From Oscillospiraceae bacterium (GTDB lineage Bacteria > Bacillota > Clostridia > Oscillospirales > CAG-382): 64,000 nt of DNA. The translations under genes and the position numbers were made by a program. The notes beneath the pieces are model-generated. The model was not told the DNA's origin. It saw nothing but the letters and a program-made list of their open reading frames with translations, and did not search any database. Of the stretch, positions 1 to 64,000 are shown piece after piece; positions within the stretch are counted from its first letter, which is position 1, and the number at the start of each line of letters is the position of its first letter. The stretch is taken from NCBI GenBank assembly GCA_015064625.1, contig SVRW01000004.1, positions 1 to 64,000 of the forward strand. The letters run 5' to 3'.

Positions 1-199
1 ACAATCAATTTAAAAGTTTGCAGTTTCCTGCTTTGCTCTCTTACTTGCTTTTTTACTTTCGTAAAGTTTTTCTCTTAAGGAATTGTACGAGTTCCTTTGG
101 TTTCGTGTAGTCTTTTCGCTTTCGCTTTACTACACTCCGCCTCCGTCTCTTCGTTGTTCAATTTTCAAGGTTCTTGCTCCCCTCGCGGACAGCTTTGCT
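1..199 (-). promoter_or_regulatory. Transcribed leader, probably of an rRNA operon off the left edge
   Basis: Read on the minus strand, this stretch follows a strong promoter and has no convincing ORF. It contains the string CCTTGAAAATTGAACAAC (about bases 150-167). That string closely resembles the boxA-like leader and spacer sequence found next to 16S and 23S genes in Bacillota. The left end reads AAACTTTTAAATTGATTGT, the kind of sequence that precedes a 16S 5' end. The 16S gene itself is not in the window, so the rRNA assignment is inference from the leader, the promoter strength and the position. Confidence 0.65.
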
Positions 200-228
200 A
201 TTCTACCACATCTTTTCCTTTTTGTCAA
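200..228 (-). promoter_or_regulatory. Strong SigA-type promoter reading left (probable rrn promoter)
   Basis: On the minus strand the -35 is TTGACA (223-228), the spacer is 17 bp and the -10 is TAGAAT (200-205). Just upstream are four A-tracts on the minus strand: six A at 233-238 and eight A each at 241-248, 252-259 and 263-270. The last three are spaced 11 bp apart, as in an UP element or curved DNA. Transcription should start near base 193 and run off the left edge. Confidence 0.8.
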
Positions 229-347
229 TACCTTTTTTCATTTTTTTTCGATTTTTTTTCGATTTTTTTTGCGACGAAAATTTTTTCTTGGCTTATCACC
301 TATTTTTGCCACTTTAAGCTTTGTTTTTGAAACAACATTTTTTTGTA

Positions 348-376
348 TTGACAGAAAAAAATCTTCATTGTATAAT
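348..376 (+). promoter_or_regulatory. Perfect-consensus SigA promoter, antisense to rlmA
   Basis: TTGACA (348-353), a 17-bp spacer and TATAAT (371-376) form a full consensus promoter on the plus strand. It points into the 3' end of rlmA, which is on the minus strand. The first plus-strand gene downstream is the FAD oxidoreductase starting at 1244. It would therefore either make an antisense RNA or give that gene an approximately 860-nt leader. Confidence 0.6.
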
Positions 377-396
377 ACTATATACTAAATTTTTTG

Positions 397-1218
397 TTAT
401 TTTCTGATATAACACGTTATTCCGAAAGATACTTTCACCTTCAGATTATCAAGAGATAAAAGTTTTTTCTGCGCATCTGCACCTGTTTTATAATAATACG
501 GTGTCATCTTAAAAAGGCTTTCTATTTCACCTTTATTTTTCAGTTCTATTTCGTATTCTAATTTAGAGAAGGATTTATTTTCAAAATACACATTTTCCTC
601 TATAACGGGTCGGTTCAGATAAACATCACTGTAAAGCGTTTGTTTCAGTTCAATCAAATGTTCTTCTAAAGGAATAACTTTTATAACCATACCGCCTTTT
701 TTTACAATTCTTCCCATTTCGTTCATATCAGCAGGAGCGAAAATACTCATAGCAACATCCACAGTTTCATCAAGAATGGGAAGCTTATATGCGCTTGCAA
801 CAAACAAGTTTATTTCACTTAATCTTTTTCTTGCATATGGCAACACTTCTCTTGAGATATCCATTCCATAAAGCTTTGGTTTTTTGTTTGCGTTTTCAAA
901 CCCATTTTTAACCTCGCTTATATAATAACATTCACCGCAACCGCATTCAAACACAACGGGGTTTTCTTCCTTACAATTCAAGGCAAGCTTTGAAACAGCT
1001 TTTGCCAAGGGTTCATAAAAACCTCTATTGAGAAAATCGGTTCTTGCACACACCATAGCTTTATCGTCCCCATGGCGTTTATCTCCAGATGCGTTTGACA
1101 TGAGCAGATTCACGTATCCTTTTTTTGAAATATCGAAAGAATGATTATTTTTACAAATAAATCTTCCCGTTTCCTCAAACAATTCTTTTTTACAGACGGG
1201 ACACATTAAAACGTTCAT
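397..1218 (-). CDS. rlmA: 23S rRNA (guanine-N1)-methyltransferase, RlmA family
   Basis: This 273-residue SAM-dependent methyltransferase is of the type that methylates a guanine in 23S rRNA hairpin 35 (G745 or G748). An N-terminal zinc site is visible (C6, C9, C22, H26). It is followed by the family segment ISKKGYVNLL and a SAM-binding motif FECGCGE at residues 90-96. I start at the ATG at 1218 because it has an upstream GAGGT and opens directly with MNVLMCPVCKKE. The frame stays open 29 codons further upstream, but that extension would overlap the divergent gene. The start lies only 25 bp from the start of the divergent oxidoreductase. The gene reads toward the probable rRNA operon, which fits its role. 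Whether the methylated base is G745 or G748 cannot be told here. Confidence 0.88.
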   Translation of the reverse strand: MNVLMCPVCKKELFEETGRFICKNNHSFDISKKGYVNLLMSNASGDKRHGDDKAMVCARTDFLNRGFYEPLAKAVSKLALNCKEENPVVFECGCGECYYISEVKNGFENANKKPKLYGMDISREVLPYARKRLSEINLFVASAYKLPILDETVDVAMSIFAPADMNEMGRIVKKGGMVIKVIPLEEHLIELKQTLYSDVYLNRPVIEENVYFENKSFSKLEYEIELKNKGEIESLFKMTPYYYKTGADAQKKLLSLDNLKVKVSFGITCYIRK

Positions 1219-1243
1219 TATTATATTACCTCGGAGTTTATTT

Positions 1244-2803
1244 ATGATAAGGATTAGAAACGTAAGGCTTTCTCCCCATGAAGACGAAAGCTGTCTAAAG
1301 AGCAAATGCGAAAAAAAGTTAGGATTTGGAATTTCGTCTTATACAATTCGAAAAAAGTCACTGGACGCCAGAAGAAAGGGTGACGTTCACTTTTTATATA
1401 CTTTAGACGTTATATGTAAAAACGAAGAAAGAGTTTTAAAGCAAGTCAGCTCTGCTGACATTTTTGCTCATTCCGAAGAAGAATACAAAATTCCAGAAGG
1501 AAAGCCCTCGGAAACACGCCCCATAGTAGTTGGATTTGGTCCTGCAGGAATGTTCGCCGCTCTCGCTCTTGCAGAAGCAGGGTTTAAGCCTTTAGTTATT
1601 GAACGTGGTGAAGATGCGGATTCAAGGAAAGAATCCGTTGAACGCTTCCACAAATTCGGGCTTCTTAACGAAGAATCTAACGTTCAGTTTGGAGAAGGAG
1701 GAGCAGGAACGTTTTCCGACGGAAAGCTGACAACTTCAAACTCCGACGTAAGAATCGGTTACATTCTGAAACAATTAGTTAAATACGGAGCACAAAAAAA
1801 CATTTTATACGATGCCAAACCTCATATTGGAACAGACGTTCTCATAAACGTTGTCAAGGGGATTCGAGAAAGAATACAATCCCTTGGCGGTGAAGTAAAA
1901 TTCAATTCCAAGCTTACTGACGTTAAAATATCGGATGGAAGACTAAAAGGAATAGAAATAAACGGAAATGAATTTATAGAATGTGAAAAGCTTATTTTAG
2001 CATTAGGTCACAGCGCAAGAGATACCTTTGAAATGCTTCTCAAAAGAGGACTTCCCATGGAACAAAAAGCATTTGCAATGGGAGTTCGGATTGAGCACTC
2101 TCAAAAATTCATCAACGAAGCTCAATACGGAAAATTTGCAAAATATCTGCCAGCCGCAGATTACAAGCTCATATGCCATCTTCCTTCAGGAAGCTCTGCT
2201 CACACGTTCTGTATGTGTCCAGGTGGATACGTTATGGCTTCCGCATCTGAAAAAGGCGGAATAGTTACAAACGGAGCAAGCGAATCCAAACGTGATGGAA
2301 CAAACGCCAACGCTGCCATACTCGTTCCATTAAAGCCAAATCAATTCCCCTCGTCTGATATTTTAAGTGGTGCTTTATGGCAAAGGGAAATCGAACGTTC
2401 CTGCTTTGTTGCAGGGGGTGAAAACTACTTTGCCCCATGTCAAAGCGCAAAGGATTTTATTAACGGAATAACGACAAAAAATTTCGGTTCTGTCACGCCC
2501 ACATACAGACCAGGAGTTACGTTTTCAAATTTGAATAACGTTCTTCCCACGGAAATAACCTCTGTTCTTAAAGAAGCCCTTTTAGAATTCGACAAACGTA
2601 TTCCAAACTATGCAGACGAAAATGCTATTCTAACTGCGCCTGAAACAAGAAGCACCTCACCTGTTAAAATGCCTAGAAATGAACTACGCGAATCTCCAAT
2701 AATAGGAATCTTCCCATGTGGTGAAGGAGCAGGCTTTGCAGGTGGAATAATGTCTGCCGCAGTTGATGGAATCAAATGTGCCGAAAGCATTATTTTATAC
2801 TAA
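1244..2803 (+). CDS. FAD-dependent dehydrogenase, COG2509-type
   Basis: This 519-residue protein is of the NAD(P)/FAD-dependent oxidoreductase type common in Bacillota. An N-terminal domain of about 90 residues precedes a Rossmann FAD site with GFGPAG at residues 97-102, followed by VIERG at the end of beta-2. The segments FGEGGAGTFSDGKLT and, near the C-terminus, FPCGEGAGFAGGIMSAAVDG are typical of the family. The second binds FAD. The substrate is unknown. The ATG at 1244 is preceded by CGGAG, so the ribosome binding sites of this gene and rlmA sit back to back in 25 bp. Its promoter must therefore lie inside rlmA or beyond it. Confidence 0.85.
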   Translation: MIRIRNVRLSPHEDESCLKSKCEKKLGFGISSYTIRKKSLDARRKGDVHFLYTLDVICKNEERVLKQVSSADIFAHSEEEYKIPEGKPSETRPIVVGFGPAGMFAALALAEAGFKPLVIERGEDADSRKESVERFHKFGLLNEESNVQFGEGGAGTFSDGKLTTSNSDVRIGYILKQLVKYGAQKNILYDAKPHIGTDVLINVVKGIRERIQSLGGEVKFNSKLTDVKISDGRLKGIEINGNEFIECEKLILALGHSARDTFEMLLKRGLPMEQKAFAMGVRIEHSQKFINEAQYGKFAKYLPAADYKLICHLPSGSSAHTFCMCPGGYVMASASEKGGIVTNGASESKRDGTNANAAILVPLKPNQFPSSDILSGALWQREIERSCFVAGGENYFAPCQSAKDFINGITTKNFGSVTPTYRPGVTFSNLNNVLPTEITSVLKEALLEFDKRIPNYADENAILTAPETRSTSPVKMPRNELRESPIIGIFPCGEGAGFAGGIMSAAVDGIKCAESIILY

Positions 2804-2827
2804 TCGATTATAAGGAACATTATAATT

Positions 2828-3676
2828 ATGAATTTTTACATTGTTGACTGTTTTACTGAGGAAAAATATCAAGGTAATCAGTTGCTCGTTATTTTGGCTG
2901 ACCGATTCATCAGCGATGATGAACAGCAAAAAATTGCAAAAGAAATAAATTTTTCAGAGACCGTTTTCATCTTTTTTGAAAAAAGCGGATATAATTTAAG
3001 AATATGGACGCCCAACGTCGGTGAAGTTCCTTTTGCAGGACATCCCGTATTGGGTGCCGCATTCGTTATTCATAATTTTGTTGAAAATCAACCAAGCAGG
3101 CAAATTGAGCTTAATCTGAAAGTTGGAAAAATACACGTTGAAGTTTCAGAGACAACTTATACCATAAAACAAAATCCACCGATTTTCGGAATCACGCTCC
3201 GCAAAGAAGAAATCGCAGATATTTACGGGATTTTTCCTGAAGATATTGTGGACGAATACCCAATTGAATGGGTCAGTACAGGACTGGAAGCCGTTATTAT
3301 TCCCCTTAAAAGCACTAATGTGTTGGAACGAATAAAGGTAAACCCAGAAAAATTCAAATCATATATAAAAATTCATCCCGAATGCAACTGCAATCACTTG
3401 TTTTTTGTAAACACAGGGAGCAATAGTTTTCAAGCCAGATGTTTGATGGAAGATTTTGTAGAAGATCCAGCAACAGGAAGTGCAAACGGATGTATGGCGG
3501 CTTATATCATTAAACACAATTATTTTAATAGCAAAAAAGTCTCATACACTGTATATCAAGGCGAAGATATGGGCAGAAAATCCGTTCTAAAAATTGATGC
3601 AGCTTGTGAAAACAATAATTGGGATATACGAGTCGGCGGAAAATGCCAGCTTGTTGCAAAAGGTAATTGGACATAA
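2828..3676 (+). CDS. PhzF family isomerase/epimerase
   Basis: This 282-residue protein belongs to the PhzF family (diaminopimelate-epimerase fold). It starts with the family pattern DCFTEEKYQGNQL and has the conserved catalytic glutamate in NFSETVF (E45). It carries FAGHPVLGAAF near residue 75 and DPATGSANGCMAAY near residue 215, the two halves of the active site. Substrates of most members outside phenazine pathways are unknown, and no phenazine gene is nearby. It lies 24 bp downstream of the oxidoreductase and is probably cotranscribed. A strong bidirectional terminator follows. Confidence 0.88.
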   Translation: MNFYIVDCFTEEKYQGNQLLVILADRFISDDEQQKIAKEINFSETVFIFFEKSGYNLRIWTPNVGEVPFAGHPVLGAAFVIHNFVENQPSRQIELNLKVGKIHVEVSETTYTIKQNPPIFGITLRKEEIADIYGIFPEDIVDEYPIEWVSTGLEAVIIPLKSTNVLERIKVNPEKFKSYIKIHPECNCNHLFFVNTGSNSFQARCLMEDFVEDPATGSANGCMAAYIIKHNYFNSKKVSYTVYQGEDMGRKSVLKIDAACENNNWDIRVGGKCQLVAKGNWT

Positions 3677-3686
3677 TATTTTATCA

Positions 3687-3730
3687 AAAAAGTCCTCCGT
3701 AAGATTCAACTCAAACGGAGGACTTTTTTA
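3687..3730. terminator. Bidirectional intrinsic terminator
   Basis: A 14-bp perfect stem (3687-3700 with 3715-3728; core GTCCTCCGT/ACGGAGGAC) is flanked by A-runs and T-runs. It therefore works on either strand. It separates the convergent PhzF gene and the minus-strand division operon. Confidence 0.9.
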
Positions 3731-3751
3731 CTGCTTAGATTATCAAGAACC

Positions 3752-4954
3752 TCAAACTTCACTTTCAGGAATTACAAACTCGCAAAGATGCTTATAATAC
3801 GCCTTGCATCTGTTGTAGTTTTCCTCGGTTTCAAAATACTCAGGTGCCAAAAGTGCCACTACCATACTATGCTCACTTTTTTCAGCACCGTTCATATAGC
3901 AAAATCCTGAAATTGCTTGTATTTCCAAAGCATCGTAATAAACACCGTAATCCACGATATCATTCTGCTTCAAAACAGAACTGTTTTCAAACAGTTCTGT
4001 CACAGAAGAAAAATATCCTTTCGATGCCAAATCTTCGTAATATGCAGAATCAACAAAAGCTATTCCGTATTTGCCGCTTTTAATTTCTTCCTCAATAGAT
4101 GCAAAATAAGAATCTATCGGATAACCGTTTCCATCTTTTTTTACTTTTACAGAGCCATATCTGACAGAAGCAACACTTGATTTTTCAAATTCCTTCCACG
4201 TATAATACACCCCGTCATCAAGTCGATGGACGCTCAAATTCGTCAAAGAAGATTCATCAACGTGAAGAATGCCCACTTGAGGTCTATCCATTACAAAGCC
4301 CGATTTATACTGAACCATTTTTTTGAAGAAATCAAGGTTATTGTTATAGTCTTCCATGGTTCTTGAATAATTTATTTCATCATTTTCAGGCGAATGTCTT
4401 ATACATACGTACGATTCTCTTGGAAAACGACAGAAGCCTTCTTCCTCCGCAAAATCCAGATCACGCAATCTGAATGAATATTCATCATATGCAAATTCAG
4501 GAACGTTTCCCTCTCCAAAAACCGTTTTCAAAGGAGCGGCAAGACCTAATTTTGTTATCCTATCGTAAAACGACTCCTCAACTATAAACACCGTTGATTG
4601 TCCAGCTCTTATTTCAGTTTCAAAACGAGTCACAGCATCCTGCTGATAAACATAATCATAAGATTGTCCAGGTATAGTCGTTACGGTAAGTTCTACAAGG
4701 TCCATTTTTACTTTACCGTCACCGTTATAGTCGGGAATTATTTTACCAAGAGATTTCTCAGCTTCTATTCTCCCCTCTGCCGTTATATAATTCTGACCTA
4801 TAAACAGAATATGGACGTCAGGATCACCCTTTTCTATCATTTGCACAACGGCTGCTATAACAAGACTTCCAATAATAAGAATAATAAGTATGAGCCACTT
4901 GTAATGATACCACAAATTTTCAAAAAATTCGCCTACTTTGCTCAGCACCTTCAT
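3752..4954 (-). CDS. Membrane-anchored extracellular protein, unknown function
   Basis: About 400 residues with one N-terminal membrane segment (roughly residues 18-40, ILIILIIGSLVIAAVVQ) and a large outside domain. I do not recognise a family. The first outside stretch DVHILFIGQNYITAEG and the later alternating helices and strands resemble a periplasmic-binding-protein fold, but this is only an impression. There is an Asp/Asn/Gly-rich loop DYNGDGKVKMD near residue 75, similar to an EF-hand or dockerin loop. The frame opens with GTG at 4957 directly followed by ATG at 4954. There is no good ribosome binding site, so translation may be coupled to greA, whose stop is 5 nt upstream. It is the last gene of the ftsEX operon. 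Confidence 0.75.
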   Translation of the reverse strand: MKVLSKVGEFFENLWYHYKWLILIILIIGSLVIAAVVQMIEKGDPDVHILFIGQNYITAEGRIEAEKSLGKIIPDYNGDGKVKMDLVELTVTTIPGQSYDYVYQQDAVTRFETEIRAGQSTVFIVEESFYDRITKLGLAAPLKTVFGEGNVPEFAYDEYSFRLRDLDFAEEEGFCRFPRESYVCIRHSPENDEINYSRTMEDYNNNLDFFKKMVQYKSGFVMDRPQVGILHVDESSLTNLSVHRLDDGVYYTWKEFEKSSVASVRYGSVKVKKDGNGYPIDSYFASIEEEIKSGKYGIAFVDSAYYEDLASKGYFSSVTELFENSSVLKQNDIVDYGVYYDALEIQAISGFCYMNGAEKSEHSMVVALLAPEYFETEENYNRCKAYYKHLCEFVIPESEV

Positions 4955-4959
4955 CACTA

Positions 4960-5430
4960 TTACTTAGAAATAGAAACAATGGTTACTTTAACCATTCCGC
5001 CAGGAGTTTCAAAAGAAACCTTTTCTCCTGCTTTTTTACCAATAAGAGCTTTACCATAAGGAGATTCATCGGAAAGCTTTCCTGCAAAAGGATCGGATTC
5101 TGTTGAACCAACTATTGTATATTCAGCTTCTTCATTCGTTTTATCATCCTTAACAACAACGATACATCCAATACTTACGGAAGTTGTATCAATGTTTGAA
5201 TCGTCAAGAATTACTGCATTGCTGATAATTTCTTCAAGGCGTATAATTCTGCTTTCAACCTCTGCCTGTTCGTTTCTTGCTTCATCGTATTCACTGTTTT
5301 CAGAAAGGTCACCGAAAGATCTTGCCTTCTGAATAGCATCACTGATCTCCTGACGTTTAGTGGTTACGAGATAATCAAGTTCTTCTTTTAATTCTTCAAG
5401 TCTTTTCTTTGAGATAAATTCCTGTGCCAT
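4960..5430 (-). CDS. greA: Transcription elongation factor GreA
   Basis: This 156-residue protein rescues backtracked RNA polymerase by stimulating transcript cleavage. The N-terminal coiled coil (about residues 1-75) carries the acidic tip region SFGDLSENSEYDEARNEQ, and the C-terminal FKBP-like domain is complete (ISDESPYGKALIGKKAGE). The length is normal. The ATG at 5430 has AAGGAG upstream. It lies 10 bp after the S41 protease gene in the same operon. The link to division genes is probably positional rather than functional. Confidence 0.95.
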   Translation of the reverse strand: MAQEFISKKRLEELKEELDYLVTTKRQEISDAIQKARSFGDLSENSEYDEARNEQAEVESRIIRLEEIISNAVILDDSNIDTTSVSIGCIVVVKDDKTNEEAEYTIVGSTESDPFAGKLSDESPYGKALIGKKAGEKVSFETPGGMVKVTIVSISK

Positions 5431-5440
5431 AATAAACTCC

Positions 5441-6622
5441 TTATTTATTTATAAAATATTTTTTTGCTGATTCAAATTGTTCGTCGGTTTCCGTTTTTGC
5501 ATCATCTTCAACCAGAACATGAGGAGCGACGCCAACTCCCTCGTAGTTTTCACCATAAGGCGGATTATATTTTGCAACGGAAAGGCGGAGACCGCTTCCG
5601 TCATTCAAGGTTATAATGCTTTGCATATATCCTTTTCCATACGTTTTAACGCCATACAACTCTGCTATTTTGTAATCACGTAGCGCAGAAGCGAAAAGCT
5701 CTGCGGCAGAAGCTGTTTTTCCATTCACAAGAACAGCCATTGGAAGCTCTATACATTTTTCATCAGAAAATATGGTTTCATTTTTACCGCTTCCATATAC
5801 TATGTTAACAATTGGACCTTTAGGGAGAATTCTGTCCAGAATGGCTACAACACTGTCAAGAGAACCGCCAGAGTTATCCCTGACGTCGAAAAGAAAGCCC
5901 TTAGCTCCATTATTGATTGCCGTATCAACAGCTTTCAAGAAAGCATCCGCTGTATTTGAAGCGAATTGCGTTATTCTGATATACGCAATATTCCCCTCAA
6001 GCATTTCGCTGTGCACCGTCTTTGTTACGACTTCTCTGCGTTCTACCTTAACCGTACGGATTTTTCCATCTGCATCTTCTATTTTCAAAGTAACAAAAGT
6101 GCCTTTCTCACCTGCAACAGCATTCACAGCATCGTCATAGGTTTCTTCTGTAACCGTTATATCACCAACAGCAACGATACTTTCACCGCCTTTGATGCCT
6201 GCCTCCTCTGCGGGAGAATTTTCAATGACACTATCTATATATATTTTTCCGTTTTTTGAAACACAGGTTACACCTATTCCCACAAAGCTTCCCGAAACCT
6301 TATTCAAATATGATTTAAGCTCATCCTTTGTGAGATATTCGGAATATTTATCTCCTAATGCTTCAACGAATTTTTCAGCCAAAGCTTCATCAACGTTTTC
6401 ATACACTATGCCGTCAACAAAATTATTATCCACAAGCTTCTTTATTTCAAGAAGTGTATCAAGGTCGGACGTAAGATTGCCGTAATAGGATTTTTCAGCC
6501 TCTACCGCATCGTGAATCCGTTTATTAACGTCATTAGTTACTATAGCCGCAGTACAAAGAGCGGAAACGCAAGCCACCGCAAGTAAAACTGCAATAAATA
6601 TAATGAGGTTTTTTCTTTCCAT
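5441..6622 (-). CDS. S41 family C-terminal processing protease (CtpA/CtpB type)
   Basis: This 393-residue exported serine protease has one N-terminal membrane segment (about residues 6-28), a PDZ domain around residues 95-185 and a C-terminal peptidase domain. The Ser-Lys dyad is visible: S305 in NGKTASAAEL and K330 in TYGKGYMQ. The 25-residue spacing equals that of the family. In other bacteria these enzymes trim or degrade envelope proteins, including wall hydrolases and sporulation factors. It sits directly after the M23 peptidase gene in the ftsEX operon, so that protein or a partner is a plausible substrate (inference). The start ATG has AGGTG upstream. Confidence 0.92.
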   Translation of the reverse strand: MERKNLIIFIAVLLAVACVSALCTAAIVTNDVNKRIHDAVEAEKSYYGNLTSDLDTLLEIKKLVDNNFVDGIVYENVDEALAEKFVEALGDKYSEYLTKDELKSYLNKVSGSFVGIGVTCVSKNGKIYIDSVIENSPAEEAGIKGGESIVAVGDITVTEETYDDAVNAVAGEKGTFVTLKIEDADGKIRTVKVERREVVTKTVHSEMLEGNIAYIRITQFASNTADAFLKAVDTAINNGAKGFLFDVRDNSGGSLDSVVAILDRILPKGPIVNIVYGSGKNETIFSDEKCIELPMAVLVNGKTASAAELFASALRDYKIAELYGVKTYGKGYMQSIITLNDGSGLRLSVAKYNPPYGENYEGVGVAPHVLVEDDAKTETDEQFESAKKYFINK

Positions 6623-6648
6623 AAAAGCACCTGCCGTGACTTTAAAAA

Positions 6649-7929
6649 TTATCTGAAATATTCTTTCGCAACGTATTTTTCAGGATTAACGTATGAACCG
6701 TTAAGGATAAACGAAAAATGCAAATGGGGCGCAGTAGATCTTCCAGTTGATCCAACCTTTGCTATAACGTCACCTTGTTTCACCTTATCTCCTACAGAAA
6801 CAAGACGTTCCTTACAATGGCAATAAAGCGTCTGTAACCCATTACCATGGGAAATTACGACCACGTTTCCGAAAACGCTTGCGTATTCGGAACGGGTAAC
6901 TATACCGCCTGACGATGCGAGTATTGGAGTTCCCTTTGGCACTACAATATCGACACCATTATGATGCTCCTTGGAAGAAGAACCAAATGGATCTTTTCTT
7001 GTTCCAAAATAAGACGATATGTAATAGGACTGATTCTGATACAAGGGCCATCTGAACTGATTAGAGAGATACTCGCTCAATTCCTCAATATCAATTTTGA
7101 CTTGTCCTATTTCCTTTGCATAATCCTTTTCTATGCTGTTTATAGCATCGTAATCCTTTTCCAAAAGCTCTGCATTTCCCTGAAGTTCAAGAATTACGTC
7201 TTCAAGCCTTTTATACTCATCGGCTACGGTAAGCTTTTTTTCTTCAATATACTTTTTATATTCATCCAGAGATAAAACAGCTTTCTCATAATCCTCGTAA
7301 GCTTTTTCAGTTTCAGACTCCGTTTTTTCAATTTCAGAAATTATAGCTTCCTGATAAGAAAGGATACTTTTCGCATGTTCTTTTTTCGATACATATTCAG
7401 AAAAGCTGTCTGACGAAAAGAAAAGCTCAAGAGAGGATACGCTTTTATTTTCATAAATATACTTTAAAACTGTACAAAGCTGTCTGATTTTTTCCTCCTT
7501 CAAGCCTTCCGCTTTTTTTAAGGTCGCTTCAAGCTCAAGAAGATGTTCACCGTATCCCTCAACAAGCTGACCTATCAATTCTATTTCCGCTTCTGAATAT
7601 CCAATAGAAGCTTCAAGAGCTGTTTTTTCTCCAAGAAGAGAATTCAGCTTTCCCTCAGTTTCTTTCAGCTTTTTGAGAAGCTCAGCCTTTTCCTTTCTGG
7701 TGCTTGAAAGCTTTGCCTCAAGCTGTTTAAGCTCATTCTGCTTATCCGTCAACTCCGACTGAACAGACGCTTCTGCTTTTTCAGGAAGAGCACTCGTAGG
7801 GAAAATCATCGCTAATGCCAAAACAAAGGCTAAAAGAGTTTTCTGTATTCTTTTTTTTGTCTTTTTTGATATACTACACATTTTTAAACTCATTATTAAA
7901 ATTATACGCTTAAATATTTTTTTACACAT
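6649..7929 (-). CDS. Coiled-coil M23 peptidase (EnvC/PcsB-like wall hydrolase partner of FtsEX)
   Basis: This 426-residue exported protein has a signal segment (around residues 26-53, ending near KAEA) and a long coiled coil (about 55-275, rich in KEKAEL-type heptads). It ends in a LytM/M23 endopeptidase domain. Metal-site motifs are intact: HHNGVD (HxxxD) and, near the end, HLHF (HxH), so it is probably an active peptidase and not a degenerate EnvC. In other bacteria FtsEX regulates such coiled-coil hydrolases across the membrane. The coding region overlaps the end of ftsX by 28 bp. I keep the ATG at 7929 because AGGGG sits just upstream. The ATG at 7893 is an alternative without a ribosome binding site. 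Confidence 0.9.
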   Translation of the reverse strand: MCKKIFKRIILIMSLKMCSISKKTKKRIQKTLLAFVLALAMIFPTSALPEKAEASVQSELTDKQNELKQLEAKLSSTRKEKAELLKKLKETEGKLNSLLGEKTALEASIGYSEAEIELIGQLVEGYGEHLLELEATLKKAEGLKEEKIRQLCTVLKYIYENKSVSSLELFFSSDSFSEYVSKKEHAKSILSYQEAIISEIEKTESETEKAYEDYEKAVLSLDEYKKYIEEKKLTVADEYKRLEDVILELQGNAELLEKDYDAINSIEKDYAKEIGQVKIDIEELSEYLSNQFRWPLYQNQSYYISSYFGTRKDPFGSSSKEHHNGVDIVVPKGTPILASSGGIVTRSEYASVFGNVVVISHGNGLQTLYCHCKERLVSVGDKVKQGDVIAKVGSTGRSTAPHLHFSFILNGSYVNPEKYVAKEYFR

Positions 7930-8819
7930 ATTGCCCCTGAAAACGAAGCGGATAAAACGCCTACTGCAAAAAATGCAGGCAATATTGTTGGAAGAAATTC
8001 TTTAAAAAGAGGAAGAGTTCCAAGTCCGTAATCCATTATCCAATCACGAAGAACGAAGCTATAAAGGAAATATTCGCAAAAAACCGCAATAAGTACGGAT
8101 ACAGCCCCCATAAACAAACATTCTATTATATAAGGAGCAGTTATAAAGCCTTTCGTTGCTCCCATATATCTCATAAGGGAAATCTCGTCTTTTCTGTAAT
8201 ATATTCCTATTCTTACTGTATTAAGCGTTACAAATACTGCAACCACAAACAAAAGCAATATCAATGCACTTGAAATTGCAGTTACTGCTTTTTTAAGATT
8301 TGAAATACCATGGTAAAGATCAAGCTTGGTATTTACGGTTTCGATAACCTCAACCCTTTCAAGCTCCGAAACAAGAGCGTTAAGCATATCATAGCTTTCA
8401 AATCTTATATCAAATCTTGCTCTTATGTATGAAGAAAGCTCATTCTCATACTCTTTAACAACATCCGACAAATCGCCGCCTTCAGCTTTAAGCTCCTCAA
8501 GAGCTTTTTCTTTTGAAACGAAGGAAACCTCCGTCACGTTATCAAACGATTTGACTTTTTCAAAAGCATTGGTTATTTTTTCTTCCTCCGCCTTTGTGGA
8601 TATATATGCCGTGACAACGTACAACTCATCTGCAACGGATAAATTATTTTCTATAACGTGTGTCAGAATCATAAAAAGTCCGACAACAACTATACAAGCG
8701 GAAAGGACGAGGATAGAAGCGGCAGAAAGCACCTTGTTTCTATACAACCCCTTCAATCCCTCAGAGAACAAATAAGGAAGCTTATTTCCTTTGCTTTTTT
8801 TGTTATTCTTCTTACTCAC
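7902..8819 (-). CDS. ftsX: Cell division protein FtsX (ABC transporter permease)
   Basis: This 305-residue permease-like protein has four membrane segments. One lies near residue 35, followed by a large extracellular loop of about 130 residues, and three are in the C-terminal half. The motif TVRIGIYYRKDEISLMRYMGAT before the second segment is the usual FtsX coupling region. It does not transport a solute but passes the ATPase cycle of FtsE to a wall hydrolase outside. The start is GTG at 8819, overlapping the last codons of ftsE by 8 bp, with GGGGTGG as ribosome binding site inside ftsE. The hydrolase gene is next downstream. Confidence 0.94.
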   Translation of the reverse strand: MSKKNNKKSKGNKLPYLFSEGLKGLYRNKVLSAASILVLSACIVVVGLFMILTHVIENNLSVADELYVVTAYISTKAEEEKITNAFEKVKSFDNVTEVSFVSKEKALEELKAEGGDLSDVVKEYENELSSYIRARFDIRFESYDMLNALVSELERVEVIETVNTKLDLYHGISNLKKAVTAISSALILLLFVVAVFVTLNTVRIGIYYRKDEISLMRYMGATKGFITAPYIIECLFMGAVSVLIAVFCEYFLYSFVLRDWIMDYGLGTLPLFKEFLPTILPAFFAVGVLSASFSGAICVKKYLSV

Positions 8820-9504
8820 AACCCACCCCTGCTTCTTCCGTACAGGCAGTATCGGAGATTATTTTTCCGTTTTCAATAGTAACCGTTCTATGAGGATATC
8901 TGTTTACTATCTCCATATCGTGAGTAACTACAATAACGGTTTTGCCCTTTTCATTGATTTTTTCAAGAAGATCAAAAAGCTGTAATGCCAGCTCTCTGTG
9001 AACGTTTCCCGTTGGTTCGTCAGCAATTATTATTGACGGATTTGCCGCAATAGCACGGATAAAAGCGACGCGCTGTTGCTCTCCTCCAGAGAGCTGACGG
9101 GGAAAGCTGTCTTTTTTATGCTCAAGCCTTATAAGAGAGAGAAGGCTCATTACTTTTTTATTTATTTCGGAAGCTCCCTCACCTGTTATTCTGAGAGGGA
9201 GTGCAACGTTTTCAAAAACGGTTTTTCTTTCAATAAGTCTGAAATCCTGAAAAACAACGCCTATATTTCTTCTGAAATGAGGAAGCTCCTTCGGTTTCAA
9301 ATTACGAAGGGAGCATCCGTTCACCTTTAAGTTACCCAAGGTTACACGTTTTTCCCCGAGCAAAACCTTCGTAAGCGTTGTTTTTCCCGCTCCTGAATGG
9401 CCTACGATAAAGACGAATTCTCCATCGTTAATCTTTAGAGAAACGTTGTCAAGAGCTACGTCTCCCCCATCATATTTAACTGTAACACCGTTGAATTCTA
9501 TCAT
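8812..9504 (-). CDS. ftsE: Cell division ATP-binding protein FtsE
   Basis: This 230-residue ABC ATPase has Walker A GHSGAGKT at residues 35-42, signature LSGGEQQRVA, Walker B IIIADEPTG and the H-loop VVTHD. The pattern matches FtsE proteins (short, DYD-type N-terminus, NIGVVFQDFRL). It powers the FtsEX complex at the septum. The start codon overlaps the stop of the upstream regulator gene as ATGA, and it overlaps ftsX by 8 bp, so the three genes are translationally coupled. Confidence 0.96.
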   Translation of the reverse strand: MIEFNGVTVKYDGGDVALDNVSLKINDGEFVFIVGHSGAGKTTLTKVLLGEKRVTLGNLKVNGCSLRNLKPKELPHFRRNIGVVFQDFRLIERKTVFENVALPLRITGEGASEINKKVMSLLSLIRLEHKKDSFPRQLSGGEQQRVAFIRAIAANPSIIIADEPTGNVHRELALQLFDLLEKINEKGKTVIVVTHDMEIVNRYPHRTVTIENGKIISDTACTEEAGVGCE

Positions 9505-10613
9505 TTTTGTGATACATCCGTATTATTCTGTGTGCCCATATGCTTATAATCGACGTATTTTTCAACCATAAGAGCAACCTTGAAGATTATGGCATCCTCA
9601 AATTCACGAAGGTCAAGACCTGTAAGCTTCTTTATCTTTTCAAGTCTGTATACCAATGTATTACGGTGAACGAAAAGCTTTCGGCTTGTTTCGGAAACAT
9701 TGAGGTTATTTTCAAAGAACGCTTGAATCGTAAGTAAAGTTTCTCTGTCAAGCGTTTCAAGAGAATTGCGTTTGAAAACCTCATGCAAGAACATTTCGCA
9801 AAGAGTTACGGGAAGATGGTAAAGAAGGCGTCCAATACCAAGGCTTCCATATTTTACTATGTTTTTCTTCGGTTCAAAAACACTTCCTACACCAATAGCC
9901 ATTTTGGCGTCCTTATAGGAACGGGCAAGCTCTCTTACGTTTGTCGCAACCGTACCGATACCGACAACAGCTTTGAGATAAAACTCGCCAAGGGCTGTAT
10001 CAACTATGGTTTTTGCAATATTATCTATGTTTTTATGGTCAGCTGCCGTACGTAATTCCTTTACAAGCAGCACTTCATTTTCCGATGCGTTTATAACGTA
10101 ATCACGGTCTCTGTCTGCAACGATATTCTGGATAACGTCAAAAGGAATAATATCGTAGCTTTGTTCAAACATTATAACGTAAACAATTCTTTCCGCCTCG
10201 CTATCAAAATGAAGTTCACGGGATTTGGTATAAATATCTCCAGGTAAAATATTGTCAAAAATAGCATTCTTGACAAAATGAGCCTTATCGTGTTTTTCAT
10301 CGTAAAGAGCTTTAAGATTAGTGAGAGAAACAAGAAGCATTGAAACAAGGTTTTTCGCTTCGTCATCTTCCCCCTCTGCAAAAACGATATACTCAATTCT
10401 CGCATGAGATCCCATTGGTTTGAATGCATAACCGTCATATACAACCACGTCAAAGGAATAGGATATTTCATCGGCAACGCTTTTGTATGATTTTCCTATT
10501 TCGGAAAGCTGACTGCACGCAATCACCGTTCCCGTTTCATCCAAAACACCTATAGTCCTTTTTACTGCATCACGCATCTGGTAGACAAACCCTTGAAAAA
10601 GTTTATTTGCCAT
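9501..10613 (-). CDS. PucR/CdaR-type helix-turn-helix regulator
   Basis: This 370-residue protein has a divergent N-terminal sensing part (residues 1-280). It ends in the typical PucR C-terminal HTH: FFENNLNVSETSRKLFVHRN followed by TLVYRLEKIKKLTGLDL. In this family the ligand is often a sugar diacid or purine, but the N-terminus gives no clue here. It is first in the operon and overlaps ftsE by 4 bp (ATGA), so a role in controlling the division module is plausible. AGGAGG precedes the ATG at 10613. The link of such a regulator to ftsEX is inferred only from linkage. Confidence 0.85.
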   Translation of the reverse strand: MANKLFQGFVYQMRDAVKRTIGVLDETGTVIACSQLSEIGKSYKSVADEISYSFDVVVYDGYAFKPMGSHARIEYIVFAEGEDDEAKNLVSMLLVSLTNLKALYDEKHDKAHFVKNAIFDNILPGDIYTKSRELHFDSEAERIVYVIMFEQSYDIIPFDVIQNIVADRDRDYVINASENEVLLVKELRTAADHKNIDNIAKTIVDTALGEFYLKAVVGIGTVATNVRELARSYKDAKMAIGVGSVFEPKKNIVKYGSLGIGRLLYHLPVTLCEMFLHEVFKRNSLETLDRETLLTIQAFFENNLNVSETSRKLFVHRNTLVYRLEKIKKLTGLDLREFEDAIIFKVALMVEKYVDYKHMGTQNNTDVSQK

Positions 10614-10666
10614 ATTGAACCTCCTGAATTTATAGCTAACGAATTTTATAACAATATTTTGCTTTA

Positions 10667-10695
10667 ATTATATACTATTTTCTTCAAATAATCAA
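10667..10695 (-). promoter_or_regulatory. SigA-type promoter of the regulator-ftsEX operon
   Basis: On the minus strand: TTGATT (10690-10695), a 17-bp spacer and TATAAT (10667-10672). It would start transcription about 60 nt upstream of the regulator gene. TTGATT as the -35 recurs at several promoters in this window. Confidence 0.7.
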
Positions 10696-10758
10696 TAGGT
10701 TTTAAGCATTTTTAACAAAAATTCTTTCAGAATTTATGCAATTTGCCACATTTTAATC

Positions 10759-11496
10759 TCATTCCCACAAAACAGATATAGCAGAAAGTGCATACAAAGG
10801 AGCAGTTTCCGTTCTCAATATCCTTTTCCCCAAAGTAACGGCAGGAATTTTCGCGTTTTTAATTTTTTCAATTTCTTTTTCAGATATTCCACCTTCTGGC
10901 CCTATAAAAAAAGACACGTCGCAAGGAGTTTTGGGGAGAATATCTTTTATCCTCACCTTTTCCTCACCCTCGAAGCAAGCAAATGATTTACCATCTGATT
11001 CAGCCATTTCTTTTAACATTTCATCAAACGTTATCATCAATGAAACTTCAGGGATTATCATTCTTCCGCATTGGCAGGCGGCAGACTCAGATATCTTATT
11101 ATATCTTGCGTTTTTAGACAAAGCCGCTTTCTTATCAGGTCTTGAAACGCATCTGTCACAGAGCACAGGGACTATCCTGAACGCACCCAATTCAACAGAT
11201 TTTTGTACTACGGTTTCAAGCTTATCTCCCTTCGGTACGCCCTGATAGACAGTAACACGGCAAGGAAGCTCCGTATCCGTTTTATCAGTTTTTACAAGCT
11301 TACATCGAACTTCTTCCTTAGAAACCGCAACAATTGATCCGTCGTATACGTTCCTTTTCATATCGCAAACTGTTATAACATCACCAACGTTCAATCGCAT
11401 AACGCCCGATATATGAAACGCATCTCCTCCCACAATTACAGCTTCGTTATCCGATATATTTTCCGTAGGTACAAAAACCCTTATTTTAGATGACAT
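10759..11496 (-). CDS. rsmE: 16S rRNA (uracil(1498)-N(3))-methyltransferase
   Basis: This 245-residue SPOUT-class enzyme methylates U1498 of 16S rRNA. It has an N-terminal PUA-like domain (residues 1-70, with GDAFHISGVMRL). The C-terminal trefoil-knot SAM site holds FFIGPEGGISEKE and LGKRILRTETAPLYAL near the end. Length and motifs are standard. No clear ribosome binding site precedes the ATG at 11496. A promoter is visible upstream. It is not joined to the ftsEX operon, which has its own promoter 145 bp downstream. Confidence 0.95.
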   Translation of the reverse strand: MSSKIRVFVPTENISDNEAVIVGGDAFHISGVMRLNVGDVITVCDMKRNVYDGSIVAVSKEEVRCKLVKTDKTDTELPCRVTVYQGVPKGDKLETVVQKSVELGAFRIVPVLCDRCVSRPDKKAALSKNARYNKISESAACQCGRMIIPEVSLMITFDEMLKEMAESDGKSFACFEGEEKVRIKDILPKTPCDVSFFIGPEGGISEKEIEKIKNAKIPAVTLGKRILRTETAPLYALSAISVLWE

Positions 11497-11536
11497 GTTT
11501 TCGATTCAAACCTTTACAAAATTTTTATTACAAATT

Positions 11537-11564
11537 ATTATATATAAAAAAATGCCTTTGTCAA
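11537..11564 (-). promoter_or_regulatory. SigA-type promoter of rsmE
   Basis: On the minus strand: TTGACA (11559-11564), a 16-bp spacer and TATAAT (11537-11542), about 40 bp upstream of the rsmE start. Confidence 0.65.
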
Positions 11565-11636
11565 GTAAATTTATCTCCTTTGTCGAAAAAAACGAAAATA
11601 TGGAAGAATTTTGGGACAAAAAACAACAAAAGACTC

Positions 11637-11665
11637 TTGACATTCAAAGTGTAATATAGTAAAAT
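11637..11665 (+). promoter_or_regulatory. SigA-type promoter of the DUF1292 gene
   Basis: TTGACA (11637-11642), a 17-bp spacer and TAAAAT (11660-11665), 45 bp upstream of the GTG start at 11711. It probably also transcribes the structured RNA that follows the gene. Confidence 0.7.
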
Positions 11666-11710
11666 ACATTCGTAACAGAAATATTTTTTCACATTTCGGA
11701 GGTATTTACC

Positions 11711-12052
11711 GTGAGCGACAAATTGAATCAGAACAACGAAATAAATGAAGTAAACGAAGATGAAATCGACGTTTATACACTTGTTGACGAAGACGGTGTT
11801 GAAACTGATTTCGAATTCATTTATTCCCTCGAGCTTGATGGCAACACATACGTTGCATTTTCCCCCATCGATCAGGATGAAAACAGCGACGAAGAAGAAT
11901 ACGTAGTTTTCAGAGTTTCTACTGACGAAGAAGGTAATGAAGTTTACGACAACATTGAAGACGATGATGAATTCGACAAGGTTTCTGATGCCTTTGAAGA
12001 TGCTCTCTGGAGTGAGCTTGATTTAGACGAAGGCTCTGAAGACGAGGAATAA
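11711..12052 (+). CDS. DUF1292 domain protein (small acidic)
   Basis: This 113-residue, very acidic protein resembles the DUF1292 family of Bacillota (YrzB-like). The conserved part is residues 20-85, with YTLVDEDGVETDFEFIYSLE, then YVAFSP and EYVVFRV. The C-terminus is a run of Asp/Glu. Function is unknown. The start is GTG at 11711 with GGAGG 8-12 nt upstream. The stop codon lies directly at the edge of a GC-rich structured RNA. Confidence 0.8.
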   Translation: MSDKLNQNNEINEVNEDEIDVYTLVDEDGVETDFEFIYSLELDGNTYVAFSPIDQDENSDEEEYVVFRVSTDEEGNEVYDNIEDDDEFDKVSDAFEDALWSELDLDEGSEDEE

Positions 12053-12055
12053 TTA

Positions 12056-12270
12056 TTACCGCCTGCTTGGTGCGTCAGCGTTTTTTTAAAACCCACAAGA
12101 ACGAATCGGAGTCTGGGCTTCTGCGGCGGGAATGCAGACCTCCCCATATTTGACTGCTTATGTCACTCTTATATGGGACGTTGGGAGCACAAAACCGTGG
12201 AGAGGACACCATCCTGCACATGCAGGGTTCATTAAAGGCGCAACGGCCCGGCGGGTGCTGCATGAAACTC
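12056..12270 (+). ncRNA. Structured noncoding RNA, family not certain (raiA-motif or 6S-like)
   Basis: This stretch of about 210 nt is roughly 55% G+C (83 of 150 at 12121-12270) amid AT-rich genes, has no ORF with a ribosome binding site and ends in a terminator. Pairings seen: GCCTGC near 12062 with GCGGGT near 12251; TGCG with CGCA just inside it; a hairpin GGAG..TCTGC with GCAGA..CTCC (about 12107-12146); CCCATAT with ATATGGG (about 12143-12176); CCTGC with GCAGG (about 12212-12226). GGGC in the first hairpin could also pair with GCCC near 12248 as a pseudoknot. Length, GC content and branching suggest a conserved Clostridia RNA such as the raiA motif. A rod-like 6S fold is also possible. 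It may be cut from the DUF1292 transcript. Confidence 0.75.
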
Positions 12271-12296
12271 AACCTCGGAGATTCCGAGGTTTTTTC
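12271..12296 (+). terminator. Intrinsic terminator of the structured RNA
   Basis: AACCTCGG (12271-12278) pairs with CCGAGGTT (12284-12291), with a 5-nt loop, and is followed by a run of T. It ends the DUF1292/structured-RNA transcript. Confidence 0.9.
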
Positions 12297-12342
12297 ATAA
12301 AGAGCGCATAGCCGCAGACTTGTAAAAAAAGAGGTTCAACAT

Positions 12343-13326
12343 ATGAAGATCAAAAAAAAGATTATATCCGTTTTGTTATTGCTGAGCGTTGCTTTTACCG
12401 CTTTCGTATTCGTGGGTAACGCTGAGGAAAAATCTGATTTTTCAGTTTCACTCTCTTTCCCTGAAATAGCCGAGCAGGGCGATAGAATTGACGTTACGGT
12501 CACTGTTACGGATATCACCTACGTTCCCTTTGAATACGGGCAAGGTATTCTCGGTGCTTCTGTATACCTTTACTATGATTGTGACGCACTGTCACCTGTT
12601 GATGAAAGCTTCTCCGCAGTTACACCTTCTGGATGGGATTCTTTTGAAGGTACGTCTCAAAGAGGTGTTTGGGCTTTGCACAGCGTTTTTGATGGAGTGC
12701 TTTCCAACGGAGCAGTTAATGATGGTGATTTGAGTTTTACAGTTTCATTTGACGTTGACAAAACGGCAACGCCTTCAGATGTTTATTTAACAGTTAACAA
12801 CTGTGAAGGAGCGGAATATAGCGAAAAATCTCTGGCTTACTTTCAATCCTTCAACGCAAGTGCATACTGCAAAGAAAAATTAACTATTATAGAACCACGC
12901 ATTCTTATTCCTAAAGATGAAAGTACCTTTGATATAGACAGAGAAAACTTTATTATATACTCTGAGCTTCCCTCTCTTGATTACGCCTCATTTTCAGAGC
13001 TTTTTTCCATAATCGGAGGAGATATGACTATCAAAGCCTTTGATTACGAGGTTACAGCCGAAAACGGAATGAATATTCCCAACGGAGCTGTTATTTCCGT
13101 TTATCATAAAAACACAGGCAGAACGTTTACATACACATATTATCTCCTTGGGGACTGCGACTGCAACGGTGACGTTAACGTCAGTGATCTTGTATCACTG
13201 AAATACACGATTGTTAAAAGAATCCCTGTTGAGGACCACGTTTTATTCTCAATGGATCTGGAAAAAGATGGAGCGGTCAGAATTGCTGATTATCTGAGGC
13301 TCAAAATGCGTATCGCATCCAAGTAA
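12343..13326 (+). CDS. Secreted protein with cohesin-like and dockerin domains
   Basis: This 327-residue protein has a signal peptide (residues 1-28, LLLLSVAFTAFVFVGNA). A beta-rich domain at about 30-185 looks like a cohesin or its CBM relatives (FSVSLSFPEIAEQGDRIDVT, GASVYLYYDCDAL, DGDLSFTVSFDV). A second stretch lies at 185-265. The C-terminal dockerin has two Ca-binding repeats: DCDCNGDVNVSDLVSLK near residue 275 and DLEKDGAVRIADYLRLK near 310. Dockerins bind cohesins in cellulosome-like assemblies. No glycosidase is fused or adjacent, so its role may be adaptor or surface protein. GAGG lies 9 nt before the ATG. Confidence 0.75.
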   Translation: MKIKKKIISVLLLLSVAFTAFVFVGNAEEKSDFSVSLSFPEIAEQGDRIDVTVTVTDITYVPFEYGQGILGASVYLYYDCDALSPVDESFSAVTPSGWDSFEGTSQRGVWALHSVFDGVLSNGAVNDGDLSFTVSFDVDKTATPSDVYLTVNNCEGAEYSEKSLAYFQSFNASAYCKEKLTIIEPRILIPKDESTFDIDRENFIIYSELPSLDYASFSELFSIIGGDMTIKAFDYEVTAENGMNIPNGAVISVYHKNTGRTFTYTYYLLGDCDCNGDVNVSDLVSLKYTIVKRIPVEDHVLFSMDLEKDGAVRIADYLRLKMRIASK

Positions 13327-13349
13327 AATACATCAAAGGACTAAAATAA

Positions 13350-14318
13350 ATGGAACATTGCATAACAATACTTTGGCGAATATTCGTTATGTTTCTTCTG
13401 ATGATATGCGGGTTTATTCTTTCAAAGCTTGGCTTTTTCGATGAAAAAACCACAGGAAAGCTTTCCTCAATTCTTACGAAGTTTATTATTCCCGCCTCAA
13501 TTATAGCCTCATTTGTCCGCAAATTTGAAGCTTCTGAAGCGACGGACTTTCTGTTCGCATTCGGGATAGATATGCTTTTTTTCATACTGTCCGCACTGCT
13601 TTCTTCATTCATTTTCCGAAGAAAAGAAGGAACGGATTTCAGAGACTACAGAATGTGTTCCATATACGTTAACAACGCTTTTTTCGCCTTTCCGCTCATA
13701 AGCGCATTATTTGGTGATTACGGAATATTTATCGGCTCTGCACATCTCAGTGCAATGCACGTTTTTTTATGGACATACGGCATATTTTTATACAAGGGGA
13801 AAGAAGGAATAAGCCTTAAATCTGCAATTATAAACCCTGGTCTTATGGCAACCCTTATAGGAACGATTATCTTCGTTTCTTCTGCTTTGATTCCAGAAAA
13901 TGCGATGAATGTGCTCGCTATAAACTCATTCACATCACAGCTTGGAGAATGTCTTTACGAAGCTTTGAACATGCTCAAAGGTGCAAACACGCCTATAGCA
14001 ATGCTTATTGCAGGTGCATGGCTTGAAAAAGCGGGCATCAAAAAATCCGTAACGGATTTTTCTGTCTGGAAGGTTTCGTTTGTCAGGATGATCATAATTC
14101 CACTTATTCTTTTGGGAATTATATATTTCATTCCAATAAGCAAGGATATAAAAACTGTTATCCTGCTCGGCTCGTCAGCCCCAACGGCTATTATTGCTGC
14201 AACCTTTTCGCAAATAAACGAAGCAAATTACGTTTTCTGCACAAAGGTTATAACGGTAACTACCCTTATTTCAGCAATAACTATGCCAGCATTTGTTGCA
14301 CTGATTTCACTTTTTTAG
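13350..14318 (+). CDS. AEC family transporter (auxin-efflux-carrier type)
   Basis: This 322-residue membrane protein has about ten hydrophobic segments in the two five-helix halves of the AEC family. Typical segments are FLLMICGFILSKLGFFDEKT at the N-terminus, YVNNAFFAFPLISALFGDYG in the middle, and ANTPIAMLIAGAWLE at the start of the second half. Bacterial members move small organic acids or amino acids. The substrate cannot be inferred here. It starts 23 bp after the cohesin/dockerin gene and may be cotranscribed. A bidirectional terminator follows. Confidence 0.88.
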   Translation: MEHCITILWRIFVMFLLMICGFILSKLGFFDEKTTGKLSSILTKFIIPASIIASFVRKFEASEATDFLFAFGIDMLFFILSALLSSFIFRRKEGTDFRDYRMCSIYVNNAFFAFPLISALFGDYGIFIGSAHLSAMHVFLWTYGIFLYKGKEGISLKSAIINPGLMATLIGTIIFVSSALIPENAMNVLAINSFTSQLGECLYEALNMLKGANTPIAMLIAGAWLEKAGIKKSVTDFSVWKVSFVRMIIIPLILLGIIYFIPISKDIKTVILLGSSAPTAIIAATFSQINEANYVFCTKVITVTTLISAITMPAFVALISLF

Positions 14319-14371
14319 TGATTCTTTACTTTTTGAAAAAGCAAAGAATAAAGAAAACAAAATATTATTAA

Positions 14372-14411
14372 AAACAGAGAAGCTTTCGTGATGAACAAAG
14401 CTTCTCTGTTT
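14372..14411. terminator. Bidirectional intrinsic terminator
   Basis: A 15-bp stem (14372-14386 with 14397-14411; core CAGAGAAGCTTT) with a short loop lies between the convergent AEC and small hypothetical genes. A/T runs on both sides allow use on both strands. Confidence 0.85.
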
Positions 14412-14418
14412 CTTTTCT

Positions 14419-14670
14419 TTATTTTAAGTTTTCTGCACGTGTTTTGGCTTTTTTAGCATCTTCACTTTTCTTGCGATTCATATCCCCAACAGGGACGTCA
14501 AACATTGCCTGATAGCTTTCTTCAATCGCCTCATCGTGCATCGCCACAGGAACCATTCCCGTATAATCGTTAGCCGATGCTACTCTTGCTTTATCAATAT
14601 ATTCGCCACTATCAAGATTCACGCCGTATTTATCTATTTTTTTGTCCTTTTCCCGTCTTTCGTACATCAT
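14419..14670 (-). CDS. Small hypothetical protein
   Basis: This 83-residue, highly charged protein has no signal peptide or membrane segment. It is rich in Lys, Asp and Glu and ends in a Lys/Arg-rich helix (KSEDAKKAKTRAENLK). I recognise no family. GGGGAG lies about 12 nt upstream of the ATG at 14670. It follows a small membrane protein by 52 bp and probably shares its transcript. A terminator sits just past its stop, which supports a real gene. Confidence 0.6.
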   Translation of the reverse strand: MMYERREKDKKIDKYGVNLDSGEYIDKARVASANDYTGMVPVAMHDEAIEESYQAMFDVPVGDMNRKKSEDAKKAKTRAENLK

Positions 14671-14722
14671 AAAAAATCATCTCCCCTGACATATGATTTG
14701 CCGAGAAGATGAAATTATTCCG

Positions 14723-15139
14723 TTAAATTTTTACATCAAAGCTTTTTGAACATTTGGGACATTTTACTGAATGAGCTCCCTTTCTTTTCGGAAGCCTGAG
14801 CTTGATTTTACAATATGGGCATTTTTTATAAACATGGGTTTTTCTATATTTCCATTTATTTGATATATATTTGAAATGCTCTAACACTTTTCCTTTTATT
14901 TTCAGATATTTTCTGTTTTCATCTTGCCTTTTATATATGTTTTTCGAAAACATTCTGAAAAGCATTAAAGCCAACAAAGCATAAAGCACAATAGAAATGA
15001 AGAATCTTATCAACGGATTAGGGATAAACCAGCTTATCACCATAATTACAACGTATGCGACAAGTGTAAATTTTTGCAAATCGTCTCCGCCATATCTTCC
15101 ATACATAAAGCGGCAAACCCGTTCTTTCAAGCCTCTCAT
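14723..15139 (-). CDS. Small membrane protein with C-terminal zinc ribbon
   Basis: This 138-residue protein has two membrane segments (about residues 26-43 and 45-66), a basic stretch, then a zinc-ribbon-like C-terminus: CPYCKIKL and, 16 residues on, CPKCSKSFDV. The zinc ribbon suggests nucleic-acid or protein binding on the cytoplasmic side. Function is unknown. On the minus strand TATAAT (15175-15180) lies upstream with only a weak -35, so its promoter is uncertain. Confidence 0.7.
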   Translation of the reverse strand: MRGLKERVCRFMYGRYGGDDLQKFTLVAYVVIMVISWFIPNPLIRFFISIVLYALLALMLFRMFSKNIYKRQDENRKYLKIKGKVLEHFKYISNKWKYRKTHVYKKCPYCKIKLRLPKRKGAHSVKCPKCSKSFDVKI

Positions 15140-15292
15140 TTTTGCTCCATCCTTTTAAATCTTTTAACATTTTAATTATAGCACCGATATGTTAACTTAG
15201 AATAAACATTAAAGCTTTAATATGCAAATTTTTTTCCATTTCAAAAAACACATTTCACATATAAATTTTTACATTTATAAATACGAGAGTTG

Positions 15293-15320
15293 TTGACAAA
15301 AACAAAAAAAAGTGTATACT
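15293..15320 (+). promoter_or_regulatory. SigA-type promoter of mgtE
   Basis: TTGACA (15293-15298), a 16-bp spacer and TATACT (15315-15320). Transcription would begin near 15327, giving mgtE a leader of about 250 nt. Confidence 0.75.
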
Positions 15321-15388
15321 TAACATTGTATATTTGCGAATTGTTTTATATATCAATCGCAAAATAAATTTCAAATTTTACAAAAAGG

Positions 15389-15472
15389 AGATGAGACGGA
15401 TGGATTCTGGCGGTAATAGCACGAATTCCGCAGGACGAAGTTGTAAAACAGAATATTTTATCCGTTGCATCT
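15389..15472 (+). promoter_or_regulatory. Structured leader hairpin upstream of mgtE
   Basis: The leader can fold into one long rod. AGATG (15389-15393) pairs with CATCT (15468-15472). ACGGAT (15396-15401) pairs with ATCCGT (15460-15465), leaving a 2x2 internal loop. ATTCTG (15404-15409) pairs with CAGAAT (15449-15454), and GCGG (15410-15413) pairs with CCGC (15428-15431). The outer stem covers part of the ribosome binding site and start codon of a small ORF. I do not see the conserved segments of the M-box magnesium riboswitch. Position before a magnesium transporter suggests regulation of mgtE, but the ligand or trigger is unknown. Confidence 0.6.
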
Positions 15473-15498
15473 GCTTCGAATATATAAATGTTTTATAG
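15400..15498 (+). CDS. Possible 32-residue leader peptide upstream of mgtE
   Basis: An ATG at 15400 lies 9 nt after AAAAAGGAG (15382-15390) and opens a 32-codon ORF ending in TAG at 15496. The predicted peptide begins MDSGGNSTNSAGRSCK and ends CFEYINVL, with no signal or membrane segment. An in-frame ATG at 15391 abuts the ribosome binding site and is less likely. The ORF overlaps the leader hairpin, so it may be a regulatory leader peptide analogous in position to mgtL upstream of mgtA. It could equally be chance inside an RNA element. There is no sequence similarity to known leader peptides that I can name. Confidence 0.4.
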   Translation: MDSGGNSTNSAGRSCKTEYFIRCICFEYINVL

Positions 15499-15577
15499 GC
15501 TTTGTAAGGCTTATTTGCTTTTTTCTGCGTTTTTGTTGTTTTACCCCTTTTTTATTCTATTTACAGGGAGGTAAACC

Positions 15578-16942
15578 ATGGAAGAAAAAAACATGCTTGA
15601 TTCAGCCTTGGAGCTGTTTCAAGCAAAACAGTATGCAAAGCTGAAAGAGCTTTTCTCATCGTCTGAACCTGCAGACGTTGCTGAAGTTCTTTCCGAACTT
15701 GAACGGGGACAGTACGTTAAATTATACAGACTGCTTCCTAAAAGCATTGCCGCAGACGTTTTCGTTGAAATGGATGCGGATGCTCAAAAAAACCTTATTG
15801 ATTCCTTCAGCGATGCTGAAATAACAGAAATACTTGAAGAGCTGTTCTACGACGACACAGTGGATATTATTGAAGAAATGCCCGCAAACGTAGTAGACAG
15901 AATTTTCAAAAATGCGCTCCCCGAAACGAGAAAAACGTTAAACGACCTTATGAGGTATCCCGAATCGAGCGCAGGCTCTATAATGACAACGGAATACGTT
16001 TATCTTAAACGCACTATGACCGTTGGAGAAGCCCTTAACCGCATAAGAAAGGTTGCCATTGAGAAAGAAACTATATATACGTGCTACGTTACTGAAAACC
16101 GATTTCTCGTTGGTATAATCACCGCTAAAGATCTTCTTATTTCTCCGCTTGAACGGAAAATTGAAGACATTATGGAAACAAACGTTGTTTCCGTAAAAAC
16201 GGAAGATGACAAAGAAGAAGCAGCGGCAATGTTTCTGAAATACGATCTTCTTGCACTTCCCGTCGTTGACAAAGAAAACAGATTGGTTGGTATAATCACA
16301 GTTGACGACGCTATGGACGTTCAAAATGAAGAAGCGGAAGAAGACTTCGCAAAAATGGGTGCTATCACACCAGGTGACAAGCCATATCTAAAGACGGGAG
16401 TTTTCGAAATATGGAGAAAACGTATCCCTTGGCTCTTGCTTCTTACACTTTCTGCCACATTTACGGGAATGATAATTTCTTCGTTTGAAAATGCATTGGC
16501 GGCACAAATCGCTCTTACTGCATTTATTCCCATGCTTATGGGAACAGGCGGTAATTCGGGAAGTCAATCTTCAGTTACTGTCATAAGAGGATTATCACTT
16601 GGAGAAATAGAATTTTCAGACGTTTTGAAGATTCTCTGGAAGGAGTTTCGTGTTTCTATTCTCTGCGGAGCCGTTTTATCGGTAGTTACCTACGTAAAAA
16701 TTCTTTTGATAGATAATCTGATTCTTGGAAGCGGAATAGACACGTTAACAGCCCTTACCGTCTGTATAACTCTATTTTTGACGGTAGTTGCAGCTAAAAT
16801 ATTGGGATGCACACTCCCTATTTTTGCTAAAAAGCTTGGGGCTGACCCTGCCGTTATGGCAAGTCCGCTTATTACAACCTTGGTTGATGCAGGTTCTCTT
16901 GTGATATATTTTGCAATAGCTGGACTTCTGTTAGGTATATAA
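15578..16942 (+). CDS. mgtE: Magnesium transporter MgtE
   Basis: This 454-residue Mg2+ channel has the full family layout. The N-terminal helical superfamily domain (about 1-130) ends in RYPESSAGSIMTTEYV. Two CBS domains lie at about 140-260 and five membrane helices at about 285-454. The pore-region sequence PMLMGTGGNSGSQSSVTVIR is intact. Cytosolic Mg2+ bound between the N and CBS domains closes the channel. GGGAGG lies 6 nt before the ATG. The long leader with a hairpin and a possible small ORF suggests control at the RNA level. Two small genes follow closely. Confidence 0.96.
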   Translation: MEEKNMLDSALELFQAKQYAKLKELFSSSEPADVAEVLSELERGQYVKLYRLLPKSIAADVFVEMDADAQKNLIDSFSDAEITEILEELFYDDTVDIIEEMPANVVDRIFKNALPETRKTLNDLMRYPESSAGSIMTTEYVYLKRTMTVGEALNRIRKVAIEKETIYTCYVTENRFLVGIITAKDLLISPLERKIEDIMETNVVSVKTEDDKEEAAAMFLKYDLLALPVVDKENRLVGIITVDDAMDVQNEEAEEDFAKMGAITPGDKPYLKTGVFEIWRKRIPWLLLLTLSATFTGMIISSFENALAAQIALTAFIPMLMGTGGNSGSQSSVTVIRGLSLGEIEFSDVLKILWKEFRVSILCGAVLSVVTYVKILLIDNLILGSGIDTLTALTVCITLFLTVVAAKILGCTLPIFAKKLGADPAVMASPLITTLVDAGSLVIYFAIAGLLLGI

Positions 16943-16959
16943 GAGTAAAGGGGATAATT

Positions 16960-17427
16960 ATGGAGAACAACCCTTCGGAAAAATTCGACACATTTTTTAT
17001 GGCAGACATAGATTCCACCTTGAAAGAATGTTTTGAAAAAGGCGGTACTTTCACCGTTTATCCCAAAGGGAAAAGTATGCTTCCCGCTTTGAAGCAAGGT
17101 CGTGACAGCGTCGAGCTTTCTCCTGTAACTTCAATCAAAAAAGGAAATATATATCTTTACAAACGCCCATCAGGAGAATACGTACTTCACAGACTCCATA
17201 GAGAAAAAGACGGTGAATACATTTTCTGCGGTGATAATCAGCTTGTATTTGAAAAAGTTGAAAATTCTCAGCTACTTGCAGTAGTCAGCCGTATATACAG
17301 AAACGGAAAACCTGCAAATAAAATTTTCATATACAAAATAACCGTTTTTTTAAATTCATTCATTCCATTAAGAAAATTGAGAATCAGAATTTCTTCTTTT
17401 TCAAGAAGATTTTTTAAAAGCAAGTAA
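16960..17427 (+). CDS. S24/S26 family signal-peptidase-like protein
   Basis: This 155-residue protein has the S26/S24 peptidase fold. It has a Ser-motif PKGKSMLPALKQG (near residues 43-55), a beta-strand segment GNIYLYKRPSGEYVLHRLH, and a later FCGDNQ segment as in signal peptidases. The catalytic Ser is present. The base after YVL is His, as in SipW-type enzymes, and not an obvious Lys. There is no N-terminal membrane segment, so the usual topology is missing, though a hydrophobic stretch near residue 130 may associate with the membrane. The substrate is unknown. It starts 17 bp after mgtE and ends 6 bp before the VanZ gene. Confidence 0.75.
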   Translation: MENNPSEKFDTFFMADIDSTLKECFEKGGTFTVYPKGKSMLPALKQGRDSVELSPVTSIKKGNIYLYKRPSGEYVLHRLHREKDGEYIFCGDNQLVFEKVENSQLLAVVSRIYRNGKPANKIFIYKITVFLNSFIPLRKLRIRISSFSRRFFKSK

Positions 17428-17433
17428 TCAATC

Positions 17434-18021
17434 ATGAAAAGAAAAAGACTAATCAGAACAACTATTTTGTTTTTTATTTCCTTGGCTATGGTTGCTTTTA
17501 TAATCTGGAATGCATCAAGAACAGGCGAAGAATCAAGAGTTCTTAGCGATTCTATAACAAACTCCATAAAAGATAACATAGAAAGTAACAATAAAGTTCC
17601 ACCAGCTTTAAGTGGGACAGATGCAATAAGAAACCCCTCTGCCAATAACGGAAATGAAAACAAAGTGTCCGTAAATTCATATAGGCTGAAAATATTTATC
17701 AGAAAAAGCGGACATTTACTTGAATACACTGCCTTATCATTCTTCGTTGCCCTCACTCTCGTTTCATGGGGAATGAAGAAAGATTCCGCTTTTTTAACAA
17801 CGATATGGGTCAGCGGACTGATCGCTTTTTCCGACGAGCTGATTCAGAGCTTTACTAAGGGAAGAAACGGAAGTTTCAGTGACGTGCTTGTCGATTTGTG
17901 CGGATGTATTATGGGGTGTTTCCTTGCGATTTCCGTATTTTTGCTGTTGTATTATATTATACAACGGCAAAAAAATAATAAAAAAATCGAAAATTGCAAA
18001 AAAATTTCCGAAAACGATTGA
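17434..18021 (+). CDS. VanZ family membrane protein
   Basis: This 195-residue protein has an N-terminal membrane segment (about residues 7-27), a polar loop, and then the VanZ core: FIRKSGHLLEYTALSFFVAL followed by helices and FSDELIQSFTKGRNGSFSDV. That last motif (DE.xQ.F..GR...D) is the hallmark of the family. In enterococci VanZ affects teicoplanin resistance. In other genomes the function is unknown, and no glycopeptide-resistance genes are near. The stop overlaps the -35 of the next promoter. Confidence 0.85.
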   Translation: MKRKRLIRTTILFFISLAMVAFIIWNASRTGEESRVLSDSITNSIKDNIESNNKVPPALSGTDAIRNPSANNGNENKVSVNSYRLKIFIRKSGHLLEYTALSFFVALTLVSWGMKKDSAFLTTIWVSGLIAFSDELIQSFTKGRNGSFSDVLVDLCGCIMGCFLAISVFLLLYYIIQRQKNNKKIENCKKISEND

Positions 18022-18046
18022 TTTTATCGTTTGAGTATGCTATAAT
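18018..18046 (+). promoter_or_regulatory. SigA-type promoter of the phosphofructokinase gene
   Basis: TTGATT (18018-18023), a 17-bp spacer and TATAAT (18041-18046). The -35 overlaps the stop codon of the VanZ gene. The transcript would begin around 18053. Confidence 0.75.
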
Positions 18047-18054
18047 GTATTAGA

Positions 18055-18099
18055 TTTTCCTGTGAATCAATAAGCATCTAAATTAAAAACACAGGAAAA
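18055..18099 (+). promoter_or_regulatory. 5' stem-loop in the phosphofructokinase leader
   Basis: TTTTCCTGTG (18055-18064) pairs perfectly with CACAGGAAAA (18090-18099), with a 25-nt loop. It starts within a few bases of the predicted transcript start, so it would form the very 5' end of the mRNA. It could protect the mRNA from 5' decay or serve as a protein site. It does not cover the ribosome binding site. Confidence 0.55.
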
Positions 18100-18162
18100 G
18101 CACAATATGTTGTATAAAAAACAAAATTCAACAATCAATAAAACAAGAAAGGAATTTCAAAA

Positions 18163-19398
18163 ATGAAAGCATTGAAAGGCGCATGCGTTATCGGTCAGTC
18201 CGGTGGACCTACATCCGTTATTAACGCTTCTGCTTACGGCGCAATCATCACAGCTCTCAAAGACGAAAATATTACGGAGGTTTACGGAGCACTTAACGGT
18301 ATCAAAGGCATACTCAATGAAAACTTCATTGATATGTCCAAAGAAGATCCTGCAGAGCTTGAGCTTATGAAGTATACACCTTCTTCCGCTCTCGGTTCTT
18401 GCCGTTACAAGCTCAAGGACGTTGACGTTGATGACACGGATTACAAACGTATTCTCGAAGTTTTCAAGAAGTATAACATTCGTTACTTCTTCTACAACGG
18501 TGGAAACGATTCTATGGATACCTGCAACAAGGTTTCCAAATTCATGCTCAAAAACGGATATGAATGCAGAGTTATGGGTATTCCCAAGACTATCGATAAC
18601 GACCTTGACAAAACAGACCACTGCCCTGGATACGCTTCTGCAGCCAAATATATCGCTACTTCCATGATGGAAATCTACAGAGATTCCACAGTTTACGATT
18701 ACGGTCAGATTACCGTTGTTGAAATCATGGGTAGAAACGCAGGCTGGCTCACAGCTGCTGCTTCCCTTGCATCCGCAAAAGGTCAGGGTCCTGATCTCGT
18801 TTATCTCCCTGAAAAAGCATTCTGCCTTAAGGATTTCCTTAACCAGGTTGAAGCTATTTACAAAGAAAAAGGCAAATGTCTTATTGCTGTTTCCGAGGGT
18901 ATCAGAAACCGCAGAGGCAGACTTATCTCCGACACAGGAAAGGTTGACTCCTTCGGTCATCCCCAGCTTGGCGGTCTTGCAGCTATTCTTGCTGAAAAAA
19001 TCAACAAGAAGCTCAATGTTAAAGTTCGTGGCATAGAGCTTAGCCTTCTCCAGCGTTGTGCAGCTCACTGTGCTTCCAAAACGGATATTGAAGAAAGCTT
19101 TGCAGCAGGTAAAGCAGCTGTTGAAAACGCAGTCCTCGGTATCACCGACAAGATGGTTGGATACAAGAGACGTTACGTTAACGGCAAATACAAATGCCAG
19201 ATAAAGCTTTTCGACCTTACTGACGTTGCAAACACAGAAAAGAAAGTTCCTCTTTCCTGGATCAACAAGGACAACTCTGGCATGAGCGAAAAATTCATCA
19301 AATATGCTCTTCCTCTTATCGAAGGTGAAACAGACCTTCCCAAAGAAGATGGACTTCCCAGATTCGTTAACCTCAAGAAAGTTCTTGTTAAAAAATAG
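18163..19398 (+). CDS. PPi-type 6-phosphofructokinase
   Basis: This 411-residue protein of the phosphofructokinase family catalyses phosphorylation of fructose 6-phosphate in glycolysis. The phosphoryl-donor loop reads YNGGNDSMDT with Asp at residue 116, and the catalytic loop is PKTIDND (141-147) with Lys142. Both Asp116 and Lys142 are marks of PPi-dependent enzymes, whereas ATP enzymes have Gly in both places. The first residue of the usual GGDDS is Asn (N115), a departure. D145 is the catalytic base. GRNAGW (about 191) and ISEG-like VSEG (near 245) bind the sugar phosphate. The enzyme is probably reversible. The codon usage suggests high expression. Confidence 0.9.
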   Translation: MKALKGACVIGQSGGPTSVINASAYGAIITALKDENITEVYGALNGIKGILNENFIDMSKEDPAELELMKYTPSSALGSCRYKLKDVDVDDTDYKRILEVFKKYNIRYFFYNGGNDSMDTCNKVSKFMLKNGYECRVMGIPKTIDNDLDKTDHCPGYASAAKYIATSMMEIYRDSTVYDYGQITVVEIMGRNAGWLTAAASLASAKGQGPDLVYLPEKAFCLKDFLNQVEAIYKEKGKCLIAVSEGIRNRRGRLISDTGKVDSFGHPQLGGLAAILAEKINKKLNVKVRGIELSLLQRCAAHCASKTDIEESFAAGKAAVENAVLGITDKMVGYKRRYVNGKYKCQIKLFDLTDVANTEKKVPLSWINKDNSGMSEKFIKYALPLIEGETDLPKEDGLPRFVNLKKVLVKK

Positions 19399-19415
19399 TC
19401 CTCGCGGACTTTTTA
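19391..19415 (+). terminator. Intrinsic terminator of the phosphofructokinase gene
   Basis: AGTCC (19397-19401) pairs with GGACT (19406-19410) around a TCGC loop, followed by TTTT. The stem begins inside the stop codon. Confidence 0.75.
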
Positions 19416-19423
19416 GAATTAAA

Positions 19424-19573
19424 AATTGACAATGGAAAATGGAAAGTTTCGGAAAGCTTTCTCCCTTTGGTCGAAAGCAACTATTATATTTTAAAATAAG
19501 CAATTTAGAATGCTTTAAAATAGTAGCTTTTTTAGCGTGGGGAAAAAGCTTCCTTAACTTTCAATTGTCAATT
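19424..19573. repeat. 150-bp imperfect palindrome (MITE- or REP-like) between pfk and parA
   Basis: Outer arms AATTGACAAT (19424-19433) and its inverse near 19563-19573 are followed inward by AAAGTTT.GGAAAGCTTTCTCCC, matched by GGGGAAAAAGCTTCCTTAACTTT on the other side. A core AGCAACTATT..TTTTAAA..AGCA pairs with TGCTTTAAAATAGTAGCT (19511-19528). The whole could extrude or be transcribed as a long hairpin. Part of the sequence (TTTCTCCC..GGTCGAAA) recurs in the gap before lnt. It is probably a miniature mobile or intergenic repeat. It has no ORF. Confidence 0.65.
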
Positions 19574-19615
19574 CCCATTTTCAACTTATTAAATTTATTG
19601 TTCTAAGGATTTTAC

Positions 19616-20383
19616 ATGAAAGTTATAGCCTTTGCCAATCAAAAAGGCGGCGTTGGTAAAACAACCTCTGCCGTAAATACAGCGGCCTTTCTGGCTCGAA
19701 GCGGAAAAAAGGTGCTTCTTGTGGATTCAGATCCCCAGGGAAACGCATCTTCAGGCTTGGGGATTTCCAAAAAGGATGCCAAAGCAACGGTTTATGATTT
19801 ACTTGTAAACCCTATAAAGCCATCAGATGCTATTATACAGACAGAATATAAGAATCTTCACGTTATACCTTCGGGAATTGACCTTGTTGGCGCTGAATTG
19901 GAGCTGGTAAACGCATCAAGACGTGATTTCAGACTTAAGGATGCAATTGATAAGGTTTACAATGATTACGACGTTATCATTATCGACTGCCCTCCATCCC
20001 TTGGGCTTGTCACCATCAACTGTCTTATCGCAGCAGAAGGGGTTGTTATTCCTCTCCTTTGTGAGTTCTATTCCCTCGAAGGCTTGTCCCAGCTTACAAA
20101 CACTATAAACCATATAAACAAGCTTTACAATTCAAAGCTTATACTTTTAGGCGTACTTATCAATATGTACGACGGCAGACTCAATCTCACCTATCAGGTG
20201 ATGAACGAGATAAAAAAATATTTTCACGATAAGCTTTTTAAAACTCCTATTCCAAGAAACGTTAAATTGAGTGAAGCTCCAAGCTTTGGAATGCCCATCT
20301 CTGAATATGACAGATATTCAAAGGGTGCTATGGCATACGAATCCTTCGCAAAAGAGCTTTATGACAGAATGAAAAAATATTAG
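19616..20383 (+). CDS. parA: Chromosome partitioning ATPase ParA (Soj)
   Basis: This 255-residue ParA ATPase has the deviant Walker A KGGVGKTTSAVN (residues 11-22), the switch VDSDPQGNASSGLG and Walker B VIIIDCPPSLG near residue 125. There is no N-terminal HTH, so it is the short chromosomal Soj type. Together with ParB it helps segregate origins and, in spore formers, regulates entry into sporulation and replication initiation. parB follows after 22 bp. No parS site was recognised in the window. Confidence 0.95.
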   Translation: MKVIAFANQKGGVGKTTSAVNTAAFLARSGKKVLLVDSDPQGNASSGLGISKKDAKATVYDLLVNPIKPSDAIIQTEYKNLHVIPSGIDLVGAELELVNASRRDFRLKDAIDKVYNDYDVIIIDCPPSLGLVTINCLIAAEGVVIPLLCEFYSLEGLSQLTNTINHINKLYNSKLILLGVLINMYDGRLNLTYQVMNEIKKYFHDKLFKTPIPRNVKLSEAPSFGMPISEYDRYSKGAMAYESFAKELYDRMKKY

Positions 20384-20405
20384 GAAACGAAAGGATGTTA
20401 CGGCG

Positions 20406-21299
20406 ATGGCAAAAAAAGGTTTGGGAAGAGGTCTCGAAGCACTGCTTTCAGACAATTCCACAGAAATATCTGACAACGAAAAAAATACCACGGTAACGTT
20501 ACGCGTTTCCGAATTGGAACCGGGTGCCTCTCAAGCAAGAAAAAAGTTTGATCAAGGCTCACTTTCAGAGCTTGCTCAATCAATTTCTGCACACGGTGTT
20601 ATCCAACCTATTGTAGTCAGAAAAAAACAAAACGGTTTTTATGAAATAATTGCAGGCGAACGCAGATGGCGAGCCAGCAAAATGGCGGGTATTTCTGAAG
20701 TTCCCGTCATAATACTTGACGTAGAAGACATTGAAGCGGCTGAAATATCCCTTATTGAAAACCTTCAGCGTGAAAACCTCAACCCTGTTGAAGAAGCAAA
20801 AGGATATAAAGCCCTCATTGAAATATATAATCTCACTCAGGAAGAAGCGGCTTTGAAGGTGGGTAAATCCCGTCCTGCCGTTACTAATATTCTTAGAATA
20901 CTTGAGCTTCCTGCAAACGTTCTCTCCCTTGTAGAAGAAGGTGTCCTCACTTACGGTCACGCAAGATCACTTCTTCCCGTTGCGGGAAAATTTGACGATG
21001 ATTTCGTTATGGAATGTGCCACTTACATAATTAAAAACGACCTTTCCGTAAGAGATACAGAAAAATACATTAAATCCGTTCTTACAGCTCCCTCCCCCGT
21101 TGAAAAAGTAAACGACGTGGAAAAGAGCTATTACAAACAGCTTGAAAAGAAAGCAAGCTCTACCTTGGGAAGAATAGTTGCAATCAAACGTTCAGCCGAC
21201 GGAAAAGGAACTCTAAAGCTGAACTATTCAGACGCTGACGACCTTGAAACACTTCTTAAAGTACTCTGTGGAAATGATTTTTTTGAAGCAGAACAATAA
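20406..21299 (+). CDS. parB: Chromosome partitioning protein ParB (Spo0J), CTPase
   Basis: This 297-residue protein has the basic N-terminus KGLGRGLEALLSDN. Its ParB/Srx CTP-binding domain contains GERRWRASKMAG and ENLQRENLNPVEEA. The HTH parS-binding domain (LKVGKSRPAVTNILRILELP) and a C-terminal dimer domain complete it. It binds parS sites, clamps DNA using CTP and loads SMC. Length and order are those of chromosomal ParB. It is cotranscribed with parA. Confidence 0.95.
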   Translation: MAKKGLGRGLEALLSDNSTEISDNEKNTTVTLRVSELEPGASQARKKFDQGSLSELAQSISAHGVIQPIVVRKKQNGFYEIIAGERRWRASKMAGISEVPVIILDVEDIEAAEISLIENLQRENLNPVEEAKGYKALIEIYNLTQEEAALKVGKSRPAVTNILRILELPANVLSLVEEGVLTYGHARSLLPVAGKFDDDFVMECATYIIKNDLSVRDTEKYIKSVLTAPSPVEKVNDVEKSYYKQLEKKASSTLGRIVAIKRSADGKGTLKLNYSDADDLETLLKVLCGNDFFEAEQ

Positions 21300-21338
21300 T
21301 TGAGATTTAATTTCTGCCATTTTTGTATCGGAGAAAAA

Positions 21339-21806
21339 ATGTTTATTAACAACATATCATCACTTAGAATTCACGCAGATGCCGAGAAGCTTGGCTTCAC
21401 CGTTTTATTTTTGATAATAGGCGTTATTTTAGCTTCATCATATACTGCGTTTATAAAAAAATTTCGTGGAGAATTCGTTCTTTCTCTTATAGAAGCAGAA
21501 GCCTTTGACAAGGAATCCGCTAAAACTCTGTCAGAGTTGGGAATAAAAAACAGCTTTTTCAGAAGAATATCCATAGAAACAAAATTCTTTTTCTCTCCTG
21601 ATTATTTTTCAATTTCTTCAGACCCAAAAGATGCAGAATCAACCAGATATTACGTCAACGAAGAATATTCAGAACGACTCAAAGCAAAATACGGCAATTC
21701 GGAAATCACGTTGATACAGCTTCTTATAACTCTTATCGCAATTTTTGCGGTTTCTCTCGTTCTTGTAACGGCTGTGCCTGAAATCTTGAGTATGTTCAAA
21801 CTTTAA
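21339..21806 (+). CDS. Membrane protein of unknown function next to parAB
   Basis: About 155 residues from the ATG at 21339, chosen because CGGAG lies 6 nt upstream. The frame is open 13 codons further back to the parB stop. It has an N-terminal membrane segment (about residues 18-36), a soluble domain (about 40-125) and a C-terminal membrane segment (about 129-150), so the middle domain faces one side only. The sequence EAEAFDKESAKTLSELGI in the loop is unremarkable. I do not recognise a family. It follows parB by 39 bp and is likely in that operon. Confidence 0.75.
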   Translation: MFINNISSLRIHADAEKLGFTVLFLIIGVILASSYTAFIKKFRGEFVLSLIEAEAFDKESAKTLSELGIKNSFFRRISIETKFFFSPDYFSISSDPKDAESTRYYVNEEYSERLKAKYGNSEITLIQLLITLIAIFAVSLVLVTAVPEILSMFKL

Positions 21807-21844
21807 ACTTTACGTTTAAACTTATTTATTGAAAGGCGAATAAT

Positions 21845-22690
21845 ATGGCTAAGAAAAAAGCAAAGACAATTTGGCTTGCCGCATTTATTTTTGCGCTTCT
21901 CATAATAGTCACGGCTATTATAGTCATTCTTGCCAAAGGATACAGATTTACCACATATAGCGACGGTTCCCGCTTTATCGGTTCAGTCCAGAGCGGGCAG
22001 CCCATATCGGGAAAAATAAAATATTCAAACGGTATGACCGCCCTTATAGATTACAACAAAAAAACTATTGAATATTCAAACGGGGACGTTTACGTTGGTG
22101 AAATCAACATTATATACCGCACAGGAAAAGGTACTCTCACCTACGGTAGCACAAAAGACGTTTACGTTGGCGAATTTTCAAACAACCAGATTAACGGTGC
22201 CGGAAAATACACATATTCAGACGGCTCTGTTTTCGAAGGAAATTTCAAGGACGGAATTAAATCTGGCTTTGGAAAATTTGTTTCTTCTGCAGGCGAAACA
22301 TACGAAGGAACGTATGTAAACGACCTTCTCAACGGTTACGGTGAATACGTTTCTGCTGATGGAAGCTACACTTACTTTGGAAATTTTGTCAATGACGTTC
22401 AGAATGGTGAAGGTAAATGCACATACTCTAATGGTGACACATACGAAGGTCAGTTTTTAAACAATCAGAGACACGGAAAAGGCGTATATACTTACGCTAA
22501 GGGTGATTCCTACAATGGAAACTATATCCGAGACGTTAGAGATACAAGAGTTCTGGACGATAACGGAAATTACGCCCTTGACGATGATGGAAATTATGTT
22601 CACGGAGAAATGGCAACCTATACACATGCCGACGGAAGAATATACACAGGATATTTCGAAAACGGTGTTATTAAAGTAGTTAGTAAATAA
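21845..22690 (+). CDS. Membrane-anchored MORN-repeat protein
   Basis: This 281-residue protein has an N-terminal membrane anchor (about residues 9-32) and then an outside domain of some eight MORN repeats. Examples are YVGEFSNNQINGAGKYTY, YEGTYVNDLLNGYGEY, YEGQFLNNQRHGKGVYTY and a final YTGYFENGVIK. One repeat is interrupted by an insert with DDNGNYALDDDGNYVHG near residue 240. MORN repeats form beta-hairpin scaffolds that bind proteins or lipids. The function is unknown. It is the last gene of the parAB group, 38 bp after the preceding membrane protein, with AAAGG before the ATG. Confidence 0.85.
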   Translation: MAKKKAKTIWLAAFIFALLIIVTAIIVILAKGYRFTTYSDGSRFIGSVQSGQPISGKIKYSNGMTALIDYNKKTIEYSNGDVYVGEINIIYRTGKGTLTYGSTKDVYVGEFSNNQINGAGKYTYSDGSVFEGNFKDGIKSGFGKFVSSAGETYEGTYVNDLLNGYGEYVSADGSYTYFGNFVNDVQNGEGKCTYSNGDTYEGQFLNNQRHGKGVYTYAKGDSYNGNYIRDVRDTRVLDDNGNYALDDDGNYVHGEMATYTHADGRIYTGYFENGVIKVVSK

Positions 22691-22694
22691 AAGC

Positions 22695-22912
22695 ATTAGA
22701 GATTAGGCATTAAGCCTTAATCATTAGGAATCAGGGATGGAAATTTTTCTCCCAGGGTCGAAAAATATTTTATTTTGATTACCTCACGGATAAGTAAGAG
22801 TTTTTTTGAGTTTACGCAAACCAATTTTAAAAATTGATTTTGAGTTATGCCTTAATCACTTAGTGCGATAACAGTTTAAAGTTTTGGGGGCTGTTTTTTA
22901 AAAAAATCCCCC
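22695..22912. repeat. Intergenic repeat-like region between MORN gene and lnt
   Basis: The 237-bp gap has no ORF. It contains GCATTAAGCC/TTAATC-type palindromes, the string TTTTTCTCCCAGGGTCGAAA (22744-22763) that closely matches part of the palindrome at 19424-19573, and a symmetric CCAATTTTAAAAATTG. Near 22888 a G5 tract and near 22908 a C5 tract flank TTTTTTAAAAAAA, a further hairpin. It is probably a decayed copy of the same intergenic element family. Confidence 0.45.
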
Positions 22913-22927
22913 AGTTATAAATGTATC

Positions 22928-24505
22928 ATGAAAGAAAATAATATTTGTTTTTTAAAAACCACCTTTGTAAAGGTTATTTCTTTTTTCAAAGCTCATAGAA
23001 TTACCGCGTCATTTATATGCGGAATGATTTTTGCCGCTCCTTTTTTCAGGGAGTGGCTTTTTCCTTTGACATTTTTATCTCTTTTGTGTTTCTTTTATCT
23101 CACCAATGCAGAAGAAAGCAAAAAGAAATCACGATTCATTTATTATTTTGCTTTTTTCTTCGGAGTTTTCATTAGCGTTTATACGCTTTTTTTCAAGCTT
23201 TATCCCTTTGAAGGATTTGATTTCTCACCACTTGTCGGAAAAATAATTGTTATTTTTGGCTGGCTTGGTGCTTCTCTCATTCACAGCGTTATGGGTGGGG
23301 TAATACTTGGAATATCAAAGCATTTCAAAAAGTCCCCTCTGCTTTACGCTCTTTCCTGCGGAGCTTTATGGGTTATATTTGAGTTTTCCCAAACACTCGG
23401 TTTTCTTGCATTTCCTTGGGTGAACGTTTCACTTTCCCTCGTTAAGTTTTTGCCATTTCTTCAAACCGCATCCCTTTTCGGAAACGGAATTATTACGTTT
23501 ATTGTTGTTTTTTCCTGCTGTATAGCTTCCTTTTATTTCATTCATCCTGATAAAAAAATCTATTTAAAAATTGCGTCTGCAGTGATGGCATCCAACCTCG
23601 CTCTTGGATGTATTTTGTTTGTAATTCCAGAAATCAAGGATAAAGAAGTTAACGTTCTTATTGTTCAGGGAAACGTTCAAATGGGTGAAAAATGGGAAGC
23701 GGACAGACTTAAAACAATCCTTATAAACCATGAAAAGCTGATAAGAGATAATCTTGCAAACGAAAACGCAGATATTGTTTTATTGGCAGAAACTGTATTC
23801 CCTGCAGTTTATACTGAAAACGGACTTATATACCAAACAATGTCTAAAATTGCAAAAGATTTTGACGTTACGGTTATGTTTGGAGTTCTTCTCAAATCAG
23901 ACAAAGAAGAAACGATAAACGCTATTATGGCAATATACCCTGACGGAACTGAAACTCCATACTATACCAAAAGGAAATTAGTTCCTTTCGGAGAAAAGCT
24001 TCCATCCATTGACATTTTAGGTACTATCGTGCCTTCACTGAAGGAGCTGAACCGCGTATCCTCTTACGTTGAAGGAACGGATGCTGTTATTATTAACTCG
24101 CATACAAACGTAAAATATGGCCCTCTCGTATGCTACGATTCAGTATTCCCAGAGCTTGCAAGAGAAAACGTTTTATTGGGAGCAGAAATACTTGCCGTTT
24201 CAACAAACGATTCCTGGTATAAGGATGGAGGAGCAGTATACCAGCATCAGAAACAAAGCATAATAAGGGCTATTGAAACGGGAAGATACGTTTTCAGATC
24301 GGGTAACACGGGTATTTCCTGCATTATAACTTCAAAAGGAATAGTTACAGCTGAAAGCGAAATACAGACAAAAGCCATTATTCTTGGGAAAGGATACACG
24401 TCAAACAGAAAAACTCTTTTCGTGCTTCTCGGAAATTCTTCTCTTTATCTATCTTTTGGAGTTATATTGGGACTTATATATATTAAAATAAAAAAACGTT
24501 TATAA
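22928..24505 (+). CDS. lnt: Apolipoprotein N-acyltransferase Lnt
   Basis: This 525-residue protein has six or more membrane helices in residues 15-235 and a nitrilase-like domain at 240-490, with a last helix at about 497-520. The catalytic triad is intact: E288 in LLAETVFP, K348 in YTKRKLVPFGE and C402 in GPLVCYDSVFP. Lnt adds the third acyl chain to the N-terminal cysteine of lipoproteins. It is standard in Gram-negatives and less usual in Bacillota. The window contains several lipoproteins that could be substrates. No clear ribosome binding site precedes the ATG. The glucan synthase gene follows after 48 bp. Confidence 0.9.
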   Translation: MKENNICFLKTTFVKVISFFKAHRITASFICGMIFAAPFFREWLFPLTFLSLLCFFYLTNAEESKKKSRFIYYFAFFFGVFISVYTLFFKLYPFEGFDFSPLVGKIIVIFGWLGASLIHSVMGGVILGISKHFKKSPLLYALSCGALWVIFEFSQTLGFLAFPWVNVSLSLVKFLPFLQTASLFGNGIITFIVVFSCCIASFYFIHPDKKIYLKIASAVMASNLALGCILFVIPEIKDKEVNVLIVQGNVQMGEKWEADRLKTILINHEKLIRDNLANENADIVLLAETVFPAVYTENGLIYQTMSKIAKDFDVTVMFGVLLKSDKEETINAIMAIYPDGTETPYYTKRKLVPFGEKLPSIDILGTIVPSLKELNRVSSYVEGTDAVIINSHTNVKYGPLVCYDSVFPELARENVLLGAEILAVSTNDSWYKDGGAVYQHQKQSIIRAIETGRYVFRSGNTGISCIITSKGIVTAESEIQTKAIILGKGYTSNRKTLFVLLGNSSLYLSFGVILGLIYIKIKKRL

Positions 24506-24553
24506 ATGATTAAAAATGAACCTCGCTGTTGATAATACAGTGAGGTGATTTTT

Positions 24554-27500
24554 ATGAAATTCAAAAAGACTTTCCCCTTTTTCCGAAAAGAAGAAACGTA
24601 TAAAGGCTTACTCAATGATTCATTCAGCAAAATAAAAGCGTCATACAAAAAATCGTTGAAGGACCCTGCTTATTTCTCCGCAGGATATAACCGTATATAC
24701 GACAACTATCACGTTTTAATTCAAAGCTTCAACGAATGCAAATGCTTTGAAGCCGCAACAGCAAAAGAGATTCCCCCTCTTTTCAGACATATATATAATT
24801 TTCTTTCGGAAAACGAATTCAACGTTACGGAAGATGCCTTTTTCTATTTTATAAAAAGCTTTGGAGAAAAGCATTATCTGACTTATAAAGAGCTTTTTGG
24901 ACTTTCCTGCTTGCTTAGTGCTTCCTGCATTTACGAAGCAGGAAGAATATGTGAAGATGACGCTTCAGACCCTGATGATGAAAAGCTTCGTATTCTTCCT
25001 TCGGTTATTTCTCTTCTCAGAGAAAAAGAAAGCTGGGATTTTGAAAAATTCGTATCAAAGCTTTCAAAGACGGAGAGGACATTTATAAAAAATGAGCCTT
25101 ATTTCAGCCAAATGGATGGTATGACGAAAAACAAATACAGAGAAACCTTTTCTGCGTTTTGCGAAAGTCAGGATATACATGAAAAGGATGCCTCTGCTCT
25201 TCTTTCAGGCTATTGTGAAGAAAATAATGCAAACATAGGTGAGCTTCTTTTCAAAGAGGACAAGCTTCCCGCTTTGCTGTTCTTTTCTCTTTCTGCAATT
25301 TTTACAGTATTTGCAACCATCTTCTCATTTTTACTTTTAGGATGGGTGGGTGCATTATTATCTGTTCCTGCAATTTTTGTTACCGCCATGAATTTTTCCG
25401 ATATGCTTATGTCCGCTCAAGAAAAGCCCCAGCCTTGTCCCCGATTGGAGCTTGAATCAATTCCAAAAGAAGCTAAAACTGCCGTTGTTATTTCAAATCT
25501 TATTTTAAACAAAGAAGAAAATGAGAATATCGCCTGCAATCTTGAGCGTTTTTATCTTCTGAACACAGACGAAAACATATGCTTTACCGTTCTTGCAGAT
25601 TTTACGGAATCCAAATCTGAAAGTATAAGCGAAGAAGATTTTGATACGATGAATGACCTTTTTGAAAGGATCAATTCGTTAAACGAGAAATATAACAATC
25701 AATTTACGGCTCTTGTCAGAAACAGAGTTTTCCACGAAGATGAATTGCTTTATTACGGTGAAGAAAGAAAGCGTGGAGCTATATCTTCATTGATAGACCT
25801 TATCTGCGGAGAAAAAGATGTTTTTGAATATTACGTAGGTGACAAAGGAAGTTTCTCAGGAGTTAAATTTTTGTTTTTGCTTGATGCCGACACAGGTATT
25901 GGATTTTCTTCGGTTAAAGAAGCAGTATCCTGCGCTTTGCATCCCCTTAACGTTCCTGTCATAGAAAACGGCAGGGTACAGAAGGGATACGGTGTTTTTC
26001 AGCCTGCAGTACGCTTCAGCTTGGTCCACGAAAATCAAACGGCGTTTCAAGAATTTATAACGGGTTCTGGCGGGCTGAATAATTATGAAAGCGCATCATA
26101 CGATCGTTTTCAATCAATTTTTGGAAGTGGAATTTTCTGTGGAAAAGGTCTTTTAAACGTTGAGCTTTATCAAAAGATTGTAAAGCCATCAATTCCCGAA
26201 AACAAGGTTCTCAGCCACGATATGCCCGAGGGAAATTTTCTCCGTTGCCGACTTGTTCAGGATATAACCGTGACAGACGGTGCGCCCACAAACGCCCTCT
26301 CCTACTATTCAAGACTTCACCGTTGGATAAGAGGAGATGTTCAAAATCTTATTTTTCTTTGCAAACAATCTGCTTCACGCTATTCGTCATTCAAGATTCT
26401 CAATAATATACTACGCCATATAACCCCCGTATTCTCTCTGATTCTACTTTTGATATCTGCTTTTTCAAGTAACACTTCAGAAAACTATTGGGCATTGTTA
26501 TTTTCTCTGCTTTACGTTTTATTTCCCTTTCTTTCCGTCATTATATTTGCTCCTTTCAGGGCTTTGAACAAAACCACCGTTATAGGAAGACGGTTTTATT
26601 CTCAGGTAACGGGGGTATATACGGAAAATTTCTTCCGACTAATTTATGAAATTGCACTTATCCCGTACGTTTCCTACGTTACAGCAGATGCATTTTTTAA
26701 AAGCCTTTACAGAATGTTATTCTCAAAAAAGCGTTTGCTTGAATGGAAAACCTTCACACAGAGCGAACGTTCCGCAAAGGATGGTCTTTTCGGATATTTT
26801 TCAAAGCTTTTTATAAACGTATTATCGGGCATAATTCTGCTTGCAAGTCGAAAGTCTTTTCTTTTTCCAATTGGTTTTCTTTGGATTGCAACCCCTTTTA
26901 TTCTTTTTCTTATGTCGAAGAAGAAAAAAACGGATCTACAAATAACAAAAGACGAAAAGGAAACACTGTCTTTTTATGCAAAGAAAATATGGGATTTTTT
27001 CTCTGAAAACGTAAATGCAAAAACAAATTTTCTTCCCCCAGACAACGTACAAACTGCTCCTACCGATGCAATAGCTTACAGAACATCACCTACAAATATC
27101 GGATTTTATCTTATATCGTGTCTCGCCGCCTTTGATTTTGGATTTGTAAATATATCAGAGCTTGAAAAAAGAATTTCTGATTCCATATCCGTTATAGAAA
27201 AGATGAAAAAATGGAATGGGCATTTATATAATTGGTATGAACTGAAAGGGCTGGAAATATTGGGAGAGCCTTTTATATCAACTGTTGACAGCGGAAATTT
27301 CGTAACTATGCTCGTATCTCTAAAGGAAGGACTTAAAGAAATTGGTCTTTCAGAGCTTGCAGAAAGAATTGAAACACTTATTGAAAATACTGATTTCACT
27401 CCCCTTTACAACAAACGGAAAAAGCTTTTCACAATAGGCGTAAACGGAAGTACAGGTAAAATGGAAGAAAACTGCTACGACCTTTTTATGAGTGAAGCAA

Positions 27501-30500
27501 GAACTACAAGTTATTTTGCAGTTGCATCCCATTTTGTCCCCGAAAAGCATTGGAAAACCTTGGGGAGAACGCTCATCAGCGAAGGAAGATTTCTCGGAAT
27601 GGCTTCCTGGTCCGGCACTATGTTTGAATATTTCATGCCTGCATTATTTCTTCCCCTATATAAAAATTCGTTCTCATATGAAGCTTTGTATTTTGCTTTT
27701 AATCAACAAAGGAAAGCTCAGGTTTCAAAGCTTTGGGGAATGTCTGAAAGTGGATTTTATTCCTTTGACAGTGAGTTGAATTATCAGTATAAAGCTCATG
27801 GTGTTCCCGCCCTTTCGCTAAAACGCTATCCGAAAAATGAAAAAGTTTTATCTCCGTATTCATCATTTTTAACCCTTTGTATAAACAGAAAAGCATCAAT
27901 GCAGAATTTGAAAAGATTCAAGGATGAGGGAATTTTCGGGCAATACGGCTTTTTCGAAAGCGTTGATTTTACCTTTGGAAAAGCTATAGTCAAAAGCTAT
28001 ATGTCCCATCATATGGGAATGAGCATAATTGCCGCAGCTAATGCATGCTTTGACGGAATATTCATACGACGCTTTATGTCTGACAAGAAAATGGAATCTG
28101 CTTCTGATTTGTTGAAAGAAAAAATTCCAACCAACGTTCCTGTTTTCAAAAATCCAGAATCCGAGACGGAAGCGGCAAGAAAATCCCTTAAGCTTTTCGA
28201 AGGAATGACTTCAGTTCCATCTGCGGAAGAACCGAGAGTAGCTCTTTTATCTTCGGGAAATCTGGACATGAGAATATGCGACTGCGGGACGGTTCAGCTT
28301 TTATACAGAGGCATTCCCATAAACGAAGCGGATTACAAAATAGGAAAAATAAACCATTCCTTTGCGGCAGGGTTTATTGATTCGGAGGGTACTGTAAAAT
28401 ACGTCCCCCCTTTGCTTCTGCAAAACGAAGCGGAATGTAAATACTGCTCCTTTGAGTTTGACAGTAATCATTCATCCCACATTATCGCTGAAAGAGATTT
28501 TGCCGCCAGCGTTAATTACAGCATTTCAGAACGCAGAGATTGCTTTATCATTGAAACGAAAAGCAACATAAAAAGGAAATACTCCCCTTTTATAATTTTT
28601 GAACCGCAGATGACAGATGACAGAACGTATTATTCGGGAAAATCCTTTTCTATGATGAAGATACGTTTGGAAAAATCAGACGACAGTATTTTTATTTCAT
28701 CTGAAAACTCAAAGTTCACGGTTTGCGTTCAATGTGACAAAAAGCCTTTTTCTTCATTGCTGTCAAGAGATAATATTGAATTGGGAAACCTTTTCGAAAA
28801 CGTTTTGAAAAGTGATTTTCCCAAAAATGAAAAAAATTTCGTTTATCCATTATGCTTTATAAAAGCTCCTGCTTTGTCGGGTGGTGCTTGTAAATTTTAT
28901 ATAGGCGTTGGAAAAACAAAAGAGCAAAGCAAAGCCGCAGTTGAAAAAGAAAGAAGGTACGGAAGCTCAAAAAAATCAGGATTTTCACGAGTTGACCCCG
29001 AATTTCTTTCAAAAATTGCAGCCGAGGTTTTATTCAAAAAAGTTAAATATATTCAGAAAGATGGATTTACACCCATAAGAGAAAAGCTTTGGAAGCATGG
29101 AATAAGCGGAGATTATCCTATTTACGCTTTATACGTCAAGGAGCTTTGCAGAAGTGAGCTGACGGAATATTTCAAGGCTTATATTTATTCCTACAGAGCA
29201 CATCTTAAATACGATCTTGTAGTCTTCTTTGATGAAGAGGATTTTTATTTCAGAAAAACGGAACAAAAGCTTTTATCTCTCCTTCACAAAACGGGAGGCT
29301 TCGGACTTTTGAATAAATCTCTCGGTATTCATCTTATAAACGTTGGTTCGTCAAAAGAACTTTTTGATTCAAGAGATGCATTCACTGTATTCAGAACGAT
29401 TTCAAACCGAATACAGACGGAAGATAAACAGGTAACCCCTTTTCCCATGAAAACGGAAAAAAGAAAATCCGAAAAAACTGATAAATATATATCCGTTGAG
29501 GGAAGTGGATTTATCTTCTATAAGGACTCACTTTCTGAAAGAAAGCCTTATTCATACGTTTTAGCGGGAAAAGATTTCGGAAGCGTTGTTACAGATTCTT
29601 CCCTTGGGTTTACCTTCTCGGAAAACTCAAGACTTGGGAAGATAACTGCTTACGATGAATCTCCTCACGTGAGGGGTGGAGAAAAGGTTTTTGCCTTTTA
29701 CGAAAATAAGCTTTACGACCTCTGCGATTACAGCAAAACCTTCAAATGCAAAAATGGTGTTGCCATATACGAGGGAGAAATAGGCGGAGTGAAATATTCC
29801 GTCTGCACTTTTGTTTCCAAAACCAAGAAAGAAAAATATATAATTCTTTCCTTTTCTTCAGACGGGATTTCCGCCGCATACAGCTTCAAGCCACTATTAT
29901 CAGAAACCTCCGTCAGCAGTGGAGTTATACAATGCGAAAGGCTGGAAGAAAAGAGAGAAAGCTTTTGTTTCTTTTACGACAGCTGCAGTATAAACCGTAA
30001 AAACTCAAAAGGATTTTGCTCCGCTTACGGAACGCAAAACACATCAACTTTTAACCTTCCCGTAGGAGAAGAAATTTCTGTTTTTGCAACGGGACAAAAG
30101 ATCCTTTTCAGACTTGGAGAAAGGGATTTTTCAGACTCGTTTTCAAACTTACCCAAATCAAGCATTGAAAACGCATTGGCTGAAAAGACGGTTCAAGAAG
30201 AATTTTCTCTTTCATTTCTTCCAAAAATCAGGTTTGAAACTGCATTTTTCAATATTGACAAGCTGTTTCCGTTTTTATTTTACCAAACTGCCGCCTCAAG
30301 ATTTTACGCAAAGACGGGATATTATCAGAATGGTGGTGCTTTTGGATTCAGAGATCAGCTTCAGGATTGTCTTTCTTTGGTTTATTCAAAGCCGAAGGAT
30401 GTGAGAAATCATATTTTGAAAGCCGCTTCACATCAATACAGAGAGGGAGACGTTATGCATTGGTGGCACGAGCTTGATGGAGAGCATATAGGCGTGAGAA

Positions 30501-31741
30501 CAACCTGTTCAGACGATTTCCTCTGGCTTCCATTGGTTACGGCAAAATATATAAAGCTTACGGGAGATGCGGCGATTCTCAAAGAAGAAATTCCTTTTAT
30601 TGAATCACCTATCCTTGATTCCAAGCAAAACGAAAGATATGAAAAAGCGGTTTTCACAAAGGAAACAGATACGTTATACTGTCATTGTCTTCTTGCCTTG
30701 AGCAGAGGCTTTGCAAAACGAGAAAACGGAATTTCCTTTATGGGCTGTTGCGATTGGAACGACGGATTTTCAAAAATGGGAACAGAAGGAAAAGGAAAAA
30801 GTCTTTTCACGTCAAGACTTCTCGTAATGGCGACAGAAGCCTTTATCCCCTATATAAAAGGACCTTTTCGATTCCAATTTGAAAATTTGTTGGATTTTCC
30901 CATTCTCTCCGACAGAAAAAAACTTCTTGCGGAAGCATCATACACCGAAAAGGAGATTGAAAAAAAATATTTTATAAACGGACAGTATGCAAGGTGCATA
31001 TCCGATGACGGAACTATTTTCGGGATTGGAAATACAAAGGCTTGCAGTACGGATATCCTATGTCAAGCGTTTGCCGTTTTAGGCGGTAAAAACATAAAAC
31101 GAAGCAAAGAAGCTTTGATTTATGCTTTCAATACTTTATACGATAAAAAAACGGAAACGCTGAAGCTTTTTTCACCACCCTTTGATGAAAATACGGAGTT
31201 GGGCGGATATATAAATTCATACCCAAACCACGTCAGAGAAAATGGAGGACAATATACTCATGCGGCTGTCTGGACAGCAATAGCTCTTATAAAATGCGGA
31301 GAAACTGAAAAAGGTCTTATGCTCCTTGAAAAGCTCTCTCCCCTTTCAAGATGCGAGACGGCAAAGGAAGGTGCGGTTTACAAAAACGAGCCTTACGTTT
31401 TATCTGCAGACGTTTACTCGGAGGAACTTGGTGGCAGAGGCGGTTGGAGCTGGTACACCGGGGCGGCTTCATGGTATTCGGTTGCTATTATTGAACATGT
31501 TCTCGGTCTTGAATTCAAAGGCACTGCTCTTATAGACGGAGAAGAAAAATATATGGGGGCTTTTAAATGCGTTGATATCAAACCAATAATTCCTTATACG
31601 GCTAAAATAAGCCTTGGGGACTACACTTTGAACGTTTCAGCAAAAAGAGGAAAACCATCCGTAAAGCTTGACGGAAAAGAAGTAGCGTTCCCCATAATTA
31701 TCCCCCCGGAAAAAAGCGAGATTGAAATTTTCTTTGAATAA
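24554..31741 (+). CDS. Cyclic beta-1,2-glucan synthase-like protein (GT84-GH94, NdvB type)
   Basis: This giant protein of 2395 residues is the largest in the window. The order is an N-terminal helical region (to about 230), membrane segments (about 237-285), a GT84 glycosyltransferase (about 310-610, with DADTGIGFSSVKEAVS, GSGGLNNYESASYDRFQS and LHRWIRGDVQN), and more membrane segments to about 800. Then come soluble repeats and a C-terminal GH94 phosphorylase domain: GFRDQLQDCLSL, GDVMHWWHELDGEHIGVRTT, SDDFLWLP, CDWNDGFSKMG and GGRGGWSWYTGAASW. NdvB makes cyclic beta-1,2-glucan by polymerising UDP-glucose and cyclising with the GH94 part. I start at ATG 24554 because GAGGTG lies 6 nt upstream. 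The GTG at 24545 is inside that site. Confidence 0.9.
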   Translation: MKFKKTFPFFRKEETYKGLLNDSFSKIKASYKKSLKDPAYFSAGYNRIYDNYHVLIQSFNECKCFEAATAKEIPPLFRHIYNFLSENEFNVTEDAFFYFIKSFGEKHYLTYKELFGLSCLLSASCIYEAGRICEDDASDPDDEKLRILPSVISLLREKESWDFEKFVSKLSKTERTFIKNEPYFSQMDGMTKNKYRETFSAFCESQDIHEKDASALLSGYCEENNANIGELLFKEDKLPALLFFSLSAIFTVFATIFSFLLLGWVGALLSVPAIFVTAMNFSDMLMSAQEKPQPCPRLELESIPKEAKTAVVISNLILNKEENENIACNLERFYLLNTDENICFTVLADFTESKSESISEEDFDTMNDLFERINSLNEKYNNQFTALVRNRVFHEDELLYYGEERKRGAISSLIDLICGEKDVFEYYVGDKGSFSGVKFLFLLDADTGIGFSSVKEAVSCALHPLNVPVIENGRVQKGYGVFQPAVRFSLVHENQTAFQEFITGSGGLNNYESASYDRFQSIFGSGIFCGKGLLNVELYQKIVKPSIPENKVLSHDMPEGNFLRCRLVQDITVTDGAPTNALSYYSRLHRWIRGDVQNLIFLCKQSASRYSSFKILNNILRHITPVFSLILLLISAFSSNTSENYWALLFSLLYVLFPFLSVIIFAPFRALNKTTVIGRRFYSQVTGVYTENFFRLIYEIALIPYVSYVTADAFFKSLYRMLFSKKRLLEWKTFTQSERSAKDGLFGYFSKLFINVLSGIILLASRKSFLFPIGFLWIATPFILFLMSKKKKTDLQITKDEKETLSFYAKKIWDFFSENVNAKTNFLPPDNVQTAPTDAIAYRTSPTNIGFYLISCLAAFDFGFVNISELEKRISDSISVIEKMKKWNGHLYNWYELKGLEILGEPFISTVDSGNFVTMLVSLKEGLKEIGLSELAERIETLIENTDFTPLYNKRKKLFTIGVNGSTGKMEENCYDLFMSEARTTSYFAVASHFVPEKHWKTLGRTLISEGRFLGMASWSGTMFEYFMPALFLPLYKNSFSYEALYFAFNQQRKAQVSKLWGMSESGFYSFDSELNYQYKAHGVPALSLKRYPKNEKVLSPYSSFLTLCINRKASMQNLKRFKDEGIFGQYGFFESVDFTFGKAIVKSYMSHHMGMSIIAAANACFDGIFIRRFMSDKKMESASDLLKEKIPTNVPVFKNPESETEAARKSLKLFEGMTSVPSAEEPRVALLSSGNLDMRICDCGTVQLLYRGIPINEADYKIGKINHSFAAGFIDSEGTVKYVPPLLLQNEAECKYCSFEFDSNHSSHIIAERDFAASVNYSISERRDCFIIETKSNIKRKYSPFIIFEPQMTDDRTYYSGKSFSMMKIRLEKSDDSIFISSENSKFTVCVQCDKKPFSSLLSRDNIELGNLFENVLKSDFPKNEKNFVYPLCFIKAPALSGGACKFYIGVGKTKEQSKAAVEKERRYGSSKKSGFSRVDPEFLSKIAAEVLFKKVKYIQKDGFTPIREKLWKHGISGDYPIYALYVKELCRSELTEYFKAYIYSYRAHLKYDLVVFFDEEDFYFRKTEQKLLSLLHKTGGFGLLNKSLGIHLINVGSSKELFDSRDAFTVFRTISNRIQTEDKQVTPFPMKTEKRKSEKTDKYISVEGSGFIFYKDSLSERKPYSYVLAGKDFGSVVTDSSLGFTFSENSRLGKITAYDESPHVRGGEKVFAFYENKLYDLCDYSKTFKCKNGVAIYEGEIGGVKYSVCTFVSKTKKEKYIILSFSSDGISAAYSFKPLLSETSVSSGVIQCERLEEKRESFCFFYDSCSINRKNSKGFCSAYGTQNTSTFNLPVGEEISVFATGQKILFRLGERDFSDSFSNLPKSSIENALAEKTVQEEFSLSFLPKIRFETAFFNIDKLFPFLFYQTAASRFYAKTGYYQNGGAFGFRDQLQDCLSLVYSKPKDVRNHILKAASHQYREGDVMHWWHELDGEHIGVRTTCSDDFLWLPLVTAKYIKLTGDAAILKEEIPFIESPILDSKQNERYEKAVFTKETDTLYCHCLLALSRGFAKRENGISFMGCCDWNDGFSKMGTEGKGKSLFTSRLLVMATEAFIPYIKGPFRFQFENLLDFPILSDRKKLLAEASYTEKEIEKKYFINGQYARCISDDGTIFGIGNTKACSTDILCQAFAVLGGKNIKRSKEALIYAFNTLYDKKTETLKLFSPPFDENTELGGYINSYPNHVRENGGQYTHAAVWTAIALIKCGETEKGLMLLEKLSPLSRCETAKEGAVYKNEPYVLSADVYSEELGGRGGWSWYTGAASWYSVAIIEHVLGLEFKGTALIDGEEKYMGAFKCVDIKPIIPYTAKISLGDYTLNVSAKRGKPSVKLDGKEVAFPIIIPPEKSEIEIFFE

Positions 31742-31791
31742 AGAAAATTCCAAAAAGTTCCTTGTTTTTCAAAATATATTTTTAAAATATA

Positions 31792-31820
31792 TTGAATTTC
31801 CTTTCTGTTTGTGGTATACT
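31792..31820 (+). promoter_or_regulatory. SigA-type promoter of the esterase gene, inside an inverted repeat
   Basis: TTGAAT (31792-31797), a 17-bp spacer and TATACT (31815-31820). The spacer is the left arm of an inverted repeat whose right arm lies at 31861-31875 and is followed by a T-run. Confidence 0.65.
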
Positions 31821-31882
31821 ACTTTGTATAGAATGTGAAATTATGCGAAATAGTATTTTTCCACAGACAGAAAGGCTTTTTT
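31800..31882 (+). terminator. Possible long-loop terminator overlapping the esterase promoter
   Basis: CCTTTCTGTTTGTGG (31800-31814) is complementary to CCACAGACAGAAAGG (31861-31875) in 14 of 15 positions, with the other a G-U pair. CTTTTTT follows (31876-31882). RNA coming from the glucan synthase gene would fold this hairpin. RNA from the promoter inside the loop would lack the left arm and so read on. The 46-nt loop makes it less certain than a compact terminator. Confidence 0.5.
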
Positions 31883-31907
31883 ATCAAATTATGAAAGGAA
31901 ACACGTT

Positions 31908-32747
31908 ATGAAAACTTTCACTTTAAAACTCAAAGAGATTTTTAATCTTGACACAGCACAAGAACCTACTCTTGAATGTTATATACTTGATCCAAACCCC
32001 GAAACTGACCCATTACGCAAACATCCCTCAATTCTTGTTCTTCCAGGCGGAGGATATGTTTTCGCATCTGCAAGAGAAGCAGAACCCATTGCTCTTAACT
32101 ACCTTTCTATGGGATTTAACGCTTTCGTTCTCAGATACAGCGTTGCTCCTGAAACATATCCTGAACAACTTATAGAAGTATCCGCAAGTATTGCTCTTAT
32201 GAGACAAAAATCTGAAGAATGGTTTATCGACAAGGATAAGATAGCGGTTATCGGTTTTTCAGCAGGCGGTCATCTTGCAGGCTCTATTTCAACTCTTTGG
32301 AGAGAAAGTGCTATATATGAAAAGCTGAATATAGAAAAGGATTTAAACAAGCCCAATGCGGCTATTCTTTCATATCCCGTTATTACGTCTGACGCAAGTC
32401 ACAGTCACGCAGGCTCCTTCGCTGAACTTCTTGGCGAAAAATACTCACCTGAAACTCTTGAAAAAGTTACTCTTGAAAAACAGGTAACGCCCGAAACACC
32501 CCCAACGTTTATATGGCACACGGCAAACGACGCCTGCGTTCCCATTATGAACTCCCTTATTTACAGCGAAGCATTGGCAAAAAACAACGTTCCCTTTGAA
32601 CTCCACATATTCCCCGACGGTCCTCACGGACTTGCAAATTGCAATATAACTACGGCTCACGCTCCCGACAGTCCAATGGTAAATCCCCATTGTGAACGTT
32701 GGGTTGAATTGAGCAAAAAATGGCTTACTGAATCCTGCGGCTTTTAA
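31908..32747 (+). CDS. Alpha/beta hydrolase, esterase type (Axe/BD-FAE-like)
   Basis: This 279-residue cytoplasmic serine hydrolase has an oxyanion motif PGGGY (46-50), nucleophile S118 in GFSAGGHLAG, D208 in HTANDACVP and H240 in DGPHGL. The pattern is that of acetyl-xylan esterase or feruloyl-esterase-like enzymes encoded in gut Clostridia, which remove acyl groups from plant sugars. No signal peptide is present, so it would act on imported oligosaccharides. AAAGG lies before the ATG. Another carboxylesterase role cannot be excluded. Confidence 0.85.
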   Translation: MKTFTLKLKEIFNLDTAQEPTLECYILDPNPETDPLRKHPSILVLPGGGYVFASAREAEPIALNYLSMGFNAFVLRYSVAPETYPEQLIEVSASIALMRQKSEEWFIDKDKIAVIGFSAGGHLAGSISTLWRESAIYEKLNIEKDLNKPNAAILSYPVITSDASHSHAGSFAELLGEKYSPETLEKVTLEKQVTPETPPTFIWHTANDACVPIMNSLIYSEALAKNNVPFELHIFPDGPHGLANCNITTAHAPDSPMVNPHCERWVELSKKWLTESCGF

Positions 32748-32783
32748 TTAGCATCGATGATTTGAGAAAGGAGCAGTTTCATT

Positions 32784-34394
32784 ATGAAATTAAGATTTTT
32801 AGGTGCGGCACATGAGGTTACTGGGTCTTGTACTCTGCTTGAAGTTTGCGGAAAAAATATTCTTATTGACTGCGGACTTGAGCAAGGGGCAGACACTTAT
32901 GAAAACTGTTCTTTTCCCCTTGCACCTTCTCAGATTGACTGCGTTTTACTGACGCACGCCCATATAGACCATTCAGGAAAGCTTCCCTATCTTACGGCAA
33001 ACGGATATAAGGGTGATATTTATACAACTGCAGCCACAGAAAAGCTTTGCGAAATCATGCTTCTTGATTCCGCTCACATTCAGGAATCGGAAGCAATATG
33101 GAGAAACAGAAAAGCACGCCGTGCAGGAGAAGCTGAATACGTTCCTCTCTACACGTCTGATGATGCTAAAAAATGTGTTTCTCAATTCGTGCCCTGCAGA
33201 TACAACGAAGAATATACGATATTTGATTTTCTGAAAATAAGATTCATAGATGCAGGTCACCTTCTCGGTTCTGCAAGCATTGAAATTACTGCAACGGAAA
33301 ATGGAAAAACGAAAAAGCTTCTTTTTTCGGGTGACGTAGGAAACATTGACCGTCCTTTGATAAGAAATCCTGAAAAACCAACGGAAGCTGACTTGGTAGT
33401 TATTGAATCAACCTACGGAGACAGACTTCACGGTGAAAGGGAGGATTATCTCACACAGTTGAAGGAGATAATCAACACAACCGTCGAAAAAGGCGGAAAC
33501 GTAGTTATTCCTTCCTTCGCTATAGGAAGAACACAAGAACTTCTCTATCTTATTCATATTCTGAAGGATGAGAATCTCATTGATAAAGATTTACCCGTAT
33601 ACGTTGACAGTCCTCTTTCCGTTCAGGCTACAAAAATTTATTCCGATGACATGGCTGGAAGCCTTATAGACTTCTATGACGAGGAAACCTTGGAGTATCT
33701 TAAAAAGGGAATAAACATTCTCGGCTTTGAGAGACTTCATCTCTCTGTCACCAGCGCGGAATCAGTTGATATAAATAACGATGCATCACCAAAGGTTATT
33801 ATTTCATCCAGTGGAATGTGCGAAGCAGGACGAATAAGACATCATTTGAAGCATAATCTTTGGAGACGGGAATGTACTATACTTTTCGTTGGTTATCAAT
33901 CTGTAGGAACGCTTGGAAGAATCATTTGCGACGGTGCAAAGCGAGTTACAATTATGGGCGAGCAAATAGCCGTTAACGCAAACATAGCCACAATAGACGG
34001 AATAAGCGGTCATGCTGATATGAATATGCTCCTTGACTGGCTTTCCAATTTGAATAAATCTCCCGAAATGGTTTTCGTAAACCATGGTGGAGACGGAGTT
34101 TGCGATTCATTTGCGGAAAAAATAGTCAAAAAGCTTGATTTTCCTGCCGTTGCTCCATACAATGGGGCTTACTATGACCTTTTTACAATGGAATGTTTAG
34201 AAGGCGGAAATACGGTTAAATTAACAAAAGCTCCTTCTCTTTCAAGAAAAAGCGTTTCCGCTTCATACGACAGACTTCTTGCGGCAGGAAGAAGACTTTT
34301 GGCAATTATTGAACGAAAAAAATATGCAAAGAGCAAGGAACAAAGCAAGCTGACATCACAGATAAACGATTTATGCAAAAAGTGGGAAAAATAA
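32784..34394 (+). CDS. MBL-fold beta-CASP RNA-processing-type hydrolase
   Basis: This 536-residue metallo-beta-lactamase fold protein has HAHIDHSG (residues 58-65), the dinuclear zinc site HxHxDH. Further motifs are DAGHLLGSASIEI, a beta-CASP insert with IPSFAIGRTQELLYLIHIL, and ISSSGMCEAGRIRHHLKHNL, then VNHGG near the end. This matches the YsnR/RNase J-related MBL group. These enzymes are expected to act as RNA nucleases, but the substrate is not known for this one. The C-terminal 90 residues are Lys-rich. The ribosome binding site is AAAGGAG. Confidence 0.85.
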   Translation: MKLRFLGAAHEVTGSCTLLEVCGKNILIDCGLEQGADTYENCSFPLAPSQIDCVLLTHAHIDHSGKLPYLTANGYKGDIYTTAATEKLCEIMLLDSAHIQESEAIWRNRKARRAGEAEYVPLYTSDDAKKCVSQFVPCRYNEEYTIFDFLKIRFIDAGHLLGSASIEITATENGKTKKLLFSGDVGNIDRPLIRNPEKPTEADLVVIESTYGDRLHGEREDYLTQLKEIINTTVEKGGNVVIPSFAIGRTQELLYLIHILKDENLIDKDLPVYVDSPLSVQATKIYSDDMAGSLIDFYDEETLEYLKKGINILGFERLHLSVTSAESVDINNDASPKVIISSSGMCEAGRIRHHLKHNLWRRECTILFVGYQSVGTLGRIICDGAKRVTIMGEQIAVNANIATIDGISGHADMNMLLDWLSNLNKSPEMVFVNHGGDGVCDSFAEKIVKKLDFPAVAPYNGAYYDLFTMECLEGGNTVKLTKAPSLSRKSVSASYDRLLAAGRRLLAIIERKKYAKSKEQSKLTSQINDLCKKWEK

Positions 34395-34442
34395 ACGTTA
34401 AGGCTTTTTTAAGCTTCTATATGTAAAATACAGAAAAACATT

Positions 34443-35783
34443 ATGAAAAACATGAAAAAAAGTAATATTGATAAAATTTCAATAGTTTTATGTTTCGTTC
34501 TTTCATTGAACGTTTTGTTCTCATCCGCTATTATATCTAAAGCGGAAAACTTTGAAGATTCTCAAACTGACACCTTATCTTACACTGTTTCTTACGGTAA
34601 AGGTCTGTATATCTCTTATGCAGGAAGCGAACCAAAGAATTTCATCAAAGGCGATCCGCCTGAAAGTCAGATTGCAGAAGCAGGAGAATCCATAACGGTT
34701 GCTTTAAACACATTTACCTTCAGAGATTATTCCTTCGGTGGATGGAAATACACGTATGTAGATTCAAACGGAGATAAACAAACTTTGTATTACAATGAAG
34801 GTGACGTTATTGAAAACCTCCAAAGCGATATGAAGCTTGAAGCTACGTGGACGAAAAAGCAGGACAATCTGAAAATTGACGCTTTTGCTACGTATGCTGA
34901 CACAAACGAAAAAAGCGAGCATTATATTGGAGAAATAACGATTTTGAAAGAATCCCCTTCTTCGCCTGCGGAAAACTATGAATTTTGCGGGTGGACAGAT
35001 AACGAAGGTAAGGTTCTTTATTCACCTGGTGATGAATACGAAATCAAAAACATCAACACGGTTATAAAGCCTGTTTGGTCTGTTGACGGAGAACAGATAA
35101 ATTACAAAAAAATCTCCGTTACAGTATCAAAGGGCGGGACTGCTTCCCTCTCTGAAATATATCTTCTTTCGGGAACTACCAAAGCTATCCGTTTTGAACC
35201 TAACGAGGGATATGCCCTTGATTCCGTTACAGTAAATGGTGAATCCTATGGAAAAGCTTCAAATATAGCAGTTACGGTTGAAGATGTGGATATATACGTA
35301 AATGCAGTCTTTTCAGAGCTTCCAAAGGATAATAGCGGAGAAGACAGCCTTGATCCAGAAAAAAATGAGTTTAAAATTACCGTAAACATTGAAGGCAAAG
35401 GCTCTGTCTCACCTTCCAATATATTGACTGTGAAAAAGGGAGCTTCCGTAACGATAACCTTTGTTCCCGATAAGAACTATCGTTTGCCTCTTGAAATCAT
35501 GGACAACGGAAATTACAACTTTTTCAACAAACAATGGAATGGAGAATATACAATTACAGACGTTTCTGAGGATCACGTTATAAACATACTTTTCATAAGC
35601 GAAACTTCCGTACTTAATCCTTCCATCCAAACGGAAAGTAAAGATCCTACTACGGATAACGCGCCTTCGAAATTTACAGCGAAAATATGTATTTTTATAC
35701 TGATATTGGCAGCTATATTTGGTTTTGTGGCTGTTAAATTCTGTAATCCTAAAACGAAAGCGCGAAACAAAAAAAGACATTGA
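34443..35783 (+). CDS. Surface protein with InlB-type beta-repeats and C-terminal membrane anchor
   Basis: This 446-residue protein has an N-terminal signal (about residues 12-35), a run of Gly/Trp-containing beta-grasp-like repeats (YSFGGWKYTYVDSNGD, CGWTDNEGKVLYSPGDEYE, then two copies resembling ITFVPDKNYRLPL) and a C-terminal hydrophobic helix (about 413-433) followed by KTKARNKKRH. The repeats resemble the InlB B-repeat family of Gram-positive surface proteins. There is no LPXTG, so the membrane helix is the anchor. The function is unknown. It sits upstream of a glycosyltransferase and phosphodiester glycosidases. Confidence 0.72.
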   Translation: MKNMKKSNIDKISIVLCFVLSLNVLFSSAIISKAENFEDSQTDTLSYTVSYGKGLYISYAGSEPKNFIKGDPPESQIAEAGESITVALNTFTFRDYSFGGWKYTYVDSNGDKQTLYYNEGDVIENLQSDMKLEATWTKKQDNLKIDAFATYADTNEKSEHYIGEITILKESPSSPAENYEFCGWTDNEGKVLYSPGDEYEIKNINTVIKPVWSVDGEQINYKKISVTVSKGGTASLSEIYLLSGTTKAIRFEPNEGYALDSVTVNGESYGKASNIAVTVEDVDIYVNAVFSELPKDNSGEDSLDPEKNEFKITVNIEGKGSVSPSNILTVKKGASVTITFVPDKNYRLPLEIMDNGNYNFFNKQWNGEYTITDVSEDHVINILFISETSVLNPSIQTESKDPTTDNAPSKFTAKICIFILILAAIFGFVAVKFCNPKTKARNKKRH

Positions 35784-35802
35784 CAGAAAGGCATAAAAGC
35801 AA

Positions 35803-36888
35803 ATGAGTTCAAAATATGAAAACGTTGCTATACTGATACCCGCCTATAAACCCGATAAAAAGCTTCTAAAATTAGTGGATGAGCTTCTTGCGGCAAAATA
35901 CAACGTTATCGTTGTGAACGACGGAAGCGGAGCGGAATTTGACCATGTTTTCAATTCACTTCATGACGTAAAGCTTCTCGTTCATACCATTAACAAAGGC
36001 AAAGGTGCCGCTCTTAAAACGGGTATTTCATACGTCGATAAGGAAACATCATATTCTGCTATAATAACAGCTGATGCAGACGGTCAGCATACTCTTGCGG
36101 ACATAACGAAGCTTGCAGACTTCCTTTGCGATACGAAAGAAAAATTTGTTATAGGAAGCAGGAAATTCACAGGCAACGTTCCATTCAAAAGCAAATTCGG
36201 AAACAAGCTTACAATCGGTGCGTATGCTCTTGCAAGCGGTGTGAGAATCTCTGATACACAGACAGGACTAAGAGGATTCTCAAAAGAGCTTTTTTCAGAG
36301 TTGGCACAGATAAACGGTGAACGATACGAATATGAAATAAACGTTTTGCTTCACGTTGCAAAGCATAAAATAAAGATACATGAAATAGAAATAGAAACTA
36401 TTTATATCGATGAAAACGCATCCTCACACTTTCATCCCATAAGAGATTCTGCGAAGATATATTCCTGCATTCTCAAATATTGTGTTTCGTCCATAGCTTC
36501 GTTTCTTGTGGATTTTTCCCTTGCACATATTTTTCTTTTTGTGCTTCCGCTTATTTTTGTAAAGGACAATTATCAAATTGGAGATCTTTTCAGTTTTACG
36601 GGAGAAGCGGCTGTAACAGCTCTGGCTACTGCACTTGCAAGAATATTCAGCAGTATGGTTAACTTTGCTTTGAACCAAAAGATTGTTTTCAAGTCAAAGG
36701 AAAAAACATCTTCTGCAGCGGTTAAATATTTTGCTCTTGCCGCTTTTGTGCTTGTGCTCAACAGCATTTTGACCGTATTCTTAAGAGAGCTTACAGGATT
36801 TTTCACTTTGTCGTATATAATAACCCAGATAGTTTTATTCGTGATGAATTATTTCATACAGAAAAAATTCATTTTCAAAGCCGAATAA
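35803..36888 (+). CDS. Bifunctional glycosyltransferase family 2 / GtrA-domain membrane protein
   Basis: This 361-residue fusion has residues 1-210 as a GT2 domain (ILIPAYKPDKKLLKLVDELL, nucleotide site VVNDGSG, DADGQHT, and TQTGLRGFSKELF as acceptor region). The rest, from about 225, is a GtrA-like four-helix membrane domain (ILKYCVSSIASFLVDFSLAH). Such fusions resemble enzymes that load a sugar on undecaprenyl or polyprenyl phosphate and flip it. Its sugar and partner flippase-transferase are not visible here. The YfhO protein at 44.7 kb, a polytopic protein implicated in lipid-linked-sugar transfer to teichoic acids, could be a downstream partner (inference). The start follows AAAGG. Confidence 0.85.
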   Translation: MSSKYENVAILIPAYKPDKKLLKLVDELLAAKYNVIVVNDGSGAEFDHVFNSLHDVKLLVHTINKGKGAALKTGISYVDKETSYSAIITADADGQHTLADITKLADFLCDTKEKFVIGSRKFTGNVPFKSKFGNKLTIGAYALASGVRISDTQTGLRGFSKELFSELAQINGERYEYEINVLLHVAKHKIKIHEIEIETIYIDENASSHFHPIRDSAKIYSCILKYCVSSIASFLVDFSLAHIFLFVLPLIFVKDNYQIGDLFSFTGEAAVTALATALARIFSSMVNFALNQKIVFKSKEKTSSAAVKYFALAAFVLVLNSILTVFLRELTGFFTLSYIITQIVLFVMNYFIQKKFIFKAE

Positions 36889-36908
36889 AAAAGCTCGGAG
36901 GAATTACG

Positions 36909-38030
36909 TTGATTTATAAAAAGGCAATTAAACTTTATGCTTTGATTATGCTTTGCGTTTTGCTATTACCCTCCTGCGAGGAAAGCGTCAATTCTTCTGA
37001 AAGCGAAGAAAACTCCATACAGCTTTTTTCTTCCGAAGTTTCTGAAACTGAAGCATCCGTTTATGAATCAGAAGAAATCTCTTTTTCTGCTTCAGAAGAT
37101 GTTTCAACAGAGCCTTCAGAAGCACCTTCCGAAGAATCCGAAGAAAGCGTTGAAGAATCATCAGAATTATCATCTGAAGATGCAGAGCTTTCATATGACC
37201 CTTCCTATTCGGAAATAACTATCGATTCTGCAGGCGAGCGATACGCAGACAAATTTACTGACGGAGAAATCATTTCCGACGAAAGCTCATACAAAAGCAA
37301 ATTTATAAACGTCACGTATAAAGAAATAAACTTTGAAGGCAAGCTTTATTTCGTACAGGATATTTACATAAAAGATATAGAATGTCTCTCTGTCGGTTTT
37401 GCAGGACTTAAATTCGGCAAAAAGTACAACGACTACGTTTACGATATGGTAAACGATTACAGAGAATCAGGTGTAAACGTTATAGGTGCTGTAAACGGTG
37501 ATTACTGCGGGTTGAACGGCAAAGGAGCAATAATAAGAAACGGAAAGCTCTATGGTACGGGGATTCCCGACTACAGCGTTTGCGTTCTTTATAAAAACGG
37601 TGTTATGGCAGTCATTGAAAAAAATCTGTTTAACGCTGAAAAAGAACTTGAACGAGGGGCGTGGCACGTTTGGGATTTTGGGCCTTCATTCCTAAATTCC
37701 GACGGAAGCCCTGTTGAAAAGTTTACGGAAAAAATAAGCATAAGCAGAGGCAATCCGAGAACTGCTATAGGTTATTTTGAGCCAGGGCATTATTGCTTTG
37801 TAGTAGCAGGCGGTAGAGCTACCGAAAATGCATACGGTGTTTCTTTCGTTCAGATATCCCGTTTTTTGAGCAATTTAGGCTGTAAAGTGGGATATAATCT
37901 TGATGGCGGAAAATCATCTGTAATGGTTTTTGGAGATAAAATATCAAACGAAAAATATCAAGGCACTGGCAGAAGAATATCCGATATCGTTTTTGTAAAG
38001 GATATTTCGGAAGAAGCTTCCGTACAGTAA
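36909..38030 (+). CDS. Phosphodiester glycosidase family lipoprotein (NAGPA domain), copy 1
   Basis: This 373-residue protein has a lipobox LLPSC near residue 22, a Ser/Glu-rich low-complexity linker (about 25-105), then a NAGPA-like domain. Typical segments are NVIGAVNGDYCG, GKGAIIRNGKLYG and FGPSFL, and GNPRTAIGYFEPGHYCFVVA near residue 290 is followed by CKVGYNLDGGKSSVMVF. This family removes sugars linked via phosphodiesters, as for alpha-N-acetylglucosamine-1-phosphodiester. The start is TTG at 36909 with GGAGG upstream. The next gene is a paralogue. Confidence 0.85.
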   Translation: MIYKKAIKLYALIMLCVLLLPSCEESVNSSESEENSIQLFSSEVSETEASVYESEEISFSASEDVSTEPSEAPSEESEESVEESSELSSEDAELSYDPSYSEITIDSAGERYADKFTDGEIISDESSYKSKFINVTYKEINFEGKLYFVQDIYIKDIECLSVGFAGLKFGKKYNDYVYDMVNDYRESGVNVIGAVNGDYCGLNGKGAIIRNGKLYGTGIPDYSVCVLYKNGVMAVIEKNLFNAEKELERGAWHVWDFGPSFLNSDGSPVEKFTEKISISRGNPRTAIGYFEPGHYCFVVAGGRATENAYGVSFVQISRFLSNLGCKVGYNLDGGKSSVMVFGDKISNEKYQGTGRRISDIVFVKDISEEASVQ

Positions 38031-38059
38031 ATCGAAATCACAGACCAAAAGAGGAAAAA

Positions 38060-39118
38060 ATGAAAAGAAAATTCAACAAAAAACTTATTGTTAAAATTGT
38101 CATAGCGGACATACTGATTTTCGCTGTTTCAATTCTCACCTTTGCTTATTTTGACCACGTCAGAAGCTGGGGACCAGATACACCTGTTGACGATATCAAG
38201 CCTCCCGTTTTCGGTGACGATTCGGAATACGTATCTTCATTGTTCGAAACGTCAAAGGATGAACCGTCTTCTGATTCAAACGAGGCTTCCACCGATTCTT
38301 CCGAAGAAACCCCCTCCGCTGATACTTCCGAAGATGAAAAGCCTGCCAACGATATATTTACAGACGGAGAAGTTATTTCAACCGAAACAGTATATAAAAG
38401 CAAATACGTCAGCGTTACTTTAAAAGAGATAAATTACAATAACAAGCTTTATATGGTTCAAGACGTTTACGTTCAACGTATTGAAAGCCTTGCTGCAGGA
38501 TTTGCAAAAGGTCTTAATCCAAGCTCAGGTGAAAAGTCCACCATATATCAGATGGTTGAACATTACAGAAACAGAGGATATAACATTGTTGCAGCAATAA
38601 ACGGAGATTATTGCGGATACAACTCCAAAGGCGTTACAATAAGAAACGGTGTTCTTTACGGAAGCGGAGTTGCTCAATTCGACGTTTGCATTATTTACAA
38701 AGATGGAACGATGGTAACAATGGCTCCCGAAGATTTCAACGCTAAAACCGAGCTTGAAAAAGGTGCGTGGCACGTTTGGGATTTTGGTCCTCCCCTCCTT
38801 GATGAGAATGGAAAAGCATACAACTCTTTCAACTCCGATTATTCAAAAATTGCAAAATCAAATCCAAGAACTGCTATCGGATATTACGGCCCTGGACATT
38901 ACTGCTTCGTTGTTGCAGGCGGCAGAGGTGAACAAGCTTACGGTGTTACAATGTCAGCTCTTGCCGATTTTATGGAATATCTTGAATGTGACGTTGCATA
39001 CAACCTTGACGGTGGCCGTTCTTCTATAATGGTTTTCGGTGAAAACATCGTCAACGAAAAATATCAAGACGTTAACAGAAACAACACTGATATGATATTC
39101 ATTCAGGACTTTTCTTGA
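38060..39118 (+). CDS. Phosphodiester glycosidase family protein, copy 2, membrane anchored
   Basis: This 352-residue paralogue of the preceding protein has an N-terminal membrane segment (about residues 8-28) in place of a lipobox, followed by a short Asp/Ser/Glu-rich linker. The NAGPA domain runs from about residue 95: VAAINGDYCGYNSKGVTIRN, GAWHVWDFGPPLLDENG, NPRTAIGYYGPGHYCFVVAG and CDVAYNLDGGRSSIMVFG. The parallel order of conserved blocks and the 30-bp gap point to a tandem duplication that then acquired a different anchor. Both should act outside the cell on phosphodiester-linked glycans. Confidence 0.85.
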   Translation: MKRKFNKKLIVKIVIADILIFAVSILTFAYFDHVRSWGPDTPVDDIKPPVFGDDSEYVSSLFETSKDEPSSDSNEASTDSSEETPSADTSEDEKPANDIFTDGEVISTETVYKSKYVSVTLKEINYNNKLYMVQDVYVQRIESLAAGFAKGLNPSSGEKSTIYQMVEHYRNRGYNIVAAINGDYCGYNSKGVTIRNGVLYGSGVAQFDVCIIYKDGTMVTMAPEDFNAKTELEKGAWHVWDFGPPLLDENGKAYNSFNSDYSKIAKSNPRTAIGYYGPGHYCFVVAGGRGEQAYGVTMSALADFMEYLECDVAYNLDGGRSSIMVFGENIVNEKYQDVNRNNTDMIFIQDFS

Positions 39119-39135
39119 TTTCAGGAGGATGAAAA

Positions 39136-39570
39136 ATGAAAAATAACCAAAAGATTCCATTGCCTCTTTTTATCCTCGCCCTTGTTTGTGCAAACGGTGG
39201 AATAATAATCTGCCTTATGCATCTTGTTTTCCATTTTATCGATTCGGTAAACTTTGCAGTTGGATTTTTAGATAATAAATTTACTTTTATAGTAATGCTT
39301 ATTGCGTCCATTCTTTCAGCTCTCGCATCAGTTTCCGTTATGATAATTCTTAACCGCAGAGAAAGTAAAAGCTACTTTTTCAGAAAAGTTGCTTTTATAA
39401 ACTTCTGGATTTGTGTTATTAACATTCTTCTTCAAAGAAACGTTATTCTTCCAAATATGATAGAAACTGTAACAAGAAATATGATCTGGTTTTTCGTGAG
39501 TATGTTCACGATTCTCACCTGCGTTTTCTGTGACGGACTTCTCGTTATGGAAGAAAATGAAGAAGAATAA
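39136..39570 (+). CDS. Small polytopic membrane protein
   Basis: This 144-residue protein has four predicted membrane helices (about residues 8-28, 40-65, 78-97 and 113-135), with a cytoplasmic acidic tail (MEENEEE). I know no family for it. It lies 18 bp after the second glycosidase gene and is probably cotranscribed. The ATG at 39136 has AGGAGG 7 nt upstream, so it is real. Confidence 0.7.
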   Translation: MKNNQKIPLPLFILALVCANGGIIICLMHLVFHFIDSVNFAVGFLDNKFTFIVMLIASILSALASVSVMIILNRRESKSYFFRKVAFINFWICVINILLQRNVILPNMIETVTRNMIWFFVSMFTILTCVFCDGLLVMEENEEE

Positions 39571-39604
39571 ACAGAAAAATTTTACCATTCACTAAGAGAT
39601 TTAT

Positions 39605-40405
39605 ATGATAATAGATTTTCATACCCATATTTTTCCCGATTCGTTAGCACCGAGAGCTATTGAAACCCTTGCAAAAAGAAGCGCACTTGTACCGTACACA
39701 GATGGCACAGCAAAATGCACGTTAAAAAAAATGGATGAGTTTTCAGTAGATAAATCGGTTTGTCTTAATATAGCAACAAAACCTACACAGCAAAGAAAAA
39801 TAAACGATTTTATGAAGGATATAATGAATTCTTCATATGGTGAAAGGCTTATTCCTTTCGGCACAGTTCATCCCGATGCAACAGACGCTCTTGACGAAAT
39901 ACAGTATATCAAGGATTCATCCATCAAGGGAATAAAGCTTCATCCCGATTATCAGAATTTCTATGCTGATGATAAAAAAATGGACGGTATTTATGACGTT
40001 GCTTCGCAATTAGACCTTCCTATTATTTTTCACGCAGGCTACGATATCGGAATGGGTTGTCCCATACATTGCACTCCTCTTATGATAAAGAAGATTGCAA
40101 AACGTTTCCCAAAGCTTACGGTTATAGCAGCACATTTTGGCGGGAACGGAATGTGGAACGATGCGTTGGAACTAACGTCGGAATTGGAAAACGTTTATTA
40201 TGACACGGCTTTCCCATGGAATCTTGATAAAATCACCGCCAAAAAGCTTATTTCCAAAAAAGGTGCGGATAAAATTCTGTTTGCAAGTGATTGCCCTTGG
40301 GATTCTCCAAAACGAATTATTGATTTCATTGATTCTCTTCAGATTTCGTCAAAGGAAAAAGAACTTATATTTGCAGAAAACGCGAAAAATTTGTTAAACC
40401 TCTGA
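39605..40405 (+). CDS. Amidohydrolase family protein (TIM-barrel, Amidohydro-rel type 2)
   Basis: This 266-residue metal-dependent hydrolase starts with IIDFHTHIFP (HxH metal site) and carries IKLHPDYQNF, IIFHAGYD and VIAAHFGGNG (metal or substrate residues), with FASDCPWDSP near residue 227 (Asp of the barrel). That order is the pattern of the ACMSD-like amidohydrolase-2 group. The substrate cannot be read from sequence. It is 35 bp after the membrane-protein gene. The AAGAG before the ATG is a weak ribosome binding site. Confidence 0.85.
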   Translation: MIIDFHTHIFPDSLAPRAIETLAKRSALVPYTDGTAKCTLKKMDEFSVDKSVCLNIATKPTQQRKINDFMKDIMNSSYGERLIPFGTVHPDATDALDEIQYIKDSSIKGIKLHPDYQNFYADDKKMDGIYDVASQLDLPIIFHAGYDIGMGCPIHCTPLMIKKIAKRFPKLTVIAAHFGGNGMWNDALELTSELENVYYDTAFPWNLDKITAKKLISKKGADKILFASDCPWDSPKRIIDFIDSLQISSKEKELIFAENAKNLLNL

Positions 40406-40465
40406 TTTTAACAGAGAAAAACAAAAAAATATATAAAAATTAACAAAGTTATTTGCAAAAAACTC

Positions 40466-40494
40466 TTGACAAAAATTTCTTTTTGTACTATATT
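40466..40494 (+). promoter_or_regulatory. SigA-type promoter of rpmB
   Basis: TTGACA (40466-40471), a 17-bp spacer and TATATT (40489-40494). The leader is about 105 nt. GCGG near 40506 and CCGC near 40549 could pair over a long loop, but I see no conserved leader motif. Confidence 0.75.
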
Positions 40495-40604
40495 ATATGG
40501 GTATGCGGGCGACAGTTCTGAAAATATGCTCCATGAATTTTTCAAGTCCGCTTTATAGATTTGTTATTAAAAAATATTTGTAAAAAAATCGGGAGGTAGT
40601 TCTC

Positions 40605-40793
40605 ATGGCAAAATGTCAATTTTGCGACAAAGGCGTTACCTTTGGTCACAACGTTTCTCACTCTAACAGAAAGACAAGCAGAACCTGGAAGCCCAACATC
40701 AGAAAAGTAAAGGCTAACATCAACGGCGGTACAAAAACAGTTTATATCTGTTCACGTTGCCTTCGTTCAGGTAAGGTTCAGAGAGCTGTTTAA
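40605..40793 (+). CDS. rpmB: 50S ribosomal protein L28
   Basis: This 62-residue protein contains MAKCQFCDKGVTFGHNVSHS and the family segments KVKANINGG and YICSRCLRSGKV. Two Cys pairs are present, so it is the zinc-binding (C+) form. GGGAGG lies 8 nt before the ATG. It is monocistronic, with its own promoter and a strong terminator. Confidence 0.97.
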   Translation: MAKCQFCDKGVTFGHNVSHSNRKTSRTWKPNIRKVKANINGGTKTVYICSRCLRSGKVQRAV

Positions 40794-40810
40794 AAACTGT
40801 TTTAAAAAAA

Positions 40811-40856
40811 GAAAAATGCTGCTTGGTTATTCCAATGACAGCATTTTCTTTTTTTT
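40811..40856. terminator. Bidirectional terminator between rpmB and rubrerythrin
   Basis: GAAAAATGCTG (40811-40821) pairs with CAGCATTTTC (40839-40848), followed by T-runs on the plus strand and preceded by A-runs. It therefore ends rpmB and probably also the convergent rubrerythrin gene. Confidence 0.9.
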
Positions 40857-40921
40857 ACGGATAAATTCAGATATTCTGTTTATCAGCTCAAGCGCAAAAC
40901 AGCCTTATAGTACTCTTGTTT

Positions 40922-41458
40922 TCAACTTCGCTCAATAAACCAGCTTTCAGGTCTACCACAAAGAGGACAACGTTGAGGTGGAGATTCACCTTCGGCTGAA
41001 TATCCGCAATTATAGCACATCCATACAGTTGAACAATTATTTGACGTAAACATATCGTCATCAACAAGACGTCTGTGCGTTTGCGAGAAAGTGTCTGCAT
41101 GATTTTTTTCAATTTGTGCAGTATTTAGAAACTTCTCGCCCAATCCATCATAACCTTCATTTTCTGCATCCCTTGCATATAAACGATAATTATGCTCTCC
41201 AGAATTTTCATCAGCTATGGAATTTTGCAGATTTTCATTAAGGCTCCCCATCATTCCAAGCTCACCCATCCACATCTTTGCATGTGCAAGCTCGTTATTT
41301 GCAGCGATTCTGTAACAATTAGCTATCTGTGGATATCCCATTCTTTCCGCTTCGTTTCCCCAAAGCATGTATTTAACGTGGCTTAAAGCTTCATCTGAAA
41401 GAGCTGTTTCAAGATTTTTTTTTGTTTGAGAATTGCCGTATTTTTTCATATCTTTCAT
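40922..41458 (-). CDS. Rubrerythrin
   Basis: This 178-residue peroxide-reducing protein of anaerobes has an N-terminal ferritin-like diiron domain, with E/H ligands in NNELAHAKMW, ENSGEHNYRLYARDAENEGY and IEKNHADTFS. The C-terminal rubredoxin-like domain has CYNCGY and CPLCGRPESWF, the 2 x CxxC iron site. It gives protection against H2O2. It is monocistronic in this window. AAGGAG lies upstream of the ATG at 41458. Its presence fits a strict anaerobe. Confidence 0.93.
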   Translation of the reverse strand: MKDMKKYGNSQTKKNLETALSDEALSHVKYMLWGNEAERMGYPQIANCYRIAANNELAHAKMWMGELGMMGSLNENLQNSIADENSGEHNYRLYARDAENEGYDGLGEKFLNTAQIEKNHADTFSQTHRRLVDDDMFTSNNCSTVWMCYNCGYSAEGESPPQRCPLCGRPESWFIERS

Positions 41459-41544
41459 AAACCTATCTCCTTTTTATCATCCCTTAAAAATGGGAAAAGG
41501 GTTTCCCCTTCAGTATTTAAGTTTATGCAATAAATAAAAAAAGG

Positions 41545-42129
41545 TCAAAGACAAATCCTTCGCTCATATTCAGGCTTCAAAATAGAATACGTATGAACCG
41601 TGGCATATTTTCCTTTGATAAGCTGACATTCCCTACCTGTACCCTCGTATATAAATCCTACAGATTCGGCTAATTTTACAGACGAAATATTTCCCTCCAT
41701 TATTCTGACAAAAAGCCTGTGAAAATCCATATCTATAAACGCTACCTTCATAACTGCGCTTAATGCTTCCTTCATCAGACCTTTACCCCAATATTCAGGT
41801 GACAGAACGTATCCAAGCTCTGCAGCGTTATTGTATTCATCAACCGAGGTGAACCCGCAAGTACCTATAAAACGTCCGTCCATCTTATGATTCAATCCCC
41901 AATCGGGCGCTAATCCCCGTTTATATTGGTTCATATGGAATTCTATTACTCCTCTTGTTTCCAATAAATTGAAATGTGGAGTCCAAACAAGATATTCGGA
42001 CGTTTTATCCAACGATGCATATCTGTTCATATCATAAAGATTATCCATGGATATTTTTTTTAAAACAAGTCTTGGCGTCTCTATGGAAGGTAAGGACGAA
42101 AAAATCTTTTTAGCATTTGAATTCATCAT
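41545..42129 (-). CDS. GNAT acetyltransferase (RimJ/RimL-like)
   Basis: A 194-residue protein from the ATG at 42129, chosen because AAGGGG lies 5 nt upstream. The frame is open to 42210, but that stretch has no ribosome binding site. It has the RimJ pattern: IETPRLVLKKI, DWGLNHKMDGRFIGTCGF, the CoA pyrophosphate region LSPEYWGKGLMKEAL and VKLAESVGFIYEGTGRE. It would acetylate a protein N-terminus or a small amine. The substrate is unknown. No neighbour gives a clue. Confidence 0.85.
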   Translation of the reverse strand: MMNSNAKKIFSSLPSIETPRLVLKKISMDNLYDMNRYASLDKTSEYLVWTPHFNLLETRGVIEFHMNQYKRGLAPDWGLNHKMDGRFIGTCGFTSVDEYNNAAELGYVLSPEYWGKGLMKEALSAVMKVAFIDMDFHRLFVRIMEGNISSVKLAESVGFIYEGTGRECQLIKGKYATVHTYSILKPEYERRICL

Positions 42130-42273
42130 CAATCCCCTTGAAAATATAAGTAATCTACAACATATTATACATATTTTTTCCGTATTATCAAGTCTTATTT
42201 GAATACTCAAATCTGAAGGTTTTAAAAAGCGGTATAAAAATATGTTTCTTTTGTTAAAAAGAGTATTTTTCTC

Positions 42274-42302
42274 TTGACATCCGACAAAGAATGTTGTATT
42301 AT
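42274..42302 (+). promoter_or_regulatory. SigA-type promoter of the SBP-like lipoprotein gene
   Basis: TTGACA (42274-42279), a 17-bp spacer and TATTAT (42297-42302). It overlaps the ATG at 42291 of the open frame, which therefore cannot be the start. Confidence 0.75.
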
Positions 42303-42308
42303 ATCATA

Positions 42309-42332
42309 TGTGTACTTGCGTCAAAGTACACA
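42309..42332 (+). promoter_or_regulatory. Perfect 5' stem-loop at the start of the lipoprotein mRNA
   Basis: TGTGTACTT (42309-42317) pairs with AAGTACACA (42324-42332) across a GCGTCA loop. The stem begins at or within a few bases of the predicted transcript start. It could stabilise the mRNA or be a repressor operator. Confidence 0.55.
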
Positions 42333-42362
42333 AATTCCTATTTGTTACGGGAGGATAATATT

Positions 42363-44669
42363 TTGAAAAAAATCGGCTTTAAAACAATCCTTACGAAGTC
42401 ACTTGCCGCTTTGCTTGTTGCATTGATGTTTGTGCCTTCTCTTGCATCCTGTAGTGAGGAGCAAGATATTCAGGACACAATAATCCCCGTTTATACATTT
42501 TACGGTATAAAGGGTGAAGGAACTACCGACGAAGCAATAAGAGCGGTTGAACTCGCAATTAACCGTATACTTATTTCAAGATATACCTTAGCTGTCGATC
42601 TCCGCCTTTTCTCCGAAGCTGAATATGAAGAAGCTTTGATGTCAGCCATGGAAGACGTTGAAAAATATGAAAAAGGTGAATATTCTTCCGAAGAATCTTT
42701 AGAATCAGGTGATGACGATCCTTATACATATACAGAGGATAAAATCATATCAATGCTCGAAAACGGCAAAGATTTTAAATTGAAAGCACCACGTGTTGAC
42801 GTTGTTCTCTGTAAGGATTCAAAGCATTATTTTGATCTTGCAAACTCCAAAAAGCTTGTTGCTATTGATACGACTCTCGAAAACGAAGGTAAGGTTCTTT
42901 CCGAATATATCCACCCCACACTTTTCTCCCTCGCAAAAATTGGCAGAAAAACCTATGGTGTTCCTAACAACGTCGCTTTAGGTGAATACGAGTACATTGT
43001 TTTCAACAAGGAATACCTTGAAAAGCACAAATACGACTATACAACTATGAAAACGCTTGAAGATCTTGAGGATTATCTTGAGCTCATCAAAACCGAAGAT
43101 AAAGACGTTGTTCCCCTTCTCAAAGCAGGAACTCCCGCAACGTATGAATATTTGTTCGGTGACAATTCTCCATTTTATATCAATCCCGCAACAACAACAT
43201 CGGGAGAAGCAACAGGAAGACTTTACGGAACGTTTGATACATCGCTTTTTGCATACATTATTGAAGACTACGCAACTCTTATTGGTAAATATAATTCTCT
43301 TGGATATCTTCCCAAGGATGGTGACAGCGGCAAGGATTTTGCAGTAACTTTCATTAAAGGTACTCCAGCTGATATCAAAGCCCTTGAAGAAAAAACAGGA
43401 AAAAAATTCGAATATGCCGTTTACAAAAATCCCGTTGCAACAACTGAATCTTTAGGCACTGTTTATTCTATTTCTTCCAGCGTTTCTGATACTGAAGTTA
43501 CAACAATTATTGATATTATAGTTGCAATGTTCACTGATGAGAAGATTAAAAACTATTTCTATCATGGTGTTCAGGGCGAACATTATATACTCGACGATGA
43601 CGAAAGAGTACAGCCTATTAAAAATGAGTCAACAGGCAACTTTGATTATGTGATGTCAAATGAATACACAGGTAACGTTTATCTTGCAGCTCTCAAGCAG
43701 GGTGAAAACGAAAGCACGAACGATTATATCAAACAGATAAATCTTGCTGCTAAGCTTTCCCTCACCTCGGGTTTCTCATACGTTCCCAAAACATACACAG
43801 TCGGTGACAAGACCCTCACCGAACCCAACTACGTAGAAATAATGCAGGAAGCTTTTGGTGATGCTGTACACAAGCTTTCAACAGGTGCTTACGGATTCAT
43901 TGATTACGATGAATTTAAAGTTACCATAGAAGCTGACCTCAAAGCTTATGCGGAAAAAATAATTTCTGCTGAGTACGCACAAAAGCTTGTTGACAAACAT
44001 CTTGAGAAGAATGATGAATATCTCAAATCCAAAGAATTTTTGGATCAGGTCAGAAAAGAAGCTACAGATCTTGTTAACGAAGGCATGATTACAAACGCAA
44101 AAACCGCTTTAAAAAATGAATTCACAAAAGTGGTAAAGGAAGAAATGCCTGACGCTACAGCTGAAGAAATTGATGCAGCTGTTGCATCACGTATAACGGA
44201 TGAGGCTATTGAAGACTATATCAGCAAAAACTTCTCACAAGAAGAAAAGGAAACTCTTATTTCCAACCGAATGAACATACTTATCAACAATGTATCAGCA
44301 AGTATTTCAAAGGATTATAAAGAATCTGCTGAATATAAAAATGCTGTTGCCAAGTACACTACTTCTTCTGAATACGCTTCAGCCGTTGCAGAGTATATCG
44401 CAACCAAAGGCAATGATTACGTTGAAAAAGAATTCATTATGGCTATTGAGAATCAAATAATCGCTGAGACCGAATCTCTGCAGGAGAAAGCCGTGGAAGC
44501 TGTTGAACTCGCTATTAAAAACTTCAACAAAGAAGCTTCCAAAGCTTTCGATTGGACACCCGCAGAAGCATCAAAAAATCTTGATGTAAATTCATATTCC
44601 GATTTCTTTGAAAAAAGAGTTGAAGCTCAGTATTATGTTGTATATACAGATCCCGACGCCAAGAAATAA
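42363..44669 (+). CDS. SBP-like lipoprotein with long C-terminal helical extension
   Basis: This 768-residue lipoprotein has a signal peptide, then lipobox SLASC near residue 30. The mature part has a family-1-like solute-binding pattern: YTFYGIKGEGTTDEAIRAV, RVDVVLCKDS, YGVPNNVALGEYEYIVFNKE, AGTPATYEYLFGDNSPFY. Beyond about residue 530 is a helix-rich Lys/Glu/Ala region with about 200 residues unlike binding proteins. The start is TTG at 42363 with GGGAGG upstream. The ATG at 42291 lies in the promoter. No permease or ATPase gene is adjacent. Confidence 0.78.
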   Translation: MKKIGFKTILTKSLAALLVALMFVPSLASCSEEQDIQDTIIPVYTFYGIKGEGTTDEAIRAVELAINRILISRYTLAVDLRLFSEAEYEEALMSAMEDVEKYEKGEYSSEESLESGDDDPYTYTEDKIISMLENGKDFKLKAPRVDVVLCKDSKHYFDLANSKKLVAIDTTLENEGKVLSEYIHPTLFSLAKIGRKTYGVPNNVALGEYEYIVFNKEYLEKHKYDYTTMKTLEDLEDYLELIKTEDKDVVPLLKAGTPATYEYLFGDNSPFYINPATTTSGEATGRLYGTFDTSLFAYIIEDYATLIGKYNSLGYLPKDGDSGKDFAVTFIKGTPADIKALEEKTGKKFEYAVYKNPVATTESLGTVYSISSSVSDTEVTTIIDIIVAMFTDEKIKNYFYHGVQGEHYILDDDERVQPIKNESTGNFDYVMSNEYTGNVYLAALKQGENESTNDYIKQINLAAKLSLTSGFSYVPKTYTVGDKTLTEPNYVEIMQEAFGDAVHKLSTGAYGFIDYDEFKVTIEADLKAYAEKIISAEYAQKLVDKHLEKNDEYLKSKEFLDQVRKEATDLVNEGMITNAKTALKNEFTKVVKEEMPDATAEEIDAAVASRITDEAIEDYISKNFSQEEKETLISNRMNILINNVSASISKDYKESAEYKNAVAKYTTSSEYASAVAEYIATKGNDYVEKEFIMAIENQIIAETESLQEKAVEAVELAIKNFNKEASKAFDWTPAEASKNLDVNSYSDFFEKRVEAQYYVVYTDPDAKK

Positions 44670-44682
44670 TATTTAATTTACA

Positions 44683-44724
44683 AACGGGACAGCTGATAAC
44701 TCGGTTGTCCCGTTACATTTTTGA
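44683..44724 (+). terminator. Intrinsic terminator of the lipoprotein gene
   Basis: AACGGGACA (44683-44691) pairs with TGTCCCGTT (44706-44714), followed by ACATTTTTG. The T-run is a little interrupted. Confidence 0.75.
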
Positions 44725-44748
44725 CAATATAAAAGAAACAGAGAATTG

Positions 44749-47496
44749 ATGATGAAAAAAACAATTATTTCTTTCTGTAATTTTGTGAGATCCAAAAATT
44801 TATTTTACTATTTATCAGCACCGATATTGACATTTTTGGTTTTCTCCATTATCTTTTCAGTAAATAACATTTACCCTTTCGGTGAAGAACCTATTGCATG
44901 GTGCGACCTCAAACAGCAAGGGATACCTTTGCTTATGAACCTTAAGGATGCATTAAGCGGAAATGGAAGCGTTCTTTACAGCTTTAACAATGCATCTGGA
45001 ATGAACTTCTGGGGTGTATTTTTGTTCTTTCTTTCCAATCCTTTTTCATTCCTTTGCGTTTTCTTTGAAAAATCAGAGCTTTATTTGGTTGTAAATCTTC
45101 TTATAATCTTAAAGCTAATGACAGCCTCCTTTACGGCAACATTTTTCTTCATAAAAAGCAATAAGTATTTGCAAAAAGGTATTTCTGTCGCATTGGGCCT
45201 TTCATATGCATTATGTGCATATGGTCTTATGTATTACCAGAATATAATGTGGCTGGACCTTATGTATTTATATCCCCTTCTCGCTTTAGGTATAGAGAGA
45301 GTCATCCACAGAAAAGGATATGGATTTTATACCGCTATATTAGCTCTTTGCGTTATATTCAATTTTTATCTGAGCTATATGGTTGTTATTGCAGTTCTCA
45401 TCATTATTGGTGTTTATCTGCTTGTTTCAAATCAGACCAAAGAAGAAAAAAGAATAGTTGCTTTCGATTTTTTCAAAGGATCAGCTATAGCGGCTATGCT
45501 TTCTGCGGTTTCATGGCTTCCTGCTTTTCTTCAATATAGCAGTTCAGGAAGAGGAGAAGACATTATTGAAACTCTCGGAACATCCAACTGGTATTCAAAT
45601 TCCGACACGATTATTTTACTGTTGCTTTCAACAACAATAATTTTGCCTGGATTTATTTCAATTATAAAGCCCGACAGAAAAAGAGTTGCAACCTTCGTTT
45701 CTTTCGTTCTTTTTACGCTCCCAATTTTCGTTGAACCTATAAATAAAATGTGGCATACGGGAAGCTATATGGCATTTCCTGGAAGATACGCTTTTATAAC
45801 AACATTTACAGGTCTTGAAATGGTGGCTTTAGCTTTTGAAGATAAATCCACAAATCCTTGTTTCTCACCCATTGAAGAAAGTTTCTTTTCAAAATCAAAT
45901 CTGATTGCAAAAATAAAAAGCTTTTTCACATCTGACAAGTTAACAGAATGTATTTTATTTTCAATTACAGGTATTATAACGATTTATCTTCTCGGCGAAA
46001 AAATTGCAACAGATTGGTTTATTAAAAACGAAGAAGTTCTCTCCAAATATACGGATTCCCTTTGGAGCAACAAGGAACAGCTCATGCTTACCTTGAAGGT
46101 TGCAGGAGTTTTCGCATTTGTTTATATTATTTTTACCGCAATTTACAAATTGAAGCTTGTATCCAAAAGGATATTTGCCATATTCCTCACAGGTATTATT
46201 ATATGCGAAGGAATATTTGCAATTAACGTTTATGCGGTTTCCGTTGTAAACAGAAACGTTTTTGACGGATACGAAGACTTCCTTGACCTTGAAGGTAAAA
46301 TTGAGGATGATGATTTTTACAGAATAAAAACAGAAAAAAAATATCACGATTCAAACCTTTTAGGTGCTTTAGGATATAATTCAATAGGTCATTACACTTC
46401 CCTTTCAAACCTTGATTATATGAACGCATATAAGGCTCTCGGTTATTCTTCATCCTGGATGGAGCTTTCAACATACGGAGGCACAGAGCTTTCAAATGCA
46501 ATTATGTGCGTTAAATATAACGTTATAAAGAAAAAATCAAATCAATGCGTATATACAAACGGTACGTACAGCATTTTTGAAAATCCTTATTCTCTCGGAC
46601 TTGGCGTTAAATATTCGGGTATAGACGACGTTTTTGCCTGCGATGAAGGCTCAAGAATTGATTATCAGGAAAAGATTTTTGCTTCACTTTTTGGAAGCGA
46701 TGAAAATCTTTTCGAAAAATACGAACCAACAACCCTGAAAGATTGTGAAATTTCAAAAAAAGGCGATAAAATCAAAATTGAAGGTAAAGGTACTATCACG
46801 TATATCATAGACGTAAAAGGGCGTCAGAGTCTTTATTTTGACGGTTTCGGTGAATACAGCAACGACCTCAGACAATCAATAAACAAAGGATTTTCAATTT
46901 CCGTAAACGGAAAAAGAAGTTCTCTTTTCCCCGATGGCTTATACACAGGGCTTGTCCATCTCGGCACTTTTGAAGACGAACAAGTAAAAGTAACACTTGA
47001 AACCAGAAAGAACAATATGACGTTGCATTCCTTCGGAATCGCAGGACTAAAAAAAGACGTTCTTGAAAAAGCCGTTGAAAATGCTGATTCTGGATATCTC
47101 AAGACGGAAGACAACAAGGTTATTGGAACAGTTAACGGCAAAGAAGGTGAACATCTTTTCGTTTCTGTACCCTACGATGACGGTTTCAAAGTTACTGTAA
47201 ACGGCGAAAAGGTTAATGCAGAAAAGGTATTCGGAGATTTCTATTCAATTCCTTTGAAAGACGGAGAGAACGTTATTGAGATGAAGTACACTCCAAATGG
47301 TTTCACTTTGGGACTCCTTATTACTATTTTGGGTGCACTAATTGCAGGAGTTATATATTTCTTGAAAAAGAAGAAAATTTCGTTCACTTTCATTGAAAAC
47401 AAGAAGTTTCTTTTCTCCTTTGCATTTATCGGTTTGTTTGTAGTTGTAATTTGTCTGATTTATCTTTTCCCAATGGCTGTTAAAATTTTCTATTAG
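44749..47496 (+). CDS. YfhO family membrane protein
   Basis: About 915 residues with at least 10 membrane helices (residues 20-520 and 840-915) and a large outside domain at about 530-840. Motifs of the YfhO/GT-C-like group are present: GEEPIAWCDLKQQGIPLLMN near the N-terminus (the Asp in the first outside loop is GT-C typical), YGLMYYQNIMWLDLMYLYPL and FPGRYAFITTFTGLEMVAL. In Gram-positive bacteria YfhO-type proteins take part in glycosylation of teichoic acids using undecaprenyl-phosphate-sugar. The start could be ATG at 44749 or 44752. Confidence 0.85.
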   Translation: MMKKTIISFCNFVRSKNLFYYLSAPILTFLVFSIIFSVNNIYPFGEEPIAWCDLKQQGIPLLMNLKDALSGNGSVLYSFNNASGMNFWGVFLFFLSNPFSFLCVFFEKSELYLVVNLLIILKLMTASFTATFFFIKSNKYLQKGISVALGLSYALCAYGLMYYQNIMWLDLMYLYPLLALGIERVIHRKGYGFYTAILALCVIFNFYLSYMVVIAVLIIIGVYLLVSNQTKEEKRIVAFDFFKGSAIAAMLSAVSWLPAFLQYSSSGRGEDIIETLGTSNWYSNSDTIILLLLSTTIILPGFISIIKPDRKRVATFVSFVLFTLPIFVEPINKMWHTGSYMAFPGRYAFITTFTGLEMVALAFEDKSTNPCFSPIEESFFSKSNLIAKIKSFFTSDKLTECILFSITGIITIYLLGEKIATDWFIKNEEVLSKYTDSLWSNKEQLMLTLKVAGVFAFVYIIFTAIYKLKLVSKRIFAIFLTGIIICEGIFAINVYAVSVVNRNVFDGYEDFLDLEGKIEDDDFYRIKTEKKYHDSNLLGALGYNSIGHYTSLSNLDYMNAYKALGYSSSWMELSTYGGTELSNAIMCVKYNVIKKKSNQCVYTNGTYSIFENPYSLGLGVKYSGIDDVFACDEGSRIDYQEKIFASLFGSDENLFEKYEPTTLKDCEISKKGDKIKIEGKGTITYIIDVKGRQSLYFDGFGEYSNDLRQSINKGFSISVNGKRSSLFPDGLYTGLVHLGTFEDEQVKVTLETRKNNMTLHSFGIAGLKKDVLEKAVENADSGYLKTEDNKVIGTVNGKEGEHLFVSVPYDDGFKVTVNGEKVNAEKVFGDFYSIPLKDGENVIEMKYTPNGFTLGLLITILGALIAGVIYFLKKKKISFTFIENKKFLFSFAFIGLFVVVICLIYLFPMAVKIFY

Positions 47497-47520
47497 CCTA
47501 TATGAAAACAGGAGGCCTTT

Positions 47521-48213
47521 ATGATTTATTCTATTGCAGGTATTACCGTTGAGCTTGACTTCAAATATAAATACGGTGAGGAAAAATGCGAAAGATATTT
47601 ATCAGAAGGTTCTCCTGTTTTTTCTGCTTTCGCTACAGATGATGAAATTCAAAAAGAAAAATTAAACACCCCCGAAAATTCTCTTGAAGCATGTGAGTTT
47701 GATTGTGTTTTCAGAAAGCTTTACAACTATGCACCAAAGGAAGGCAGGATGCTTGTTCACGGAGCAGCTCTTATGATGCACGGAAAAGCCTTTTTGTTCA
47801 CAGCTCCGTCAGGTACAGGAAAAAGCACACATATAAAATTATGGGGAAAGAAATTTGGAAAGGACGTAACCGTAATTGACGGAGACAAACCCTTCGTTAG
47901 CTTTGAAAATGGAAAGGCTTTCGTTTGGGGAAGTCCGAGAAGCGGAAAAGAAGGATGGAACAACCCTATATCTGCTCCTCTTTGTGGAATTGCGTTTTTA
48001 GTACGAAGTGAAAAAAACAGAATAGAAAAAGTCTCCCCTTTGGAAATGGCTGAAAAGTTTTTCGCCCAATGCTATATTCCTAAAAGCAAAGATACGGCTT
48101 TATTAAGTGTTGAAATGATAAATGGGATATTATCCACTGTCCCTTTATATAAGCTTTATTGCAACATGGAAATAGAAGCGGCAGAAATAGCATTTAACGG
48201 AATGAACAATTAA
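47521..48213 (+). CDS. HPr-kinase-like P-loop protein
   Basis: This 230-residue protein has a Walker A APSGTGKST at residues 95-103, immediately following the family segment HGAALMMHGKAFLF. Then IDGDKPFV, WGSPRSGKEGWN and PLCGIAFLVRSEKN follow. This matches an HprK-like or SynChlorMet-type P-loop ATPase group of unknown function. There is no HPr partner near. It starts 25 bp after the YfhO gene. AGGAGG lies upstream of the ATG. It may phosphorylate a protein or small molecule, but this is not known. Confidence 0.75.
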   Translation: MIYSIAGITVELDFKYKYGEEKCERYLSEGSPVFSAFATDDEIQKEKLNTPENSLEACEFDCVFRKLYNYAPKEGRMLVHGAALMMHGKAFLFTAPSGTGKSTHIKLWGKKFGKDVTVIDGDKPFVSFENGKAFVWGSPRSGKEGWNNPISAPLCGIAFLVRSEKNRIEKVSPLEMAEKFFAQCYIPKSKDTALLSVEMINGILSTVPLYKLYCNMEIEAAEIAFNGMNN

Positions 48214-48217
48214 ATAG

Positions 48218-48260
48218 AAAAGACTTGCGTATGAGATATCTCGTACACAAGTCTTTTTTA
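48218..48260 (+). terminator. Strong intrinsic terminator
   Basis: A long hairpin has outer arms AAAAGACTTG (48218-48227) and CAAGTCTTTT (48248-48257), with the inner palindrome GTATGAGATATCTCGTAC nearly joining them. A T-run follows. It separates the P-loop gene from the convergent prfA. Confidence 0.92.
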
Positions 48261-48293
48261 ATTAAGAAAAAACTATTACATATAAAACATATA

Positions 48294-49358
48294 TTAGCCT
48301 GCAGCCAAGCGTTCTGCACGGTCTGCTGTTATGAGGGCATCTATCATTTCGTCAAGCTTTCCGTTAAGGAAATTTTCAAGGTAATAGAGGGTAAGACCTA
48401 TACGGTGGTCAGAAACACGTCCCTGCGGATAATTATAGGTACGTATACGTTCGCTTCTGTCACCCGTGCCCACCTGACTCTTACGTTGAGAAGCAACTTC
48501 ATCAGCCTTCTTTGAACATTCAAGGTCATAAAGTCTGGATTTCATAACCTTCAAGGCTTTTTCCTTGTTTTTAAGCTGGCTACGCTCATCTTGGCAGTCA
48601 ACAACTATACCCGTTGGAATGTGGATTATTCTTATGGCAGATTCCGTTTTATTAACGTGCTGTCCGCCTGCGCCTGAGCTATGATGTCTTGTAATCTCAA
48701 GCTCGTCCATATTAAGCTCAAATTCCACGTCTTCTGCTTCGGGAAGTACGGCAACGGTTACTGTTGAGGTGTGAATTCTTCCTTGAGTTTCCGTTTCGGG
48801 AACACGCTGAACACGATGAACGCCGCTTTCAAACTTAAAGCGTGAATATGCACCTTCTCCCACAACCATAAAGGACACTTCCTTAAAGCCTCCAAGTTCT
48901 GTTTCGTTTGCATAAAGAAGCTCTGTTTTGAAGCCTGCAGATTCTGCATACATATTATACATTCTGTAGAGAACAGCAGCGAAAAGGGATGCTTCTTCCC
49001 CACCTGCACCGCCTCTTATTTCAATAATAACGTTTTTGTCATCGTTTGGATCTTTGGGAAGGAGCAACTCTTTTAATTTCTGTTCAGCAGAAGTGCAAAA
49101 TTCGTTTGATTCCTGAATCTCCGCCTTGGCAAGCTCACGCATTTCTGCATCCTGCTCTACTGCAAGGATTTCTTCTGCATCGGCTATATTTTTCTTTGCC
49201 TGCTTATATGAACGGAAAACTTCCACAATATCCGTTAAGGATTTATATTCTTTGATATATTTTCTATAAAGGTCCATATCGTTCATCACTTCCGTTGATG
49301 AAAGCTTTTCTTCTATCTCAATATACCTTTCTTCGATACTTTGAAGCTTAGTTAACAT
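48294..49358 (-). CDS. prfA: Peptide chain release factor 1
   Basis: This 354-residue protein recognises UAA and UAG stop codons. The GGQ motif is in [18 protein letters not shown] (near residue 230), and the anticodon-mimic PxT region reads [19 protein letters not shown]. Length and order are normal. AGGAGG lies 9 nt before the ATG at 49358. It is followed by the terminator listed above. The PrmC methyltransferase that usually modifies this GGQ is not in the window. Confidence 0.97.
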
Positions 49359-49440
49359 GGATTTTGCCTCCTATAGTAATATTTTATATTGTCTTTGCAT
49401 AGGATAGTACAAAGTCAAAAAAGATTTTTAAAATTTCTGT

Positions 49441-50439
49441 GTGAAAGGAGTTACGTCTAAAAAACGTAAAAATCAGATGAAAACAAGCTTCAATTCAATC
49501 TCACAAACCAGCTTCTTACCCGAAGGAAGACTTTTATTTACAGCCCAGAATTATTCCCGTATGAAAAACTTGGATTCTTTAATAAAAGCAATGGATGAAC
49601 AGGTTATTCTGGAAGGGAGAGCTGTACTTTGTGATAATCATCATAATCTCCACGTTGAAATGGGAAATTTCAAAGGAATAATCCCTGCTGATGAATGTGT
49701 TTACTCATCATTTCCCATAAAGGACGTTGCTATCATAAGTCGGGTTGGAAAAAGCGTTTCATTCGTTATAACCGATATAACCGTTGGAGAACGAGGAGAA
49801 CCGTTTATTCTCCTTTCCCGAGCAAAAGCTCAAAAGTCTTGCATCGATGAATACATATCATCCCTTGTTCCTGGGGACATAATAGATGCAAAGATAACCC
49901 ATATGGAGAACTTCGGATGCTTTGTCGATATCGGTTGCGGAGTTATTTCATTGCTCAGCATAGATACAATGTCCGTGTCACGAATTTCTCATCCCAAAGA
50001 CAGATTTTTCACAGGTGAATCAATCAAGGTTATTATTAAAACTCCTGCAGATGATACAGGCAGAGTAACGTTAAGCCATAAAGAACTCCTTGGCACATGG
50101 GAAGAAAACGCATCTTTGTTCTCCGTTGGAGAAACTGTATCGGGTCCCGTACGTAGCATTGAAAGCTACGGAGTGTTTATTGAGCTTACTCCCAACCTTG
50201 CAGGTCTTGCGGAATACAAGGAAGGAATATCGGCAGGACAGATAGCAACAGTTTACATAAAGAGCATTATCAAGGAAAAAATGAAGGTAAAGCTTGTTAT
50301 AGTTGACTGTGTAACATCAGAGGGAATACGTCCCAAGCGGAATTATTTTATCAGTGAGGGTCACATTGACCGCTGGGTATACTCCCCTGACGTTTCAGAC
50401 AGATTGATTGAAAGCGTTTTCAATGACGATAATTATTGA
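49441..50439 (+). CDS. S1 RNA-binding domain protein
   Basis: This protein of up to 332 residues has three S1-like OB folds. The first is at about 40-125 (LEGRAVLCDNHHNLHVEMGN, divergent). The second is at about 135-215 (LVPGDIIDAKITHMENFGCF and later VTLSHKELLGT), and the third at about 220-285 (FSVGETVSGPVRSIESYGVF). It looks like a short S1 homologue, perhaps a ribosomal or mRNA-binding factor. Start choice is uncertain: GTG at 49441 or ATG at 49477. Neither has a good ribosome binding site, though AAAGGAG lies between them. Its stop overlaps the convergent hydratase by 20 bp. Confidence 0.85.
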   Translation: MKGVTSKKRKNQMKTSFNSISQTSFLPEGRLLFTAQNYSRMKNLDSLIKAMDEQVILEGRAVLCDNHHNLHVEMGNFKGIIPADECVYSSFPIKDVAIISRVGKSVSFVITDITVGERGEPFILLSRAKAQKSCIDEYISSLVPGDIIDAKITHMENFGCFVDIGCGVISLLSIDTMSVSRISHPKDRFFTGESIKVIIKTPADDTGRVTLSHKELLGTWEENASLFSVGETVSGPVRSIESYGVFIELTPNLAGLAEYKEGISAGQIATVYIKSIIKEKMKVKLVIVDCVTSEGIRPKRNYFISEGHIDRWVYSPDVSDRLIESVFNDDNY

Positions 50440-52678
50440 TAAGGCATCCGTCAAGAATTATCTGACGGTCAGTTTTTGAAATCGGAGCAAAGCCAAGTTT
50501 CACGTTTTCCACAGTTCCATCTTTACGGACTATGGATGCGTTAACGTGGCTTTCTTCTTTTTCAATAGCGTTTTTGATGCCTTCAACGTAAATATAATCT
50601 CCATCGGAGCAATTAAGATCTTCGTTAAGAATAAATGGAATAACGCCCCAATTTATAAGATTGGAAAGATAGCGTTTAGTTGCATATTCTTTAGCAATGT
50701 TTGCCCATGTTCCAAGAATTTTCTGACATGATACAGCTTGTTCACGTGCAGATCCATCTCCGGGTTTATATGCATATACAACAGTACCGAATCCCGTATC
50801 TGAAGAATACTTTGTTCCGAGTGCAGAGAAAACCTTATCTATTTCTTCCGTATTCATCTTATCGAGAGAACCTTCTCTACGAGCTGTTTCAAATTCTCTG
50901 AAAGCTTTTGCGCATGGAACGTAGGAAGGAACTTTTCTTGAAAGAGCAAACTCTGCAAGTCTTTCGGGATTTGAACGGAATGATGAAGTTTCACCCGAAG
51001 GGATAAGCTCATCCGTTGTTGTTACAGGGTCTGTTATATATGCTGCAACCTTGAGAAGCAGATTATCTGTAAGAGGTGCCATTTCAGGCCAGTCTCTTAT
51101 GTTAGGGCCGAATTTGAGCTTGGATTCACTATCAGGTTTACCAAAACCGCTATATACTCTTGCATTATATATTTCGGGATTGTATTCATATTCGGGAACA
51201 ACGTCGTTATAATCAAACTGATCTGCACCTATGAGAACTCCTCTGTTTCTTGCAGTTGCCGCAATAGAGCGAGCATCCATCAATGCGACGGCAGAAAGCT
51301 GGCCTTCACCTGGCTTTGAACCTTCACGGTTGGGGAAGTTTCTCGTCGAATGTCTTATGGAAAGACCGCCGTTAAGAGGAACGTCACCTGCACCAAAGCA
51401 AGGACCGCAGAAAGCGGTTCTTAACGTTGCGCCGCTAAGCATAAGGCTTTCCATAGCACCTGCACGCATAGCCGCATACTGAACGGGTGCACTGGAAGGA
51501 TAAACAGAAAGTGAGAAAACACCGTTACCCGTAGTTTGTCCTTTGAGAATTTCTGATGCGGCAATAAGGTTTTCGTATCCACCGCCTGCACAACCTGCGA
51601 TAACACCTTGGTCAACACAGAATTTACCGCCTATGAGCTTATCACGGAGAGAAAATCCTGCCGTTTTACCGCCAAAAACTTCGGCAGCGTTTTGTTCAAC
51701 GCCATAAAGGATATCTTCTGCATTTTCTAAAAATTCTCTTATAGTATATCCGTTTGAAGGATGGAAAGGTAAAGCAATCATAGGCTCAACCTTTGAAAGA
51801 TCAAGTTCTACAACACCATTATAGTAAGCAGGACGGTCAACCTTCATTTCTTTGTAGGACTCGCCTCTGCCATGTTTTTTCAGATATTTTTCTGTAAGGC
51901 TATCCGTTTCCCAAACGGAAGAAAGACAAGTTGTTTCTGTTGTCATTACGTCGATACCAATTCTATAATCCATTGAAATATTGGAAACACCTTCACCAAT
52001 GAATTCAAGAATAGTATTCTTAACGAATCCGTTTGCAAAAACTGCTTTTATAAGAGCTATTGCCACGTCCTGCGGTCCTACACCGTGAGAGGGCTTACCC
52101 GTAAGGTGAACAGCAACAACCTTTGGTCTGTCAACGTCGTAAGTTTTGCCAAGAATCTGTTTTACAAGCTCAGGTCCGCCTTCACCGATAGCAAGACATC
52201 CCAGAGCACCGTAGCGTGTATGACTGTCAGATCCGAGAATCATTTTACCAGGTGCGGCATAGCATTCACGCATATACTGATGAATTACTGCAATATGAGG
52301 GGGAACGTAAATTCCACCATATTTAACTGCTGCGGACAAGCCAAAAGCATGGTCATCCTCATTTATCGTACCACCAACGGCACAAAGGCTGTTATGGCAA
52401 TTTGTAAGCACGTAAGGAACGGGAAATTTATCAAGACCCGTTGCACGAGCCGTCTGAATTATACCAACGTATGTTATATCGTGGGATGCCAATGCATCAA
52501 ATTTAATATTAAGTCTGTCTTCGGAAGTTCCAACGTTATGACTATTCAATATGGGATAAGAAAGAGTATTTTTGGAACATTCCAAGGCTGTCGTATTTTT
52601 CACATTTTCCGGAAGCGATTCTACGGAATCATAAAACTTACCGCAATAATACACGCCACCATTTTTAAGCTCTATCAC
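50420..52678 (-). CDS. Aconitase-family hydratase
   Basis: This 752-residue protein of the aconitase superfamily carries VLTNCHNSLCAVGG, GSDSHTRYGALGCLAIGEGG, VIAGCAGGGYENLIAASEIL and FCGPCFGAGD. The last two contain the cysteines that hold a 4Fe-4S cluster. The C-terminal swivel domain is fused (ICG-like GADQFDYNDVVPEYEY). This subgroup is annotated as hydratase of unknown substrate. I start at GTG 52678 with GGAGG 8 nt upstream, and not at the TTG at 52693. It is 19 bp downstream of obg on the same strand. Confidence 0.85.
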   Translation of the reverse strand: MIELKNGGVYYCGKFYDSVESLPENVKNTTALECSKNTLSYPILNSHNVGTSEDRLNIKFDALASHDITYVGIIQTARATGLDKFPVPYVLTNCHNSLCAVGGTINEDDHAFGLSAAVKYGGIYVPPHIAVIHQYMRECYAAPGKMILGSDSHTRYGALGCLAIGEGGPELVKQILGKTYDVDRPKVVAVHLTGKPSHGVGPQDVAIALIKAVFANGFVKNTILEFIGEGVSNISMDYRIGIDVMTTETTCLSSVWETDSLTEKYLKKHGRGESYKEMKVDRPAYYNGVVELDLSKVEPMIALPFHPSNGYTIREFLENAEDILYGVEQNAAEVFGGKTAGFSLRDKLIGGKFCVDQGVIAGCAGGGYENLIAASEILKGQTTGNGVFSLSVYPSSAPVQYAAMRAGAMESLMLSGATLRTAFCGPCFGAGDVPLNGGLSIRHSTRNFPNREGSKPGEGQLSAVALMDARSIAATARNRGVLIGADQFDYNDVVPEYEYNPEIYNARVYSGFGKPDSESKLKFGPNIRDWPEMAPLTDNLLLKVAAYITDPVTTTDELIPSGETSSFRSNPERLAEFALSRKVPSYVPCAKAFREFETARREGSLDKMNTEEIDKVFSALGTKYSSDTGFGTVVYAYKPGDGSAREQAVSCQKILGTWANIAKEYATKRYLSNLINWGVIPFILNEDLNCSDGDYIYVEGIKNAIEKEESHVNASIVRKDGTVENVKLGFAPISKTDRQIILDGCLINNYRH

Positions 52679-52697
52679 TTTATTTGCCTCCAATTAT

Positions 52698-53966
52698 TTA
52701 TTCAACGTAATTAAATTCAAGTCCGTATATTTCAACTGTATCGCCCTCTTTTATGCCTCTTTCAACAAGAGCCTCAAAAACCCCACCTTTTTTAAGAATC
52801 TTCTGGAAATAGTTGAAGGATTCGTAATCATCGAAATAAACACCGCCTGCAGCTCGTTTAATCCATTCACCAGTTACATGATATACGCCGTTAACGTTTT
52901 CAATAACCGTTTCACGAACACGTTCTGGAGTTATGTCAAAGCTTATTTCGCTTTCATAGGCAATAATGGGAGGTAAGGTTTTCAAGGTTTCCGCAACGCC
53001 TTCTAAAAGCTCCTTAAGTCCTTTACCTGTCACGGCAGAAATATAATAAAGCTGCATATTTTTCTCTTTTGCAAAATCTTCAACGCCTTCAAGCAAAGAT
53101 TCATCGTAAACAGAATCCTGCTTGTTTCCAACAAGAATCATCGGACGTGAAGCCAGAGCTGGACTGAATTTTTCCAATTCATTTATAATCTTTTTTATTT
53201 TTTCCAGAGCCATTTCTCCTTCTTCGCAGGATGCATCAAAAAGATGAAGCATAAGACGGCATCTGTCTATATGTCTGAGGAAGTCATGTCCCAATCCTAA
53301 TCCCTCGGAGGCTCCTTCGATAAGTCCTGGAATATCCGCAACAACGAACGTCTGCTCATATACGGAAGCAACGCCCAAGTTTGGAGTTAAGGTTGTGAAA
53401 GGATAATTTCCGATTTTAGGGTTCGCGGCAGTTATCTTCGAGAGCAACGTTGATTTTCCAACGTTAGGAAATCCTACTAAGCCAACGTCCGCAATCATTT
53501 TAAGCTCAAGGATTATATCACGTTCTTCGCCCTCTGTTCCGTTTTTAGCAAAGCGGGGAGCTTGTCTTGTGGGAGTTGCAAAATGGCTGTTTCCCCACCC
53601 GCCTTTTCCACCACGAGCGGCAATATATGGTTCTCCGTCGGACATATCATGGATAACCTTACCCGTTTCCGCATCCTTTATAACAGTTCCCTTTGGAACG
53701 GGAAGGAAAAGGTCTGTTCCGCTTTTACCCGCAAAACGTTTTCCACCACCGTTTTCGCCATTTTGGGCCACATGTTTTCTGCGGTTTTTATAATCAAGCA
53801 AGGTGTTTTTGCCCTCGTCAACAACGAAAATAACGTTTCCACCTCTACCACCGTCGCCACCGTCAGGGCCACCATTGGGAACGTATTTCTCTCTACGGAA
53901 CGAAACGCTTCCGTTCCCGCCGTTTCCCGCTTTTATATACATTTTTACTTTATCTATAAAGATCAC
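52698..53966 (-). CDS. obg: GTPase Obg
   Basis: This 422-residue ribosome-associated GTPase starts with an Obg fold of Gly-rich repeats (VSFRREKYVPNGGPDGGDGG). The G domain has GFPNVGKST (G1), the DIPG (G3) motif and NKQD (G4). The C-terminal OCT domain (about 350-422) is complete. It helps 50S maturation and stress and sporulation control. I start at GTG 53966 (MIFIDKVKMYIK) because GAGGTG lies 6 nt upstream. The GTG at 53975 lies inside that site. It is last in rplU-prp-rpmA-obg. Confidence 0.95.
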   Translation of the reverse strand: MIFIDKVKMYIKAGNGGNGSVSFRREKYVPNGGPDGGDGGRGGNVIFVVDEGKNTLLDYKNRRKHVAQNGENGGGKRFAGKSGTDLFLPVPKGTVIKDAETGKVIHDMSDGEPYIAARGGKGGWGNSHFATPTRQAPRFAKNGTEGEERDIILELKMIADVGLVGFPNVGKSTLLSKITAANPKIGNYPFTTLTPNLGVASVYEQTFVVADIPGLIEGASEGLGLGHDFLRHIDRCRLMLHLFDASCEEGEMALEKIKKIINELEKFSPALASRPMILVGNKQDSVYDESLLEGVEDFAKEKNMQLYYISAVTGKGLKELLEGVAETLKTLPPIIAYESEISFDITPERVRETVIENVNGVYHVTGEWIKRAAGGVYFDDYESFNYFQKILKKGGVFEALVERGIKEGDTVEIYGLEFNYVE

Positions 53967-54084
53967 TATGAACACCTCGCTTTTTCGGTTTATTTCTCCG
54001 TATTAACAAATTAGGAAGTATGCCAACCACACTTCCTAATCCATTAAACTATTTCGTTTTGATTTAAGGATTCAAGTTTACAAA

Positions 54085-54363
54085 TTATGCTTCGTAAACG
54101 CTAACCTTTTTTCTGCCACCAGCCATAGGTTCGAATTTAACAACCCCGCCTGCAAGAGCAAACAAAGTATCATCAGAACCACGGCCTACATTCTTGCCAG
54201 GGTGAATGCTTGTGCCGCGCTGACGAACGATAATGTTACCTGCGATAACTTTCTGACCGTCTGCACGTTTTACGCCAAGTCTTTTGGATTCGGAATCTCT
54301 GCCGTTCTTGGTAGAACCAACACCCTTTTTATGAGCAAAAAACTGAATTGATATTCTAATCAT
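54085..54363 (-). CDS. rpmA: 50S ribosomal protein L27 (precursor)
   Basis: This 92-residue protein starts with [20 protein letters not shown]. The first nine residues are the extra peptide found in Bacillota and are cut by Prp after the FF motif to leave AHKKG. The rest is ordinary L27 ([31 protein letters not shown]). The ATG at 54363 has AAGGAG upstream. The frame stays open to 54447, but that part overlaps prp. It follows prp by 14 bp. Confidence 0.97.
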
Positions 54364-54377
54364 TTCCAATACTCTCC

Positions 54378-54710
54378 TTATTTCGTATAATCTTTTTCCA
54401 TAACTTTCACAAAGTCGGGATATTCGTCCGCAACTGAACGAATGCATTCAGAAAAGCATTCTATTGCTTTTGATATTTTATTATCCGTTTTAGTTACTGA
54501 AAATAATATTTCAGCTTTTTTCTCATCGGAAGAAAAATCAAACGGTATTTCAAAAACAGAATCCGCCATATTTACGAAAAGCATCACCATTGAGCTTACA
54601 GAAGCACAAACAATGTCACTCCCCGCTTCAGCGTATCCTGAATGTCCCTTTACGTTGAACCCTGTATATAAACAAGTCTCAGCGTCTTTAAAGAAAGTCG
54701 CCCTAATCAT
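54378..54710 (-). CDS. prp: Ribosomal-processing cysteine protease Prp
   Basis: This 110-residue protein cuts the N-terminal peptide from L27. The catalytic region reads [20 protein letters not shown], with His23 and Cys35 matching the Prp dyad. The ORF sits between rplU and rpmA as in most Bacillota. The ATG at 54710 follows GAGAGTAAG, 14 nt after the rplU stop. Confidence 0.95.
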
Positions 54711-54724
54711 CTTACTCTCGATAA

Positions 54725-55033
54725 TTAAGCTTCGATAGTTGTAATCTGAACCTTTGTGTAAGGCTGTCTGTGACCGATATGTTTTCTTTCGTTTTTCTTG
54801 GATTTGTAACGATAGATATCAATCTTTTTGCCTTTGCCGTTTTTGATAACGTTTGCGTTAACTTTGCAGTCCAACAAAGGAGCGCCAACTTTAAAACCGT
54901 CAGCACCGGATACAGCAAGAACCTTATCGAAAACGATAGCCTGTCCATCCTCTACATTAAGTTTTTCAACGAAAAGAATATCTCCTTCGCTTACCTTGTA
55001 CTGCTTCCCGCCTGTCTCAATAATTGCAAACAC
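54725..55033 (-). CDS. rplU: 50S ribosomal protein L21
   Basis: This 102-residue protein begins [18 protein letters not shown] and ends [20 protein letters not shown], both typical. The start is GTG at 55033 with GAGAGGTG 6 nt upstream. The frame runs on upstream through the leader RNA without a ribosome binding site, so the longer form is rejected. It is first in the operon, with its own promoter and leader. Confidence 0.96.
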
Positions 55034-55039
55034 GAAAAG

Positions 55040-55111
55040 CACCTCTCTTTCTTTTATGTCTCGCTGTGGCTCGGGGCGGCTTACGCACTTAAAAAGCCCC
55101 ACACATGCGGC
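55040..55111 (-). promoter_or_regulatory. Probable L21 leader RNA
   Basis: Between the promoter and rplU the transcript can fold GTGGGGC with GCCxxCC..CCAC around TTTTTAAGTGCGTAAG, a compact GC-rich hairpin followed by GCGAGAC. This position and the conserved-looking core fit the L21 leader found before rplU in Bacillota, where L21 may bind its own mRNA. A covariance-model check was not possible here. Confidence 0.7.
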
Positions 55112-55117
55112 TTATCG

Positions 55118-55146
55118 ATTATACCACTAATTAAGGCGGTTGTCAA
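55118..55146 (-). promoter_or_regulatory. SigA promoter of rplU-prp-rpmA-obg
   Basis: On the minus strand: TTGACA (55141-55146), a 17-bp spacer and TATAAT (55118-55123), a perfect consensus. Confidence 0.88.
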
Positions 55147-55202
55147 GAACAAATCTCAATAACCGCCCTTTTAGTTTGTAAAAAGTTTATGAACAGAAGC
55201 TT

Positions 55203-55961
55203 TTATTTGTTTTTATCCATTTCAACGAGGATTCTGACTGCTTCCACAGCTGTTCTTATCGCAGCTTCCGTATCGTGAACCTCTGGATTACTCATTCCTG
55301 CATCTGCTCTTTCCTGATTCCATACAACCTGAAATACCGAGCCGGCTCTTACGCCCAAGGTTGCCGCAACAGTATATAATGCTGCCGCTTCCATCTCGCT
55401 ACAAAGAACGCCAAGGCGTTTCCATGCTTCCCATTTTTCAAGGAGAGCAGAAGACGTTGCCATTCTTTTCGGAGAATGTTGTCCGTAAAAGGAATCCTTA
55501 CTCTGACAAATTCCTACGTGACATTTCTGACCTTCCCTTTTTGCCGCTTCTTTAAGAGCATAAGCTACGTCAAAGTCTCCTACTGCAGGGAATTCCACAG
55601 GAGCATATTCGTTACTTGTTCCGTCCTGACGAACCGCACCCGTAGCCACAACGATATCTCCGCCTATGACATCAAGCTGTATACCGCCACATGTTCCAAC
55701 GCGGATAAACGTATCAGCTCCGCCCATAACAAGCTCTTCCATTGCAATAGCAGAAGAAGGACCGCCTATACCCGTTGAGCAAACAGAAACCTTTGCTCCG
55801 TTAATAGTACCCGTATAAATTGTATACTCTCTGTTAGATGATACAAATTCTGCCGTATCGAAGAAAGAAGCTATTTTTTCACATCTTCCTGGATCACCTG
55901 GCAAAAAACAATATTTTCCTATACTTCCCTCGGGACATTTGAGATGATAAAATTCCTGCAT
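55203..55961 (-). CDS. Uridine phosphorylase
   Basis: This 252-residue nucleoside phosphorylase (family 1) has [14 protein letters not shown] at the phosphate site, [14 protein letters not shown], a base region [14 protein letters not shown], and [13 protein letters not shown], which binds ribose. The Glu and Met of the last motif are the usual active-site residues. It cleaves uridine with phosphate for salvage. The promoter is visible upstream. No other salvage gene is adjacent. Confidence 0.92.
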
Positions 55962-56000
55962 ATTATTTCCTCCGCTGTTTTTTACTTTATGTTTTTTATT

Positions 56001-56029
56001 ATTTTACCATACAAAAAGCTAAAAATCAA
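56001..56029 (-). promoter_or_regulatory. SigA-type promoter of the uridine phosphorylase gene
   Basis: On the minus strand: TTGATT (56024-56029), a 17-bp spacer and TAAAAT (56001-56006), 40 bp upstream of the ATG. Confidence 0.65.
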
Positions 56030-56070
56030 TAATAAAACGTCTTCTTTTTTCAGTATTTGCAAAATTCCTC

Positions 56071-56099
56071 TTGAACAAAAACAGATTATGTGGTAAAAT
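56071..56099 (+). promoter_or_regulatory. SigA-type promoter antisense to the Cys-rich gene
   Basis: TTGAAC (56071-56076), a 17-bp spacer and TAAAAT (56094-56099) on the plus strand. It would start RNA at about 56106, at the stop end of the Cys-rich gene. The RNA would run antisense through it towards the YgiQ gene at 56924. Confidence 0.5.
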
Positions 56100-56102
56100 T
56101 AT

Positions 56103-56867
56103 TCACGTTGCGTTAGGTGTGAGCTTGCAAGGCCCGTTTCTTCTCGTACCGTTTGAACGGTTATGTGACGTATTATCCGTATTTTCACATCGGGCACATC
56201 CGTTATTGTAGAATCCTCCATACCAGAACGGTATACCCACGGGTTGAATTGGCAAAGTTATTCCGCAGGTTGATGGAACTGAATTGCAACCGCAATAGTT
56301 GTTACAGCAAACAGTATTGCAAGAGCAATTACATCCATTATTCGAGCAACAACAGTTGGACGAGTTGTTTCCATTGTTCGAGCAACAACAGTTGGACGAA
56401 TTGTTTCCGTTGTTTGAGCAACCGCAGTTGGACGAGTTGTTTCCATTATTCGAGCAACAGCAGTTGGACGAATTGTTTCCGTTGTTCGAGCAACCGCAGT
56501 TGGACGAATTGTTTCCATTATTCGAGCAACCGCAGTTGGACGAATTGTTTCCGTTGTTTGAGCAACCGCAGTTGGACGAGTTGTTTCCATTGTTCGAGCA
56601 ACCGCAGTTGGACGAGTTGTTTCCATTGTTTGAGCAACCGCAGTTGGATAAATTTCCACAACAACACGAACAAGAATCAATTAAAGATACACAGCCGTTT
56701 GAACTATACACTTTCGTCGGAACGCATATTCCCGCGTTATTGCAAGATATTGTACTATGAGTACATCCATTGCAATGATTTGAAGATGAAGAACAACATC
56801 CGCCACAATGACTTGAAGATGAAGAACAACATCTGCTTCTGCATTTTCTGCCAAATTTACATCCCAA
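56103..56867 (-). CDS. Cys/Asn/Ser/Gly-rich protein of 12-residue tandem repeats
   Basis: A predicted 254-residue protein with no signal peptide. The N-terminal part is Cys/Ser-rich (KCRSRCCSSSSSHCGGCCSS). Nine copies of SNCGCSNNGNNS (12 residues; Gly sometimes Cys) follow, and then a Cys-rich tail with NNYCGCNSVPSTCG and a stretch ending with GIPFWYGGFYNNG. The many cysteines suggest disulphide cross-linking, as in spore coat or exosporium proteins (inference). I start at TTG 56867 because AAAGGGGGTG lies 9 nt upstream. The GTG at 56891 would hide that site. The 36-bp DNA unit leaves several frames open on both strands. Confidence 0.65.
   Translation of the reverse strand: MGCKFGRKCRSRCCSSSSSHCGGCCSSSSNHCNGCTHSTISCNNAGICVPTKVYSSNGCVSLIDSCSCCCGNLSNCGCSNNGNNSSNCGCSNNGNNSSNCGCSNNGNNSSNCGCSNNGNNSSNCGCSNNGNNSSNCCCSNNGNNSSNCGCSNNGNNSSNCCCSNNGNNSSNCCCSNNGCNCSCNTVCCNNYCGCNSVPSTCGITLPIQPVGIPFWYGGFYNNGCARCENTDNTSHNRSNGTRRNGPCKLTPNAT
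56337..56650. repeat. 36-bp tandem repeat block in the Cys-rich gene
   Basis: Roughly eight and a half to nine head-to-tail copies of a 36-bp unit (plus-strand unit GAGCAACCGCAGTTGGACGA then RTTGTTTCCATTGTTC). They differ mainly at the CCG/ACA and A/G positions. There are no spacers, so it is not a CRISPR array. Unit number should vary between strains by slippage. Confidence 0.92.
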
Positions 56868-56923
56868 GTTAAGACACCCCCTTTCATACACGTTTATATT
56901 ATTAAATGCAAGGAGCTAAAAAG

Positions 56924-58891
56924 ATGTTTCTACCTCTCACAAAAGAAGAATTTGAAGCCCGAGGAATAATTCAGGCAGATTTTATATTCGTCACAGGTGA
57001 TGCTTACGTTGACCATCCCTCTTTTGGCACAGCCATACTGTCAAGAGTTCTGGAAGCCGAAGGTTATTCCGTTGCCATAATATCGCAACCCGATTACAAA
57101 AGCGTTTCCGATTTCAAACGATTTGGAAAGCCCCGTCTTGCTTTTTTAGTCAACAGTGGAAATATTGATTCAATGGTTGCTCATTACACCGCTTCAGGAA
57201 AACCAAGAAGCGAGGATTATTATTCTCCTGGTGGTGTAAAAGGCAAACGACCAGACAGAGCGGTTATTGTTTACTGCAACAGAATACGAGAAGCATACGG
57301 TGACGTACCCATAATAATTGGTGGAATTGAGGCTTCTACAAGGCGTTTTGCTCATTATGATTATTGGACGAACAAAGTAAGGAGAAGCATTCTCATAGAC
57401 TCCTCTGCAGATATTTTAGCTTTTGGTATGGGCGAAAACATCTTAAAACGCATAGCTTTTTTGCTTGATAAGGGCGTACCCGTTAAAAAAATACGTGACG
57501 TAAGGGGAACTTGTATTACAGCAGAAAAAGATTACGTTCCAAAATATGATTTCGTGAAGACCTATGACTACGACACGTTAAAGACTGATAAAAAAGCCTA
57601 TGCAAACGCTTTCAGAATCCAATATGAGAATCAGGATCATATAACGGGAAAAGCAATAATTGAAGAATACGACAAATGTATTCTCGTACAGAATCCTCCT
57701 ATGCCCCCTCTCACGCGCAAGGAGCTTGACGACGTGTATTCTTTGCCGTTTATGAGGGATTATCATCCGTCTTACGAGAAAGAGGGCGGAGTCCCTGCCA
57801 TAAAAGAGGTTAAATTTTCTATAGCTCATAACAGAGGATGCTTCGGCGGTTGTAATTTCTGCGCAATCACCTTTAACCAAGGACGAACTGTTACTTCAAG
57901 AAGTATCGATTCCGTTGTTAAAGAAGCGGAAATAATTGCATCAATGAAAGATTTCAAGGGATATATACATGACGTTGGCGGTCCTACCGCAAATTTCAGA
58001 AATCACTCCTGCGAGAAGCAAAAGAAAGCAGGAATGTGCACAAAAAAGCGTTGTTTATTCCCAACTCCATGTAAGAATCTTAATGCCGACCACAGAGATT
58101 ACATTGAGCTTTTAAAGCGAGTTAAAGAGGTCAAAGGTGTTAAAAAGGTTTTCGTAAGATCTGGTGTCAGATATGATTTCGCTCTTTGCGACTCCAATGA
58201 TAATTTCTTGAAACAGCTCATATCCGAGCACACGAGCGGGCAGCTGAAGGTCGCTCCCGAACATTGCTCGGAAAACGTTCTAAAATACATGGGTAAGCCC
58301 TCTTTTGACGTATACAAGAAATTCTCTGAAAAGTTTTACAAGCTTTCGGAAAACGCAGGAAAAGAACAGTATCTCGTTCCCTATCTTATGTCATCTCACC
58401 CTGGGAGCCGTCTTGAAGATGCTATAGAATTGGCGTTATACCTAAAAAAGAATAAAATAAATCCCGAACAGGTTCAGGATTTTTATCCAACCCCAGGAAC
58501 AGCATCCACTTGTATGTTCTACACGGAGCTTGACCCATTTACAGGAGAAAAAATATACGTTCCTAAAACCTATGAAGAAAAAAGGATGCAGAGAGCATTA
58601 CTCCAATTTTCCAGAAAAGAAAATTACGAATTGGTGAAAAAAGCTCTTTTAAAAGCCGGACGTGAAGATCTTATTGGAAGCGGAGAAGATTGCCTCATCT
58701 GGTACAGACCTATTGCAAATAAAAAGGCTGAACTATCAAAAAAATCTCCCCAGACCAAGAATTACAAACAAGACAAAAAAGCTCAATACGACAAATTTTC
58801 GAAAGAAAACGGTAAAAATAAAAAGACTGTTTCAAAAGCAGTCAATAAAGCTTCAAAAAGCAAATCGGTTATTAAAAAAAGGAAAAAGTAA
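56924..58891 (+). CDS. YgiQ family radical SAM protein
   Basis: This 655-residue radical SAM enzyme has the CxxxCxxC motif in GCFGGCNFCAI (C306, C310, C313). The family N-terminus is FLPLTKEEFEARGIIQADFI. Downstream comes FVRSGVRYDFA, then HPGSRLEDAIELA, and finally QDFYPTPGTASTCMFYTEL. The last 60 residues are Lys-rich and low complexity. YgiQ proteins are widespread, but their reaction is unknown. I start at ATG 56924, which has AAGGAG. The ATG at 56906 lies before it. A terminator follows. Confidence 0.93.
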   Translation: MFLPLTKEEFEARGIIQADFIFVTGDAYVDHPSFGTAILSRVLEAEGYSVAIISQPDYKSVSDFKRFGKPRLAFLVNSGNIDSMVAHYTASGKPRSEDYYSPGGVKGKRPDRAVIVYCNRIREAYGDVPIIIGGIEASTRRFAHYDYWTNKVRRSILIDSSADILAFGMGENILKRIAFLLDKGVPVKKIRDVRGTCITAEKDYVPKYDFVKTYDYDTLKTDKKAYANAFRIQYENQDHITGKAIIEEYDKCILVQNPPMPPLTRKELDDVYSLPFMRDYHPSYEKEGGVPAIKEVKFSIAHNRGCFGGCNFCAITFNQGRTVTSRSIDSVVKEAEIIASMKDFKGYIHDVGGPTANFRNHSCEKQKKAGMCTKKRCLFPTPCKNLNADHRDYIELLKRVKEVKGVKKVFVRSGVRYDFALCDSNDNFLKQLISEHTSGQLKVAPEHCSENVLKYMGKPSFDVYKKFSEKFYKLSENAGKEQYLVPYLMSSHPGSRLEDAIELALYLKKNKINPEQVQDFYPTPGTASTCMFYTELDPFTGEKIYVPKTYEEKRMQRALLQFSRKENYELVKKALLKAGREDLIGSGEDCLIWYRPIANKKAELSKKSPQTKNYKQDKKAQYDKFSKENGKNKKTVSKAVNKASKSKSVIKKRKK

Positions 58892-58899
58892 TTATCTAA

Positions 58900-58943
58900 A
58901 AAATATGGGACAAACTTAATCTCAAAGTTCGTCCCATATTTCT
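58900..58943. terminator. Bidirectional terminator
   Basis: AAATATGGGAC (58901-58911) pairs with GTCCCATATTT (58931-58941), with inner AACTT/AAGTT. T-runs lie on both sides. It separates the YgiQ gene from the convergent oxidoreductase gene, whose stop it touches. Confidence 0.88.
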
Positions 58944-59907
58944 ATTTCATAACGCTATATGCCTTTTCAAGTATTTTCATTACAAGCTTCGACTCATCGC
59001 ACAAAGATTTATATGCTTTAACGTCTTTGTCTTTAATTATTCGGTCAAATTCTTTCATCTCGTAATACATTCTGTCAAAATCTTCGGGCGGTAAATAAAA
59101 ATCCTTTGAATCCTTCGTGTTAACAGTGCAATTTTCACAGCTATTCAAAGTCGAACCGATTTTGATATATCCTTTTTCTCCTTGAATAACTCCAAAAGAG
59201 TCGGAAGCAGAATCCTTTGCACCGACACATACGGCTTTGAAATCACCATAATCCATAATAAGAACACCCGACGTATCAACCCCATTTTTACCAATATTGG
59301 GATAATAGTAAATCGCCTTTGGTTCACCGAATATTGAAGCAACGAAATGTATATTATAAATATTCAAGTCAACAAGTGTACCGCCAAAAAGCTCTTTTTT
59401 GAAAACAGGGGCGTAGTCGCCATTAAGATATTTATCGTATCTTGAAGAATATTGGCAAAAAGAACAGTTTATAATACGTACCTGACCTATTTTATCAAGG
59501 TTTTCTTTTGCTTTTTTGAACATAGGCATATGAATAGTTGTTATTGCTTCAAAAAGATAAACACCGTTTTTTTCCGCCATGTCAAATAAATCTTCTGCCT
59601 CTGCCGTGGTTTGAGTAAACGGTTTTTCGCAAATAACATTTTTTCCTGATTCCAGAGCCAATTTAGCATATTCATAATGTAAACTGTTTACAATCCCAAT
59701 GTAAACCGTATCTATTTCTGTTGAATTTAAAAATTCATCAAGAGAGGTATATATATTTTTTATATTATACTTTTCTGCCAATGCTCTTCCTTTATGGAGA
59801 GAACTATTTCTTACGCAAATTGATGGTATTTTTATTTCTGACACATTCACAAGAGTATCAAGCAAAACACTTACTATATATCCGCTTCCTATTATTCCTA
59901 AATTCAT
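58942..59907 (-). CDS. Gfo/Idh/MocA family oxidoreductase
   Basis: This 321-residue NAD(P)-dependent oxidoreductase has a Rossmann start NLGIIGSGYIV with the GxGxxV dinucleotide motif. The catalytic Lys is in the conserved CEKPFTQT (near residue 92), and the C-terminal part is alpha/beta. The family acts on sugars, inositols and related polyols. The substrate is not evident. The ATG at 59907 has AAAGG upstream. A TTG at 59916 is in frame. It is close to, but separated by a terminator from, the OppA-like gene. Confidence 0.88.
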   Translation of the reverse strand: MNLGIIGSGYIVSVLLDTLVNVSEIKIPSICVRNSSLHKGRALAEKYNIKNIYTSLDEFLNSTEIDTVYIGIVNSLHYEYAKLALESGKNVICEKPFTQTTAEAEDLFDMAEKNGVYLFEAITTIHMPMFKKAKENLDKIGQVRIINCSFCQYSSRYDKYLNGDYAPVFKKELFGGTLVDLNIYNIHFVASIFGEPKAIYYYPNIGKNGVDTSGVLIMDYGDFKAVCVGAKDSASDSFGVIQGEKGYIKIGSTLNSCENCTVNTKDSKDFYLPPEDFDRMYYEMKEFDRIIKDKDVKAYKSLCDESKLVMKILEKAYSVMK

Positions 59908-59947
59908 ACTACTCAACCTTTTTCATGTTTTTCTTTCGATTTAAAGC

Positions 59948-59977
59948 AAAAAATTGAGCGTATGCTCAATTTTTTTG
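59948..59977. terminator. Bidirectional terminator upstream of the oxidoreductase gene
   Basis: AAAAAATTGAGC (59948-59959) pairs with GCTCAATTTTTT (59964-59975) around GTAT, flanked by A and T runs. It ends the OppA-like gene. Confidence 0.88.
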
Positions 59978-60000
59978 CCTTTTATATTTGTTATAATCTT

Positions 60001-61815
60001 TTATTCGTCTATAACTCCAGAAAGAATTTCTTCTGATCTATTTCTTTCTTCATATCCTTCAAGCTTTGCTCTGTCGAAATCCATCGCACCACCATAAAGC
60101 TGTTCAACTTTCGAAAGCTTGTCGGAAGTCACGTAGGAAGATGTGCTGAAATAGAGAGGAGCTACAGGACAAAGTTCAAGAAGTTTTTCTTCGATAACTA
60201 CAGATTTGGCTGCTCTTTCCGCTCTGTTTCCGCAGTAGATAGCTTCTTTCACAAGAGCATCAAAGGATTCATCTTCAAGACCCGTGGAATGAACAGCATA
60301 TCCAAGAGAATCCAAAGCTATGGAGATATATCCGCCACTACAAACTGTTGAGAACTGAGCAAGATAAGAAAGAGCATCTGTAGAATGCATAGCAAGGTTT
60401 ACGCCGATAACGTCATAAGTTACATCTGCATTCTCGGGAGCTGTACTCAAAGCTTTTGAGTAATCATCTGCATCAACACCCTTTGTCTTAACGCTAAAGC
60501 CGTATTTGCTCCAAACGTCTGCCGCATATTCAGCAACAAGCTTCGCAGATTCGTCATCTTTTGAATCAAGATATGTAATTGTGAAGCTTCCTTTCTTTCC
60601 TGAAAGTGCTGAAATTTTTGAAGTGTCAGCTTGAGTAGCAATTTTGTTGCCAACTTTGTTTCTGAAGGTTTCTTTTACGCCTGTATAGAAAACGCTGTGT
60701 GGAACAACGCCAGTTGCGGCAACACTGCCGTCACCAAGTATGTTTGCAATTTCATTTCTGTCCAAAGCGGCAGAAAGAGCAACTCTTACTTCAGCATCTG
60801 CAAGAACATCATTCTTTGTGTTGAAGAAGAATGCATATGTTGACATAACATCTGATTTTGAAGCATCCGAATAAGCCGAAGCTGCTTCTTTATTGAAATT
60901 AGAAAGATAGAAAAGATCTCCGTTTTCATACTGACTCATAAAATCAGCCATTGTATAAACAGTTTTTTCTTCACTATTTCCAAAGTAGCAAAGAAGCTTG
61001 TGAGGAAGAACTTTTTTATCGAGAGGAATATCATCTTCCTTTTCTGGAGAACGCATAAAATATGCGTTGCGTTCGAGGACAAGCTGAACGCCTTCTTCCA
61101 TGTTTGCAACCTTGAAAGGTCCATTTGTACGAATATCCGTTGCTGTGTTGAACCATGTTTCTTCGTTTCTTGAAACAACGTCTTCCTTAAGAGGCGAAAA
61201 CGCAGGAGCAGAAACGATTTCAGCAAAAAGATTTACATCAAATTCGCCATTTTTTTCATCACCTGAAACTGTTGTACAATCAGTATCTATCATAATTTCG
61301 AGAAGGTCCCAGTCAAGAGCGGCAATTTTCAAATCATCGCTTGTCATATTACCTGCTTTCACTTCTGCAGCGTTCATTATGGGATAAAGCATAGAAGCAT
61401 AAGGGCTTTCAAAGTCAGGGGAAAGAATTCTTTTCCACGCAAATACAAAGTCATCAGCAGAAACGCGGGAACCATCACTCCAGAAGGTTTCTTTGAGTTG
61501 GAAATAGATTTTATAAGCACCATCACGCTCACTATATTCACCATACCATTTATCAGCAAGAACCCCTTCTACCTCTCCTTTTGAATTGATTCGGGTAAGC
61601 CCGCTGTAGATAAGGCTGAAGAACTGAGCAGTATCTTCATCATACTGCTGAGAAGCAGGATCAAGAGACTCGGGGAAAGATGCAATATGAATAGGAATTC
61701 TCGCACCTTTGTCATTTTCTGACAAAGAAGAACAGCTTGAAATAAATCCAAATGCAACAAGCCCGCCAATTAAAGCAATAACGATAATCAGCGCAATGAT
61801 TTTAGATTTGCTCAT
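60001..61815 (-). CDS. Peptide/solute-binding lipoprotein, SBP family 5 (OppA-like)
   Basis: This 604-residue protein has a signal peptide with lipobox ISSC (Cys28), so it is lipid-anchored. It then follows the family-5 pattern: PESLDPASQQYDEDTAQFFS, YKIYFQLKETFWSDGSRVSA, DDFVFAWKR, TNGPFKV and VRVALSAALDRNEIANIL. It should bind oligopeptides or similar ligands for an ABC importer. No permease or ATPase gene is nearby, so the partner is elsewhere or it acts as a receptor. CGGAGG lies before the ATG at 61815. A promoter is visible upstream. Confidence 0.9.
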   Translation of the reverse strand: MSKSKIIALIIVIALIGGLVAFGFISSCSSLSENDKGARIPIHIASFPESLDPASQQYDEDTAQFFSLIYSGLTRINSKGEVEGVLADKWYGEYSERDGAYKIYFQLKETFWSDGSRVSADDFVFAWKRILSPDFESPYASMLYPIMNAAEVKAGNMTSDDLKIAALDWDLLEIMIDTDCTTVSGDEKNGEFDVNLFAEIVSAPAFSPLKEDVVSRNEETWFNTATDIRTNGPFKVANMEEGVQLVLERNAYFMRSPEKEDDIPLDKKVLPHKLLCYFGNSEEKTVYTMADFMSQYENGDLFYLSNFNKEAASAYSDASKSDVMSTYAFFFNTKNDVLADAEVRVALSAALDRNEIANILGDGSVAATGVVPHSVFYTGVKETFRNKVGNKIATQADTSKISALSGKKGSFTITYLDSKDDESAKLVAEYAADVWSKYGFSVKTKGVDADDYSKALSTAPENADVTYDVIGVNLAMHSTDALSYLAQFSTVCSGGYISIALDSLGYAVHSTGLEDESFDALVKEAIYCGNRAERAAKSVVIEEKLLELCPVAPLYFSTSSYVTSDKLSKVEQLYGGAMDFDRAKLEGYEERNRSEEILSGVIDE

Positions 61816-61882
61816 GTAAAAGAACCTCCGTAAAATCAGAAAAAATCATAAAAAACACAATTTTTCCATTTAATGATAGTTT

Positions 61883-61911
61883 ATTATACCACTTTTTTTT
61901 AAAACAATCAA
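61883..61911 (-). promoter_or_regulatory. SigA-type promoter of the OppA-like gene
   Basis: On the minus strand: TTGATT (61906-61911), a 17-bp spacer and TATAAT (61883-61888). Confidence 0.75.
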
Positions 61912-62009
61912 TCCAAAAGAATCCAAAAAAATATATTCGGTTAAATGAACAAAAAAAGGCGCATTAAAATGTTTATTTTGCACAAAAAAAATATTTTTTT
62001 CTCCCACAC

Positions 62010-62038
62010 TTGATTTTATTTTCTAAAAAGTATATAAT
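62010..62038 (+). promoter_or_regulatory. SigA-type promoter of the Fur-family gene
   Basis: TTGATT (62010-62015), a 17-bp spacer and TATAAT (62033-62038). The predicted start, near 62045, falls inside the tandem repeat at 62041-62086. Confidence 0.75.
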
Positions 62039-62040
62039 TT

Positions 62041-62086
62041 AAACGATACTCAAAACAAATTTCAAACGATACTCAAAACAAATTTC
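62041..62086 (+). repeat. Exact 23-bp tandem repeat (possible operator) at the fur promoter
   Basis: Two identical 23-bp units (62041-62063 and 62064-62086; each begins AAACGATACTC and ends AAATTTC) lie head to tail immediately after the -10. The position suggests binding of a repressor, perhaps the Fur-family protein itself, at the transcript start. The unit does not show a clear Fur or PerR palindrome. Confidence 0.8.
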
Positions 62087-62111
62087 AAAAACACTGATTT
62101 AAAGGTTAAAG

Positions 62112-62534
62112 ATGGGCTATAAAAACGGTCAGAAAACCGCATACGAAACGAAACAAAAAAAGACGGTGGAAATGATTTTCGAAACTCACAAAGGAGAATG
62201 TTTCACCGCCGAAAATATTGTTGCTTTGTTAAAGGAAAATGGAAGTTCAGTCAGCGTTGCAACGGTTTACCGCCATCTTGATTCATTGGTAAAGAACGGA
62301 AAGGTTGCGAAAATTCCGACACAGGCAGGAAGCTTTTTATATCAATACGAACAATGTGATTCATGCCACGACCAGCATTGCTCACTTATGTGCATAGAAT
62401 GCGGGAGAGTCATTCATATGGATTGCGATGAGCTTCTCAAGCTTTCTGAACACGTAAAAGAAGAACACGGTTTTTTTATAGACCATTTCAAAACCGTTAT
62501 ATACGGAAAATGCATCAGTTGCGAAAGCAAATAA
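62112..62534 (+). CDS. Fur-family metal regulator
   Basis: This 140-residue Fur-superfamily repressor has an N-terminal winged helix (VSVATVYRHLDSLVKNGKVA) and a C-terminal dimer domain with CDSCHDQHCSLMCIECGRVI and a final GKCISC. The Cys pairs hold the structural zinc, and the H/D residues near CHDQHC and HMDCDE form the sensor site. Whether it senses iron, zinc, peroxide or nickel cannot be told. The nearby exact 23-bp repeat may be its operator. A GH2 gene follows after 32 bp. Confidence 0.9.
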   Translation: MGYKNGQKTAYETKQKKTVEMIFETHKGECFTAENIVALLKENGSSVSVATVYRHLDSLVKNGKVAKIPTQAGSFLYQYEQCDSCHDQHCSLMCIECGRVIHMDCDELLKLSEHVKEEHGFFIDHFKTVIYGKCISCESK

Positions 62535-62566
62535 ATACAAAAACGCATTATAAGGAGACTTTAATT

Positions 62567-64000
62567 ATGAGCATACCACGTCCCGAATATCCTCGTCCTC
62601 AATTCACAAGAGAAAATTGGACAAACCTTAACGGAACATGGCAATTCGACTTTGATTTTGGAATCACAGGCAGAGAAAGAAACCTGCACGAAGCAGAAAC
62701 TCTTTCAAAGGAAATAACTGTTCCTTTCTGCCCTGAAAGCGACCTTTCAGGAATTGGCTACAAGGATTTTATTCCTGCTTGCTGGTATAAAAAGGAAATC
62801 AATATCGAAACCAAGGAGAACACAAGATATATTATTCATTTCGGAGCTTGCGATTATCTTACAGAGGTTTGGGTAAACGGACAATCCGTGGGAACTCATA
62901 TCGGTGGATACATCTCCTTCTCGTTTGATATTACTGATAAAGTAAAAAATGGCAAAAACATTATTACCGTTTGTGCAGAGGATGATCTTCGTACTGCTAA
63001 TCAGCCTGCAGGAAAGCAAAGTCCAAAGTTCAATTCTTTCGGATGCTTCTATACAAGAACAACTGGTATCTGGCAGACCGTATGGCTCGAAGAAGTTCCC
63101 ACATCTTACATAAAGAAGATAAAGGCAACTCCCGACATTGACAGACAGATTCTCCATATCGAAGCTGATTGCGTTTCCGCTGACGGAATGGAATTCAAGG
63201 CTGAAAGCTTCTTTGAAGGCAAGCACACCGGTTTTGCATCAGCTAAAGTTTTCGGAAGAACAGCTATACTTGACATTCCACTCAATGAACTTCATCTTTG
63301 GGATATAGGAAGTCCTCTACTTTACGATTTGGTTCTCACTTTAGGTAATGATAAGGTAAAAAGCTATTTCGGTATGAGAAGCGTTTATGCGGTTGACGGA
63401 AAGCTTTTCATCAATGGAAAAGGCGTTTATCAGAGACTTATTCTTGACCAAGGTTTCTATCCAGACGGCATCTATACCGCTCCCACAGACGCAGAGCTTA
63501 TAGGCGATATAAAACGTTCAATGGATTTAGGATTCAACGGTGCAAGACTTCACGAAAAAATCTTTGAAGAAAGATTCCTTTATTACTGCGATAAGCTTGG
63601 ATATATCGTTTGGGGCGAGCATGCTAACTGGGGACTTGATATCAGCAAACACGAGGCATGGAAAAACTTCATTCCCGAATGGCTCGAAGAAATGCAGAGA
63701 GACTACAACCACCCTGCACTTATCGGTTGGTGTCCGCTTAACGAAACACAACAAAATCAGGACCCATATTTTGTAAGACACCTTGTTGACGTTACAAGAG
63801 CATTCGACCCATACAGACCTGTTATCGATTGTTCAGGTTGGATGCACGTTGACAATATTTCAGATTTCTGGTGTATGCATGATTACGATCAGGATCCTGA
63901 ATCCTTCAAAAATTATTACGCTCCCCTTGAAAAAGGAGAAAAAGTTGAATGTCGTGTTATGCATCAGGTTGGTTATACCACATTTATGAGCGAATACGGT
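62567..64000 (+). CDS. Glycoside hydrolase family 2, N-terminal 478 residues (truncated by window)
   Basis: The gene runs off the right edge. The 478 codons present include the sugar-binding domain (PRPEYPRPQFTRENWTNLNG, then YLTEVWVNGQSVGTHIGGYI), the immunoglobulin-like domain and the start of the TIM barrel. FNGARLHEKIFEERFLYYCD and the acid/base pair NE in GWCPLNETQQNQDP are visible. This is the beta-galactosidase/beta-glucuronidase pattern. No signal peptide is present, so it acts on imported glycans. AAGGAG lies 9 nt before the ATG. It follows the Fur-family gene, probably in one transcript. Confidence 0.92.
   Translation, partial: MSIPRPEYPRPQFTRENWTNLNGTWQFDFDFGITGRERNLHEAETLSKEITVPFCPESDLSGIGYKDFIPACWYKKEINIETKENTRYIIHFGACDYLTEVWVNGQSVGTHIGGYISFSFDITDKVKNGKNIITVCAEDDLRTANQPAGKQSPKFNSFGCFYTRTTGIWQTVWLEEVPTSYIKKIKATPDIDRQILHIEADCVSADGMEFKAESFFEGKHTGFASAKVFGRTAILDIPLNELHLWDIGSPLLYDLVLTLGNDKVKSYFGMRSVYAVDGKLFINGKGVYQRLILDQGFYPDGIYTAPTDAELIGDIKRSMDLGFNGARLHEKIFEERFLYYCDKLGYIVWGEHANWGLDISKHEAWKNFIPEWLEEMQRDYNHPALIGWCPLNETQQNQDPYFVRHLVDVTRAFDPYRPVIDCSGWMHVDNISDFWCMHDYDQDPESFKNYYAPLEKGEKVECRVMHQVGYTTFMSEYG

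Follow-up and report, generated by a model that had tools for sequence, protein, structure and literature searches.

The DNA upstream of mgtE in the window, by which is meant the whole 64,000-nucleotide stretch analyzed here, is best read as a translation attenuator of Mg2+ import that operates through three RNA pairings (1:2b, 2:3, and 3:4) and for which magnesium is the probable signal. The probability of this reading is put at roughly three in four. Comparison with related leaders points to an undescribed RNA switch in which translation of a tiny peptide would control Mg2+ uptake. Sequence comparison shows the leader and its hairpins to be conserved before the Mg2+ transporter genes of many Bacillota, gut-type Clostridia among them. 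A search of the open-access literature turned up no account of such a leader.

The RNA devices known to control Mg2+ uptake are largely the M-box riboswitch and enterobacterial leader peptides. To these, the leader would add a further solution, independent and widespread in Clostridia and other Bacillota, that serves two unrelated kinds of Mg2+ transporter, and it offers a way for mgtE to be controlled in a family without a detectable M-box. In addition, its fixed AGU and CGA codons pose a testable question, namely whether codon-specific decoding serves as a Mg2+ sensor.

The mgtE Leader in the Window

A sequence-only reading of the window had proposed that a strong promoter gives mgtE a leader of ~250 nt, within which a ribosome binding site (RBS) and an ATG open a 32-codon open reading frame (ORF). 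All of these features are present at the positions proposed, and the ORF and its RBS can be read from the sequence (Table 1). Transcription would be expected to start near 15327, and the mgtE start codon is immediately preceded by the RBS GGGAGG. A pattern scan found no terminator-like site on the plus strand of the leader. Directly past the expected transcription start, an inverted repeat (TTTGCGAATTG / CAATCGCAAA) occupies positions 15334–15361 and could be a 5′ stabilizing hairpin or an operator. Elsewhere in the window (12343–13326) is the gene for a predicted secreted protein, whose C-terminus, GDCDCNGDVNVSDLVSLK, is dockerin-like by eye only.

Table 1. Features of the mgtE leader region, with positions in the window.
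Feature	Position	Strand	Basis
Sigma-70-type promoter, TTGACA-16-TATACT	15293–15320	+	Pattern scan; 11/12 matches, near-consensus
Shine-Dalgarno (SD) region of leader ORF, RBS AAAAAGGAG	15382–15390	+	Read directly
Segment 1: leader-ORF SD and start codon, 5′ arm of stem 1:2b	15385–15404	+	Listed pairs; permutation z −18.7, 88 leaders
Leader ORF, 32 codons, MDSGGNSTNSAGRSCKTEYFIRCICFEYINVL	15400–15498	+	ATG 15400, TAG 15496–15498
Segment 2: ORF 5′ half, pairs with segment 3	15409–15450	+	Permutation, 83 leaders; window pairs
Segment 2b: ORF 3′ half, 3′ arm of stem 1:2b	15457–15476	+	Pairs; confirmed in 24 blind-found leaders
Segment 3: spacer strand, pairs with segment 2 or 4	15489–15547	+	Permutations; window pairs
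Segment 4: mgtE SD region to start codon, pairs with segment 3	15565–15578	+	Permutation z −8.4, 79 leaders
mgtE, Mg2+ transporter/channel, 454 aa	15578–16942	+	ATG 15578; TIGR00400 E 3e-143; PF03448, PF00571, PF01769

Conservation of the Leader ORF

Relatives of mgtE were gathered from the family, from GTDB species genomes, and from the order, and they yielded a comparative set of 126 related leaders, 88 of which are non-redundant. A DNA similarity search with the leader in the family returned just short AT-rich matches, so its conservation becomes visible only once leaders are anchored on mgtE. Most mgtE relatives with a close protein then show, 90–320 nt 5′ of the gene, a short ORF that begins alike. 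The shared start comprises a GAGGTG-like SD, ATGGAY, and codons for x-G-x-[S/N], giving the consensus M-[D/E]-x-G-x-[S/N] across the 88 non-redundant leaders. Residue 2 is acidic in 83/88 (D 77, E 6, S 4, A 1), an acidity kept through GAT, GAC, and GAA codons, and residue 4 is G in 65/88. Median ORF length is 29 codons (range 20–57); length and the C-terminal half of the peptide are variable, while the conserved part is hydrophilic and short.

Codon usage within the ORF is also constrained. For codons 3–16 of the 88 non-redundant leaders, counts by frame are 137:1:6 for AGT and 91:14:17 for CGA, as compared to 9:5:7 and 16:16:11 after codon 17. Among Ser codons, AGT accounts for 63% within codons 3–16, 9% after codon 17, and 8% in mgtE genes; the corresponding shares of CGA among Arg codons are 66%, 14%, and 5%. 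These counts and shares indicate that the reading frame is kept, and that specific codons or nucleotides in the 5′ half of the ORF are kept as well. Conservation of the ORF in related leaders had been set beforehand as a test that could refute the sequence-only reading, and both the consensus and the synonymous bias bear the ORF out. Sequence comparison thus shows the ORF to be maintained across leaders, and it is probably translated. As is typical of leader-peptide (uORF) attenuators, a conserved, translated-looking ORF with an SD precedes the main gene.

Two ideas about the conserved codons, a loop-E (AGUA/GAA) motif and a CCC-CGA frameshift, were set aside, as neither fits all leaders. In a distant mgtE relative (L281, about position 1518), a leader-like start, MDSDGSKGNN, runs on into mgtE without a change of frame, as though leader and transporter had been joined in one gene or this start served to extend the N-terminus.

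Conserved and Competing RNA Pairings

Stem 1:2b of the window consists of 18 pairs (15385–15404 with 15457–15476) that cover the entire SD and AUG at −22.4 kcal/mol. The start-hiding hairpin claimed from sequence alone is therefore present, but it is larger than the 11 bp ascribed to it. Its stability was equalled by 2/5000 shuffles of the 3′ region, and whole-leader folding energy is unexceptional (z −1.47); taken by itself, the window offers suggestive evidence of the stem and fold. Stronger evidence comes from cross-pairing permutations, in which the arms of one leader are paired with those of other leaders as the null. Across 88 leaders, stem 1:2b averages −17.15 kcal/mol versus −12.3 for swapped arms (sd 0.26, z −18.7), a difference reached by 0/20,000 permutations, counts that are not exact probabilities since the leaders are interrelated. 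Because the same arms pair in 88 leaders beyond the permutations, stem 1:2b is more than chance. Its conservation, like that of the ORF, was a test fixed in advance, and the stem beat all 20,000 permutations. Every variable position of the stem between SD and AUG shows 4–6 pair types. Within a single close clade, where pair counting is weak since the sequences are too alike, just 3 pairs change on both sides, as many as 52/500 shuffles reach, and the covariation score is reached by 1/500 shuffles.

Two further pairings exceed their permutations. One joins the 5′ half of the ORF to the spacer (2:3; −34.6 vs. −27.4, sd 0.45, z about −16, 83 leaders), and the other joins the mgtE SD to the spacer as well (3:4; z −8.4, 79 leaders; −11.3 kcal/mol in the window). 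By comparison, control pairings gave z values of +2.4 (leader SD with spacer), +1.4 (leader SD with ORF 5′ half), and −0.7 (mgtE SD with ORF 3′ half). Weaker above-chance pairings were seen between the ORF 3′ half and the spacer (z −5.2) and between the two ORF halves (z −3.7). Across the leaders compared, conservation of 1:2b, 2:3, and 3:4 is shown at the sequence level.

The anti-RBS strand of the spacer (15538–15547) can pair with 15409–15420 inside the ORF or with the mgtE RBS at 15567–15577. These two partners, GGCGGTAATAGC and GGGAGGTAAAC, respectively, resemble each other, which indicates that a mimic of the mgtE RBS lies within the ORF. Because of this mimic, pairings 2:3 and 3:4 compete for one spacer strand, such that the pairings are mutually exclusive and include the RBS of the main gene, as in uORF attenuators. 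Neither the pairing between the spacer and the 5′ half of the ORF nor the sequestration of the mgtE RBS by the same strand was noticed in the sequence-only reading, and it is this shared strand that would give the leader a route to mgtE.

Range and Target Genes

A 48-nt profile, extending from the SD to codon 10, was run on whole genomes without any mgtE information. Its strongest matches in the family genomes are mgtE leaders, and in the window this unbiased scan matched 15382–15422, which covers the leader-ORF SD. In 196 genomes of the class, 16/19 matches besides that of the window lie just 5′ of mgtE, including the leader of a distant mgtE paralog (26% identity, L270). Among 11 newly fetched loci from 299 genomes of the phylum, five precede mgtE, three precede mgtA, and three are unrelated. 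The mgtA-type product is a MgtA-type Mg2+ P-type ATPase, with NF011702 and TIGR01524 as its best families when partial proteins were scored. In the order of genome G580, 10/11 matches are located 330–390 nt 5′ of mgtA, and the leaders possess stems such as GTGAGAAGAATGGA/TCCATTCTTCTCAC.

Stem 1:2b recurs in 24 leaders found without mgtE information (−17.3 vs. −13.45, sd 0.51, 0/20,000 permutations), a set that includes three mgtA leaders (L287–L289) and one locus (L291) without an identified Mg2+ transporter downstream. Since mgtE and mgtA are unrelated Mg2+ transporters and both are preceded by this leader type, sequence comparison shows an association of the leader with two Mg2+ transporter families. 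The peptide leader is common, not universal, since a large number of further mgtE relatives lack both it and an M-box. Family matches L254, L255, and L259–L262 lie in or beside other genes with no complete leader and were judged to be chance, as were L274, L278, L280, and L290–L292. In mgtA leaders L287 and L288, segment 2b overlaps or lies within a further hairpin that is followed by U residues; in front of mgtA, the leader may regulate transcription termination as well.

Proposed Mechanism

The best-supported scheme would be an attenuator of the ermC/mgtQ kind, with 1:2b plus 3:4 as the off state and 2:3 as the on state. With 1:2b and 3:4 formed, both RBSs would be hidden and mgtE would be off. 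A ribosome that sits on the start codon, or that has reached roughly codons 18–24 near the end of the ORF, would break 1:2b and leave segment 2 free; 2:3 could then form, and mgtE would be opened. In contrast, a ribosome on codons 7–15, where the rare AGU and CGA codons are located, would block 2:3 and keep mgtE closed. The signal, to judge from the target genes mgtE and mgtA, is probably Mg2+, which would be read as altered ribosome start, slowing, or drop-off on the leader. By analogy with mgtL and mgtQ, fewer ribosomes passing over segment 2 at low Mg2+ would mean more mgtE. A narrower version, in which slow decoding of AGU and CGA over the internal RBS mimic is the sensor and Mg2+ is read through ribosome speed with no aptamer, is conceivable, if doubtful; it would represent a new class of switch for Mg2+ homeostasis in Bacillota.

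Regulation of mgtE by leader translation is predicted from footprint folding of 78 leaders, in which a 31-nt ribosome footprint is blocked and folds are pseudoknot-free. The mean cost of opening the mgtE RBS is 8.06 kcal/mol with no ribosome, and it changes by −0.63, +2.30, and −0.91 kcal/mol with a ribosome at codons 1, 11, and 21, respectively. At codons 11–13, opening becomes 2.3–2.4 kcal/mol harder in native leaders as compared to 0.15–0.42 in spacer-swapped chimeras, and the codon-1 effect turns to about +0.45 in the chimeras. Closing by a ribosome on codons 7–15 thus depends on the native ORF-spacer pair, as does the slight opening when a ribosome initiates. The codon-21 opening is about as large in chimeras (about −0.9 to −1.1) as in native leaders, so on average the late-ribosome step is independent of the native pair and gives no sign of selection across the leader set. 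The average effects are small, with SD accessibility shifting by only about 0.05, and the sign of control suggested here derives from this pseudoknot-free folding.

For the window, the modeled probability of 2:3 is 0.07 when no ribosome is bound, drops to 0 with one at codons 1–13, and reaches 0.73–0.92 with one at codons 18–22. The leader is accordingly modeled as off without a ribosome, off at codons 1–13, on at codons 18–22, and off again at the stop codon; in contrast to the average leader, this one keeps mgtE shut when a ribosome is at codon 1.

Known RNA Families and Alternative Explanations

Rfam searches gave no match at gathering scores in the window, and even a cutoff of E ≤ 10 brought up no credible family in the leader, where matches such as TeloSII_ncR49, Teg49, MIR161, and others fell far below gathering scores. 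Nor did any Rfam family reach its gathering score in the related peptide leaders. A covariance search for the M-box (RF00380), which detected the positive controls of B. subtilis and L. lactis, found none in the window, its whole genome, or 63 family genomes; the claim that M-box features are lacking, open to refutation by just such a search, was thereby upheld.

A ligand-binding riboswitch, sensing Mg2+ or something else, is an unlikely explanation. Its aptamer would be built from AGU...CGA and the 1:2b and 2:3 arms, perhaps as a pseudoknot, which these crossing pairings could form, and the ORF would be a by-product. Retention of AGU over AGC or UCN is conservation at the nucleotide level, and in L056, L059, L066, and L187 an M-box is found at this position. 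Against this, indels keep the frame, as the in-frame AGT and CGA counts of codons 3–16 show, with none of this after codon 17; residue 2 stays acidic through three different codons; the SD and start codon are conserved; and no compact conserved junction was seen in the leaders. Transcription attenuation, in which 1:2b or a nested hairpin would terminate transcription, intrinsically or through Rho, and read-through would depend on translation of the leader, is quite improbable. U-tracts do follow segment 2b in some leaders (e.g., L018 and L164), as U residues follow a hairpin in the mgtA leader L287, but at least four U residues occur there in only 15% of leaders, a count that speaks against a general terminator role for 1:2b, which was rejected on this ground. 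The plus strand of the window leader is also devoid of terminator-like sites, and selection on the mgtE RBS hairpin fits translational control.

The conserved N-terminal half could suggest that the peptide acts in trans, e.g., on MgtE, with RNA structure merely tuning expression. This is very improbable given the variable C-terminal half and length, the short and hydrophilic conserved part, the conservation of codon choice along with residues, and the occurrence of the same leader before two unrelated transporters. Finally, a chance hairpin beside a chance ORF, with no function, has next to no likelihood; the unremarkable whole-leader folding energy of the window would agree with it, but every comparative test (pairing permutations, in-frame codons, and blind-found leaders) contradicts it, and conservation already refutes it.

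Comparison with Known Systems

The translation attenuator proposed here is most likely analogous to mgtL, mgtQ, and ermC, and unrelated to them in sequence. Attenuators of the ermC type use a leader ORF and three competing stems to mask or free the main gene's RBS; they differ from the present leader in their antibiotic-stalled ribosome and unrelated target gene. In the mgtL leader of mgtA (Escherichia coli and Salmonella), translation of the entire leader is repressive, and repression is relieved when ribosomes drop off at low Mg2+ (PMC11282234). Shared features are a short ORF before a Mg2+ transporter, an acidic residue 2, and competing RNA structures; no sequence relation between the two was seen. 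Whereas mgtL works by Rho-dependent transcription termination and an EPDP motif, the leader described here pairs the mgtE RBS and lacks the EPDP/proline-rich destabilizing N-terminus of the mgtL family, since its consensus is MDxGxS/N, with mostly one early acidic residue per leader and repeated acidic residues rare. The original likening to mgtL before mgtA in position, with a different design, fits, and the leader even precedes mgtA in other Bacillota.

Another such leader is mgtQ, which precedes mgtB in Salmonella and shares translational control, stems 1:2, 2:3, and 3:4, and a hidden transporter RBS (PMC8092293). Asp2 and Glu5 of mgtQ lower leader translation and raise mgtB, and Asp2 has been shown to matter (PMC8092293); residue 2 of the present leader is mostly D. 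In contrast to the 8-codon mgtQ ORF, which lies inside an enterobacterial operon, the ORF here has 20–57 codons and occurs in Clostridia, its own SD and AUG form the first segment, and the ORF body bears the RBS mimic.

The mgtE motif SRC-65-1 is likewise a candidate cis-regulatory RNA before mgtE with an SD and AUG in a stem. It differs, going by its published description, in being a four-stem riboswitch candidate confined to Thioalkalivibrio that involves the mgtE start codon itself and has no leader ORF (PMC11109978). The Mycobacterium tuberculosis M-box leader also has a conserved uORF in a Mg2+-related leader and an SD-like strand competing for an anti-SD (the aaSD idea), but there an M-box aptamer is present and the peptide is specific to mycobacteria (PMC12810186). 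The M-box itself (ykoK leader) shares the position before mgtE and mgtA-type genes, and the present leader has no M-box homology. In L056, L059, L066, and L187, which are more distant mgtE relatives, an M-box precedes mgtE where others have the peptide leader, i.e., the two control devices are swapped in position.
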